Assembly: GCF_037975245.1 (NCBI RefSeq)
Contig: NC_092572.1
Coordinates: forward strand, 8,011,501 to 8,075,500
Length of the DNA stretch: 64,000 bases
From: Apostichopus japonicus
Lineage: Eukaryota > Echinodermata > Holothuroidea > Aspidochirotida > Stichopodidae
Direction of reading: 5' to 3'
The position numbers were made by a program, and so were the translations under genes. Below the pieces are notes generated by a model. That model did not search any database, was not told the origin of the DNA, and was given only the letters and a program-made list of their open reading frames with translations. Of the stretch, positions 1 to 64,000 are shown one piece after another. Positions within the stretch are counted from its first letter, which is position 1; the number at the start of each line of letters is the position of its first letter.

Positions 1-225
1 AGTGTACAATCGGTAATTTTCAAGACATATCAAACTTTATGTAGCAGGGATAAAAGCAAATTATGTCCAAGAGGGCAGCCAAGTCACCTGGATCCACCCC
101 CCCCCCCCACCGACCCTCCATCCCATTCAACAAGGATGAATTCACATAAAATCCTATGCTTTCAAATATTTGATCCTAATGAGAGCTCTAACCTGCTTTC
201 CCAGTTGCTAACCCCCCCCCTCCCC
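1..225 (+). repeat. Left fragment of the ~795-bp tandem array
   Basis: This stretch matches the start of the units that recur from 3238 onward: a phrase on a blank 'acatatcaaactttatgtag' background, the 'gagggcagccaagtc' block, a poly-C run and the 'cattcaacaagga' block. It breaks off in the C-rich part of the unit exactly where a hAT-like element begins, and the unit resumes at 2672. The window edge cuts the array on the left. Confidence 0.9.
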
Positions 226-893
226 GGGGCGTAGCCAGTATGTAGCACTGTAGGCCCGGGCCTACACGTTTAACCCAGTATGTAGCACTGTAGGCCCGGG
301 CCTACACTTTTTTGGCCAAGTTATCTTTTTTTAAACACCCATAATTCAAATCCATAAGCTTGCTGGACGAGTTTAAGAGTCTAGACATGAAAAACTATTG
401 AAATGAACGAAGCAAGAATATGGCTAAATTAGGTGACCTATTCTTCTGTCATCTAGGCTGTCATTTCTATCGCGTGCCGTTTCATTCAACACTCTACCCG
501 CCGAAAAAAAACTAGGATCCGATCTTGTCAGTTTTTTTTAAAATCTAGATTAGAACCCGTTTACGCAGATAATTTTTCAGTTGAGAAACATTCCACAGTC
601 AAATAAGCCTATCGTTGATTTACAGGCTTTATAGAGATGCAGCCTTTTGTTGCCTGTTGTTGTCACGATCGCCGTTCCAAGTTCCAAAACAGCCTTTGCT
701 ATACCAGCTTCTCTTGGGTACATTCACGATGTCCTACATCGGCGTCATTTTTATCAAATTGTGAATACTAACGCCCACTAGGATTGAGCCTACATTTCAT
801 CTGACGATTTTAAAAATTGTCCAAAAAATGAAACAGCAATTCTTAAAAGGCAGATAAGCAAGGGGGGAAATTAGCAAGTACCAAATTAGAAAT

Positions 894-2251
894 ATGATGG
901 GCACTGTTCAGGAAATTGCATTTGCATTTTCATACTCTGCTAAACGAAAATATCACTTTAAACTTGCCATGATGGAGAGCGAAACCGCCTAAGAAAAGAT
1001 GAAGAAAAGGGTTAAACTTAGAACCCTCTGTGAAACTAGATGGAGCAATCGAACTGATGCATTGTTCACTTTTAAATCATCTTTGACGTCGTTGTTGATG
1101 CTTTGGCCGAACTAGAGCTAAATAGTGATTCTAAAGCTCGTGCCTTCTCTTGCTCAATCCTGAAGTTCGAATGTATTGTTGCGTTAGTTGCAGCGGAGAG
1201 CATTCTACAGTACGTTGTTCCGTTATCAAAAATGCTACTACTAGAGGCGGAGCGTCTATACAGTCAAAGGGGCGTATGCCCCCCCCCCCCCAACTTTTTA
1301 CTTATTCGCGATTATTGACTTTTTTATTACGCTCTCATCTACCTGTTGACATTTGTCACATTTGGTTGGTGTAATTTTCTGAAAAGGCGATGACACTTAT
1401 TTATTTTTCGTTTATCTGCAAATTAGCAAGGCCCGGAAAGGGTCATTTCCGGCGATCTAGGGAGTATCTTTACTCACAAAATTTTGCACGCTCCGCACCA
1501 ACCTGTGGTGGCGCTCCGCTTAGATGATGTCGAAAGCGCCCCTGCAGAATATTCTCCCCCCTGATCAATACCCCTAGGTCCGCAACTGCTTCTAACACTA
1601 TGGTGATTGCCATTATGCATATTTAAATTAAAAAAAATCATAATGCATTTCCAAAAATGCATTGCTATATTACATTGTGACTTCTTTATATGCAGAAGCC
1701 ATTTATAGCCTACTATGAATAATGAGTATAGTTTTAATATCCCATAACCTACCCCATCTATTCGTATTTTGACATATTTCATTTGCTTTCATGCATGTAT
1801 CGATCGCGTGTGCAGGGACTTTATAATGATTTCACCTCATTTTGTCTCGAAAGAAAACTTGTTCCTTGTTTCCCAATTTGCACATGTTGGATATTGCAGT
1901 GATATATAGTATGCATTTTTTCCCTGAGGATTGGGGGGGGGGGCGTTGATGGAGTGATGTGTATACGCAAAAAAGATACTATAATAAGAGTTATAAAGGG
2001 TACTAAATATCAGGCTGCATCAGTCCAATCAAATTTCTGCAAAGTGCCCTTCGACGTCGGTGCCCCCCAGATTAAAAGTACTTCCGCCGCCCTTGCTTTC
2101 AGCGCAATGCGCAGAATAAAAAACTGCCTCCGTTCTACAATGAATGAAGAGAGACTCAGCGGTTTGGCACTCATGCACATCAACAGAGACTTTGCAATGG
2201 ACGTTGATTCTGTGCTGAAGAAATTTGCATTAGATGGCAATCGTCGGATAG
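894..2251 (+). pseudogene. Broken hAT-family transposase
   Basis: Three reading-frame pieces resemble ZMYM1/hAT-type transposases. Piece one (894-1092) reads through a region containing AFSYSAKR, meets a stop at about 990, then continues with the family hallmark CETRWSNRTDAL. Piece two, in another frame (about 1085-1235), contains DSKARAFSCSILKFE and VPLSKMLL. Piece three (about 2083-2251) is the C-terminal dimerisation region, with FSAMRRIKNCLRSTM and ERLSGLALMHINRD. At least one stop, one frameshift and a several-hundred-base interruption (about 1242-1950, with a second copy of the hairpin module) separate them, so the gene is dead. In the family this protein cuts and pastes the element by binding its inverted ends. 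Recognition rests on remembered motifs, not a search. Confidence 0.8.
1435..1597 (-). mobile_element. Nested end of a hairpin-module element inside the hAT transposon
   Basis: Read on the minus strand from about 1597, this has a C-poor, G-rich terminus, then a CTAAGCGGAGCGCCACC-like hairpin (1487-1521), then AAAATTTTG, then a CCTAGATCGCCGGAAA block. It is the same order seen at 2500-2640, 27374-27470, 28860-28965, 29350-29449 and 54481-54570. It interrupts the transposase remnant, so it is likely a later insertion. The other end may lie near 1242-1270, where GGGGCGTATGCCCC occurs. I could not find a matching target duplication. Confidence 0.5.
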
Positions 2252-2671
2252 CTCTCGCCTTCTCTTATTATGATAACTTAAACATTTACTTGCCACAGTT
2301 GTATCAAAGACAATTACTGGCTATAGTTGTATCAAAGACATTTCTGGCCTATCTTTGTATCTACAAGTATCAGAAGTTGAAAAGTAAGACTACTCTGTAC
2401 ATGTACCTTGCTAATTTAAATACATTTTGTAGAATTGAATTACGTCCTTTTTTAAATTGTTTGTTTTGGGGGTTTAAAAGTGATATTGAATGAGGTGTCT
2501 CAAGTTAGCAAGAGGCCAGGGAACCAGAGTGAACACTCGGGAAGGGACGTTTCCGGCCATCTGGGGGGTTTGTAAAACCAAAAATTTTCTTGTACGCTCC
2601 GCGCCAACCGATGGTGGCGCTCCGCTCAGATAGTTGTGCCTACAACTTTGAAAATCCTGGCTACGCCCCTG

Positions 2672-5600
2672 CTCCCCTCCCACTTTCTGCTCCACATGAT
2701 GGTTCCATATATTGGTGGAGCCTGTACAAGTTGTACAAGGTAATTTTCTACACTGATGTATTTGAGTCTAAGCAGTTTACCAATTTGGAATGACATCGAA
2801 ACTTTGAAACGGTGGAAATAAGATGGTCAAAAATTGATATTAGACTTCATTAAATTCTCACACACATTATGGGGACCCTAATAGTTGAAAAAAAAAAAAA
2901 ATTAACTATCATTTAATATACCTTAATCTATGCTGTTGGAAATGGTAAAAAAATCTTCCTCAAACAATAGGAGAAAACCCTAACAGTGTACAACCATATT
3001 TTCTCTGAGATATATCAAATTGTATGAATGTAGCATATGCAACAGCATATTTTCTCAATAGCGCTTTCCAATCATCTCCACCCCTCATTCCCACTCAACT
3101 AGTGGAATGATATGAAAACATTATTTAGACATAATATCACAATATTAGGGCATTATGGAGGTCTAACCCTGTATACGGTACCTGATTCCATAGTAACCGA
3201 CACCAACTGCCCCATGCAATGAGCTAGATAGTGTGATAGTGCACAATCTGTAATTTTAAAGACATATCAAACTTTATGTAGCAGGGATAAAAGCAAATTA
3301 TGTCCAAGAGGGCAGCCAAGTCACTTGGATCCATCCCCCCCCCCCCCCCACCGACCCTCCATCTCATTCAACAAGGACGAATTCACATAAAATCCTAAGC
3401 TTTCAAATATTTGATCCTAATGAGAGCTCTAACCTGCTTTCCCAGTTGCTAACCCCCCCCCCCTCCCCTCCCCCTTTCTGCTCCACATGATGGTTCCATA
3501 TATTGGTGGAGCCTGTAAAAGTTGTACAAGGCAATTTTCTACACTGATGTATTTGAGTCTAAGCAGTTTACCAATTTGGGATGACATGGAAACCTTGAAA
3601 TGGTGGAAATAAGATGGTCAAAAATTAATGGTAGATGTTCATTAAATTCTCACATACATAATGGGACCCTAAAAGTTGAAAACAAAAATAAAATTACCTA
3701 TCTTTAATACACTTTAATCTGTGCTGTTGGAAATGGTATAAAAATCTTTCTGGAACAATATGAGAAAACCACAACAGTGTACAACCATATTTTCTCTGAG
3801 ATATATCAAATTGTATGAATGTAGCATATGCAACAGTGTATTTTCTCAATAGGGCTTTCCAATCATCTCCACCCCTCATTCCCACTCAACTAGTGGAATG
3901 ATATGAAAACATTATTTAGACATAATATCACAATATTAGGGCATTATGGAGGTCTAACCCTGTATACGGTACCTGATTCCATAGTAACTGACACCAATTG
4001 CTCTGTGCAATGAGCTAGATAGTGTGATAGTTTACAATCTGTAATTTTCAAGACATATCAAACTTTATTTAGCAGGGATAAAAGCAAATAGTCTCCTGCC
4101 AAGCCCCTTGGACCCACCCCCTCCCCACCCTCCATCCCATTCAACATGGATGAATACACATAAAATCCTGTGCTTTCAAATATTTGATATTAATGAGATC
4201 TCAAACCTATGTACCTGCATTCCCAGTTGCCCTCTACAGCAACCACCGCCCCCCCCCCCCCCGCACCCCTTACTGCACCACATGATGGATCCACATATGG
4301 GTGGAGCCTGTAAAAGTTGTACAAGGTAATTTTCTACACTGATGTATTTGAGTCTAAGCAGTTTACCAATTTGGAATGACATCGAAACTTTGAAATGGTG
4401 GAAATAAGATGGTCAAAAATTAATATTAGACTTCATTAAATTCTCACACACATTATGGGGACCCTAATAGTTGAAAAAAAAAAAAAATTAACTATCATTT
4501 AATATACCTTAATCTATGCTGTTGGAAATGGTAAAAAAATCTTCCTCAAACAATAGGAGAAAAACCCTAACAGTGTACAACCCTATTTTCTCTGAGATAT
4601 ATCAAATTGTGTGAATGTAGCATATGCAACAGCGTATTTTCTTAATGGCGCTTTCCAATCATAACCACCCCTCCATTCCCACTCAACTAGTGGAATGATA
4701 TGAAAACATTATTTAGACATAATATCACAATATTAGGGCATTATGGAGGTCTAACCCTGTATACGGTACCTGATTCCATAGTAACCCACACCTTGAACTG
4801 CCCCATGCAATGAGCTAGATAGTGTACAATCTGTAATTTTCAAGACATATCAAACTTTATGTAGCAGGGATAAAAGCAAATTATGTCCAAGAGGGCAGCC
4901 AAGCCACTTGGATCCATCCCCCCCCCCCCCCACCGACCCTCCATCCCATTCAACAAGGACGAATTCACATAAAATCCTATGCTTTCAAATATTTGATCCT
5001 AATGAGAGCTCTAACCTGCTTTCCCAGTAGCTAACCCCCCCCCCCCCCCGCTCCCCCTTTCTGCTCCACATGATGGTTCCTTATATTGGTGGAGCCTGTA
5101 AAAGTTGTACAAGGTAATTTTCTACACTGATGTATTTGAGTCTAAGCAGTTTACCAACTTGGGATGACATGGAAACCTTGAAATAATGGAAATAAGATGG
5201 TCAAAAATTAATGGTAGATGTTCATTAAATTCTCACATGTATACATAATGGGACCCTAAAAGTTGAAAACAAAAATAAAATTACCTATCTTTAATACACT
5301 TTAATCTGTGCTGTTGGAAATGGTATAAAAATCTTTCTGGAACAATATGAGAAAACCACAACAGTGTACAACCCTATTTTCTCTGAGATATATCAAATTG
5401 TATGAATGTAGCATATGCAACAGTGTATTTTCTCAATCGGACTTTCCAATCATCTCCACCCCTCATTCCCACTCAACTAGTGGAATGATATGAAAACATT
5501 ATTTAGACATAATATCACAATATTAGGGCATAATGGAGGTCTAACCCTGTATACGGTACCTGATTCCATAGTAACCCACACCTTGAACTGCCCCATGCAA

Positions 5601-8390
5601 TGAGCTAGATAGTGTGATAGTGTACAATCTGTAATTTTCAAGACATATCAAACTTTATGTAGCAGGGATAAAAGCAAAATATATCCAAGAGGGCAGCCAA
5701 GTCACTTGGATCCATTCCCCCCCCCCCCCCACCGACCCTCCATCCCATTCAACAAAGATGAATTCACATAAAATCCTATGCTCTAAAATATTTGATCCTA
5801 ATGAGAGCTCTAACCTGCTTTCCCAGTTGCTACCCCCCTCCCCTCCCCTCCCCCTATCTGCTCCACATGATGGTTTTACATATTGGTGGTGAATGTAAAA
5901 GTTGGAGAAAGTAATTTTCTACACTGATATATTTGAGATTGAGCAGTTTCCCAATTTGGGATGGCATGGAAACCTTGAAATGGTGGAAATAAGATGGTCA
6001 AAAATTAATGGTAGATGTTCATTAAATTCTCACATACATAATGGGACCCTAAAAGTTGAAAACAAAAATAAAATTAACTATCATTTAATATACCTTAATC
6101 TATGCTGTTGGAAATGGTAAAAAAATCTTCCCCAAACAATATGAGAAAACCACAACAGTGTACAACCCTATTTTCTCTGAGATATATCAAATTGTATGAA
6201 TGTAGCATATGCAACAGCATATTTTCTCAATAGCGCTTTCCAATCATCTCCACCCCTCATTCCCACTCAACTAGTGGAATGATATGAAAACATTATTTAG
6301 ACATAATATCACAATATTAGGGCATTATGGAGGTCTAACCCTGTATACGGTACCTGATTCCATAGTAACCGACACCAACTGCCCCATGCAATGAGCTAGA
6401 TAGTGTGATAGGGTACAATCTGTAATTTTCAAGACATATCAAACTTTTTGTAGCAGGGATAAAAGCAAATTATGTCCAAGAGGGCAGCCAAGTCGCTTGG
6501 ATCCACCCCTTCCCCCCCCCCCCCCACCGACCCTCCATCCCATTCAACAAGGATGAATTCACATAAAATCCTATGCTTTCAAATATTTGATCCTAATGAG
6601 AGCTCTAACCTGCTTTCCCAGTTGCTAACCCCCCCCCCCCTCCCCTCCCACTTTCTGCTCCACATGATGGTTCCATATATTGGTGGTGCCTGTACAAGTT
6701 GTACAAGGTAATTTTCTACACTGATGTATTTGAGTCTAAGCAGTTTACCAATTTGGAATGACATCGAAACTTTGAAACGGTGGAAATAAGATGGTCAAAA
6801 ATTGATATTAGACTGTTCATTAAATTCTCACACACATTATGGGGACCCTAATAGTTGAAAAAAAAAAACATTCTACATTACATTTAATAAACATCACTTT
6901 AATCTATGCTGTTGGAAATGGTAAAAAAATCTTTCTGGAACAATATGAGAAAACCCTAACAGTGTACAACCCTATTTTCTCTGAGATATATCAAATTGTA
7001 TGAATGTAGCATATGCAACAGCGTATTTTCTCAATAGCGCTTTCCAATCATCTCCACCCCTCATTCCCACTCAACTAGGGGAATGATATGAAAATATTAT
7101 TTAGACATAATATCACAATATTAGGGCATTATGGAGGTCTAACCCTGTATACGGTACCTGATTCCATAGTAACCGACACCAACTGCCCCATGCAATGAGC
7201 TAGATAGTGTGATAGTGTACAATCTGTAATTTTCAAGACATATCAAACTTTATGTAGCAGGGATAAAAGCAAATTATGACCAAGAGGGCACCCAAGTCAC
7301 TTGGATCCACCCCCCCTCCGCCCACCGACCCTCCATCCCATTCAACAAGGATGAATTCACATAAAATCCTATGCTCTAAAATATTTGATCCTAATGAGAG
7401 CTCTAACCTGCTTTCCCAGTTGCTACCCCCTCCCCTCCCCTCCCCCCTATCTGCTCCACATGATGGTTCTTCATATTGGTGGTGAATGTAAAAGTTGGAG
7501 AAAGTAATTTTCTACACTGATATATTTGAGGTTGAGCAGTTTCCCAATTTGGGATGGCATGGAAACCTTGAAATGGTGGAAATAAGATGGTCAAAAATTA
7601 ATGGTAGATGTTCATTAAATTCTCACATACATAATGGGACCCTAAAAGTTGAAAACAAAAATAAAATTAACTATCATTTAATATACCTTAATCTATGCTG
7701 TTGGAAATGGTAAAAAAATCTTCCTCAAACAATAGGAGAAAACCCTAACAGTGTACAACCCTATTTTCTCTGAGATATATCAAATTGTATGAATGTAGCA
7801 TATGCAACAGCATATTTTCTCAATAGCGCTTTCCAATCATCTCCACCCCTCATTCCCACTCAACTAGTGGAATGATATGAAAACATTATTTAGACATAAT
7901 ATCACAATATTAGGGCATTATGGAGGTCTAACCCTGTATACGGTACCTGATTCCATTGTAACCCACACCTTGAACTGCCCCATGCAATGAGCTAGATAGT
8001 GTGATAGTGTACAATCTGTAATTTTCAAGACATATCAAACTTTATGTAGCAGGGATAAAAGCAAATTATGTCCAAGAGGGCAGCCAAGTCGCTTGGATCC
8101 ACCCCTTCCCCCCCCCCCCCCACCGACCCTCCATCCCATTCAACAAGGATGAATTCACATAAAATCCTATGCTTTCAAATATGCTATGCGAATGACAGCG
8201 CTAACATGCATACCTGCTTTCCCAGTTTCCCCCTCACCATCCCCCCCCCCCCCCTTGCCCAACATAATGGTTTCACATATGGTAGGTAGCGGGTAAAAGT
8301 TAGACAAGGTAATTTTCTACACTGACCTTATTCAAGATTAAACAGTTTACCATTATAGAGTAACATCAAAGCTTTGAATTGTTTGATATT
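2672..8390 (+). repeat. Tandem array, ~795-bp units, two alternating subtypes
   Basis: Unit starts (the 'acaatctgtaattttcaag' block) lie at about 3241, 4031, 4824, 5621, 6412, 7215 and 8008, giving periods of 790-803 bp. Each unit has two C-rich or C/T tracts, at its start and about 140 bp later. Two subtypes can be told apart by their middle. Type A has 'cacattatggggaccctaat' followed by a poly-A run (units ending near 3.2, 4.8 and 7.2 kb). Type B has 'cataatgggaccctaaaag' and 'gaaaacaaaaataaaatta' (units near 3.7, 5.2, 6.0 and 7.6 kb). The order is A-B-A-B-B'-A-B'. The last copy decays after about 8250 and fades out near 8390. Short reading frames in it are recurrent translations of the repeat, not genes. 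Confidence 0.95.
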
Positions 8391-9944
8391 ATTAAAGATG
8401 TTATACTCTCTGGGATGTAAATGCATTACTTTGATGCATATTTACGGAGTAGTATGCATGCCCTGAACTTACCTGCTTCTTGCCTTAGCTATCTATAGTG
8501 AACAAAAAATTCCTTTTCCCTTGATGATGTGGAAGTTGTTTGATCTAAATATGAAGAAATAAAGAAAATGTCCATGTCAAGATATTACAAACTTTCTGTT
8601 GTACATTCCTTGTATCTCCATGAGGGCAATTAGGATTAAGATAAATAATACCACATTAATTAAACAATAGGAGTTGCAACTGCTGGAATGTAATCCAGGG
8701 TGAAGAGCAATCATCATAGCATATAACACTACTTGAAAACCGTATATATGGCACAATTTGAAGTGAAATAAAAACAAATTATCTCGGTTGGAAGGAATGC
8801 AATTTCTTCCCTAGTAGAGTGTCACAGAACCACCGAACCTCTTTTCTATTTTGTTGTATCTTATATTCCCATTGAGCCTATATGAATACAAAGCTTTTAT
8901 GCCAATCATGTAAAGTATATATCTGCCACCAATTGTAACTGCAGGTTTTACCAATTAGCATGAAGCCTGCATAAATAGCATAAACATGTTATTAGAAATA
9001 GTAGTCATCATTGTGCAACTTCTAAAGTGTAATTTTAAATTGCTAAAAAGTAAGCAGTGATTACAACAGCAACATTACTTGTACAGATATAGTTCTGAAG
9101 CAATAAAATTTATACTTACCAGTTTAGCATTGTGACAAGTTGACAGATCTTGATAGGAATCGCTAGATGGCTCAGGTGCCAAATTCCGTCCATACTCAAA
9201 ATATGCTTTATCTGAATTCGTCATACATGAATACCTGGAACTTGTTTTCAATAAATTCTGTTCTTGCATGTACAGAACTCTTAAGGAGTATGTCAAATTT
9301 AGGTGAAAGAGAGTATTTAAACTATGAAAATCTCTTATATTATTACATAGGCTATTCTGTAACCTTGAAGAAAAAAAGAGTTCTAACAATTAATTTACGA
9401 CAAAATCCCCCGTATGGATTACCTTCAGCATATACAGGCTATGGCTACTATTTCAGGAGGCTGTATCATGCTTTTGTATATTGATATTGACAAATGGTCA
9501 ATTCAAAATTATTACCTACTAGTAAGCCTAAGTGAAATCTTTCCAACTATTTATATTTGTTTATGGAGGTGTAAACTTCTAAAACATGAACTCCCAGACA
9601 AAAGAATGCATAGATGCAAACAATGTTGGGAAGTACATACCATTTTCATGCAATCTGGGATCATATTTTAGCAACAGCCTTCTCCATACACTGCTTGCCA
9701 ACCAAAAGTGGTGCTTGCATTATTGCCACCATGCCCCCTCCCCTCCCCACCCCACCCCACCCTGCACTAAAAATTTCTTATAAACCCCTAAAAAAACTCC
9801 TTTTCATACTAAAAGCTCTATCCAACACTAAGCCGGTTATACAATTGATGGATCTAATGATGTGAGTAAATACATGTACTTGCTCTTTGAAACCGAGTTC
9901 CACTTTCCTGAAAAAAGGCATCCCCCCTCTTTGCCAGGCTAACA
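8391..9944. other. Anonymous AT-rich sequence
   Basis: No coding region, RNA gene or mobile-element end is recognised. A C-rich low-complexity run lies at 9729-9766. The short open frames here overlap on both strands, lack splice-site support and show no protein-like composition. Confidence 0.5.
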
Positions 9945-10290
9945 CCAGCCTGCGCCCTTGAAATGTGGCTTTGGTAACCAGAGCCTGGCTTTTGAATTTT
10001 CTGTATACTATTTGTACATAGAGTTACACATTTTGGGGGGCGCTCTTCAAAAATACCATAGGTCCCCACAATGTGTGTTGAAAAATTTTCAAGAAAGAAG
10101 AAAAAATTTAAAAAAATCAAAAATCCTTATTTTCATCTAAAACATGCAAAATAAGTTTTTTATTAGCAAAACATTATGGGGACCTGATACAGGTCCCCAC
10201 AATGTTCACAGTCCCCATAGCGAAGGTGTGTTGTCACATGCGGGTCCCCGTAAACCACCTTACGCAAACACACACACACTTTCTGAACAC
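9945..10290. repeat. Dispersed repeat with inverted GGTCCCCAC motifs
   Basis: The phrase GGTCCCCACAATG occurs at about 10062 and 10192, and its complement ATTATGGGGACC at 10173. The pair at 10172-10204 forms an imperfect hairpin with a short loop. The segment ends in a run of CA dinucleotides (about 10267-10281). This looks like a small non-autonomous DNA element, but I could not define both termini or a target duplication. Confidence 0.45.
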
Positions 10291-10602
10291 CAACCAATTG
10301 TTTGATTTCTTTGTTGATATTTTGCAGTATCTTATTCAATCTTTTACGAGCAGTTGGATGGTGGATCTTTAAGGGATTTCATGATGACACATTACCAAGG
10401 TGCAAGGGAGTCCCATGCGGCGTCAGCGGGCACTGGTAACCAAGACTTCTCACAAGAAAAGATGAAAACGGACCGCAAGAACTGATATATTTTGCATCAA
10501 ATAGAAATAAAGATTGCGTTTTCTTTCGGGGCAATAGGTACACCAATTGACAATTTTTCCGTTTTTGTATATTGATAACAGCTATTGAACGTTCAGGTGC
10601 CA

Positions 10603-11125
10603 TTATCTTATAAGTACTTAAACGTATACACTCCATTCCACTTACTATATTGGATCATTTTTAATGTCTACGTTTCTTAAAGTTTCACTTTTCCTGTCAA
10701 TGAATTACAGCTTGAAGTGCACATCGTTTTCATTACGACAAGAACCTCACAGTTGTACGTAAATATCAAAACACTGCTACTTGACCTCACATACTATTCT
10801 TGTGATGTATACTTATATAAAGATAAAGGTTCTGTTAAACTAACTTATCAACACCTGGAAGTAACGTGGAAGTAACGTTTCCCGTGACTTGGTATCGGGA
10901 AGTTTAGAAAAGTTCACAACACTGTTTGAAAGCTTTTTTGAATCATCTTAAGTACTTAAACATGATGTAGACATATACTCCACCTACGTATACTGGACAC
11001 TTTGAGTATCTACGTGTTTTTAAAGTTTAACTTTTCTTGTCAATGTATTACTTCTTGAAGTGCACATCTGTTTCAACACAATACGAACTTCACACAATTC
11101 CTTTGTATCCAAATATCGTTAAAAT
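10603..11125 (+). repeat. Diverged direct duplication of ~180 bp
   Basis: About 10603-10790 and 10945-11125 share the same order of phrases: 'aagtacttaaac', 'gtctacgtttcttaaagttt' versus a close variant, 'cttgaagtgcacatc', then 'acttcacac' or 'acctcacag' followed by 'aaatatc'. The copies lie about 340 bp apart and differ by many substitutions and small gaps. No gene is seen in either copy. Confidence 0.7.
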
Positions 11126-13115
11126 TTTCTATATATTGACGTATGTAATTAATGTCCTTAGCTGTACCAAAGACACAATTAGGTCCTCTTATGATATTTA
11201 AAATGAAGATCATTATTTTGCTATTCATTTGCCTAACTAAATATATTTCTTTATCGCTTTCATCCTGCCTAAGTTCTGTCACCCAGCGGTGTGCCTAAAG
11301 AAAGTTCTTCTCTCTAGTATTGGACAGTGCAAGCTGTATGATATCTGTCCTTTGACCGCAGCTATGAGAAAGGTTGAAGAACTCATGAAAAATGTAACCG
11401 AATTCGTAACATGTATGAGGGACATATGACGAAATATTAGAAGTTTAGAGGGTTGGACTGAGCTCGATGAAATGTAGTAGCCTTAATGTTGTACTAAAGA
11501 TCTGATGTAAACATATGCGAAGTCAGAGAAATGGCCACTTTAAGTGCAAACGATTCCGTCGTTAAATATTATTCAATAAATGATCTCGCCATCCTAAACA
11601 ACTCATTTTGGTATTTCTATCAAATCCATGATCTTGTGAGTACGTTTTATTTTATTTCGTTAACTGCTTAAGGCATATAACTTTGCAGTTTTCCACTTCA
11701 ACAGGAACGTCCACCCATTGCATTGATGCCTCCCAGGACAATTTTCATGCAGGAATATTATCAAGCTAGCGATGTATGGGGAAATGCAGTACTTATTTGG
11801 GAGTTATTTTCTTTTGATAAGAACAAAAATCTACGTATCACTGTTTCTGATGTAGCAATTAAGAGGGTGGTTCGGATAATCCATTCTTAAGCATTATATC
11901 CCTTTTTAATATGTAAAGAAGATATTGTTTGTTTCAATTTCGTCTGTAAGTTATCTGAAATCATTGCTTGTTTAATATTAACTTGTGTTGGGGAGGCATG
12001 CAAGATAAATTAGATGACCATTACTGTTATGTTGGGCTCTACAGTACTTACAATACTTCTAATAATTAAGGTGATAACCAGTATATTGTTGACATTTACG
12101 CGCAATAGTATATGGGAAAAAAGGTCAATGGCAACTGATCACATTAAAGGTATATATTCTCATGTAGAAGATCACATGTGTTAAAGCATAAAATACCTAC
12201 TTTATATTGTCATTCTTAGAATTGAGGTGCGAAAGAGAAATAGAAACCAAGTAATATCGTTATCCATGTCAGATCTGTAAGTTTAGTTAAAACTAACAAA
12301 CAGTGAAACGGAAATGGGTATTTTATCTGGATATGATTCAAACCGATATCCACGTTTCCAACACCCCCCCCCCTCCCTCTTTACCCTTCCCACAACCACT
12401 CCATATCATGATATAATAAATGAATTCGCTGCGGAGTCAGAGACCCCGAAACCTATAAAGAATAAAATTGAAAAGGGAACTCCATGTAAGTATGATGATG
12501 ATTTTTTTACCTTGAGTTACAGACAGGGCCTTTAAGACTACTAGTCATTAATATTCACGTTCATAAAACACAGCTTTTTTAAGATGATATGTACTGCCAA
12601 AAGAAGCATTTGGGTAAGCACTTGCGAGACCATTAAGTATCATACCTGCAACTGTTTTTGTCTTTTGCCTTTACTACTAATAATTCTCGACGTATGTTAT
12701 AATCGAATGTACAACTCATTAGTAGCACTAGACACAGCATACGTATGGAAAACAGCCACTCGTTAGCAGTAAACGTATAGGGTATGTATACACGTACATC
12801 ACAGAACATAATCATAGATTTTGAAAGATCTAATATATGTATAATATTCATAGTCTTTCTTCTTTCGGAATAACGTCATAGGAGTAATACAAATCATTGC
12901 AGACGATTTATAATATATGAATTGATACACATTTACAGAGTTATAATTTTTATTGAAACATTCAGGGATAGTCGGCAAATTCGAACATTTTCAACAACAC
13001 AAAAAAAGAAACTAATGGTCATGAATTTCGAAATTTTATTCCACATTTTTTCACAAGTATGGTATTATGCTCTCTTCTTGTAGCGACAGAAAAAGGGAGC
13101 GACCTAATTTAGTAC
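11126..13115. other. Anonymous AT-rich sequence with the start of a dispersed duplication
   Basis: No coding exon is supported. At 12308-12355 a short stretch ('gatttcaaaccgatat'-like) matches 27273-27319. This is the first of several colinear matches between 12.3-17.9 kb and 27.3-36.1 kb. A C-run lies at 12363-12371. Confidence 0.5.
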
Positions 13116-13121
13116 GATAGC

Positions 13122-15499
13122 TACGGAGAGCCAAACGTTCCATAAATGTCGAAAAGGAAAGTGAAGTGTCCAAGTTAATATATATATGTCCAAATCGATA
13201 TCAACATGTTACAATTCCATATGAACATGTCGAAACAAAATACAATATGTCATTGCGTCTATCAACATGTCAAATTCAACATAAGCATGTCGAAAACGTG
13301 TTACAGCATACCACTACTACATTGGTCATGTCAACATTGCTTGCTAGATACACGTCGTGCTATAATTTTGGAACATCGGCGCGGGCCAACGTTTCGTTAA
13401 TGCCGAAAACTGTATATAAAACTTTATATGAGAATGTCCAAAACTTGTGTCAGCATGTTGAGAGAAGGAAATAAACTATTCAAGCCAAAGGGATCACGTT
13501 CATGCCTTAGTGCAATTTTTAGGCCCTTTGTCTATTTTCACATGACTAATTCCTGTGTGGGCAATTGGGTATTTGAGGTTGCTACATGGGCCCCGTTACA
13601 GTTAAAAACTTAATTCGTTGGTATTTTTGAATAGCGCAATGTCCAATAGAGCCAACACATCTAAAAGAGTTATCCTGCTTTTTGTTAACATAATCAAATC
13701 ATGTGTGGGCCATGGGCACTTTATGGCTGTTGTGTGGGTCCCGGTAAAGATAAAAGTCGTCGATGGTATTTTTTGGTTTATCCAATGTATAAAGGGTCCA
13801 ATGCAACTACAGGTATTATCCTTGTGTCTTTGCACATGAATATATCACGAGTGGGCCATGGGCCATTGAGGTTGTCTGGGCCATGGTAGAGGATAAATTT
13901 GCAGTAAAACGACCTGTGACGTCATTATGATGGCTCACATCTTGCAGTGATGTGAGCCTAGTTTATTGCATTGCACTGCACTTGGCCTGCGTTTACTTTC
14001 AACCCAGTCTGCATGGATGCGATACTCAACTGGACCGGGAACCCAGAAGATTTGAAAAGAGACAGAGGGTTTGATGGGCAGGTTATGTCCGTTTATGACC
14101 AGGATTCAAGGTTATGTACTGCTGCAGTGCCACACAATGTGCATGTATGTAGTCTAAAGGTGCCTTCAATTAAAGTAGGGGGCTCAAATTTTGATTGAAT
14201 CATGTGAAAGAGGCAAGGCAATAGCGTTGGATAAAACTCAAAGAAAGATACTTTTAAAAACCATAGCAATGATAGTAATTGTACCTTGTGACGGGCCCTG
14301 AAGGAGGGCCCATCGAAATAGTATTAGTCATGCGAAAAGAGACAAGGATAATTCATTTTGCGGAAACCATTTACACATTTGGGTGTCCCAAAATACTTAT
14401 TACAGCAACTTTATAATGTACCGGGGCCCATGCAGGCAGCAACCAAAAAAGGCCTGTGACCAACACATGATTCATTTATGTGAAATGAGAGCAGGATGAT
14501 TCTTAAAGTGGCATTGGACCCTTTGTACATTGGGGTATCCAAAAATACCAATTACAACAATTTTATGATGTACCAGGACCCAGACAGCAGAAAGAGCCCG
14601 TGGCCCACACATGATTTAATCATATGAAAAGAGAGCAGGATGATTTCATTTTATTGGCGCTGGACCCTATGGTTATCGGGTATTAAAAAAAAAAACCTAT
14701 GACTACAAATTTATCATCTACCATGGCCCAGACAACCTCATGGGCCCATGGCCCACACGTGATTTATTCATGTGCAAAGACACAAGGATAATTCCTGTAG
14801 TTGCATTGGACCCTTTATATATTGGATAAACCAAAAAAATACCATCGACGACTTTTATCTGTGCCTGGCCCCAGACAACAGCCATAAAGTGCCCATGGCC
14901 CACACATGATTTGATTATGTTAACAAAAAGCAGGATAACTCTTTTAGAGGTGTTGGCTCTATTGAACATTGCGCTATTCAAAAATACCAACGAATTCATT
15001 TTTTAACTGTAACGGGGCCCATGTAGCAACCTCAAAGGCCCAATTGCCCACACAGGAATTAATCATGTGAAAATAGACAAAGGGCCTAAAAATTGCACTT
15101 AGGCATGAACGTGATCCCTTTGGCTTGAATAACTTATTTCCTTCTTTCAACATGCTGACACAAGTTTTGGACATTCTGATATAAATCTCGACATACTGAT
15201 ACAGTTTTGGGCATTAACGAAACGTTGGCCCGCGCCGATGTTCCAAAATTATAGAACGACGTCAATATTGTATCTAGCAAGCAATGTTGACATGACCAGT
15301 GTAGTACGTGTCATGCTGTTACAAGTTTTTGACATGCTGATGTTGAATTTGTCATGTTGATAGACGCAATGACATATTGTATTTTGTTTCGACATGTTCA
15401 TATGGAATTGTAACATGTTGATATCGAATTGTAACATGTTGATATCGTTTTGGACACTTCCCTTTTTTTCGACATTAATGGAACGTTTGGCTCTCCGTA
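13122..15499. mobile_element. Foldback element with ~780-bp inverted arms
   Basis: The left arm (13122-13902) and right arm (14706-15499) are near-identical reverse complements, beginning TACGGAGAGCCAAACGTTCC at each end. The flanks carry the 6-bp direct repeat GATAGC (13116-13121 and 15500-15505), a likely target duplication. Much of each arm and the ~800-bp centre is made of subrepeats about 148 bp long, marked by GGCCCACACATGATT-like phrases at about 14458, 14602, 14750, 14897 and 15046 and by their complements at about 13549, 13697 and 13844. Open frames of 73-102 codons in the two arms mirror each other because of the inversion and have no sign of being genes. No transposase is visible, so the element would be non-autonomous. 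Its superfamily is not recognised. Confidence 0.9.
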
Positions 15500-15505
15500 G
15501 ATAGC

Positions 15506-17039
15506 AACTAAACTAAAAAAATATGGTGAAAAAATTAGAACAGGTAAGAACTGTAGGTTATATTGATACAGCCCCTTTATATAGGTATAATTAGTTAACA
15601 GGTTTAGATAAGAACTACTCTGAAGGCTTTTGGCAAGTGTAGTAAGATATTAAAATGTACCGCTAACACAAGCTGTACCAGTGATACTTTCAAAAGAAAT
15701 GCAGAGATAAGTATTACTTTATTTGGCTCACCAATGACTATTAATAAGGAAGAAGGTTACAATAAGCATCGTGTAATACAAACGTGCTATGCAATCAAGC
15801 GGCTTGAAATAAAGTCAACCAGAGATGTCGTTCATTATGAAAGATTTGTGGGAGTCAGGTTACACTTTCGCGGGCCCTTTGTCAATTTGGCTCTGGTTCT
15901 CGAAGCCTCTGACGACGACTGGAGGTTATACATTATTGGAAATTGTGTCTTGTTTCAAAGTAGTAACATTAACACATATGCTATATAACATCGTGCTTTA
16001 AAGCTACATGCACTTTTGGTTGTTTCCATATATAGAGGGAACAACCACCGCTAACCGCTGAAAGGAACCAAGACAGAGCCGAATCTAACCCAGTGACCGA
16101 TGTAGAGGAATCTGCCCATTCGACGTCATACTTCGTCCTCGAGTCAAAGTTCCAAACAAATGATTATGTCTAGTGAACTAAATCAGACATGATCATAGCA
16201 TTTAATTACACTATGACAGTTAACTACTTCAGAACGCTGCATCAAGTAATCGTTCTATTAACTTGACACACTGAGCGCATTATTTTTAAGGCTTGCCAAA
16301 GTATAGATAGAAGTTTTCAACTGGCATGTCCTACAATACCATATGATAGCTGAGGACTTGTCTTGTCATGGCGCTTGAAAATTGGCATATCATGACGGTT
16401 TATATTTTGCACTAGAAGAGGAGCAACTTTAGCATAGGTCTGCTATCTACTATACCCCAACCTTTCCGTCTGTTCACCCCGAGAAATATCAAAATTTATA
16501 ACTAAAGAATTTCTAAAATGGTTTAACCTATAGACTAGTATCTTCAGACCTCCTTATTTTCACACCAGTTGTAGGCCCACTTTGATTTATGTTCTTTCTC
16601 ATGAATGCAGAAAAACAATAAGGGTAAGTGATAATATGCCAAAACTAGCATTACAATAGGTCATTTTATATACTTTTTTTTTTAAATACATTAGATCATT
16701 TTAACTCCTTTGTTTTAGAGTGGATGTACATTAGTCACATCGTGGTATGGTACCTATATAAGAGTAGGTCCATGCAGTGACGCAATATGCCTACTCGTCT
16801 TAACACTTACGGTACTGATTACAATGATACTTGCATATACCATATACAATGCAAGGATGATTTACATGTGTGTTAAACCGCAAGCACATTGAAATGAAAG
16901 TATACATCATATTTGTATGAAGTAAATATTTAACTTGGATAACCGGTTCAAAGTACGGCGACTGTTCAGGATTATCGATCGATTATTAAGCATTTGACTT
17001 GCCACGCACGTCCAAATGATCTTCCAATCACACTACCTT
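15506..17039. other. Anonymous sequence, partly matching 29525-29800
   Basis: The first ~90 bases ('aagaactgtaggttatattg', 'ccctttatata') match 29525-29590. Material near 16930-17039 matches 29690-29800 loosely. The middle ~1.3 kb has no counterpart in that second copy. An 84-codon open frame at 15734-15988 has no homology I recognise and no splice support. Confidence 0.5.
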
Positions 17040-17559
17040 CCTGCCCGTCCTAATGGCACTGGCCTAGATAGTGTGTATTTTTGCAATATAGAAAGACAAA
17101 CTCCTGTTAAATGAAACATGACAAATTTAAACTAATACAGAAGCACATACAGAGGTTATAATAATTGGAATCATCAGCTTTTTTATCCTTTAAAAAATAT
17201 CTTACCCTTTAGAAAATGACCACTGTGAATTCACTTGTATTTCAGCACATTTTACGCGTGTACATTATAGTTATTCAAAATGGCGACGCGGCCAGTTGTA
17301 AGTCTTGTGACAATTATTGCACAAAAGGGGAATTCTCGTTGCGGTCGCACTTCTTCTCTTTAAGTTTGAATGTACATAACTTGACTTATTGTGTCGAGCA
17401 AGTGGAATATGTCTCGCTGAAATAAAGGGAGAATATGGTATCACTCTAAAGACACTGCAGTCTATAAATTGGTTTGGGGTCTTTAGGAGAATAAGTAACA
17501 TGAACAATGCAAAATAAATACGTGGTTATTTTCTTATATTTTTAACGTCTTTAAACAAA

Positions 17560-17627
<68 letters not shown>

Positions 17628-17905
17628 GTAACGTAGGCTATGATATAGATAATATTGTTACTTTTACAAGGCATGCTATTCTAACCGCTTTTACTACTTT
17701 GTATATAACTGTACTATAACTAAAGGGTATTAATCCCACGTTTAGAAGGGACAATTTTGGACAATCAAATGTTTTATTGATGTGTTAGGTACAAGTCGTT
17801 CTGAGGTCAGGAAAACACTTCATATCAAAACATATCCTGTCAGAATAGAAAGTTGTATGGCTGAGTGTCACTGGTGTGGCAAGTATCGCGATTAGGAAAT
17901 GATAA
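17040..17905 (+). repeat. Dispersed duplication, copy A
   Basis: 17040-17460 matches 29795-30280 (shared phrases 'ggcactggccta', 'attgcacaaaaggggaat', 'aaagacactgcagtct'). 17465-17905 matches 35555-36080 (shared phrases 'ggggtcttta', 'tttagaag' plus 'acaattttgga', 'catatcctgtcaga', 'ggcaagtatcgcgatt'). The two halves touch here but are 5.3 kb apart in the second copy. No coding region is seen. Confidence 0.8.
17565..17625. repeat. (AT)n microsatellite
   Basis: About 60 bases of uninterrupted AT dinucleotide. It lies in the same relative place as the (TA)n tract at 35660-35795 in the other duplication copy. Confidence 0.95.
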
Positions 17906-19829
17906 GAAGTTGATATCTCACCAGAGGTTGTCATTCAAAGTTAATTTATTGAGCAGATATTTTGCGGTACGCTTAATAAAAACATCGCAATATGGATTAT
18001 TAAAATGATTTGGAAAGTTTTAAAGCATAAACATGTTAATCCTTTGGAACACAGTCTGGTTCGCTTTTTCATGTGTTTAACAAGAAGTGACTGAAGGTTT
18101 CCAGAGAAAGAAATGTTCAGATTGCCTTAACTTCATCAATACTTGGGTTAGATTTGGGTGAAAATGCAGCAAAGTGGTAATCGAACATTCAAAGTTGTAT
18201 GAATATAATACGTAAACAGTGCCAGTAGAGCCAGGGCTTTGTGGCCCCTCCCCTTGTCCCACTTCATACATTACAAGTATGCCACTCTTTGTTAATGAAA
18301 GGGATTTTTTTATGAATCTTAATTATTCTATCTTCATATATAATCTAGTTTTTCTACATTTTAAGCACCATTTCGTTAAATAAATACAAAAATCAGCTTT
18401 TACTTTCTACGGAGTAAATATTTTCGTATGCACTTGTTCCTAAAGCAAAATATAATCACGCATTTATCCGCGAATGCTTCAAATCGCCTACATAACATAT
18501 ATTCAGAATAAAGACCCCTTTAAGGCTTCCACAATATTCCCATATAACTGCCATCAACAATACACAAGACTTCCAACTAAGCCAGTGCACCAGATCTGTC
18601 AACCTCCCGAAATGGCAGCTGTCGGTTTCGCTTTCAGTCACACCGCCCCCTAACTCACAGACATACCCTACGTACCAATAGAGATAGGGAAATAGAAACG
18701 ACAAAGAAACATATATTTTTCTTTTCTATTCAATAACATTAACATGTAATGACAGAATATACATCCATACATATAAAGGAATGTTAACTACAAACATAAT
18801 AATATAGTTAACCTCCCAACTTCCTTTCCCTCGAAATTATCACTTTCCCAGTATCCACAGTCATCTATCCAAATGATGCAAACACTCTCGTAGCTAGGTT
18901 GTTGTGAATGCCTAGGAACAGGGTTGGTGGGGGGGGGGGGGGGGGGGGTGGGGGATGGGGCGGTGATACCAAACACCGGAACGAAATAACCGCTCATATG
19001 TTGCATCTCAAACGGCACATTCCCTTCAGAGCCACATCCTGGAGTCTAGTGGTATCAGAAATCAAACACTGATCACCCAAGCCCAGACAATGGTTGGGAT
19101 TGGGTTAATGTGTACTTTTCTTCGGGCCATATTTTTATTGCTGCAATGGGGCACCATTGCTCGTTGCTACGCCATTGGATACAAACCTACCACTTACAAA
19201 GAGAGAAATGAATCATTCAAATTTTGATCGACTTTTTTAGGACAGGTTCATGGAAAAACATAGTAACTAGTGAAACAAGATTAAAAACTAACAGTCTAAA
19301 GTAGATAAAGAGAGAAGTACTATCACGTGAGACAAACAGTAGTATTTAAACCCTAGTGTATGATATGCTATATAAAGTGAATAATATACGCTTTGTATTT
19401 TGAAGATGGTGGATGCGTCTAACCACTTAGCAGACATGTAGTACGTGTATAACAACCAGAGTCCTCATTTGCATGAGTACGATCATAAGGCTATCATGCA
19501 AGTAGGGGGCCTTGGTCATGCAACAATATTTAAAGTAGATATCACAATGCCCCTAGTAAAGTACAAACCCATTACGGTGAGTATGAGTACGATACAAGTA
19601 GGACACAATTCAAATTTCACTGATGTCACAAAGTATCGATGAAACGTTTATACTGCTTAAATATAGAATGAATACGACATTACATAGTGAGAGGTATGAA
19701 CAGACATGAATATACTATACCATAGGTGATGTAGAACTGAACAACATCAGACAATAAATCAAATTGCCCTGTAATATATTCGTACATCGAGCACGGTATC
19801 TTGTACCTATCACGAATACATCTTTTCAA
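17906..19829. other. Anonymous sequence
   Basis: Nothing is recognised apart from a long G tract at 18929-18962. Open frames of up to 82 codons on the minus strand show no domain and no splice signals. Confidence 0.5.
18921..18962 (+). repeat. Long poly-G tract, G-quadruplex candidate
   Basis: A run of 20 consecutive G (18929-18948) is followed by further G blocks of five and four, broken by single bases. Four or more G-triplets are available, so a quadruplex on this strand is possible. Such runs are also prone to assembly and read errors. Confidence 0.8.
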
Positions 19830-20430
19830 ATACGAGTAGACAGGACAGGACAGATACTATACTATAACATGGAAAAACAGTGAAGTATCAATAGTATACA
19901 CAGACTTATCAGGTATTTTATTAGTAGACAGGACAGAGCAGATACTATGCTATAGACATAGACGGAGCAGAAAATATCAATAGTATACACAGACATATCT
20001 GGAATTGTAATACCATACAGGACAGAACAGATACTATGCTATGACATAGAAACCAGTGAAGTATCAATAGAATACTCAGACATTTCAGGTATTGTATGAA
20101 CATACAGGACAGGGTAATTACTATGCTATTATAATGGACAGAACAGCGAAGTATCAATAGAATACACAGATATATCAGGTCTTGTCTGATCAGACAGGAC
20201 AGAGCACATACTATGCTACTAAGCAGTAAAGTATCTAAAATATCATGTATTGAATTAATGTGACAAGACCGAATAGATGTTAGGCTATTGACATGGACAA
20301 AAAAAAATGGAATATCCATAGCAAAAACAGAAATATCATGTATTGTATTCACAGACAGACCAGAGAATAGCTATGAAATACACATGGAAAGACTATCAAT
20401 AGCATACACAGACAAGTCTTTCAGTACAAC
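19830..20430 (+). repeat. Degenerate tandem array, ~80-90-bp units
   Basis: The phrase 'aagtatcaatag' or a close variant recurs at about 19884, 19973, 20057, 20150, 20229, 20310 and 20391. Between copies lie 'acacagacatatca' and 'acaggacaga..agatactatgcta' blocks. Roughly seven diverged units are present. The 135-codon minus-strand frame across the array is a translation of the repeat. Confidence 0.85.
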
Positions 20431-20649
20431 AATCACTACATAGATATCTACCTTGATAGTACTGTCAACACTTCCAACATAACAGCTTGTGATTTGTATC
20501 TTGGTTATGCCTTATCATGGCTGTATACTGTATGGTATCTAGGTGTAAGGTACGTGTAACGCTGTTGCCATTGTGATTTGAAATTTGTGATTGCTAATGG
20601 TATGACTTCAATGAAATTGGTACATGCTAAAAAGCGTGTATTATATAAC

Positions 20650-20918
20650 AGGTTTTCCAACTTGCAGTATAGCTCTACATTAGTATGCATTGGCCATCAC
20701 GTGTGGTAGAAGTTCATATTTGCTGGTAGGATTGATTAAAATTGGATGAAAGTGAACTACAAGAGATTTACTCACATAAAAAAGGTTTTCCAACTTGCAG
20801 TATAGCTCTACATGAGTATGCATTTGCCATCACATGCGGTAGAAGTTTCATATTTGCTGGTAGGATTGATTAAAATTGGATGAAAGTGAACTACAAGAAA
20901 TTTACTCACATAAAATAC
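20650..20918 (+). repeat. Tandem duplication of 134 bp
   Basis: 20651-20783 and 20784-20918 are two head-to-tail copies beginning 'aggttttccaacttgcagta', with only a handful of substitutions. The close match implies a recent event. Confidence 0.95.
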
Positions 20919-23900
20919 TTAGCTCACAAGTGCTTGCCATAGAACGAAATATGATACCGAGATTTTGCTGTCATCTATATTCAATTAGTAAGAACACATT
21001 TCTTAATTGCATTCACAAATATCTATATTAACTCTCTTCATAATTTCACCAAATCTGTTGGGTACTAAATAGAACAAATATGCAAATGATGAATTACTGA
21101 ATGAAACTTGTACTGAAATATATTGATACTTTATCTTATTATATAACAGTCTTGTTACATCTTAGACTGTGTATTTTCGTAAGTACGAAAAGTGCAATAA
21201 GTGCAATAAGCTAGTTCGTAGTAACATCGTAGAGAAGTAGTCATGGAACACAACGAAACTGTCGACCACAGATATGTACGTGAACCTACCATATGTATTT
21301 GGTGCATGAAGTTCAACTATGAAAACTGGCTAGTATAACTATTTGTTAAGAAAATATGTTCCAAACTGTAACTGCCTTTTGACATAATAAGCTACATCAA
21401 GTTTCGATGACGACAGTATTAAATACCACACGGAATCTACAGAAGAAATGTCTTCAAAATGGTGTTACCATTAGTCAACGGGTCACCTCGGTCATGAGTA
21501 TTATGCAACAATATGGATTATTTCCGGAAACTGACTTAGAAATGTTTTTGTCTGCATATGGAAACAAATGAAGTTAAATAACTCGATGCATTACGATGAT
21601 AGATATATTGTGCGCTGATAAAACAATGTAGTGAATGGTTGTCGATTACCTACATAGAAACGTTACAGACAGAAAAAAACACATGCGCAGATTAACTACA
21701 TTATTGCAACACGCGTTACGCTTACTTTGGCAACAACATAATTTCGCAAGAACACATCTGATTGGTTTAGAAAAACGTGAAACGTCAAACTTCAGCTTAG
21801 GTTTTCCGGAAATGCTTTCATTGTGAAATTGTATACAGTATTGATACAGAAAAGCAGCCACAGTGAGCTTTTGGTAATGTTGAATTTTAATTTAAATGTT
21901 AGCAAAAGTTGTTAACCCAGAGTTTGTTAATTCAAAAACAAATAAATGGATATATGAATAGTCATTCAAGCTTTCAAGGGTAGTTATAATGGCTAAAGTT
22001 AATGGCTTGATACAATCGTGGAATAGAAAGGTCATCACAACATTCTCATATCATGTTGGATGGCCATGATATGATAGATTTTGTTTCTCAAATTTGTTGG
22101 TTTATTTTGACTGCATCTGGAAGTAACATACTGAATTCAGTTTGCACAACAATTCAGCTGATTTTGTTTTCTCCATAACATTGAGCTGACTTATTCACAA
22201 AGGAACATCATATCTTTCGAAATACAGCGAACATGAACGCAAAAACGCAAAACAGGCATAAACCAAAAATGTCAAATGTATCAGGTTTCAAGGATAAATC
22301 AACAACAAGATTATAATAGGAAAGTAAATATATTAGAGAAAGTTTGCCGTTGGGACATCAGAGACCACCTACTGTGGTCAAATGTAGGGAAGAAGCGTGT
22401 TTATCCAGCCAAAGCCTGTTCCATAACCATATGTAAAGTTGGGGACATGATATTGAGATGAGTTTCGACTAACGGAGAAGAATATTTTCCTTTCCATTTG
22501 AGTGTCAACAACCGGAATATCCCTTTCATCAAAACTCTGAACCTCTGCCATGTCATGTTCCATTGCAAACCAGGGAATATGTAAACTTTAAACGTAATAG
22601 CTCCTAAAAAGTATAGAAATTTGGTTTGGTTATTAAACCATTCGCACCTTTCAAGATCAGTTAAAATGTTGTTTGACACAAGGCTCGTCGTCAAACAATT
22701 CTTTCACTTACATCTGTTTTGTTCACAAGTAATCATCTGTTTGCTGCAATTGGAGGCTTCATATTATGCCTATTATTTGTAAATGTTTGTCTGCTCTAAC
22801 CTGCGGTGTGATACCCTTTGATACCCGTGGTTTGTGTGGCATAATAAATGTTGACTGATATTCATCACCATACATACGTTTTCTGTCTTACAAGTCAAAG
22901 TATGTCGTCTTTTCTGCTTTAGTTGTTCACCATGTGTGTTTTGTTTACACTGAGCAATTCATTCATCTTTTATGTGAATTAACAACACGTTTGATAACTG
23001 GTGTATGTAAAATCCAGGAAATCAAAGTGCACTGAATCAACGTAAATAAATGTAGACCATGAATATTCTTGACCTGTTTTGTACTGAGCCTTGGAGTTGA
23101 CTTTTTATTTTATGTTGGTCTTTCACAAAGTTTAGAGATACCACACGGACTAGTAGTTACAACACCATTCAGGCAACTGCATGCACTTGCAGTGCACTGC
23201 ATGAGACACGTACTGGAGTTGTTAAAAGTATTGGTGCCTTTCTATGATGTTATATTTACTTGTTGGTATTCGGAGCCTTCTTTATTAACAAGTGAAAACA
23301 TTTTTTTTTAGGAATCGTTCATATATATGAATTACCTGCGTTATGTCTACTTCATATCAATTTGTTTTAATGGAAGAGTCACATTTCCACTGTCAGTTTG
23401 ACAGCTGCTAATAGTCCAGCTAACCTACTTAATAATGTATATATTCCCTCATTCTATATCCCAATTGGTTGTATGGGCTGGGCATGTACGGTTGTGTATG
23501 TATACATGTATATACGTGCACGGGTATTCAAGGCGAGACGAGGGTGACTATGAATAGTAATTTGTTTCGGTGTTTTATTGCAAGGGTTTTTATTGGGTGA
23601 GGCCCCTATGTAGGAGTGTCAGAAATGTAAAAGAAAATTACATCATTGGCTAGTCTACACTACGAAGTATTCAGTCAGCTATGAATTATGTTAATCCATA
23701 CAGCTCTGATTAAACACTGCCCTGTCAAAAGTTCAACCCTATTGTTCACTGTAGAAAAAACATGAAAATGTAAATTTATCAAGATCCCTATGAACCACGT
23801 TCATTGTTAATCTCCCCCCTATTACCAGTAGTGTACACTTGGGTGTACATGAGCATCTATGTATCAAATAATATCGGGCTTGAACGACGTCAAACGAGTG

Positions 23901-24602
23901 CTCCAAAGTTCATGTGCAGTTTTCCATTGAACGGGATTTATATTAGGGGACGCGCACAGCTGTACGTGAAATGCGACAAAACACATTGATATGCACTTCA
24001 ATCATTTTATCTGTCTCAAACGTCATACTATATACTACAGAAATGTCATTAATACCTGCTGCTATTTAGATATTTCTTTCTATATTATCTGACAAAATTT
24101 ATATTTCTCTGTTTCAGAAAAGTATGAGAGGAACTTCATTAGATTACTTGTTCTAGTACCGGTCCTTTTCCTAGTTTCTATCTTAATGAGTGTTGGCCCT
24201 TTCTGCAAAAAATAAAAGTAAGTTCCTAGTAGGAAACAAATTGTAACGTTGTCCATGTGAAAGTATCGTTACCAGGATTTTGAAACTTGTGTCCGCAGGA
24301 CCCAACGTCTTAAAAATAGTTGCGTCCTCTCAGAAAAACAAAATGCGTCCCTACAGTCCTCTATGAAAACATGCACATTGAAATACCTCTACAGGAACGC
24401 ACAATACTTAGTTCTAATGACCCCTGACAAAACATTGGCTTGTGTGCAACGGAAGCCAATAGTGATAAGTCTATAATATGCACGACAAAAATCAAATTAT
24501 GAAAGCTGTAACTAGTATACAACAACATTATTACTTACAAATTCTGAAGGCGGGGAGTTTGCCGTAGACTAGTTACCATATTTACAAGTCCTTGTATGTA
24601 AA
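20919..24602. other. Anonymous sequence
   Basis: I see no exon, RNA gene or element end. Open frames of up to 97 codons (for example 22401-22694, minus) overlap other frames of the same length and carry no motif. Confidence 0.45.
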
Positions 24603-25040
24603 CAACGTCTTTTGTGGTCATTGAGCACTATAACTGCAAGAATGGTTGCAGACAATGGTAAGGGCTATAAGCCAATTAAATCACAAGAAATTGGGAAACT
24701 ACAGGGACTATTTTTAGCATGGAAATCTGTTAGGGAACTGTGGTTAACTCTGTACTTGCGGTTGATTGTTATGATTTATTTGTTTTAATCAGATTCAATT
24801 ATCTGCACAAAGTATTGGACTTTTGGTTCATTCGAGAAGTTGTTATTTTTTGAAAAGAAAGAAGGATATTCATTTAAAAACTTGTTGTTTTGAATAGGCC
24901 AAGCTGTGAGTGTGGGTACTTGGGGTTTGTTTCCCCAAAAATGGTTGCCAGGCGGTAGTAATTTGAAGGTTTTGCATCCCTGGTTAAAAGATTACATCCC
25001 TTATGCAGATTGTTGCATTCGTGACAATGCTGTGCACTAC
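24603..25040 (+). repeat. Dispersed repeat, copy C
   Basis: Shares with 26929-27260 the ordered phrases 'caagaatggttgcagacaat', 'ggatattcatt', a gcc-rich 'ggccaagctg' or 'ggcctagctg', 'gggtttgtttcccc', 'aaggttttgc' and a 'gcattcgt'-like end. Divergence is substantial, with small gaps. No coding role is seen. Confidence 0.75.
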
Positions 25041-26928
25041 AGTTCTGTTTAAAATTTTCGCAGATTCGATCTCCGTAATTTTGTACCACGTCAGGCAACT
25101 CTACTAGTATTTGTTGATGCTTTCATTGTACAACAAAAAATCCTTCGGACAACCAAATATCAAGACAAGGCTGTCCCAATCAAAACCTTACAATGTTCTT
25201 AAAATTGTGCCCTAACTTTTTTCAGCCAACTTGATTTAATTTGGCTCGATCACGATTTAACAGAACATCGTTCAATGTGTATACAAGGATTTATTTCTGA
25301 TGAACTCAACTCATGTTTGTTCTCTTCAATTAAATACACCAATTTTCATTCTTTAAACTGTTCAGTTAAATAAATGCTACAGGAGACATCTAGTTAAATA
25401 CCAGACTGTATTGACAGGCCTATCATACACGAGCGTAACATGATTACTGGGTTGCAGGTGCCAAACTGTTGAAAATGTTACATCGTTCAAGCTCAGAGAC
25501 TGTTACTGACACTCGGATTCCCGATGCATGGCTACAATAAATTAACCACACCATAGTAGCCCAGTGTTGTATGTAGCCCCTAACATTTGACTAAGCACGA
25601 CGACCAGAAACTGCTGTTAAATACAGTGACATGCTGAACAATATACAGAAGTGATCATACAACGTGTACTATACATTTTCTGTAACGTCCAGTTTAGACT
25701 TTTGGCAATAAAAGTTTATATTCCGTCGAACTGTACGTATTTACAGATAAGGACTGCACTTTACAGAGGTGAACATTAAATAACCTTTGCAGTAGCATTT
25801 CTAGAAAGTAAAGATTACAGACATTGACGGTAAATATTAACAGTTGAAGTACTGTGTTATTCATATGCGGGCGGTAAAAGATGTTTACAGTATTTTGTCT
25901 TGGTAAAGAATTACGTTGTACTGTAAAGCAGTTCTACATGGACAGACTGTACAAATTAAAGACTTTTGTACTGTATATCAAAAGAATATTTACAGCTAAA
26001 TTACTTTTTATAAAAATTTAGGCCTACAGATTTTGAAGGGTTAAAACTTAGAAAAATACAGTTCCGTTTCATGTATAGCTAGTTTTACAGATAAAAAAAA
26101 AACACAGAAAATTATTCTGTACGTTTTCAGTGTTTTTAGTGTGTATACAACTCCCTCACATAGCGTCTACAATAACGTTATGGGCTATGATTACGCTGTA
26201 TATGTCGGAAACCAATATAAAGTCAACCGAGTGCGTAGAGAGAAAATGCAAAAATAAAATACCGCACATTTTACTGATTTAGTGGAGGGCCTTAGATGAT
26301 GCAGAAAATATTACGTACATATCTCGACGATACAGTAACACGCCCCTAAAAAACCTAGTACAATTGATCAGGACATTTTTTTTAGTTTTATAGAAAAGTT
26401 AACCAATTAGTCCCTTTTCCCCAACCACTAAATGCGAGTCGGCCCAACCCAAGCCAATTCCGACCGCTTTGCTATTACAGTATGTAAAAACATTTTTACG
26501 CAATGTCGATTAAAAAGTCAAGCGCCAATGGCTACTTTCAACGAAGTATGAAGTATACAGTTTACAGTCACACAAAATTAACTGAAGAACGTGGTCAAAT
26601 GAGACCGCGAACATTTATGCAAGTTTCGATTAAGAAATTACTGTGGTGTCAATACACATTTTACTTTAGCAACAATCTTTACGGAGAGAAGAAACATACC
26701 GTGAGATGAAAAATTCTTTTCAGTATCAGAGATGTTAGCTTCCAACACAATTTATAAATTGTTTCAACTCATAACAGTTTGTGATCAAAACAATGATTCA
26801 AATAGACGTGATATTCTCCGAAACAATTCAGCTACAACTTCCTACCATGAGCGCTTCCTGTCAAAATATGTGTCAACAAACTTCGCTATCGCTACACAGG
26901 GGACAGTAACGTTACATGTAGTTCCATT
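25041..26928. other. Anonymous sequence
   Basis: Nothing is supported. Several short ATG-initiated frames exist in AT-rich sequence but without splice signals or composition typical of coding DNA. Confidence 0.45.
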
Positions 26929-27319
26929 TAAACAACGTAATTTGTGTTCATTTGGCACTATAGATGCAAGAATGGTTGCGGACAATGGTAAGGATATATT
27001 AGCCAATCAAATCACAGGGCATTTTGACCTATCATTGACTATGTTTGTGTTTGTTTGTAAAGAAAGATATTCATTCAAAAATAGTGTTTGGTATGTTTTT
27101 CATAGGCCTAGCTGAGTGTGTGTACTTCGGGTTTGTTTCCCCCAAAAAAGTTCGCGCCCCGCCGGAAGGAGCAATTTTAAGGTTTTGCGTCCATACATGG
27201 CTAAAAATTGCGTCCCAGACGCAGAATCCTGCGTTCGTAGCAATACTGATGGAAATAATAATTGAAACAGTATAACGGAAATTTGCATGTTATCTTGGTA
27301 TGATTTCAAACCGATATTT
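26929..27319 (+). repeat. Dispersed repeat, start of copy B
   Basis: The first ~330 bases match 24603-25040, and the last ~45 bases match 12308-12355. It therefore links two repeat segments found separately elsewhere in the window, before a hAT-like element interrupts it at 27328. Confidence 0.7.
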
Positions 27320-27327
27320 ATGAGGGG

Positions 27328-28224
27328 CATGGGCGTCAGCAGGTTTCAGAAAGTGAGGGGGACACTATACTATCTAAGCGGAGCGCCACCATTGGTTGGC
27401 GCGTAGCGTACCAGAAAATTTTGGGTACATAAGACCCCTAGATCGCAGGAGACGGCCTTCCTGAGTCGTTTTTAGTTACATCAGAACCAGATCTGTGAGG
27501 AGAAATTTTGTCTCACAAAACTAAATCCCGTCAGAAAGTACTGGTAGAAAGATGCCGTCCTGACACCAAGGGAGACGAATTACACAGCGTCCATCTCAAA
27601 CGAAATATTGAAAAAGTGGCGCCGTCACCTCCGGGATGAGTGGAGTGGTATATAAAATGCATGCATGTAGGTGCGAGACGTCAGTTGTTATGTGCCCAGG
27701 TACTTTAATAATAATAATCAGAAAAAGGCACAGCGCGCAGAGCGTGTGTAACGCCTAGCCGGCACTCAACAATAAAGATCTACCATATCCGGCGAATACA
27801 TGTAGCCTTAATTACTTAACCCCTACACCCCTATTCGTCCGTCCAAGGGACTGGAGGTAGTGATATGAACATAGTAACTCATCACCATATACCTGTATGG
27901 CTTACCTAATCCCTTGGAACTCATACAAACAACATGTGTGCAAGATTCAATACACTTTCGAATGGTCTCCCCCCCCCCCCGAACGAATTAAATGGGCAGA
28001 TTTAGGATATTGGGAGAATGGGAGATAAATGACGGTGCAAGTGATAGATAGCAGGGGCCCAGGGAGTCCAGATTTCTTGACCTTAAATAGAAAATCGCGC
28101 ATATGCATGTGATTTTTTTTTAATAACTACTCTGAAAAGTGGGTGGGACAAATGATATGATATCCCCTCCACTTTTGAAAGTAGGGGGACATGTCCCCCC
28201 GTCCCCCACCTGTTGAGGCCCATG
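27328..28224 (+). mobile_element. Non-autonomous hAT-like element with 8-bp target duplication
   Basis: The left end CATGGGCGTCAGCAGG and the complement of the right end, CATGGGCCTCAACAGG, match at 14 of 16 positions. The 8-bp direct repeat ATGAGGGG flanks both sides (27320-27327 and 28225-28232), the duplication size typical of hAT elements. The GC-rich hairpin module sits 46 bp from the left end (27374-27411). The 897-bp body has no transposase, so movement would need one supplied from elsewhere. Confidence 0.9.
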
Positions 28225-28283
28225 ATGAGGGGTAGTAAAGAAGCACGCCCTTCCACCTTCACACCTCACGACCCCTTCCCACC

Positions 28284-29502
28284 CATGGGCGGCGATCCTG
28301 GGGGGATGGGGGGGATATATCCCCCCATGAAAATGGGTGGAGGGGATGTAATACACCATATCCCCCCCACCAAATGCCAGGAATAAGAATATTTTCATGC
28401 CTTCATTTATGCATCATCGTGAATGTACGGCTCTTTTTAGCTTCATTTCTCGCCTATACCATAAACGCAGTGCGATCTTTTCAAATAAACCGTCTTTATA
28501 AAGCAAGAATAGTTGACTGTAGGCTTCATTGGCCCTATAACAACAAAATGTATTATTGCGCCCACGGTATTGATATAGTACATATATGCACCCTCATAGT
28601 ATTCATATAGGCCCTATAGTAGGCCTACACACGTACATGTTCCCTCGAACAGCTGAGAATCTCATGTTACCAGGGTAATGCTTAATTAGGGGCGTCGGAG
28701 CGGTTCGCCGGACCAATATTCACGGCGCAAAAAAAAAAAAGAGAAAAAAGTAGCACTAAGAAGAAGAAAAGGCAAAAACTAAAGAACCAAAATGAAAACA
28801 TACTTCAAAATGTGTTTCAGAAGATTAATCGGGTACAAAAACAGACAAGGGAGAATGCACAGAAGAAAAGCTCGGGAAGTGCCATTTCCTGCAATCTGGG
28901 AGGAATTTTTTCAAAATTTTCTCCATTACGCTACGCGCCAACCAATGGTGGCGCGTAGCGTAGTTTGACCTTCCAAACGTCCCCCACCCCCTGATAATTA
29001 TGGTAGATGGCCACACTCTGATCTTCCGTACCAATCCCAAATAGCTTCCGACGCCCCTGTTAATACACGTACGTTTCACCTGGATGATATAGCAATCGGT
29101 ACCTAGGAATGTAACTATGTGTAATTGTGTATTGCATGTGTATAGGCCTATAATAGCCTGCATGAGGCCATTTTCTTCATCGAATAATATAAAGAGCTCT
29201 CGAACATTCTAACGTAGCGCCTGAAACAAGATTGACAGGGGCAATTTTCCCAAAATAACACCCGAAATTAAAAAAATAGTATTTTGGATCCTGATTATGA
29301 GATATTTCGGACATGAAATCCCTATTTTAAAGTTGGGTATATGCCGCTTGGAAACCTCGGCAAGTGCCGTTTCCGGCCAACTAGAGGGTTTGTAAATCCC
29401 AAAATTTTCTTGTACGCTTCGCGCCAACTCATGGTGGCGCTACGCTTAGATAGTCAACAAGGTCATATCCCCCCCACTCGGAAGTACGGATCGCCGCCCA
29501 TG
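28284..29502 (-). mobile_element. Non-autonomous hAT-like element with perfect 15-bp ends
   Basis: The ends are perfect inverted repeats, CATGGGCGGCGATCC at 28284-28298 and its complement at 29488-29502. An exact 8-bp target duplication, TTCCCACC, flanks it (28276-28283 and 29503-29510). The hairpin module lies at 29413-29449, 53 bp from the right end, so the element is oriented opposite to its neighbour at 27328. Removing the nested insertion at 28687-29059 leaves about 845 bp, close to the 897 bp of that neighbour. No coding sequence is seen. Confidence 0.95.
28687..29059 (-). mobile_element. Nested 373-bp element with the best-preserved hairpin
   Basis: The ends TAGGGGCGTCGGAGC and, on the other strand, CAGGGGCGTCGGAAGC are inverted copies. 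TTAAT flanks both sides (28682-28686 and 29060-29064), so the target duplication is TTAA or TTAAT, unlike the 8 bp of its host. The palindrome at 28927-28962 has two perfect 13-bp arms around AACCAATGGT. The superfamily could be hAT with a decayed duplication, or a TTAA-targeting group. Confidence 0.8.
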
Positions 29503-29510
29503 TTCCCACC

Positions 29511-30280
29511 ACACGTCTTCCCCAACATAGCAACAACCAGAATAGGTAAAAACTGTAGGTCATACTGCTTCAGCTCCTTTATATATATGTTGGACATGAA
29601 GTCCATATGATTGTGACACGTGTAGGAATCACCTTTGAGACGTAACGGGTTTAACTGTCGATAATCCCTCGACTGATTAACCTGGATTCGCGACTGTTTA
29701 ACCTCTATTATCAACCGATAAACGAATATTGAACATATGGCTCGCCATATACGTCAACAGTATCTGTTAAACCCTCTTCCTTTTTGACACCCAACCCATC
29801 TAACGGCACTGGCCTAAATATAGCGCTGTCTGATCAGCTTTAGTAGTCTATATTCCATAACGGTTAATACGCATATATGATCGCGATTGATAGTATTATG
29901 ATGATGTTTGCGTTCCCAGTTTGCGTGTAGTTTTGTGATATAGAATGAAAATGTTTCTGACAAATGGAACATGAGAAGCAATGATACAGAAACACATACA
30001 TTGTTATAAAAATTGGAATCATCATCTTTTTCATCTTTTCAAAAATAATTCAACTTTAACTTATCTTGGCCACTGAATTCGCTTGTATTTCAGCACAACG
30101 TTTACACAATAGATTATTCACACTGGCGACGGCTGTTCACAGCTACTAGTCATGTGACATTATTGCACAAAAGGGGAATCCCGGTTGAGGTCGCACTTCT
30201 GTTATCGGTAAAACAAGTGAAACATTTCAAATAAAGGTATGGGCTTGAATCAATTTAAAGACACTGCAGTCTGTAATTAC
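29511..30280 (+). repeat. Dispersed duplication, copy B, left part
   Basis: 29525-29590 matches 15501-15590, and 29795-30280 matches 17040-17460. Similarity stops just after 'acactgcagtctgtaatt'. The continuation of copy A is found again only at 35555. Confidence 0.75.
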
Positions 30281-32067
30281 TGACCATGAGTCATGGTCAT
30301 TTATGCGTCCTAGACGTCTAATTATGATCACGTGACGTAAAGTTTCGTCAGCATTATCTACTGCTACAAGGCATGTTTGGTTACATTGTTTAACGCAATA
30401 ATTGATACATAAGTGGAATCGGGAACGACAGTTTCTGAGTATGGTTCATGCAGTTTTTCGTAAGAAATTATCATTTTAATGTTCACTTTGTAAATCTCAT
30501 GAATATGCGTAGACAGAGAAATAGAAGTTCATTTTTATGTGGGTAGGATTGGAACCTATTGCAGTTGATATAATATATTATGTTTAGAACATATTTATAT
30601 AACATTTTACATGTCAATAAATTTAAATTAACTTATGTTTAATGTTTACATTATACTTACTTCATTACAAAACTTTATTTTCTGTATATTATCTGGCATT
30701 CGAGTTTGTCGTACGCCATGATTGTTTCGAGTATCATGAATCATTGATATATTTGCATACAGACTACTACTAAATTCTGGATACAGTTTTACTTGATATA
30801 TATTTTAATATAATGGTCCGTTTGTTGTTGTTTAATATTCACTTAACCTATTTCCTATAAAATGTAAACTTGTTTACTTACTCATTTTCATTTACTGATC
30901 AAAATTGGGGGAAATTATAAAAAAAGACATAAGCAATTTTTGTGTATTTGTATTGTTTCTGGCATTGTTAACTATAAGACCCGTACTGGCATTGTTGACG
31001 TGACGAACGCATCCTTGTAGCATATCGAGCTGCAAACTTCATGCTTGCGTATATCTCGTTACTTGGAAACACATCGGTTAAGTTGTCTTGTTACTTGGAT
31101 ATGCAGAGAAGAAGGTTGACGTTAGTACCAGATTATTTCCATTTTAGCCCAGGCTGTATTCTTGGTGAAGTTTTAGGCCATTTACTGTAAGTGACAGTAG
31201 CCGACTGATCACACGTTTTTAATATTATACCAGGTTCATAATGTGTGTAATAGGGGTTAGCGTACAGCGCAGCAACATTGAACGGTAGCATTTATTGACA
31301 CAGTGCATGTAGCGTGGACTCCACATTCTACACTAGTGGCTTGTGGGCGGAGCTTACCGTCTGCAAACTTGGACCAATGATTTGCAAATTCCGATACATG
31401 CAGTGTGTACTGTCGTCTGCTATGAAGCTGTGCATGTGGGATGAACACGCGAATGCCATTGATATAACATATAACGCACAGTGAAAGTGCAGAACACGGT
31501 ATTTCGCTGTGGCACCGTTGAATGTTGCATTGCGTTCACATTTGGATAATCTGGTTAGAATTCTTCGTTCTATTTAGTTCGTATCGATATTGTTGATTCG
31601 TTGGAATATATTTCACTTCTCAGCATGTCGTTTTGATTCTTAACATATCAAGGTTTTAATATTGACAAAACTGTACACAGTGAGGAAGTAACTTCCTCTC
31701 CTAGTAATAGTATAGTAGGCATACTTTTAATAGTAGCCTCGTACTATATTACTGTATTATTTAAGTCTGTACTGTTAATGAGGAGATTGTGTCCATTTGT
31801 TCTTACCCTAATAGGTGGTACATTACCGGTGATCAGAATCACATCTATTTAAGCAGCTGCTTGGGATATTTTTACCATAGATGACCCCGTCATTGCTCAA
31901 ACATTTAATTAAGGGGGATTGAAATGCTAATTTTGGTTGATCACTCGAACACTAATACCCATTATCAATGACTGTCAGATAGCAGATAACCTCATATCAA
32001 AAGAAGTCAAATAATTAATTTCTGAATTTTTCTTTCCATATTGTACATAAAGGAATAAAAGGATGAG
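30281..32067. other. Start of 5.3-kb DNA absent from duplication copy A
   Basis: This stretch lies between the two halves of copy B. Around 31340-31380 there is a GC box (GGGCGG) about 20 bp from a CCAAT motif, and 31255-31520 is richer in CG dinucleotides than its surroundings. That would suit a promoter for the possible exons downstream, but nothing proves it. Confidence 0.35.
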
Positions 32068-32280
32068 AATCCAAAACGGGTGATCGCCAAATCACAACCC
32101 TCATATGTGAGAATCATTCCTATACCGAAGACATTGAAGTTGCTACATGGAGGAATGCTGCTGACTCTTCAGCGAAGCTTGGAAATTGGGTAGAAATAAG
32201 CCACGTTAATGTTAATGAAAGTTATGCTTTCTACCAAGAACCATCTGTGGCGACCACCAAAAACACTCAAGTAACAGTGA
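32068..32280 (+). CDS. Possible coding exon of an unknown gene
   Basis: The frame is open for 213 bases after an AG at 32066-32067 and ends at a donor (GTAAAA at 32281; an alternative GTGAGT starts at 32277). The peptide includes ITTLICENHSYTED, EVATWRNAADSS and LGNWVEISHVNVNES. Using the donor at 32281 gives a 1-1 phase exon that joins in frame with the exon at 33266. The cysteine followed by a tryptophan recalls an Ig-like strand pair, but no second cysteine motif is present, so I do not assign a domain. The acceptor is weak because no clear pyrimidine tract precedes it. Confidence 0.35.
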
Positions 32281-32676
32281 GTAAAAATACTGTAACCTTC
32301 AATTACAATGCATGTAGAACACTTATTCTAGTAAGTTTGTGACATCAGTGCTCATACTTGTTAGGTCACACAAGTTAAGTCAGTGCTCCATTTGATGATC
32401 ATTCGTTCGCCTCAAATATTACAGATAGGTTTTGGACACAAAACAGAAACTGTGTTATGTTTTTCTGACAATTCTTTTTTTTTTTGAAAATTAAACAGAA
32501 GGAATTATTGAACACAGTGGAAACATATAGAATGTCCTCTTCAACAACAAATGTCTCAAATTGAGGCTTGATAATATGCTAGTGTGAGCTGTTATGGTGC
32601 ATGCCAACTACCACTCTCTCTGCATGTGTCTCTCTGTTTGTATGTCTACCTGTCTGTCCATGCACACTGTCTATTT

Positions 32677-32972
32677 ATAATAATAATAATAATCAGCAGT
32701 TATTTTTTACGACGCTTAAGCGACCACAAATGTGGGAAAAGCCCGCAAAGGCTTATGGATTACAACGTCCACGTCAGGTGGCTTCCAATTCAACATTTTA
32801 ACTCAAATTTGGAATCTTTTCAATTCAAAATATAAAGTCATTTCAGATTGCTCTTGGATGAAAAACCAACCTTACTATGACCCGGCCGGGAATCGAACCC
32901 CGAACCTCCCTATTGCTAAGCCTATTGCTTCAAATGCCACCGCCTTTATCCACTTTGCCACAGCACCGGTTA
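32677..32972 (-). mobile_element. tRNA-derived SINE
   Basis: Read on the minus strand, the head has an A box TGGCAAAGTGG (32960-32950) and a B box GGTTCGATTCC (32899-32889) spaced as in a tRNA, followed by a ~200-base unrelated body. It ends in an ATT trinucleotide tail (about 32679-32696). This is the usual plan of a tRNA-headed SINE, transcribed by RNA polymerase III and moved by a LINE. It lies in what would be the intron between the two possible exons at 32068 and 33266. The tRNA of origin is not recognised. Confidence 0.85.
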
Positions 32973-33265
32973 AATGTCTGTGTTCAAGAACTTTAGCTCA
33001 AAAGATCATTTAGGTGTCATAAAAGGCCATTGTTTGAATATAGTCCCAATAAATCTCACCATATTAAAGGATTTAACTCTAGCATAAGGCACTGCATAAA
33101 TAATGATATAAACACTAAAGTTCAAACAAAATCAAGGCTCCTTATAGCAATTCATTCCTGTGCACCTCTCAGGCTCCAAATTGCACAAACATGAAATGAT
33201 AGTGAACAACATATCCATGCTTTCCTAACATCATTTATTCATAAACTATTCTTTTCTCTTTACAG

Positions 33266-33498
33266 GTAAAACCAACACCTGCATTAGAGACAACCTAAAC
33301 ATCACTGGGTGCATTGTGGAAGACAAAACTTTCCTACTACTCTGCTCAACTGATCATCACACATTGGAATATAAATCCACAGAAGAGACATTGAAGAAAC
33401 TACTGTACTGTATTCATCCCTCATCAAGGAAAATATCGCAGGGTTGGATCAAGAAATGCAGATATCAACTACATCCACAATTCAAGACAAACAGATAA
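33266..33498 (+). CDS. Possible terminal exon of an unknown gene
   Basis: A pyrimidine tract and CAG (33251-33265) precede an open frame that runs 77 codons to a TAA. Phase 1 is required, which the exon at 32068-32280 supplies. The peptide contains CIRDNLNITGCIVEDKTFLL and HTLEYKSTEETLKKLL. Alternating hydrophobic and polar residues would fit a beta-propeller blade as in TRIM-type proteins, but this is only an impression. Candidate poly-A signals lie downstream at 35089 and 35344. Function unknown. Confidence 0.4.
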
Positions 33499-33904
33499 TG
33501 TCCTTTAAACAAAACCTTGACAAAGTACTCGATACAGATTCCGACTGATGACTGGTTTATTCTCAAAACTATAACTCCAACCACAGCAAAAACACTTTAC
33601 CATCATACAAACATACATTATGTAGTGTCGTAATAAAATATATTGCACACTTGGCGTTCGACAGAGAGTCAGAGAAGAGATGGCGTCGAAGTTTGCTACC
33701 AGAAGTTATCAATAAAACGAGTTATCCGTATTGTATTCAACTGTAAACGAATGCCTTGAACTGTATCCTTATATGAAACAACAAGTACTCTACACATTAG
33801 TCCTTACCTTCAAATCTAAAACTCTTGCCAACATAAACAGCACTACAAACAGAACATTACTAACATCCTCACTCCAACTCTCAACATACTTCAAAGACCA
33901 CTTA

Positions 33905-34480
33905 CTGTGCACAGTACTAGCACCATTGCTTCCTTTACATCTACTCATTCTTTTGCCATCACACCGTTCCTGCCTTGATCGCTTCACATTTCTGGCCACC
34001 CTGTACAGTCTTAACACCATTCTTACCTTAGCATCGCACTTTTGGTAACTTTGTACAGTAGAGACACCATTCCAAATTCACATCTACACTTCTGGCCATC
34101 AATAACAAACTATTATGATAACGTGTACAGTACTAACACCATTCTTGCCTATAGCTAAACTTCTGCCCATCAATAAACCAACTTCTGTGTACAATACTAA
34201 CCGCACTCCTATTTTAAGATCTTTCTTAACCTATTGCTATCAATAACAATTAATAATCATTGTACAGTTCTAATACCACTACCACATTGATCAGTAGACC
34301 TCTAACATCAGTAAGCTATAGTACCTTTGTATAGTACTATAGTACAAGCAATCTGTCTTACCGTCACATATACACCTCTTGCTATCAACTAGAACCTCTT
34401 AGCTTTGTATAGTTTTAGTGTGCAGTCTTTCTACCATTTGCAGTACAGTACAACTCCATCTTTGCTGTTGACACTGCTAA
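33905..34480 (+). repeat. Degenerate minisatellite, ~67-74-bp units
   Basis: The block TGTACAGTACTAACACCATT, variably decayed, recurs at about 33908, 34002, 34054, 34121, 34190, 34260 and 34334. It alternates with 'cttctggccatcaata'-like blocks. It follows the possible terminal exon at 33266-33498 and may lie in its 3' untranslated region. Confidence 0.7.
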
Positions 34481-35554
34481 CTTCGAACTAAGTTTCTGTT
34501 AGTTACCTGTTCAGCAGTAACAATAAAAACCAAAACTACTAGCTTGTTACAATATATAATAAAATATACATAATTGCTCATGTTACATACTACCAACTAG
34601 AGGGAAAATATATGCAATAAATTTTCCGCAACCGTTACAATTGTCTAAGGTATGAAAAGTTCTTTCATATAAATGTCAATGTGCCAAAAAAAATTGCTTC
34701 AAGATTAAAGTTCCAAGCACCAACCCACTACACAATGGCACACATGTTAGGAACAAGCATGTTATCTTTCACTACCACACTCATATTCTATTAATCTTAT
34801 AAATATTCTAGCAGTTTTCAACAAAGTTTGTGACAAAATAATATTTCATATTGTTTGTGTTGCACTTGATTCATATTCAGCTCCATTAACAAATAAGTCT
34901 GACACTGGGTTTGCCACTCCTCTATTTGAATGCAAGAAAACTCTTTTTCAATTGGTAGAGGTCAAAGAGCATTTAAGTTCTGTCACAAGACTTACCTCAC
35001 TTTTAAACCAGAAAACGTGGATATGTCACACGTTTGTTATCTCAAATTATGTTCAAGAAATTTCTGTTCGCATTTTATGGATTGTGTAAAATAAAGGCTG
35101 TACTTTTTCATTGAACTTGCGAGGTAATAAGTTTCATAAAAGTTTCAACATAATAGCGTCGTTCATTGATAGTGTATATTTGTTCTGTGAAAAAGACTGG
35201 TTGTAGTGTTCAATGATACTGTTATATTACCAACTACTGCACCATTAATGCTCTTGTCAAAGTAATGATTATACACATTTTATTCACTTCTTCTTAGTTT
35301 CAACCATTTGCATTCAGCTTTCCAAAATGTTCCAAAAAACTTCAAGAAAGAAATAAACATGTTAACCAAGTATCCTTTGAATTCATTTGTTTGTATTATT
35401 TGTGTATACATGTTAATAATTATTACAGTATGTGGACAATCCGGTTAATAGTTTAAAGGATGGAAGAAAGGAATACAATGGCTACTAAGCAATTACCTGG
35501 ATCTATAGACCAAGACTTATGGGCAGAGTGGTCATGAATTTTCGTAACCGCATT
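34481..35554. other. Anonymous AT-rich sequence
   Basis: No gene is seen. AATAAA hexamers at about 35089 and 35344 on the plus strand could serve as poly-A signals for the possible exons upstream. The stretch ends where similarity to duplication copy A resumes. Confidence 0.4.
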
Positions 35555-35653
35555 TCTAGTTTTGTCTGGGGTCTTTAAGGAGAATATGTAATTCAACAAT
35601 GCATACATAAACGTGGTTCTTTTTCTTTTCCTTTTTAGAAAATTAAATATATA

Positions 35654-35709
<56 letters not shown>

Positions 35710-36080
35710 GATATGTATATATATATATATATATATATTTATAATTATAAACATATATATATATATTGTATATATATATATATATATATATATTATGAAA
35801 CGTACGTTATACATACTATTGTTACTTTTGCAACGCATAATTTTCTTGCTTTTTCCACAATAACTTCTAGTATATTCTTTTTTGTATCTATTGTAAATAT
35901 AAATAGGTTATTCATTTCATGTTTAGAAGTAACAATTTTGGAAATGTAAGCTTTTCATTAACGTGGCAGGTCTAATTCGTTTGTATTAAAAAAAAAACAT
36001 ATCCTGTCAGAAGAGAAAGTTTTATGACTGGTAGTCACTGATATGGCAAGTATCGCGATTGGGAAAGTGCGAATATCGTA
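35555..36080 (+). repeat. Dispersed duplication, copy B, right part, with (TA)n core
   Basis: Matches 17465-17905 on both sides of a TA microsatellite. The tract at 35646-35795 is interrupted (TG, GTATA and ATATAG variants), so it has diverged from the pure AT run in copy A. Open frames of tyrosine and isoleucine codons on both strands are artefacts of the microsatellite. Confidence 0.85.
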
Positions 36081-36618
36081 ATAGCCCTGAATGACTATTT
36101 GCTAGACTGTCAAATATCTGAATGCGTACTTGAGCGAATTGTGCAGAGCTTGACAAAGAAATAAGGCCGCTTTGGATAACATTATGAACAGCGATTGTTT
36201 ACCGGCAATACTTATAGGTATGAACTTAATGTCTGAAGGCTTATCTACCGACAAAAATATATCAGTAAACATTTTGTGGCTACTAGCTTAAAAAATGCTA
36301 ATACTTGGTGAATAAAAAATGACCTTTTTCTACGTTAAAAATACGGCAAGTTACCGTCTGATTGGCATTATCTGTTTTGCCGAAAGAATTTGCAGACACA
36401 TGTACAGAAACACACAAAATTAACCGTTATAGTTGAAAGATAATTTAGGATGAAGTACGATTATTTCAAAATGTTAAAGTTGAACAAAATGTGGTAAAAT
36501 GTTCACTTAATTAATCAATGCGGTTCCATGGTTACTTATCTATACATTTGGTGTAAAATAATCACAAAGTATCAATATATTGCAGGATTTTGCAGGATTC
36601 TCTATTCCGAACATTGCA

Positions 36619-36710
36619 GTGGCGTAGCTAGAAAATTTGAGATTTCAGCACCCCCCCCCCCCCAGATCGCAGGAGATGGCACCTGTGAGGCAAAATAGCA
36701 ACCAAAAAGA
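36619..36710 (+). mobile_element. Solo end of a hAT-like element
   Basis: The terminus CAGTGGCGTAGCTAG is followed by a C-run and an AGATCGCAGGAGATGGCACC block. This is the order of the hairpin-module family, but the hairpin itself is missing. No matching opposite end was found nearby, so the fragment is probably truncated. Confidence 0.55.
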
Positions 36711-37440
36711 TTTGCCACTTTGGTGACAGAAATGCAAAACAAGTTTTTTCTCTTTCATGCTGACTGGCCTTGCCAACTCAGCCAGACTTTTAACTTCAGG
36801 GAAGTTGGCATCATTTGTCGTTTCAAGGTGTCAAGGTCTTTCTCCCAACTCAAACCCCTGTGGGGTACCGGTAGGTTTGCAGGATATGCCCACATGTGGA
36901 CTTAAATAGCATTACAGGAAGGAGATGGAAGACTAACACGCATCGATGTTTCGGTAATGGTCCACATTGGTGGCTCGGTGCTAATTAGGATATTTATTGG
37001 GTTTCTGAGGCAGCTGTCATCAGAACCTGGGTTTTTGTGCCAATCGATGACCGATAACATGTATTGGTATGTAAATTTCTTCTTCATATATCTAGCAACA
37101 CTCTAAAAACAAACTAGAACAACTGAATTTGCATGCAAATACATGTTATTGTAGTGCACAGTGAAGATACATTTAAATGAATTTTAACTTGTAATTTTTG
37201 CTGGCTTAAATTTATTGGACAAGAATGAAAGTAGGTTTTCTGATAGCAAGCCAATACCAGAAATGCAAAGATGCGTCGTGTTTCCTTGCCAAGTTTTTTT
37301 TGGCAAATATTTCATGAACCACTCACAGAGTACAACTTGATCAACTCTGACAAAACTCTTGGGATAAATTTACTTGCAATGCAAAGGGATATTTCAATTA
37401 GTTCACAACAATGAAATTCTGTTATGAAGTTCACATTACA
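36711..37440. other. Anonymous sequence
   Basis: A 61-codon minus-strand frame (36902-37087) contains VIDWHKNPGSDDSC and is not recognised. It has no clear splice sites. Nothing else is seen. Confidence 0.4.
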
Positions 37441-38260
37441 AGGTTATGGCCATTAGGCCTACAAGGTTTACACTATTTAACCCTTCTTGATACCCAATAC
37501 AATCAATATAGTCCATCTACTCAAAAGGCCCAACCCTTACATCATGTATAGAATCAATTCAAGCAGACATTATGAAGCTATGGGCATTACAGTTTTCACT
37601 AACAACATCAATTGGAACCATCTAGTCAATATACCCAACGTACATACTAACTATGAAAACAATCCAAGTTATTTTGACTAAGTTATCGATGTTACAAGGT
37701 TTTGACTTTGACCTTTGATCTCTTAACATAATCAATAGGGACCATGTTCTCAATGTGCCCAATCTACATACCAACTATGAAAACAATTCAAGCTACTTCG
37801 GGTAAGTTATCACTCTTACAAGGGTTTCACTATATGACCTCTTTTGACCTTAAACACAATCAATCTTTAGCGTAGTGAGGGTTTGTGGCGCCCGGGGCAA
37901 GAAACCAAATTGGCACCCGTTCTAATATTGGCGCCCCTTCTAATTGTTTTGCTCGAAAATTTGCGCCCGTTATGGCAAAAAACCCACATTTTTGGTGCGG
38001 GAGAAACTGAAAACCTTTTTTTGCTTTTCGCCCTTTTCAAAAGGTATTTTGGGGTGCAAGAGAAACTGCAGACATTTCGTTTTTGCTTTTTGCCCCTGCT
38101 GATTTCGATTTGCCGTCCCCTAGAGGTGGCACCTGGGGAAACTCCCCCATAGCTACGCTACTGCAATCAATAGGAATCATCTGCTCAATATGCCCAACCT
38201 ACATTCCAACTATGAAAACAATCCAAGTTGGGAGTGCCAAGATATCGCTGCTACAAGGGG
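37441..38260 (+). repeat. Three diverged ~130-160-bp modules
   Basis: The modules share 'caatcaatagg', 'accat' or 'atcat', 'ctcaatatgcccaac', 'tacataccaactatgaaaac', 'aatccaag' and 'taagttatcg' followed by a 'tacaagg' end. Related phrases recur at 39400-39720 and 58470-58700. The family is dispersed and partly tandem. A MITE (37865-38163) is inserted in the last module. Confidence 0.75.
37865..38163 (+). mobile_element. 299-bp hAT-like MITE with 8-bp target duplication
   Basis: The ends CTTTAGCGTAG and, on the other strand, CAGTAGCGTAG are inverted copies (9 of 11). CAATCAAT flanks it exactly (37857-37864 and 38164-38171), and the surrounding repeat module reads through cleanly once the element is removed. 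It encodes nothing. Confidence 0.92.
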
Positions 38261-40174
38261 GTGTCACACACACATCAACAAGGGCAAGAGGAAGTTTGGG
38301 CTACTTCAAAGAATGCATACATTTGAAATGTGGTTTTCAGTTGGTTGATTTGTTGAGTGCTGGTTCGATTTAGATTTGGATGAGGTTTTACAGTCCAGTT
38401 TCTAATTCATTGGTTTAAGTTGAGGCAGCGACAGCCTTTTTTCCAGTTGTCGTTTACTGGCTTGTTTTCCCTACTCGATTGCTTATGCCGAGCACCAAGT
38501 ACAATGGAAGTAGGTTCTATTTTTAATGTCTTTGGTAGGACACGAACAGAATTCGAATCCCTGGTTGGAAACATTTCAGTGTTTGATATTTTGCAGATCA
38601 AATATTGCAGTACAGGTAGCCCAAACACATGAACTCTACAAACATAAAGGTAGGAGAATGGCATGTACTGTTACTTCATGTACAATTTGTTACTCAAATT
38701 GACAAATTCCCAAAAAGAGTATGGAGTGACATGTGATTTGAGATTCAAATTAAATTTTGAACATGGTTTTTAGTAGGCTGATAAATTGAATATTTCTGGA
38801 TGCATTGCATTATTGCAAAATTGATCACACCACTTTTAATGAGGTTTGCTGCTGAGGTTCCCCGTGACAAGTATTTACATTCCATAAGTTTCTCAGTTGG
38901 TATATGGTTGGCATAATTCATTTACTGGTCCACACCAAAGCATAAATTGACAGTGAATTGTTGTTTTCCAAAAGTCTTTATTTCTCAGGTAGAGTAGCAA
39001 GTGTTTTTGTTAGCAAAGAACTATGAAATACTAAGAAAACAAGAAAACCAAAGATAAAATACACGGTTGAATGAAGATGGCATAAGATCCCTTACTGTTT
39101 GATAAGGAAGTATCATAAACAAGGATACATCATGACTGTTTGGAGTTGATTAAATTTACAAAGTAAATTTCTATATTGCAAAATCTTTATTGTTTGATTT
39201 CTTCTGGTCTACAATGATCTTTGGTCTCTTAAAATACCAATATAGTGCATAGCCTATAGCTCTCAGGCTCAATGTTCAGATTAACTGTAAAGAATCCAAA
39301 CTAACATTGCCCATTTACTGATATTGCAGGGTGTTTTCTATTTAACTAGTCTCTCCCCCTCCAAAAAAGAAAAAAAGACTTGTCATTTCTGATGAACATC
39401 TATTCAATTGTCCTAACCTGTATTACACATTTGAAATGAATCTGAGCTAGCATTGGTAAGTTATAGGTTTCACTCTTTGCAAATGACCTCTGTCTTGTTG
39501 ATTAATAGGTAGGTAGATGAGGTTTTGCGGTCCAGGTTTTAACTCGGTTTAAGTTGGGCCAGTGTTGATTAATAGGATTCATTAACCCAATATACATACC
39601 AATTGTGAAAACAATCTTAGTTTTAACTAAATGACCCATGTTGACCCCACTTATCTAGAATATGATATTGACATCCTTGATCTAATATGATTATTAGGTA
39701 ATTATAATGTACCTGGTAGGACTAACCAACCTACCAATTATGAATTGTCCAAAGTTACCAAAAGTGTTGATCTGAAAATGACCTCCTATACAATTAATAA
39801 GGTTCATTTAAATTACTCCATAGTGCCAAATAAAAAGACAATCTGTATTACTATTGGTGAGGTTTTGCTGTTAAAGGGCAGGTGTGAACCACCCACACAT
39901 GTACACACATGGTTGCATAGATTCGTTCAGCAAAGGAATAAAACATGTTTATTAGTGGGTCTACCTATACTTCATGACATAATGCACATTTAGTCATCTC
40001 TATTAGTGCAGGTGTGAAGAAAATTAGGCTCCTGGGTGCAATATTATCACCTTTTAAAAGATTTTACATTCAGCCCTGCCTACTCAACATTCAATAATCC
40101 TTATGAAATTACCATCAAAATCAAACGTACATATCTAGTGCCATGTTAATGTAACTAACTTTTTTCCATTTTAG
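38261..40174. other. Anonymous sequence with small dispersed repeats
   Basis: 38376-38432 and 39517-39565 are two copies of a short phrase ('gatgaggttttgcggtccag'-like). 39400-39720 holds decayed modules of the family seen at 37441-38260. No coding exon is supported; the frames at 38407-38664 run open on both strands and cannot be told apart from chance. Confidence 0.45.
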
Positions 40175-40337
40175 ATATGAGCAGGTTGGCACACACTTAG
40201 GGGTACATAACAAAGGTGAGCCAGATCAGTTTTGTAATATATTTATAAAGCTTACAAAAAAACACACTGAATTTATATCAGGAAGACACTGGAAGCTGCT
40301 GAGGAAAGAGTTTGCCAAATCTGAAAAGATTTTTTGA
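40175..40337 (+). CDS. Possible short terminal exon, unknown product
   Basis: The tract 'aacttttttccattttag' (ending at 40174) is a good acceptor. The frame after it stays open for 53 codons to TGA and reads YEQVGTHLGVHNKGEPDQ, then a lysine-rich region with GRHWKLLRKEFAKSEK. A strong donor-like AAAGGTGAGC at 40214 could instead end a 40-base exon. No other exon of such a gene was identified, and an open frame this short could be chance. Confidence 0.25.
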
Positions 40338-41600
40338 ACTTAGCTAGCCTGAAAAGTGTGTATTCACTATTGATACAATACCTTTGATATACTATCCTTA
40401 AGTGACTGTATAGACTCTTTTTGAAATGGCAAAGAATCAAAATGGAAGAAAATGGAATGCATTACAAATGATGTAGTTTTAGTTTTCAAAATATGATTAA
40501 ATCAAATGTGTACTGCTGTACTAAACAAGTGATCACACTAGCAATGATGATAACAGATGGATAAGGCAGGAACAGTCAAATACTTAACACTATGTAGAAA
40601 ACAAATTAAATAACTTCATCATGTCATCCATACTTCACAATACCAGAATACAGCACCCTTTCCTCGGTAAAAAAGTATAACATAATAAATATGGAAATAC
40701 AAGTCTCTGGTGTAACAAAATAAATGCCAAACATCGCATGAAATATAAAGGAAGGCACACTAAACAAAAGGAACATGGTATTTTGTCACTTACTTATGAA
40801 GCAACCTATAAAGTCTCTTATACTGTATGAAATCACTTACTACTTTTATTATGAAGATCACCTATGATTATTTTTTTTATATCAGCCTCAGATGTAAAGG
40901 TTACACAAAGATAATTGAAGAGTGCACTTTTGTACATAATAAATTATTACAAGTTACATATCTGCTAGTTACAAAAGTAATGTCATGTGTGGCAAAGTTC
41001 TTTTCTCCAATACTGTAATCCTGAAATTGATTTCTTTGTATCCTGCTCTTTTTTAATGTTGGTTTTGCTAAAGGTATAGATGTCCATGGTGAAAGGCAAC
41101 TTTTTTTTACTGTTACACTCCAAAAGCATAAAAGAAATATCTTTCAAATGGTAATGTCACTTACTTATGAAGCAACCTATAAACCAGGATTTTGGTCATA
41201 TATCAACACATTTCCTGGTTATTTTTTATCACAAAATTATTTTGAAATTTGTCTTTTACTGTTTAATTTGACCTGAAAAAGGTCAACATAACTGCAGATG
41301 AAAGTCAAATTTCAAACATTTCTCTGGTCCAAATGACCAGGAGATGTGTTGGGCAATGTGATCTAAATCCTGGTTAAATAATTACACAATTGTGCTTTTA
41401 GAGTGTATGAAGTGAACTATCAACAGTGTGATATTCTATATGTTACACATTATTAAACATGTCATTAATCACGATACAGGTAATATCATTGTTGCCAAGA
41501 TTTTGGGCATGATTTGGTTTCATTTTTTTAGGTAATCAATATAAATCATGAAATGTAATGTTCATGGTAAGTCAAAGTTCCTGTTAGGGATTTGCTCATC
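40338..41600. other. Anonymous AT-rich sequence
   Basis: A short phrase ('gtcacttacttatgaagcaa') occurs twice, near 40785 and 41156, suggesting an old local duplication. No gene is seen. Confidence 0.45.
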
Positions 41601-41867
41601 CTACTCAGAATCACTATCCAAGTTGGTGACATTTTGAATCACACAGGTGATTGCTTCGTTGTCCTTGACAGTCATTTGAGCAGTGAAGGGCAAAAGAGTT
41701 GAAAGAACTGCTTGCCAGTCATCCTCGTCAGTGTTAAGCATTGTCTTTAGTATGTTGACATTTATAGTGACTGTCTCATCATCTGCAAGTAACAGCTGAA
41801 TGCTGTTCTCTTCCTCGTTGTATGCAACTACTTCTTTAGTTAGTGTTTCATTAGGTGGCTCAGTTTT
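41601..41867 (-). CDS. Probable terminal exon of an unknown gene
   Basis: On the minus strand a pyrimidine-rich tract ending in CAACAG (41873-41868) leads into 88 codons ending in TAG. The peptide is acidic, with VVAYNEEENSIQLLLADDE, DEDDWQAVLSTLLPF and a last segment TNLDSDSE. It has the mixed composition of a real protein, unlike the repeat translations upstream. The frame also stays open upstream into a 30-bp minisatellite, so a longer form that translates the repeat is possible. I do not recognise the family. A possible 5' exon lies near 43370-43620 (minus), where a donor-like GTAAAG follows a CG-richer stretch. Confidence 0.5.
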   Translation of the reverse strand, partial: KTEPPNETLTKEVVAYNEEENSIQLLLADDETVTINVNILKTMLNTDEDDWQAVLSTLLPFTAQMTVKDNEAITCVIQNVTNLDSDSE

Positions 41868-41894
41868 CTGTTGCATGAAAGGGAAAGATAATGA

Positions 41895-42720
41895 TAGTTC
41901 CATTAAAGGAAGCATGGAAACGATAATTGGGGACACCGTATTGGCTGAAACGATAATTGGGGACACCGTATTGACTGAAACGATAAATGATGAAACAGTT
42001 GGTTGAAACTATAATTGAGGAATGTATAAACAACAAAAGAAGCAGTACGTATTGCCTGAAACAATTGTATAAGTTTTAGTAAACGGTATTGGCTGACACA
42101 ATAATTGAGGAAACTGTACTAGCTGAAACAATAATTGAGGAAACTGTTTTGACTTTTGACTCAAATGATAACTTGAGGAAACTGTATTGGCTGAAACAAT
42201 AATTGAGGTAACTGTATTGGCTGAAACAATAATTGAGGTAACTGTATTGGCTGAAACAATAATTGGGGATGCCGTATTGGAAACAACAAAAGAAGCAGTA
42301 CTTATTGCCTGAAACAATAAGTAGTAAGTTTTAGTAAACGGTATTGGCTGACAAAATAATTGAGGAAACTGTACTAGCTGAAACAATAATTGAGGAAACT
42401 GTACTAGCTGAAACAATAATTAAGGAAACTGTTTTGATTTTTGACTGAAATGATAACTTGAGGAAACCGTATTGGCTGAAACAATGATAATTGAGGAAAC
42501 TGTATTGGCTGAACGATATTTGAGAAAACCGTATTGGCTGAAAAGATAATTGAGAAAACAGTATTGGCTGAAATGATGATTGAGGAAACAGTGTGGACTG
42601 AAACGACAAGATAATTGAGGAAATCGTATTGGCTAAACTGATAATTAAGGAAGCAGTATTGGCTGAACCGATAATTGTAGAACAGTTTTGGGTGGAAAAA
42701 TACTTGGGGAAACAATCATT
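41895..42720 (-). repeat. 30-bp minisatellite with a ~250-bp higher order
   Basis: The unit is close to 'ggctgaaacaataattgagg' plus 'aaactgtatt'. About 25 copies of varying fidelity are present. A longer phrase beginning 'caacaaaagaagcagtac' repeats at about 42032 and 42283, so blocks of units were also duplicated. Because 30 is a multiple of three, several minus-strand frames of 92-135 codons stay open with a 10-residue period (FPQLLFQ-like). These lie upstream of the probable exon at 41601-41867 and most likely are intronic. Confidence 0.9.
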
Positions 42721-43969
42721 GAAAAAAGAATAAAACGAAATAATAATTCAGACAACAACTTTAAGAATCAGCAATATCAAACAATTCAATCATTAAACTG
42801 GGGGCCAATCAAAAGTAGGCCTATACCTAATCTGAAAAAGTATTTAATACCGGTAAGCCAATCTAGGTAGGCTATGCTGAATGAAAAAAGGACCATTTAA
42901 AGAGTACTATAACGAAACAACTGTTATAAATTGGAACCTGGTAATATTTAAAATTAAATATTTAATTTGCCTTGTTAGAGGCTACTGAAATAGTGAATAC
43001 TATCTGCAGCACATGCCTACACAGTTAGTTACGAATTAAGGCTGTAGTACAACCCTTTACATATATACACGAGTTGTACAACGACTAAACCGAGTACCCC
43101 TATCAGTGTCAGTTTAATACTATGTAACTGTTCGGACTGCAACTTGTTGTAGAATAGGCCTACTGTTCTAAGGTAGGCTACCGATATGTACGCCAACAAA
43201 GCCTAACGTTAGGCATCAAAGAATTAAGAAACTAGCCTAGGCCCCCTAAATTTGTTCAAAGTATACGGAACAACAGTTCTTATCGTCCAACCTGTTGTAC
43301 TCTAGGCATGATACTAACTATTCATAAAAGAATAATTATATAATTCACCTTTACTTGTCTCCAATTCTGCCCTCCGTGATGTCTGCAATCAGTAACACCA
43401 GTTCATTCAAACGTACACTTCTCGACGTACAACCGCGTAAGCACGTACACGATATGCACGTAGGCCAATACTGTAGTCAGTCACACAAGGTCCGTGGACG
43501 CGGCCCATGCACGTACATAACATACACAACAGTACTTTCTTCCCAGGGCAGTAATTACAAGATGACGAAACTCAGTTCTCGAGATCAGTCACCTTGATCT
43601 TGCGGATTAATTTGCAATAGTATCGACTTTGGCTTTTGAATATGTTTCATATCCAACATGCTTTAATGAATGTTAGTTATGTTTATTGAATAATTCGTTG
43701 AATTCTTGTAGAATTTGTTATTTCTTGCATAGTTTTTTGTACTAGTATGAATCCCCTGGAGCACTACTTTTTGTTTACGCGCAAAATCGGACAGTTATCC
43801 GCCCCAGCAAACAAAGATTTGCAAATTTGGAAAAGTGTGTTTTTCCAGCGCGGCGGACTTGTGAAATCGAAATCTGTTTAGAGCGCCAATGTGTATGTAC
43901 ACAAAGCATCCAGTTAAACAATATCTGAAACCAGCCCTGCAGGTTGATCAGTCAGGCAACAAATGCCAA
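42721..43969. other. Non-coding stretch, possible minus-strand first exon
   Basis: 43370-43620 is richer in CG dinucleotides and, on the minus strand, ends in a donor-like CAAGTAAAG near 43352. It could be an untranslated first exon for the gene ending at 41601. The remainder shows nothing recognisable. Confidence 0.3.
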
Positions 43970-43997
43970 TATTGTAGTGCGCATGCGCACTACAATA
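43970..43997. promoter_or_regulatory. 28-bp perfect palindrome centred on GCGCATGCGC
   Basis: The 28 bases are identical on both strands. The centre TGCGCATGCGCA matches the known consensus for the NRF1 transcription factor. It lies about 400 bp from the possible first exon of the minus-strand gene, and about 290 bp before the Ig relic on the plus strand. Regulatory use is inference. Confidence 0.5.
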
Positions 43998-44284
43998 ATG
44001 AGTGGATTTCATTCCATTGGAGTGATCACTCGGCGCACTTCAAATTAAGAGTGGAATTTAACTCTATTGGAGTTAAGTGTGTTTAGAAATATGTAATTAA
44101 AACAGGCGAGAATATCTCGATAAAGGTGACAAATCCTACACTTGAATGACAACCTTTCTTACTTGTTTCAAACCACTGCAAATGCAAACCGTTGGCAAAG
44201 CCCAATTGGTTTGGGCGACAGCATATAATGCTGGAGGCCCATTTACATTTCAACTATATAGATTTATATCATTGTTCTTTTCAG

Positions 44285-44636
44285 TGTTCTTGAGCATTTC
44301 AAGGTCACCAAAGAACAGGACTATTGTTGAGGCGATTACAGATTCTATAGTGATGACAAAACTACACGAAAATGTGTGTTTAAAATGTCCTGTCTTGTTG
44401 ACAGAATATAATGAGAATACAGGGTTAATATGGAGACTTGGATTTAACCAATCGTATTTATTTAGAGGTGAAGCAAAAACTTACGACAACAGGAATTTTC
44501 CTTTGACGATAAACAAGTGTGAGTCGAAGTACTACGCACTGGGAGTACTCAATGTCGCAAATTGGTGTCAATGATGTAAGGTATACGTGTTGGAGAAAGG
44601 ATCAAATGATATTTTCGTTTGTGGTTCATGTCCACG
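44285..44636 (+). pseudogene. Frameshifted Ig V-like exon
   Basis: A clear acceptor (TTCTTTTCAG, ending 44284) and a donor GTAAAT at 44637 bound an exon that starts and ends in phase 1. The first frame gives ENVCLKCPVLLTEY and GLIWRLGFNQS, the first cysteine and core tryptophan of an Ig domain. The second, after a frameshift, gives GVNDVRYTCWRKDQ, the usual D-x-x-x-Y-x-C end. The length of 352 is one more than a multiple of three, and an extra ~10 bases near 44533-44545 fit the shift. Its phase and length match the Ig exons of the receptor gene at 57.8-59.6 kb, although the strand is opposite. It could be a relic or carry a sequencing error. Confidence 0.75.
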
Positions 44637-47600
44637 GTAAATTTTAAGCATACTTTCAGTGGTTGCGGACAAATATAGCTTTTTTCAACAATGAATTATA
44701 AGTTAATCATTGATATTTATCAGGGTTTATTTTAATCATGATGATGACAAACGAAGCTTCAGAAGTGATTTGCGAGAAATCTATAAATTTAGACTATAAT
44801 TATATTGTTTAGGTGGCCAGTGTAATATTTCGAAGATCATGAAATTGCTGGAGTGTTTATTCCCTACCGCCCTTCTAGCGACTGTTAATCTTTCAAACGA
44901 GCTGTTAGGTAGGTTGTGAGAATGTAAATAGCTTAGCATTGAAGCACACATGACTAAGTTCAACTTCAAAATTAATACAAATGTTTCAAGAGAATGCATC
45001 TTCTAAGAAATTTTGTGTATCCGAAAATGATTAATTGCTATAAAATTGCTGAAAATTATATCACTTCGACATTATTTCACCACATATTGATATGTATTTC
45101 CAAATAAAATAAAAAACTCAGTTTCTGAATGAGAATCAACATTCCTGTAAGAATTACACAAGTCAATATTTAAAACAGGAAGAGAACATACAAGGATATT
45201 TTAGTTCCGTTAAAATCATAATAAAATTAACACAAAATAAGAAACAAACACAAAACGTTAGACCATTTACATTTGTTAGAGCATAACGTGCTGCCCATAT
45301 TATATTTGTGCTGTGACAGACTCTACTTGCATGTTACATGTGATTATATTTTACTCGCTGTATTATTTTTTAGGGCCTACATCACTTTTTAACCAAGTTA
45401 ATGCGGTTTAAAGGTTAAGCAGGTTAACTAAAATACATTTAAATGTTGAAAACAAAACATAATTGGTGTACACATTAACTGCAAGGTGGAGGGAGGGGGG
45501 AGGGGGATCTCAGATTTTCCCCAGACTGTGGCGGCCTTAATATGTAAGGGACAGCGGTAAATTAAGGGTTTTATATTTTGCCGATATGAAATGGAATCTC
45601 AGAGATATATTATTTGTTATTGCAGATAACTCAACAAACGAAGACTGGCTGCAAATCAGATTGCTGGCTGAACATCTCAGACATATTCCGAAACACAGAA
45701 ATGTTGTAGAAAATAGGAAATGTAGGCAATGTAGGCAATAAATTGCTTAAAATCGTTTACATGAATTATGCACCTGTCACTGAATTTTGCTCTATCAAAA
45801 GTATTTCTGTTATTTGATTTATGCTTGGTAACAAATTGAATTGCTCGATATAACATATTCTTGTTCCACTTTCTTTGATCCAAACACTTAAGGTCCTCAC
45901 AACATTTGCACGGAATACCAAGTCGTTTGTGCCTGTAAATTAAAAGTTAACACCTGCGCAGTTACCTGGCCGTGTCATAAAAACGTGTGAGATTTCCTCA
46001 ATTTCATCTATTAATAAACAATAACGTCGACTAAGTTAGAAAATTTGTTTAAAAAGTATGCACAAAACAATAATTCTTAAAACGGAACTGTACAAATCGC
46101 ATCTTTTTTTTAAATTATGATCACATGTTTAACTGCAAACAAATGTCTATTATGCAAAAGCTTTACCATTTGACGTATATTGGCGATGCTGATCTTCTTT
46201 AACATACAGACAGAGGGGGAATTAAAACAAGGACGCAAATTATGCAATTGTAAATGAAAACTTTTAAAAAACGTTCCCACCCTCTTTATTAGTAAACTTT
46301 GACGTTGAATCAAAGTAGCTATATTTATTACTTCTACTTTTATATGTAAAACACTTCTGTTCTCTAAGTATTTATTTCTTCGGTTGCGAGTGTACTTTTG
46401 CACTTTTCCGTTGTCTGGATAAATGTAAGTTATTTACGGTCTGATAAGTTTCTAGACGGTATTTTGATATTATTTTTTTCTTCTCATATTATTGATGCAT
46501 ATTACAGTAGCTACATTTGTAGAATTTAACAAAGCAGTTAAAAAATAGTTGAGCAAAATGAAGACAATATTTAACTTTTTATCATGTTATCAACTAGATT
46601 GGATGAATGTTAAATTGGAAATGATATTGAAGTTTTTCAAAATGTACAATATTGATATAATATGATAAAATGTTGAAATATAACATACCGAGTTTGAAAA
46701 ATATGTATATCTACGTAAAAAATTACCAATATGTAACAAAATGAAAGATATGATACCGAAATATGTAAATATAAAGACAAATATTGCCAGGTGGTATTCG
46801 TCAAGACGCTAAAAACAACTTCAACCATTTCTATTAACAGATTGAATGTTGTTTGTTCTCTCGTGGGTCTTTTCATAGACTTAAACAGAAAAAACCCAGC
46901 GTTACTGTATTGTATTCATGGTGTTAATTATTGTGGAGGTAGGGGACACGTGCTCCAATCTTGAGAGGTTCGGGGACACAATATCAAACATCCCTTCCCC
47001 CATGTTGGGTGACTAACTCGTGTAGGCGCTAGGATTATCATGCTCATAATGACTCGTGTGTCTTATAAAGGGGCCAAAACATTGAGATCATTCGTTATAA
47101 ATGTTTTATTACCATCTGATTAACCACCCCGGTTGCAAAATAGAGCTTTTCAACTGATTTGCAATAAGAATTATGGATTTCATTTATAGCGTAAGTAATG
47201 AGGAACCGCGCCGATACAGCGATGAGGCTGTATACTTAGCCAGCAGATGTCGAAAGCCCACAGCATTCGCTTAACTCTTTTCCAATATATTACTATTGAT
47301 ATTTTATAGTGTGTTGTATAATCACTTACCAGCAATATAACAGTACATGCCAATTGTATCGTTCATTCAGTTTGTTTAGCTATGCAATTCATTATAGTTT
47401 TAAGTGTATTTGAGATAATTATATATGTCATAGAAGTTTTGAGACAGATACACATATGGTGCTAAGTCTGGGTGCTAAGCTGTTATAGTCATATTGTTGT
47501 TACAGCCATGTTACCCACATCTCAAATTGTGGTGCGTAGTTATCTACAAATGTTCACAAAACATTATTTTTGATTAAGTTAACTGATGCCAAGTTCATGT

Positions 47601-49860
47601 CCGTAGCCTACGGGATAGGGTGGACAAGGGGAGCTGTCCCCGTGAGATTTCCTCGTTCTAAATGAAAGTCGCCCTAAGATAATGTGAACGCCTGGACAGT
47701 ATGCGTTATATCAGTTAGTTTCAGCGAAATGATCAAATCAGTTCTTCTGATTTCAATAGTCCATATTGTGCAGACTCAATATTCTAGGCACGTATTGTAG
47801 GAATGACTTTCATATGAATACAATGTTTATTTAAATCACTCATTACGTACATGCACAATCTCGGATGCGACGAACGTGCGTTTGGTTTGGTTGGAATACA
47901 AATAAACGTAGAGAGTTCATAATATTTATCCTGCGCGACCAGTGTATAGTCTAATGTAAGACTATAAATCATGAATATCTTCATTACATCTTGATGCATG
48001 ATATAGGCCTATCCGTTTGATTGATAGCCCTTTTATCAGTGCCCAAATGTTTAACTAATAATATTGAGGCAAAGTCCCCTACACATCCTACCCACTAAGC
48101 TCATTTACCTCCACTCTGCATATAAAGGTTACGGATACCACAGAATCCTCTAGAGTGATTTTTTTTTTAAATATTCAATTACGTGTTTATACATCAATGA
48201 ATAAAACAGACCTTATTAAGACACGTAACGGCCTATTTTCCATACAAAATTATTTTACCGAATGCTTAATTCATATTTTGTTTGTCAATTTCCAGAACAT
48301 GAGATCTCAACATTTAGAAAGTTTAGATGTAAATAGTAAGGCCTAGGAATTCATGGGTTTGTATGTGCCTTATAAAGTGAATGTGCCCAGAAACCCCAGT
48401 AGAATATGTGATGTGTAATGTTGATACTATATGTGTACATGTCGTAGACATCTGTATAGGAATATTATTTCCTTCTTGTGTGCTAAATTTAAGAATGTTT
48501 CCAATTTTGTTTAGGTTCCAAATGTATTAATCATAAGAAAATCTCTAAGTTACACACGGATGCTACATTGATAAGTCTTCTTTTTTTTAAATCTAGTCCC
48601 TTGTCATATGTGCCTATTGTTAAAATGTATTTGTGACTGACATGTCCAGTCAGGGATCAACAGAAGCAAATTTCTGGATGTGAATCCACCCCTTGTGCCC
48701 CCCGGTTGTTGATCTTCGCATTAACAATATGTGCCTTGTGCATCCTGGAGTGAATCCACATTCATAGTAAAAAGTTCATCAAACAGTCGCTTATGAGGTC
48801 TTTCGGATCGGATGATCGCAACAACAGTAGCAACGCTTACGAAAACTTTACAAACTCTATATATTACGTAACATCGTGTCTCCATAAAGTTCCCGGTATA
48901 TTGGACATACGTTTTGAGTAAGGTAAATATCACTTAAATCTGATTAGAGTTACATGTCTTTTGGAAACAATCCCTTTTTCATTTTCCTTTCTCTGTAGAA
49001 TTTTAGTACTCGAATTGTCGCAGGCGATGTCTTCTCACATTTATGTACTAAAAACGTTACATTACGTTGAGATGTCTTTCGGCCACAATTCATTTACCCA
49101 TTTTCCTTTCTCCGGGTTGAAGTTTGGTACGCTCATGGCAGCAGGTGATTTTGTAGTCACAGTATATACCCTGAACTGATCTATTCTTTGCTAAGCAACT
49201 GAAAAAAAATGTAGAGAAGGTGTGTTATTAGTAATTTGAAACATGTCTATACATGAAAGCACTTCATCGTGAACCGAACCAACTAAATTCGATGCCCATA
49301 GCATATTTTGCAACTTAGTGATTTTTTTTATAAACTTGAAAACAGACCGTTAAAAAAAATGCAATAACCCTAAATCTAATGCACATACAAAAATAGTTTC
49401 TGTATCTTGTTATTGTATGTTATGAAGAAAGATCAAATTCAGATTATCACTCACTTTTTATCTTCAATTCCGTCGAAAGAACTCCTATATTTTTGTCTTC
49501 TTGAAGATCCCTCGGTAACGAACACTTTACGAACCTTAATTAGAAAATATCAAGAAATAAATCTATAATATATCAAGCCAGGATATGTTAAAAGAAGCAG
49601 CACTCGTCTACAACGCAGCCCTCCGGAAAACTGGATAAATGTAGGAAATTGAATACAAACCGAAGAGCAGCAAACATACCCAGAAAAAGAAGGAAAAGAA
49701 CAGAGCCAATAAATAATTTGATACACCATACCATATAGCAGAAACGCTGAAGCCAATGTCGGTGCACAGTTTCTGAAACTTTTACCTTGTGACCACGCCT
49801 TGCACAAGATATTCAACAAGAAAATAAATTAATGTAATACGTTCTTTGCTCCTTAATCCG
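44637..49860. other. Anonymous AT-rich sequence
   Basis: No supported exon. A G-rich run lies at 45487-45508. 44099-44165 (just before the Ig relic) resembles 50339-50421, marking a dispersed repeat. More LRR exons of the receptor gene could be expected here on the minus strand, but I found none with convincing splice sites and leucine pattern. Confidence 0.45.
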
Positions 49861-49864
49861 CTTC

Positions 49865-49867
<3 letters not shown>

Positions 49868-49915
<48 letters not shown>

Positions 49916-49960
49916 TTTATATTTATATACATATATTTATATATATATATATATATATAA
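49868..49960. repeat. (TA)n microsatellite
   Basis: Two TA tracts (49868-49906 and about 49937-49959) are separated by a 30-base imperfect part. A further TA/ATA run is at 50561-50605. Confidence 0.95.
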
Positions 49961-49974
49961 AGTTGGTTGATTGG

Positions 49975-50190
49975 CGTCTATCTTAGCGCAGAGTGCTTAT
50001 GTCCGGTGGACAGAGCGAAATATATGTTGAGCCTAGTTGAGACAAGTGGAACACTAGTGTTCCAAGTGTTCCACTTGTCTCAACTAGTCTCGATAGTAGT
50101 TATCTAGTCTCGAGATTCGAATCCCGGTTGAGACTGGAATCTTTTTCACAGTTCTTGATTTACCAAATCAGTACGGTTTTCATTGATAAT
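49975..50190 (+). mobile_element. tRNA-derived SINE copy, interrupted
   Basis: An A-box-like TAGCGCAGAGTG (49984) and a B box GATTCGAATCC (50114-50124) are followed by 'gagactggaatcttttt' and a 'cttgatttacca' body. The boxes are about 120 bases apart, too far for a working tRNA promoter, because a perfect inverted repeat occupies 50033-50087. The body matches the copy at 50440-50590. Confidence 0.6.
50033..50087. repeat. Perfect 23-bp inverted repeat with 9-base loop
   Basis: Arms 50033-50055 and 50065-50087 are exact reverse complements (core AAGTGGAACACT). The 9-base loop, AGTGTTCCA, repeats part of the right arm, so the structure probably arose by local template switching. Confidence 0.95.
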
Positions 50191-50439
50191 TGTTCATTTG
50201 CCTCTTTCGTTTACCTCCAATTCATTAACATAAAGTCTGTTCAAAGTATCTCTTTAGAAATACGGCTTAAGGAATCACAACTGATTTCGAGTTGGTCAGC
50301 ATCATGTGTGGTCTCTGGAGTAAGGCAAAATATGTCACCAAAAACAGGACTAGTATTGTTCGATACAGGTGACAAACGCCTACAGTTGAATTACGACCTT
50401 CCTTGCCGGTTTCGAACCTTTGGACATCCAATCAGCGTC

Positions 50440-50558
50440 CATAACCTATAGTGTTTAGGGTTTCCGCGTACAGAGTGGGGTGCCCGGGTTCGAGTCCCGG
50501 TGGAGGCTGGAATTTTTCCACTCTGCTTGATTTTCCAACTCGATACTAATTTTCATTA

Positions 50559-50590
<32 letters not shown>
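50440..50590 (+). mobile_element. tRNA-derived SINE copy
   Basis: A strong B box GGTTCGAGTCC (50487-50497) is flanked by CCCGG on both sides, as in a tRNA T arm. It is followed by 'gaggctggaatttttcc' and 'cttgattttccaactc', the same body as the copy at 50101-50190, and by a TA-rich tail. The A-box half is decayed. A reversed B box (GGTTTCGAACC) at 50411-50421 suggests another, minus-strand copy abutting it. Confidence 0.7.
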
Positions 50591-50604
<14 letters not shown>

Positions 50605-50703
50605 ATATGTAAAGATAGAAAAAGTCCAAATTTACCAAGACAACGAACGATAAAAACTATTCACATTTTGCGGATGATTATAACGAAGTATTATCAAACG
50701 TTC

Positions 50704-53700
50704 TTACTGTAAATTTTCTGGACATTTTTGATTAGTAAGGCTGTTGATGATTGATGTGAATTGGCTGTCGTTGATGTTCATTTCTAGAAATTGCAGGGTC
50801 TCTAATGAGGGCAGTGTAACGTCTTTTATGAAGTCAATAGCACACTCTTCTCTAAATGTCATACCTTTTAGTTTTACCTGTTGGAAGACAAGTAAATGGA
50901 AAGACTTTAATTACGATATATTTCCATGTTGAATAACCCAAAGAACAAAACCCAACAATTACCACTTATTGAGGTATATCACATTAATGGATGTCATTAA
51001 TGTAAATTAAAATGAAGTTTAGTTAAAACAAATGGTCAATCAAATTACGTTACCGTATAGGATTACAGGATATTATATTTGTTTGTACATGTATCAGGTC
51101 ATATCAAAAACGATATAGAGAACTTCCATTGTGTAGTGAAATATGTTAATTTGATAACATGTTTATTGTAGGCAATCAGTAAGTTTATTAAACCAGCTTA
51201 GGGATCATTTTTCGTCAAGCTGAATTAATTATTGAACAAATATTCAAAATTAGATAAACCACATTTTTTTAAATAAATTGAAACAGTTTTCACTACTTAC
51301 ATCACAAGAGTTGCAAGCATCGCAGAAATCTGCTAAAGCAACTCTGTGATGTTTCCTGTCAAGATGCTGTATGTGAATCGTCGTATCTCTCCAAAATATA
51401 ATCGTTCTTTTGCTCATATCTTTGATAATTGTTCGCTTCTTCTCGAGATTACCTATTTCATAAATACAGTCGATCAAATTGTTCCACATTTGATGTTCCT
51501 TGAGAGTTTGTACTGTTTTATCCAATCTGGCATGATTCATGCCGAACATAAACTGTAATAACCTGATCGTTGCATCGTCAGTACTCTTTTTTATAAATTC
51601 ATCCATCCACGCCCACTTTTTATCACTTTCTGGCACATACTGAGCAGCTAGAAATTCCTGAAAGAATTCATGATAAAACATGATTCCAGTATAGGATGAA
51701 AAAGCCAGTTCTTCTAATTGACTTCCTCCGCTTCCTACTTTCTTTGAATACTTGAGCAAACCTACAGCTAAGGCAAGTTGGGTATCTGTCTTACCAAGTT
51801 TATTGTTCCAATACTCTCGTTTACCCAATGAAAGGCTCATTTTGTTCTCAAATGCTATTTTACCAAGTTTGTCTTTAAGACTCTTAATATCTTTTTGAAT
51901 GGACATTTTATTAACTTTCTGCACGTATCGGGATTCCAAACAGGTTATCACTAATCTTATTATTGTTGTCAGTTTGTTAACATTCACTTCTTTATATTTC
52001 CCTGTTGGATCTAACATTCTGCATGTAATTATATGAATAATCATAATCAGCAAAAGGGGTGTTTCAGAAAAATTCTGCGAAATTTCATTTAATTCCATAC
52101 ATTCAGTAACGTTTTTTGAAAGTATTTCCAAAGGATAACAGGCTTCCGGGGTCTGCACGTCGTTTCTTGGAACAGTGCTACCTTTCTGCTCTAATTCTCC
52201 TTGCTTTATCTCGTGATGAGTAGCGGGAATTAACTTTGTTGTTACATTAGCTGACAACTCTTCTGCTGTCATGTTACTTTCATTTGCTTCGTTGTTGGCA
52301 TGTGAATCTATCTTTTCGTCTTTCATTTCTCCCTTTTGAAGTTTTCCCACATCAACAGTTTGTCTTTCTTCGGTTGTGTCTTGTTCTTTCTCTTCCGTGG
52401 TTTGCTTAATTCCTTCGTTAACCTCATTTATATATTTTTCATTCTTCTCCCTATTCATCGGATTTTCATACTTAACACTTTCGGCTTTGTTACATCCTCC
52501 CTCTGTCACCGGCCGGCTGTCGTTATTTGTCATTTTTATTTCAATCGTCTCTTGGTTGTTTTCATCCGATTTGGCTTGTTGTGTGACGTCTAACTTAGAG
52601 TCTTTCATATTTGATTCTGGGATCATGGGTAGTTGGGGTATTGCTCGTGATTTAAAATAATATTTGCAGGTTTTATAAATGTACTCATTGACTTGAGGAT
52701 CACTGAAACCATTCAATTTTACATTTGAATACGGTAGTGCAAATGAAGCCTTCATGTCATCAACTTCACGAGACGTTACCCAAACCTTAATATTTTTAAA
52801 CTTAAAAGTGTTTATTTTATCATCGAGTAAATGTCCGACCGTCAGATTAGCATCATTATCACCCTCCTCTTGAATGAGATTGTCACGTTCTTCTTTATCG
52901 TTAGTAGGATTCTCGGCAGAAGTATTGGTACTAATCGTTGACATCGATAGCTCATCAAGCCCATCTAAGAGTACTAGAAACTCAAAATTCAGCAATATTT
53001 CAACAATATCGTCTACCGACAAATCAATTCCAAGAGGCATCATTTTCTTAACAAGTTCGGAAAGTATCATCGAGGGATCAACCTCTTTAAGGTGAATATA
53101 TATTAGTATAGGCTCACTGATTTTATCCTTACTGCCTTTTTTCGGAAGTTTCATCCTCGATACCCAATCGCTAACCAGGTGTTGAGTGTAGGTTGTCTTC
53201 CCGTAACCTAAATCTGCTATAATGAAGACCCGCTTAGTATCGAAATTAAACTCCGGTGTAGACAGAAAGTCGCTAGCGTGATGACTGACGTGACCGTTTG
53301 CGTTAGTGACGGTGCACTGGCATGTAGTGTAAAGGGCATGTATCGGTATTGGTTCACCCCACGGTAGCGGTTTGATGAAACAAAATTTCTCGTAGTACTT
53401 CTTCAGCCCTTCCACTAAAGTATTTCTCATCTCTAAAGAAAAACAATAAAATATTCAATGACTGCCAAGATTGTACAACGTTATGATATTATTACAAAGA
53501 ATGATATCAATAAGTAAGATATTTATATTTTGCAATAAAACTTGATATTACAGGCAGGGATGTCATCAGCAATAAACATGAAACTTTAATGTCATGAATG
53601 CTGTATGTATCAGGCGCGTATCAAGGACTTTCTCATCCTGGGGCACGAATTAGCGTACAATAAAATTTCTGGTTTTGATATCCCCCCCCCCCCAGATCAC

Positions 53701-55889
53701 CGGAAAAGGCACTTCTCGGGCTTGAAAATGACCAAACAGTTGTACAATTTTGCCTGAGAACCAAGAATTTCCCAATAATTATTTTCATCCATAACCATTT
53801 TGAAGATTGTCACCAGTCACACATCATGTTCGACCTCATCGCATCTCCTGTGGATCATTGCTTTTTGTAGGTGATTCTACGTCGCGGCCCATGGTACCCG
53901 TAAGCCCAACTTTTCAAGGTTTTTAACCCATTATCTGTTCAGAATTTTTTCTATAAATTTATTTATGGACAACCCACATAGAAAAACCTCCTTCAACCCC
54001 TAACAGACAGGTCAAAAATGCACGAGTAGGGCGAAGTATGATGAAAAATGTTGGTCAAGGAATTTTCGGAAATTCAGACACAGTTAATTTTATGGTGTAC
54101 AAATATTAATACCTCTTATAACGGCTACTATGAAACTTCGTTGAAGGAAATGAAACAAATACCAGATATTTCCGAAATCGAACACTACACACATAGACAG
54201 TTTTGAGGTTGTTCATCCCGGAACGCCATTTTCATGCTCACTGATATGATGTGATATCTGCTGTTTGCTTTACAAATTCCAATAATTGAAATGAGACTGA
54301 AATAAATAACTTGTATCTGTTTATTGTGCAATGCCCCACTAGTGGCGCAACGATGAGCCTAGGGGGGTCCTGGTCCAAAGGGGGCCCCCTATCAGAAGGT
54401 CCAAGTAATGGCGTCCGCAGAAATATATACAAGGGGGAAACCAGCAGGTCATGTTGGTGTAACACATTACTTGATACTGTCTAAGCGGAGCGCCACCATC
54501 GGTAGGCGCGGAGCGTAGGACGATTTTCTTTTGCCAAAAAATACTCCTAGATCGTCGAAAAAGACACTTCCCGTTCAAGTTGCATATACAGATCGTTTAT
54601 TTTGAGATCTCATGTCTTAGGATTTTGACTTTCAATAATTTCAGTAATGCATTATGGGTCCGTATTCAATGAACATAACTAGAGAATTGTTGGTTGGGTG
54701 AAATCATTGAAATGTCAAATGCTTAATCTTTTTTTCAATATTTGGTTATCCAGGGGGGGGGGGGGAGCAAGTGACCCCGCCCCCTACTGCATGGAATATA
54801 ATGGAAACTACTGTACAATTACAGTAATCAAACCTAAGCATAGGCCTAATTTCGGCTGAAGCTTTGTCTCCATCTAAGCCTACTTTCATGTGCTTTTCTA
54901 CTTACCAGATACACCGAAGGCATCTTTATTCGTACCTTTTATTATTATATTTATATGTAAGCCCTGCTCTCTTTTTAAATGAACGCAGTTTCAAGTCTGT
55001 GGGGTGTTGGAAAAAATCATAAGTCCCGAAGTTGTACTCAGTACAAAATTGGCTGGAATTGTGTTTTAAATTATATACTTTGTTTTCATTATAATAATAA
55101 ATAACACAACTAGCTCGATAAATACATTTATACCCAATGGGCCCATGATCATGATGTCCGTATTCCGTATCACGTGAACATATGTATATTGTCTTGTTCA
55201 GTCTTACATGAGTTTTTCTTTCCCAGTAAAACTGGCCCTCCCTATCCAAAGAGGTACCCTTTTCTGTGCATCAGTATAACGGGGCCCCCTTTTTGGTCGG
55301 GGCCCCCGGCCCAGCACGGTCCGAGCCCATAGGAGTTACGCTACCGTGCCCCACATTCTTTTCATTTCGAAAGACGAACAATGTCAAGTTCATTACACAC
55401 TGAAGGCTTCAATTCTCTATATGCCTTCAGTTTAGTGTTCTTGGGATTTTTATCCCTAGATATTGCTAGATATCCATACAGTACAGTGTCCTTGGGATTT
55501 CTTGGGATTTTTCGGGGCGTGATCTTGGGAAATTGCAAAAGCGGGAGTGGTCACACTCCATGTAGGTCAGTGCACGACCTCTAGACGTCACTAACACACA
55601 ACCAGAGCACTTGTTATCGTTGAAGTGGTGTGTTGCCGTATTTTGTCAAGGTCGTGGTACTACGGGCGAAGGTAATTAATTAAGTTTCATCGGGAAGCGA
55701 TTAGAAGGGTGGGACGTAGGATTGCGGGGCGCGTTTTCCTGCAGATGGGAACAATCTCAAGAAGTGATGGGTGCGTCCGCTCTCCCCCTCCCCCCCCCCC
55801 CGCCCATGATACGCCCTTGGATCCACTACATGATATTCACAGGAGATGTGCTTAATTCTCCGAACGATTCATTGTAGGAGTTATATAGT

Positions 55890-55940
<51 letters not shown>

Positions 55941-58900
55941 TGAGAGAGGAAAAATGGAAGCGTCAAAAATGGAGTTGTCGATGTAAGGGGTAGGGTTCGG
56001 CGCACGCCCCTTCCGAAATCCTCGATCCGTCACTGGCTACCCTGTGTATATTATAGGGATCAGCGTTGTAATTATTACTGTTCCTCTTTCTCTTCCCGGT
56101 GTCTTCGCGTTTATCTTCTACTCCCTTCTTTTCTCCCTTTTCTCTCTTTCTTCTTTTTCTTTTCCCTTTCATCCTCTCCTGCCTCCCTTTTTTTCCATCT
56201 TTTTTTTCCCCGTTTTCCTCTCTTTTTCATTTCTCTCCTCTATTTCGTGTCAAGTCTTCAGGCATTGGAATAATAATGTTAATGAAATTATAACGTACCT
56301 TCAAGGGGTTTCTTCTGCTTCGGTTTTGTCTTCTGCAATTCCTGATATAAAAACAGAGATGGAATTTACTCAAACAAATGGATAAACAGGAACACAATGT
56401 GCACAAAAATAATGCAGAAATAAAGATATAATGTCCTTCTTACCACGTATGGACCCGGAGTTGCGATCGGTAAACCCGTACCTAAATAAACAAAAAATTA
56501 AAATATGGTCGATCAATTATTGTGGCTTTGATATTTTAATGTTCATTGTTTATTAACAGAGAAATATAATGCAGCTTTTTGTAATGAATCATTCTTTATA
56601 TGATTATATAAAGGGATATTCAAATGTCTACCGGCAGCTATTGCAGGATAATACATGAACGACGGTAAAAAGTGATGCGCAAGGCGCGTCACTTGCGTGC
56701 ATCCTGTAATAGCATTATACCTCCGGTCATTCATAAACATCAAATTTCATCTGAAAATGTGACAATATTTTGTAAACTTCAATGAAAAATAAACCAACAA
56801 TGTTTTCAAACGGTGCGAAGAAGTTTTCTACTTTATTATAGTTAACAGTTTCAAAACAACGTAAATGCGCAAGTTAAATAACAAAAATGACAAAATGACA
56901 TAAATGTATGCAGTACGCTGAATAACAAGTTACACAAGAAAGTTAGTCTGGATCTGACGCAAGGTATACTATACTTGCATCTTCTTCTGTACAAACAGCA
57001 AGCTATGAGGACGAATATTACAACAGAGACGAATATAATTCCAATAACGACGAAGGTCCTGGTGGCTTGACCGTTAGGGCTACTCGTGGGTTCTATGAAA
57101 GGAGGTTCTTTGCAGGCTTCTGAAACGACATAATCAAGACAACGAGGGTTGTACACGTCAAGTTACACAACCTTGCAAGTATAAGGGTTACGGGAGAGGA
57201 ATTAAATAAAGACATATCTGAGAGCTACGCCTTTCCTTTGTAACTGGCCACAATTGCGTTGTTATAATAAACACGCTTTAAATGTGAAGAATGCCTCCCT
57301 CCCCATACTAGTTGTACGCTGTCGAAATTACATTTTTCATTGGCATATTCCCATGGAGACCTGACACAAGACAAGTCAAAATCCAAGGTTCTTACACCTA
57401 TAGTTATAGAATAATTTGCTATCTGCTAATTATTTAATCTATAGGTTTGCTTGTCCAAAGACCAATAATTTCACTATTGCTTAGGGTATTCGTTTTGCCC
57501 TCATTGTGGATATAGTAAAATAAAAACGTGTATTGCATTTCATTGCTGGCACAGATGTCTACCTAATGTGTCAAAGTTAATGGCCTCTAAATGCCATTAA
57601 GACATAACTATACATATAGCTTTGCATTATGTATGTTCAAAACGTGTACGTATTTCAATTAAACTGTAACAAAGTAAATCTTAATGGAGCTTTGCAATCA
57701 ACATATTACTTCTGTAAACTCAACAGATTAATTATAAACTGTAAAAGAAGAGCATAGAAAATGGTGCAATAAATCAGCAATACCATCACGAAATTTGAAA
57801 GTAGGCATATATCACGTTACCTGTATTTATCCTAACAGTGCTGTAGTAAGTGTAAAGGAGAGGAACAAATGTAGTGTCTGACAAAGAAGCCATGCATCTG
57901 AAAGTAGCATCTGCTCCACAATCAGGTGTTGTGTATTCAATGGTTTTCTCAGTGTACCATCTGTCACCCATTTCTTTATGAGTTTGCTCTTCTTTAGTGA
58001 AGCTCACTCCAGACTGGTTAGTTACAATCCAGTCTACGTCCATCATTGGTCGAGAGCCATTCACATAACAAGTAAGTGATCCAGAAGTAATAACGTTCAG
58101 TTGACATCCAGTACAGGTCGAACTACATGCATCAATCAGTGGGCACGGAGAATCGGGACGAACTGTATAGAAGGATAGTTTATATAACATGCTAACTAAA
58201 CATCTAAAGGAAAAACACTCTTGTAATATCAGTATGGTGTTTCCACCAGTGTGGTCAATAATGTACTAATCGAATGGATAAGTATAGGACTATGATTAAC
58301 CAACTCATTGGAACCAAATAAAGTACTTCTTAGTATATGTATTTGTCAAGTTTTTGCCAAAGGTTTGCTCATCCATTTTCTCATATATTTTGTCCCTTTT
58401 TCTTGAAAAAAGGGTTACTTTAATTTAATTTTTGAAGTTGTACGCAAAACCAAATAATTACTTTGTTGCCTCACCAAGCTGTATCTACATACCAAGTATG
58501 AACTTCAACAACAATGCACTTTTTTAAATTACCGTATTTGCAAGGTTTTCAGAATTCGACATATGTTGACTGCAAATGACGTTGGTGACATCCACCAATT
58601 TTAAGGTTCTTGTACTCACCAAGGGGGATAAAACACTAACTATGAACTTCAATAAAGATATACTTTTTAAGTTATCGTGTTTAAAATGTTTTCATACTTT
58701 TATCTCTTGACCTCTGTTTTTAAGTCTTTCGTATTGATTTGGAAGATATGGCCCAACGTATGATGTATAAACATATGAATTCGCATTTGATATGCAATAT
58801 TGGTCTTTATTTATTGCAAGATATTTTGTATGATTAATAAATTTTCACAGATAGAAGCTGAATCTCAAAAAAGAAATCGTAAGTTGATAGCTTGCCCTAC

Positions 58901-61900
58901 AGTAATGATGACTATGTGTTTCATTATCAACCTTATTTACATTCACCTTGAATATTTATGAAAAAAAATACTAAAGGAAATTAAATTGCACCTGCATCGA
59001 GTGGCATTATGATATCATGCATTGCGAATGTTCAATAACCTTATATCTCCTGAATGGAGCAAAACTTTGCTTATAAAGTATCGGAAATTCTTAGCCACAG
59101 AGATATCTATCTTGTAAGCTAAAACAAATTGGGTTGAGTTTGCTTTTCCTTAAATATCGTCAAAAACTGGATAACTTTATCGTATACATGTTTCTTTTCT
59201 AATTATACTTTTATTAAAAGCTAAATGTTCTCATCAATGTTATAACTTTAATCAACGTAGCTCATACCAATACTTACTGTACACTTGCAGTTCTGTTGTA
59301 GTTGTATCAGAGTCAAATTCATTAAAATAAACTATTAACGTGTATTTTCCTTCGTGCTTAAGTTCTGTGTTGGTTATTTTCAAGGATTTGTTGTCGGTAA
59401 AGCTGTACTCCTTATGCGGGGATTTTTCTCCTTCGTCGTCAAAAGAAAGTATTGGAAAAGTACGCGTATCTTCACCTTTAAACCAATACACATAATATTG
59501 ATCACCGATAACGTTACAGGCAATGATGTACGGCTTGCCTAATTCTGCGAAATACACGCTGTCACAGCTAATACTTTCTGCTCCTGTAATGAAAACATAT
59601 TGTTACGGAAATATATCAAACTTAAAACAATGTGTCGTATGAAGTGTGATCATGTTATATGAAATACATCCGTGCAAACGATTGATATGGTCATGTAAGA
59701 TATTTTGACCTTGTATGGTACAGGTGGTGTGACATTGTTAGAATAATTAAATGCGCACGCTCCCATCCCCATCGTCAGTCGGGAGAAATGGTTCTGCAAG
59801 GGGAAATCGTTCAGCGGGAATTTTTTACAGCCGGGAAAGAATCAGAAGTATTTGCTAACTTCAGAGTCACTTATGTAGACCTAATTTTTAGTCTTATTAT
59901 GCTTCAAAATGGAAGCGATGGCTGCTGTAATAAGAGGGGCGAGTTACATCTCTTTACAGTCTTCGATGCAATGAGCGGTGGTTTCAGGTAGGCTTGGCAT
60001 GGTTATGGGCTCTGTGATATAACATTATATTAAGTAGACACAGTTAAGTATCCTAGACTTTGGTTATGCAGTAGATATGTACATTTTAGAAGCCAAAGGT
60101 ACGTGACGAGAGTACCTTAGGTTGGGCGACTTATGTACATAATTACCCTCACTAGAAGTGCATTCGTTGTAAATTAATTTAAGAGTTCCTTTAAAATGGC
60201 AACCCAGATTTTGAGGAATTTTAATACGAGTTAAAGTGTTGCGGGTCATATTTAACAAGTTAGGTATCTATTTAATTATATGAAGTACTGAAAACTAAGT
60301 GGAGCAGTCATGCAACCGCTTTAAGAACGCTATAAACATATTTCGTGCCGTCAGGGGGCAATATAGGTATGTATAATTGTTAACAATTTTAATGACCAAT
60401 GCCTTCGACATTGTGCAGGCACTGTGTGTAAATGGCTCAGTAAGGATTTATTCATGTGTTATTTAATCGTTTATAACTTAAAATGTCTGTATCCATTTGG
60501 GGGAAATGGTATCTGTTGGTAAGTTTTTTTTTTCACGTAACAGCGTCGATCTCTGGTAAGTAGGCTATATAGATTATTTGGTGTATAGCAATTTTTATTA
60601 TTTGGTGTATAGCAATTTGTTGGGCCATCATTTTTAACTGCTAAACAAACCATCAACGTGGATACGTTTTCTCCGCTCATGGTCAAAACATTTACATTCA
60701 GTTCGATTTTCCATTATATACAAATTTAATCCATTTTGAACTCCATGAAATTACTTCTGAACTGCGTCATATAAACCTGTTACATCATTTACCGTTTTAT
60801 CATAATAATTTAATATATACATATACGTTCCAATTATATCCCAGTCGTATAGCATTGTCATGTCCTTAAGACTAGAATTACCTCCTTAACAGTATTCAAT
60901 CCCTTCCATCAACCTCACGTTCTTTTTAAAAACGGTCGTTCAAATAAGCAAATTATCAGTGACTATTCCTGTGCTCTCTTGGTAAAGTACATGAATGCAG
61001 TTTGTTTTTATAGATTAACGTCTCATGATAAGTTACTGTTGGGTATTTACCATCTCATAGTATTTCTGTCCAATTATTCTGTTGTATATGCAGAAGTATA
61101 TGAATGCACTTTGTTTTTACATATTTACTGTCTCATGACAAGTTTACTGGTGGGTATTTATAATCTCATAGTATTTCTGTCCAATCATTTTGTTGTTTAT
61201 ATACAGAGGTATATTTATGCAGCTTCTTTTTATTGATAAAAGTCTCATGACAAGTTTACTGTTGAGTATTTACAATCTCATAGTATTTCTGTCCAATTAT
61301 TCTATTGTATATGTAGAAGTATATGTATGCACTTTGTTTTTACAGATTAACTGTCTAAAGACAAGTTTACTGCTGGGTATTTACATTTTTTAGTGGATTT
61401 TCTGTCCAATTATTCTATCGTATATATGTAGAAGTTTATGTATGCACTTTGTTTTTACAGATTAACTGTCTAATGACAAGTTTAATGGTGGGTATTTGCC
61501 ATCTCATAGTATTTCTGTCCAATTATTCTATTTTATATATGCAGAAGTATATGAATGCACTTTGTTTTTACAGATTAACTGTCTAATGACAAGTTTACTG
61601 GTGGGTATTTGCCATCTCATAGTATTTCTGTCCAATTATTCTATTTAATATATACAGAAGTATATTTATGCACTTTGTTTTTACAGATTAACTGTCTAAT
61701 GACAAGTTTACTGGTGGGTATTTGCCATCTCATAGTATTTCTGTCCAATTATTCTATTTTATATATGCAGAAGTATATTTATGCACTTTGTTTTTACAGA
61801 TTAACTGTCTAATGACAAGTTTACTGGTGGGTATTTGCCATCTCATAGTATTTCTGTCCAATTATTCTATTTTATATATGCAGAAGTATATGTATGCACT

Positions 61901-63968
61901 TTGTTTTTACAGATTAACTGTCTAATGACAAGTTTACTGGTGGATATTTACCATCTCATAGTATTTCTGTCCAATTATTCTATCGTTTATATGTAGAATA
62001 TATGAATGCACTTTGTTTTTACAGATTAACTGTCTAATGACAAGTTTACTGGTGGGTATTTGCCATCTCATAGTATTTCTGTCCAATTATTCTATTATAT
62101 ATATGCAGAAGTATATTTATGCACTTTGTTTTTACAGATTAACTGTCTAATGACAAGTTTACTGGTGGGTATTTACATTTTTTAGTGGATTTTCTGTCCA
62201 ATTATTCTATCGTATATATGTAGAAGTATATGTATGCACTTCGTTTTTACAGATTAACTGTCTAGTGACAAGTTTACTGGTGGGTATTTGCCATCTCATA
62301 GTATTTCTGTCCAATTATTCTATCGTTTATATGCAGAAGTATATTTATGCAATTTGTTTTTACAGATTAACTGTCTAATGACAAGTTTACTGGTGGGTAT
62401 TTGCCATCTCATAGTATTTCTGTCCAATTATTCTATTTTATATATGCAGAAGTATATTTATGCACTTTGTTTTTACAGATTAATTGTCTAATTCCAAGTT
62501 TACTGGTGGGTATTTGCCATCTCATAGTATTTCTGTCCAATTATTCTATTTTATATATGCAGAAGTGTTTGTATGCACTTTGATTTTACAGATTAATTGT
62601 CTAAAGACAAGTTTACTGCTGGGTATTTACATTTTTAGGGGATTTTCTGTCCAATTATTCTATCGTATATATGTAGAAGTATATGTATGCACTTCGTTTT
62701 TACAGATTAACTGTCTAGTGACAAGTTTACTGCTGGGTATTTGCCATCTCATAGTATTTCTGTCCAATTATTCTATCGTTTATATGCAGAGTTATATGTA
62801 TGCACTTTGTTTTTACAGATTAACTGTCTAATGACAAGTTTACTGCTGGGTATTTGCCATCTCATAGTATTTCTGTCCAATTATTCTATTTTATATATGC
62901 AGAAGTATATTTATGCACTTTGTTTTTACAGATTAACTGTCTAATGACAAGTTTACTGGTGGGTATTTACCATCTCATAGTATTTCTGTCCAATTATTCT
63001 ATTTTATATATGCAGAATTGTATGTATGCACTTTGTTTTTACAGATTAATTGTCTAATGACAAGTTTACTGGTGGGTATTTACCATCTCATAGTATTTCT
63101 GTCCAATTATTCTATTTTATATATGCAGAAGTATATGTATGCAGTTTGTTTTTACAGATTAACTGTCTCATGACAAGTTTACTGTTGGGTATTTACCATC
63201 TCATAGTATTTCTGTCCAATTATTTTGTTGTGTATATGTAGAAGTGTAGTTCCCTAAATTTGTTTTTTTGCTCCCTTATCATTTTTGTCCTCTGTTCTGG
63301 GGTACCTCGTGTCTTACCTAAGTTGATAACTTCATGTCATAACTTTGCTTGTTGTGTATTTAACGTAATCAATCATTTGGGTACATTGTCATTGAAAAAA
63401 AAAATGAATTTCATTGACACATGTACGTACTCTCGAAAACTCGACAAGCTATATATGTAGAAAGGTGTTCAATATATCGATTATTTTGAAGCACAACAAA
63501 AACAAAAAAGGAATGTGGAAATACTTGAAACCAGAATGGACTTCGTATACTATAATTTAAGCAAATTTGATAGATAAATTTACACTAATTGCAATGCAAA
63601 TTCCGTTGGTGAGTACTAAACAAATACCAAGATAAACGTAACAAATTCCTGAACTCTTAAGTGGAACATTATATACAGTTTTTCTAAAAAAAAATATAAC
63701 AATGCACATTGTCAATACATCATCACAACATATAAACATTTTCTGGACTCCAAGATATTCTTTCGATTATGGTTAACATTATCATTTTAATCCAAGCGAG
63801 CACTTAGCTTTGCCCTCTCTGCAGGTTAGGGATGACAATGTCTTTGAAAGCGAGGCATTCACACATAATTTAGTTATACTGATTTGAAATATACGTACCC
63901 CCTCTACTAAGTGATGTCGCTAAAACTAAACCTAGGATAACAACCGTTGCAATACTCAGTCGATCCAT
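50704..63968 (-). CDS. Predicted membrane Ig receptor with cytoplasmic NACHT ATPase (whole gene model)
   Basis: Eight exons on the minus strand give a protein of 1027 residues to the end of the NACHT exon, or 1084 if exon 8 ends at its TAA. Order: signal peptide (1-23), Ig-like domain 1 (24-125), Ig-like domain 2 (126-239), membrane span (about 262-282), short basic tail with a YVEL motif (290-316), NACHT module (317-1027), LRR-like segment (1028-1084). Introns 1 to 3 are phase 1, the usual phase for secreted Ig exons. NACHT proteins are ATP-driven oligomerising switches, mostly cytosolic immune sensors. Here the switch would be tethered to a receptor at the plasma membrane. That reading is inference from the joined frame. 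The weak point is the exon 4 donor; using the better GTATAG (56974) would put a stop in exon 6. The alternative is two adjacent genes, one for an Ig membrane protein and one for a NACHT protein. Confidence 0.75.
50708..50877 (-). CDS. Receptor exon 8, LRR-like
   Basis: A clear acceptor (TGTCTTCCAACAG) precedes it and phase 0 matches the end of the NACHT exon. The peptide contains LPSLETLQFLEMNINDSQF, a leucine-rich-repeat spacing, then TSIINSLTNQKCPENL. LRRs usually follow NACHT in NLR proteins. After 170 bases there is a strong donor (ACA|GTAAGAAC). Reading on past it gives CAG and then TAA (50706-50704). The exon may therefore be the last one or may splice to LRR exons I did not find. No AATAAA is seen close behind the TAA. 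Confidence 0.7.
51301..53432 (-). CDS. Receptor exon 7, NACHT NTPase
   Basis: The largest open frame of the window, about 710 codons in one exon, bounded by an acceptor (TTCTTTAG, ending 53433) and a donor (GAT|GTAAGT at 51300). Within the exon's own numbering from its first Met (53430): an N-terminal basic region, with PLPWGEPIPI at 21-30; Walker A ADLGYGKT at 72-79, where the usual first glycine is alanine; Walker B FLVLLDGLDE at 151-160; sensor VTSR at 218-221; winged-helix region with FYHEFFQEFLAA at 585-596, typical of NLR proteins. Two polar insertions interrupt the core: about 162-197 and, larger, about 262-430, rich in Glu, Lys, Asn and Thr. The family binds and hydrolyses ATP to switch oligomeric state. 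No CARD, DEATH or pyrin domain precedes it; instead short exons and a membrane span lie upstream. Confidence 0.95.
53614..53740 (+). mobile_element. Fragment of the hairpin-module family in intron 6
   Basis: Reads GGCGCGTATCAAGG, then 'aaaatttctgg', a C-run and AGATCACCGGAAAAGGCACTT, the conserved end-block order, without the hairpin. No opposite end is recognised. Confidence 0.5.
54340..55346 (+). mobile_element. hAT-like element in intron 6, 8-bp target duplication
   Basis: The 8-bp repeat TGCCCCAC flanks it exactly (54332-54339 and 55347-55354). The left end TAGTGGCGCAACGATGAGCC and the complemented right end CGGTAGCGTAACTCCTATGG are similar, and both continue through GGGGGCCCC blocks for ~60-70 bases. 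The hairpin module is at 54481-54518, 141 bp from the left end. A G-run lies at 54752-54765. No transposase is visible. It sits between receptor exons 6 and 7 and would be removed on splicing. Confidence 0.85.
55886..55937. repeat. (TA)n microsatellite in intron 6
   Basis: About 50 bases of TA dinucleotide with one ATAAATA interruption. Confidence 0.95.
56080..56250 (+). repeat. Pyrimidine-rich tract in intron 6
   Basis: About 170 bases of almost pure C and T on the plus strand, hence purine-rich in the receptor transcript, beginning ~50 bases after exon 6. The two 64- and 113-codon plus-strand frames here are Ser/Phe/Leu translations of the tract. Triplex formation or an effect on splicing of exon 6 is possible. 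Confidence 0.85.
56299..56341 (-). CDS. Receptor exon 6, lysine-rich cytoplasmic linker
   Basis: 43 bases between TATATCAG and GTACGT. In phase 0 it reads ELQKTKPKQKKPLE plus one base, which joins in frame to GAG-ATG at the NACHT exon. In phase 1 it would hit a TGA, so the phase set by exons 4 and 5 matters. Short and inferred from splice signals only. Confidence 0.6.
56444..56481 (-). CDS. Receptor exon 5, short cytoplasmic exon
   Basis: 38 bases between TTGTTTATTTAG and GTAAGA, both good splice signals. In the phase that keeps the whole gene open it encodes TGLPIATPGPYV, and with exon 6 makes PYVELQ. A Tyr-x-x-Leu of this kind is the core of ITIM/ITAM-type or sorting motifs, but one copy alone is weak evidence. 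Its small size makes the call dependent on the frame argument. Confidence 0.55.
56970..57119 (-). CDS. Receptor exon 4, transmembrane segment
   Basis: Acceptor TGTCGTTTCAG. After a proline-rich stalk (EPPFIEPTSSPNGQ) a span of about 21 residues, TFVVIGIIFVSVVIFVLIAC, is followed by CLYRRRCKY, a stop-transfer signal placing the C-terminus in the cytosol. Two donors compete: GTATAG at 56974 and GTATAC at 56969. Only the second keeps exons 5, 6 and 7 in one frame. Use of the first would give a truncated receptor ending in exon 6. Confidence 0.85.
57821..58162 (-). CDS. Receptor exon 3, Ig-like domain 2
   Basis: 342 bases, phase 1-1, with acceptor CTTCTATACAG and donor CAG|GTAACG. Encodes residues 126-239. 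The canonical Ig cysteines are C157 (GSLTCYVNGS) and C215 (ADATFRCMAS), with core W170. Two N-glycosylation sequons are visible (NGS at 160, NQS at 174). The N-terminal part carries four more cysteines (132, 138, 142, 145) and another lies at 207, so extra disulphides, perhaps to a partner chain, are possible. Extracellular, ligand unknown. Confidence 0.9.
58450..58760 (-). repeat. Decayed dispersed modules in intron 2
   Basis: Two blocks with 'actatgaacttcaa', 'ttaagttatcgtgttt' or 'ttaccgtatttgcaagg' resemble the modules at 37441-38260. The remainder of this intron (58163-59277) shows nothing recognisable. Confidence 0.5.
59278..59583 (-). CDS. Receptor exon 2, Ig-like domain 1
   Basis: 306 bases, phase 1-1, with acceptor GTTTTCATTACAG and donor ACA|GTAAGT. 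Encodes residues 24-125. The domain has C46 (YIIACNVIG), core W57 (YVYWFKGED) and the late-strand motif LKHEGKYTLIV, where the second canonical cysteine is replaced by leucine 106. C30 near the start (SISCDS) could pair with C46 instead. V-type length fits. Joins in frame to the signal-peptide exon on one side and to Ig domain 2 on the other. Confidence 0.88.
59584..60974. other. Intron 1 of the receptor, unique part
   Basis: No further Ig exon with paired splice sites and a YxC motif was found. 60582-60622 holds a 20-base phrase repeated back to back ('atttggtgtatagcaattt'). Confidence 0.5.
60975..63245 (+). repeat. 20-copy tandem array, 113-bp units, in intron 1
   Basis: The phrase 'ttactggtgggtattt' recurs every 113 bp from 61031 to 63178. 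Units contain 'catctcatagtatttctgtc', 'caattattctat', a TATATATGCAGAAGTATAT block and 'tgcactttgtttttacagat'. Three units (near 61380, 62175 and 62628) share a variant with 'acattttt' and 'ggattttctgtc', hinting at block duplication. Plus-strand frames of about 60-115 codons recur with the period because the unit has few stops; they are not genes. The array lies antisense within the first intron of the receptor gene. Confidence 0.97.
63899..63968 (-). CDS. Receptor exon 1, signal peptide
   Basis: ATG at 63968-63966 is followed by MDRLSIATVVILGLVLATSL, a typical signal peptide: a basic residue, a hydrophobic core and small residues near the cleavage point. The exon ends with AGGG|GTACGT at 63898 in phase 1, which matches exon 2. 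Only 32 bases of upstream sequence are in the window, so the promoter is not visible. The 4.3-kb intron that follows contains the 113-bp array. Confidence 0.78.
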
Positions 63969-64000
63969 CTTGAGCAAATCTAAAAAATCAAGAGAGGATC

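Follow-up and report, generated by a model that had tools for sequence, protein, structure and literature searches.

In a 64,000-nt stretch of the Apostichopus japonicus genome (contig NC_092572.1, positions 8,011,501 to 8,075,500; hereafter, the window), we identified on the minus strand a ten-exon gene (63968-49191) for a membrane Ig-NACHT receptor. A signal peptide, two Ig domains, a membrane span and a NACHT module follow one another on a single strand and in one reading frame, as a preliminary description of this DNA had proposed, and the NCBI model agrees. Its product is probably a holothurian Ig-TM-NACHT receptor, a type I membrane protein for pattern recognition, in which the first Ig domain (Ig1) would be the sensor, the NACHT core would serve as a platform and the output would be as in AjNLRC4, a published receptor of the same animal.

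The gene model rests on an NCBI protein model of 1109 aa (P0001; A. japonicus, "uncharacterized protein") and its paralogs. The exons named in the preliminary description are all present, with acceptor and donor sites, and their phases join. Exon 1 (63899-63968; donor GTACGT) holds the start codon and the signal peptide, running from phase 0 to phase 1. Exon 2 (59278-59583), which carries Ig1, a V-set domain in Pfam, and exon 3 (57821-58162), which carries Ig2, an Ig domain by fold but below the cut-off in Pfam, are both bounded by splice sites and are of phase 1-1. The stalk and the membrane span are specified by exon 4 (56979-57119; GC donor, GCAAGT), identified by hydropathy and by its match to P0001, while two short juxtamembrane exons, exon 5 (56444-56481, 38 nt) and the basic exon 6 (56299-56341, 43 nt), were placed by joined phases and the same match. 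Exon 7 (51301-53432) covers the pre-NACHT helix, the NACHT domain, a long acidic insert, HD1, WHD and later helices, as judged from Pfam, alignment and the predicted model. Exon 8 (50708-50877; donor GTAAGA), supported by tblastn, the predicted model and P0001, specifies a tail of alternating helices and strands. Exon 9 (49455-49534) and the coding part of exon 10 (49191-49198, up to the stop codon TAG at 49193-49191), both defined by the match to P0001, lie beyond the span first described.

With the exon limits of the preliminary description, no internal stop interrupts the 1027 codons up to the end of exon 7, and translation through exon 8 gives 1084 residues and a stop. Two of those limits had to be moved. 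Exon 4 itself stands, but its end, put at 56970, falls at 56979 in the splicing of P0001, that is, 9 nt earlier. The stop codon at 50706-50704, which had been taken as the end of the gene, is intronic, because exon 8 ends at 50708 at its donor; two further exons extend the gene to 49191. Only one combination of splice sites in the scanned ranges reproduces P0001 exactly, and the joined protein matches it in the search table with 100% identity and coverage.

The introns following exons 1, 2, 3 and 4 are all in phase 1; the exons for Ig1, Ig2 and the span are therefore symmetrical 1-1 modules, the form usual among shuffled extracellular domains. We considered whether exons 1-6 and exon 7 could belong to two genes and rejected this, since the joined protein corresponds to one NCBI model and the paralogs P0002-P0005 match the joined query at 69-80% over 99-100% of its length. 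Nor is the join due to chance, because one database protein matches the whole query, and another ten A. japonicus models align to 29-100% of it at 69-80% identity.

Much of intron 1 is filled by a satellite of 113 bp (about 20 copies, 90% matches; 60985-63245), which is not part of the protein; a 453-bp period was also called. Using the first 18 retrieved proteins as tblastn queries (E ≤ 1e-3), we saw no duplicate of the gene elsewhere in the window, all matches being confined to 63968-48953. The window yielded no tRNA genes and no Rfam families, and a Pfam search of seven other ORFs, out of its 16 of at least 120 aa, returned nothing at the curated cut-off. The ORF at 1906-2490 (plus strand) matches the dimerisation region of hAT transposases below threshold (E 0.032), and overlapping ORFs built from SANTVSPIIV-type repeats occur at 41601-42747 (minus strand).

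The 3′ end and intron 4 both bear on what the locus produces. P0001 stops early in exon 10, and just downstream of that stop, in another frame and outside the NCBI model, tblastn detected two stretches resembling the paralogs' C-terminal end (49178-49077 and 49048-48953; together 48953-49178, minus strand). This could mean that the copy is decaying, with its C-terminus cut short and the receptor no longer working; we consider this quite improbable, as the reading frame is open over the other ~1000 codons and its motifs are preserved, the difference is confined to the final few dozen residues, and two paralogs, P0006 and P0009, have short C-termini as well. Alternatively, the locus might yield, besides the full receptor, a truncated Ig-Ig-TM product ending in intron 4, where read-through beyond the GC donor stays open for ~43 codons and an AATAAA occurs at 56837, downstream of exon 4. 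That signal means little, however, because AATAAA or ATTAAA occurs at 34 sites on the same strand within 48000-64000, and a second, short product appears improbable.

In the joined protein, Pfam recognises a V-set domain (residues 38-124; 29.7 bits against a cut-off of 26), an I-set domain (25 bits against 23.7) and a NACHT domain (residues 385-572; 29.4 bits against 26.7). Ig2 is below the cut-off (C1-set, E 0.035), and its assignment is based on predicted strands over residues 143-238, in a block with pLDDT mostly of 55-69 and dips to 33, and on structure matches across model residues ~24-239. A hydrophobic N-terminus (residues 3-22; KD19 hydropathy 1.87) is encoded in its own first exon. 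There is only one strong membrane span (residues 262-280; KD19 3.32), directly followed by CLYRRR. Neither CARD nor LRR is amongst the 13 Pfam families found at E ≤ 1. The protein thus departs from the tripartite NLR plan, lacking at that threshold both an N-terminal death-fold effector and LRRs and having a V-set Ig domain at its N-terminus. The exon 8 tail (residues 1027-1094; 50704-50877), with its alternating strands and helices, resembles a few LRR-like units, of which Pfam names none.

The nucleotide-switch motifs are intact: across the Walker A and B motifs and that of the WHD, an alignment of 16 proteins shows no variation in G389, GKTT, LLDGLDE or the WHD histidine. The first glycine of the P-loop is replaced by alanine (residue 386), and in P0003 the conserved Arg after TS is gone ("TSLE"). 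The predicted model, which is weak overall (mean pLDDT 59.2, pTM 0.51), contains a NACHT-HD1-WHD-HD2 fold that aligns with NLRC4, NLRP3 and NOD2. When the NACHT exon was searched against the PDB as a single sequence, three weak matches were obtained, with no NLR amongst them, and NLRP3 and NOD2 were reached from this exon only by profile search. Between NACHT and HD1, exon 7 encodes an acidic low-complexity insert (residues ~577-745; pLDDT < 30), which occurs in the A. japonicus clade of P0001 and is short or absent in Holothuria, P0015 and P0018. Exon 5 (56444-56481) carries a juxtamembrane tyrosine motif, YVEL in this gene and YVEM or YMEM at the same site in P0003, P0007 and P0010, which is lost in P0002, P0004, P0006, P0008 and P0009. 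YxxM is the pattern of a PI3-kinase site, and from sequence the juxtamembrane YxxM is a possible site of this kind. We leave it as a lead because, among the A. japonicus models P0001-P0010, only three of ten have it and the YQSM of the other clade sits in the pre-NACHT helix.

Three protein searches, which depend on shared words and of which the third covered up to 7998 candidates, listed 29 matches, including 21 from A. japonicus, four from Holothuria leucospilota and one from the clam Ruditapes philippinarum; the latter matches in NACHT only (E 1.5e-6). The domain order, which the preliminary description had proposed to look for in other proteomes, recurs in A. japonicus paralogs and in H. 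leucospilota, and P0012 resembles the Holothuria proteins. Twenty-three of the 29 matches listed have a strong span, with at least one basic residue within the eight positions after it in all 23, and 16 of these 23 keep the hydrophobic N-terminus. The matches without a strong span are P0011, P0017, P0026, P0027, P0028 and P0029, the clam protein being one of them. Pfam searches of eight relatives found NACHT in all eight and V-set in five (E ≤ 0.01), three of the five being above the V-set cut-off. For 13 of the 21 models from A. japonicus, the records give a longest contig of identical length (34,621,101 bases), which suggests a location on one chromosome.

The paralogs diverge unevenly. Amongst the protein sequences of six full-length A. 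japonicus models (15 pairs), identity ranges from 37 to 97% in the signal peptide and Ig1, and from 75 to 91% in Ig2, NACHT and the post-NACHT region. Variability is not confined to Ig1, because the stalk with the span, the juxtamembrane region and the insert are loose as well (mean identity of 64.7, 55.3 and 65.6%, respectively). There are three types of Ig1 (P0001-P0003; P0004 with P0006; P0005), which the remainder of the protein, the chassis, does not follow. P0001 and P0002 run counter to the general trend of Ig1 diverging most: they are identical at 121 of 125 sites of the signal peptide and Ig1, but downstream only at 760 of 959 (Fisher p 7.7e-8, for sites that are not independent). With P0003 as the third sequence, 18 sites in the 5′ part unite P0001 with P0002, against 2 and 2 for the other pairings, and in Ig2, the corresponding counts are 4 against 11 and 7. 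The NACHT and post-NACHT region weakly rejects a clade of P0001 and P0002 (p-AU 0.045), whereas Ig2 does not reject it (p-AU 0.091), so that the tree evidence for a mosaic is mixed, and inner branches are mostly open. The simplest reading of the P0001/P0002 mosaic suggested by these sequences is an exchange of 5′ exons between paralogs.

The preliminary description knew of no well-characterised receptor with this domain order, yet one from the same animal, AjNLRC4, has been published and tested in coelomocytes (PMC8699970, PMC11932488). AjNLRC4 (MN607598; PLoS Pathog 2021, 2025) is described as spanning the membrane, with its Ig domains outside and its NACHT domain inside (PMC8699970, PMC11932488). 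It is located on the coelomocyte membrane and binds several bacteria as well as LPS, peptidoglycan and mannan through its Ig part; upon Vibrio splendidus infection, it dimerises, which its authors ascribe to the Ig domains, and is internalised (PMC8699970). The recombinant NACHT part binds β-actin (Kd 5.87 µM), and knock-down reduces phagocytosis (PMC8699970). Once internalised, the receptor has been linked with MLKL cleavage and, through the Ig domains, with caspase-1 (PMC11932488). The preliminary description envisaged a receptor that would oligomerise inside without an adaptor; the partners published for AjNLRC4 are β-actin, bound by NACHT, and caspase-1, engaged by the Ig domains.

By its published description, AjNLRC4 shares with the present gene two outer Ig domains, a span and an inner NACHT domain, as well as the absence of CARD and LRR. 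Nevertheless, the published coordinates differ: the span is at 483-503 and NACHT at 600-757 in AjNLRC4, against 262-280 and 385-572 here, and the distance from NACHT to the next hydrophobic helix is ~20 residues in AjNLRC4, whereas the present protein has its long insert there. The insert and the two-Ig ectodomain set the clade of the present gene apart from these coordinates. We also considered whether the present gene could be AjNLRC4 itself and rejected this: seven published oligonucleotides (six primers and qPCR primers and one siRNA strand; PMC8699970) match neither the window nor the 29 retrieved proteins beyond background. Their best matches on both strands of the window have 6-10 mismatches, as compared to 5-10 for shuffled controls (one shuffle per oligonucleotide), and their translations have no full match amongst the 29 proteins. 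As compared by oligonucleotides and published coordinates, AjNLRC4 is another gene.

A second A. japonicus protein, AjNLR-new (PIK48001.1, 1197 aa; J Biol Chem 2026), is described as having Ig, membrane segments and NACHT (PMC13133943); by that description it resembles the present protein in combining Ig and membrane segments with a C-terminal NACHT domain, but its authors place NACHT outside and Ig inside (PMC13133943). In the sea cucumber Chiridota heheva (Commun Biol 2022), Ig V-set NLRs are amongst six NLRs "with other domains", for which the available text of the report gives neither a membrane span nor a function. Transmembrane segments have also been reported in the architectures of membrane-bound NLRs of sponges (Dysidea avara, Amphimedon); in the available description, Ig domains are paired with TIR and not, as in the present gene, with NACHT. 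Vertebrate NLRC4, NLRP3 and NOD2 differ from the present protein, which has a span and an Ig ectodomain and, in Pfam at E ≤ 1, no CARD or PYD and no LRR. The order Ig-TM-NACHT is thus already in print, and the present gene, which is not named in the accessible text on AjNLRC4, AjNLR-new or C. heheva, is a further member.

In AjNLRC4, a second transmembrane domain has been reported at 776-795, directly after NACHT (PMC8699970). In P0001, the next hydrophobic stretch after NACHT is a helix beginning with TPLLL, with a KD19 of 1.55 against 3.32 for the true span. This helix is found in 27 of the 29 proteins (KD19 1.27-2.07), including NACHT proteins without a strong span (P0027, 1.53; P0028, 1.27; P0029, 1.48), and corresponds to residues 772-787 of the predicted model, inside the stretch aligned with NLRC4. 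Because this helix is less hydrophobic than the true span and falls inside the NLRC4-aligned fold, what was published as a second transmembrane domain probably represents an HD1 helix buried in the NACHT module.

How the protein sits in the membrane and what its NACHT core does can each be read in another way. The topology published for AjNLR-new, reported for PIK48001.1 from TMHMM and cell-binding tests, with the authors' binding data in its favour (PMC13133943), would place NACHT outside and Ig inside; this report of the opposite orientation in a relative counts against the receptor reading. We regard a reversed orientation of the present protein as highly improbable: the hydrophobic N-terminus is signal-peptide-like, encoded in a separate first exon before the V-set exon, and basic residues follow the span in every span-bearing protein. 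The Ig domain of AjNLR-new, described as "within two transmembrane domains", would fit an uncleaved signal peptide, and the same explanation would hold for its published topology, should the first of its spans be a signal peptide. The NACHT core, for its part, could be a cytoskeletal scaffold and not an ATP-driven switch, brought to actin by Ig-driven dimerisation, with nucleotide playing a minor role. The Ig-ascribed dimerisation and NACHT-actin binding of AjNLRC4 (PMC8699970), the P-loop alanine and the TSLE of P0003 are in line with a scaffold; the invariance of the nucleotide motifs in the 16 proteins speaks against it and suggests that the switch is kept under constraint, and we hold the scaffold to be somewhat unlikely.

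For the present gene, we prefer a type I receptor with intact switch motifs, against which we also count that AjNLRC4 differs, that the predicted model is weak, that the single-sequence PDB search found no NLR, that Ala386 occupies the P-loop and that variation extends beyond Ig1. The distal V-set Ig1 would present a variable surface to microbes or some other ligand, Ig2 would form a conserved stalk, and the one span would anchor the receptor with its NLR-like NACHT-HD1-WHD core in the cytosol. Binding of a ligand would lead to clustering, upon which the NACHT core, presumably in an ATP-dependent manner, may become an assembly platform and a link to the cytoskeleton. The output would most likely be the promotion of phagocytosis, carried over here by analogy from AjNLRC4, a different gene.

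The present work maps the exons exactly and corrects the ends of one gene from an experimentally approachable kind of receptor that would sense outside and carry an NLR core inside. The comparison of hydropathy implies that the published two-span and reversed topologies merit a recheck. Tentatively, and as a possibility that we do not favour strongly, sea cucumbers may carry a diversified repertoire of surface receptors in which neighbouring genes trade the outer-Ig exon, through conversion or the swapping of exons, on a near-uniform Ig2-TM-NACHT chassis. If true, this would be a germline-diversified receptor family with an intracellular switch in every chain, and the published second span and reversed topology would be misreadings of a buried HD1 helix and of a signal peptide, respectively. 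With Ig1 varying on an otherwise uniform chassis, it becomes testable whether animals without antibodies diversify their surface receptors by one-exon exchange, and, furthermore, whether an extracellular ligand can fire a NACHT module from the membrane.
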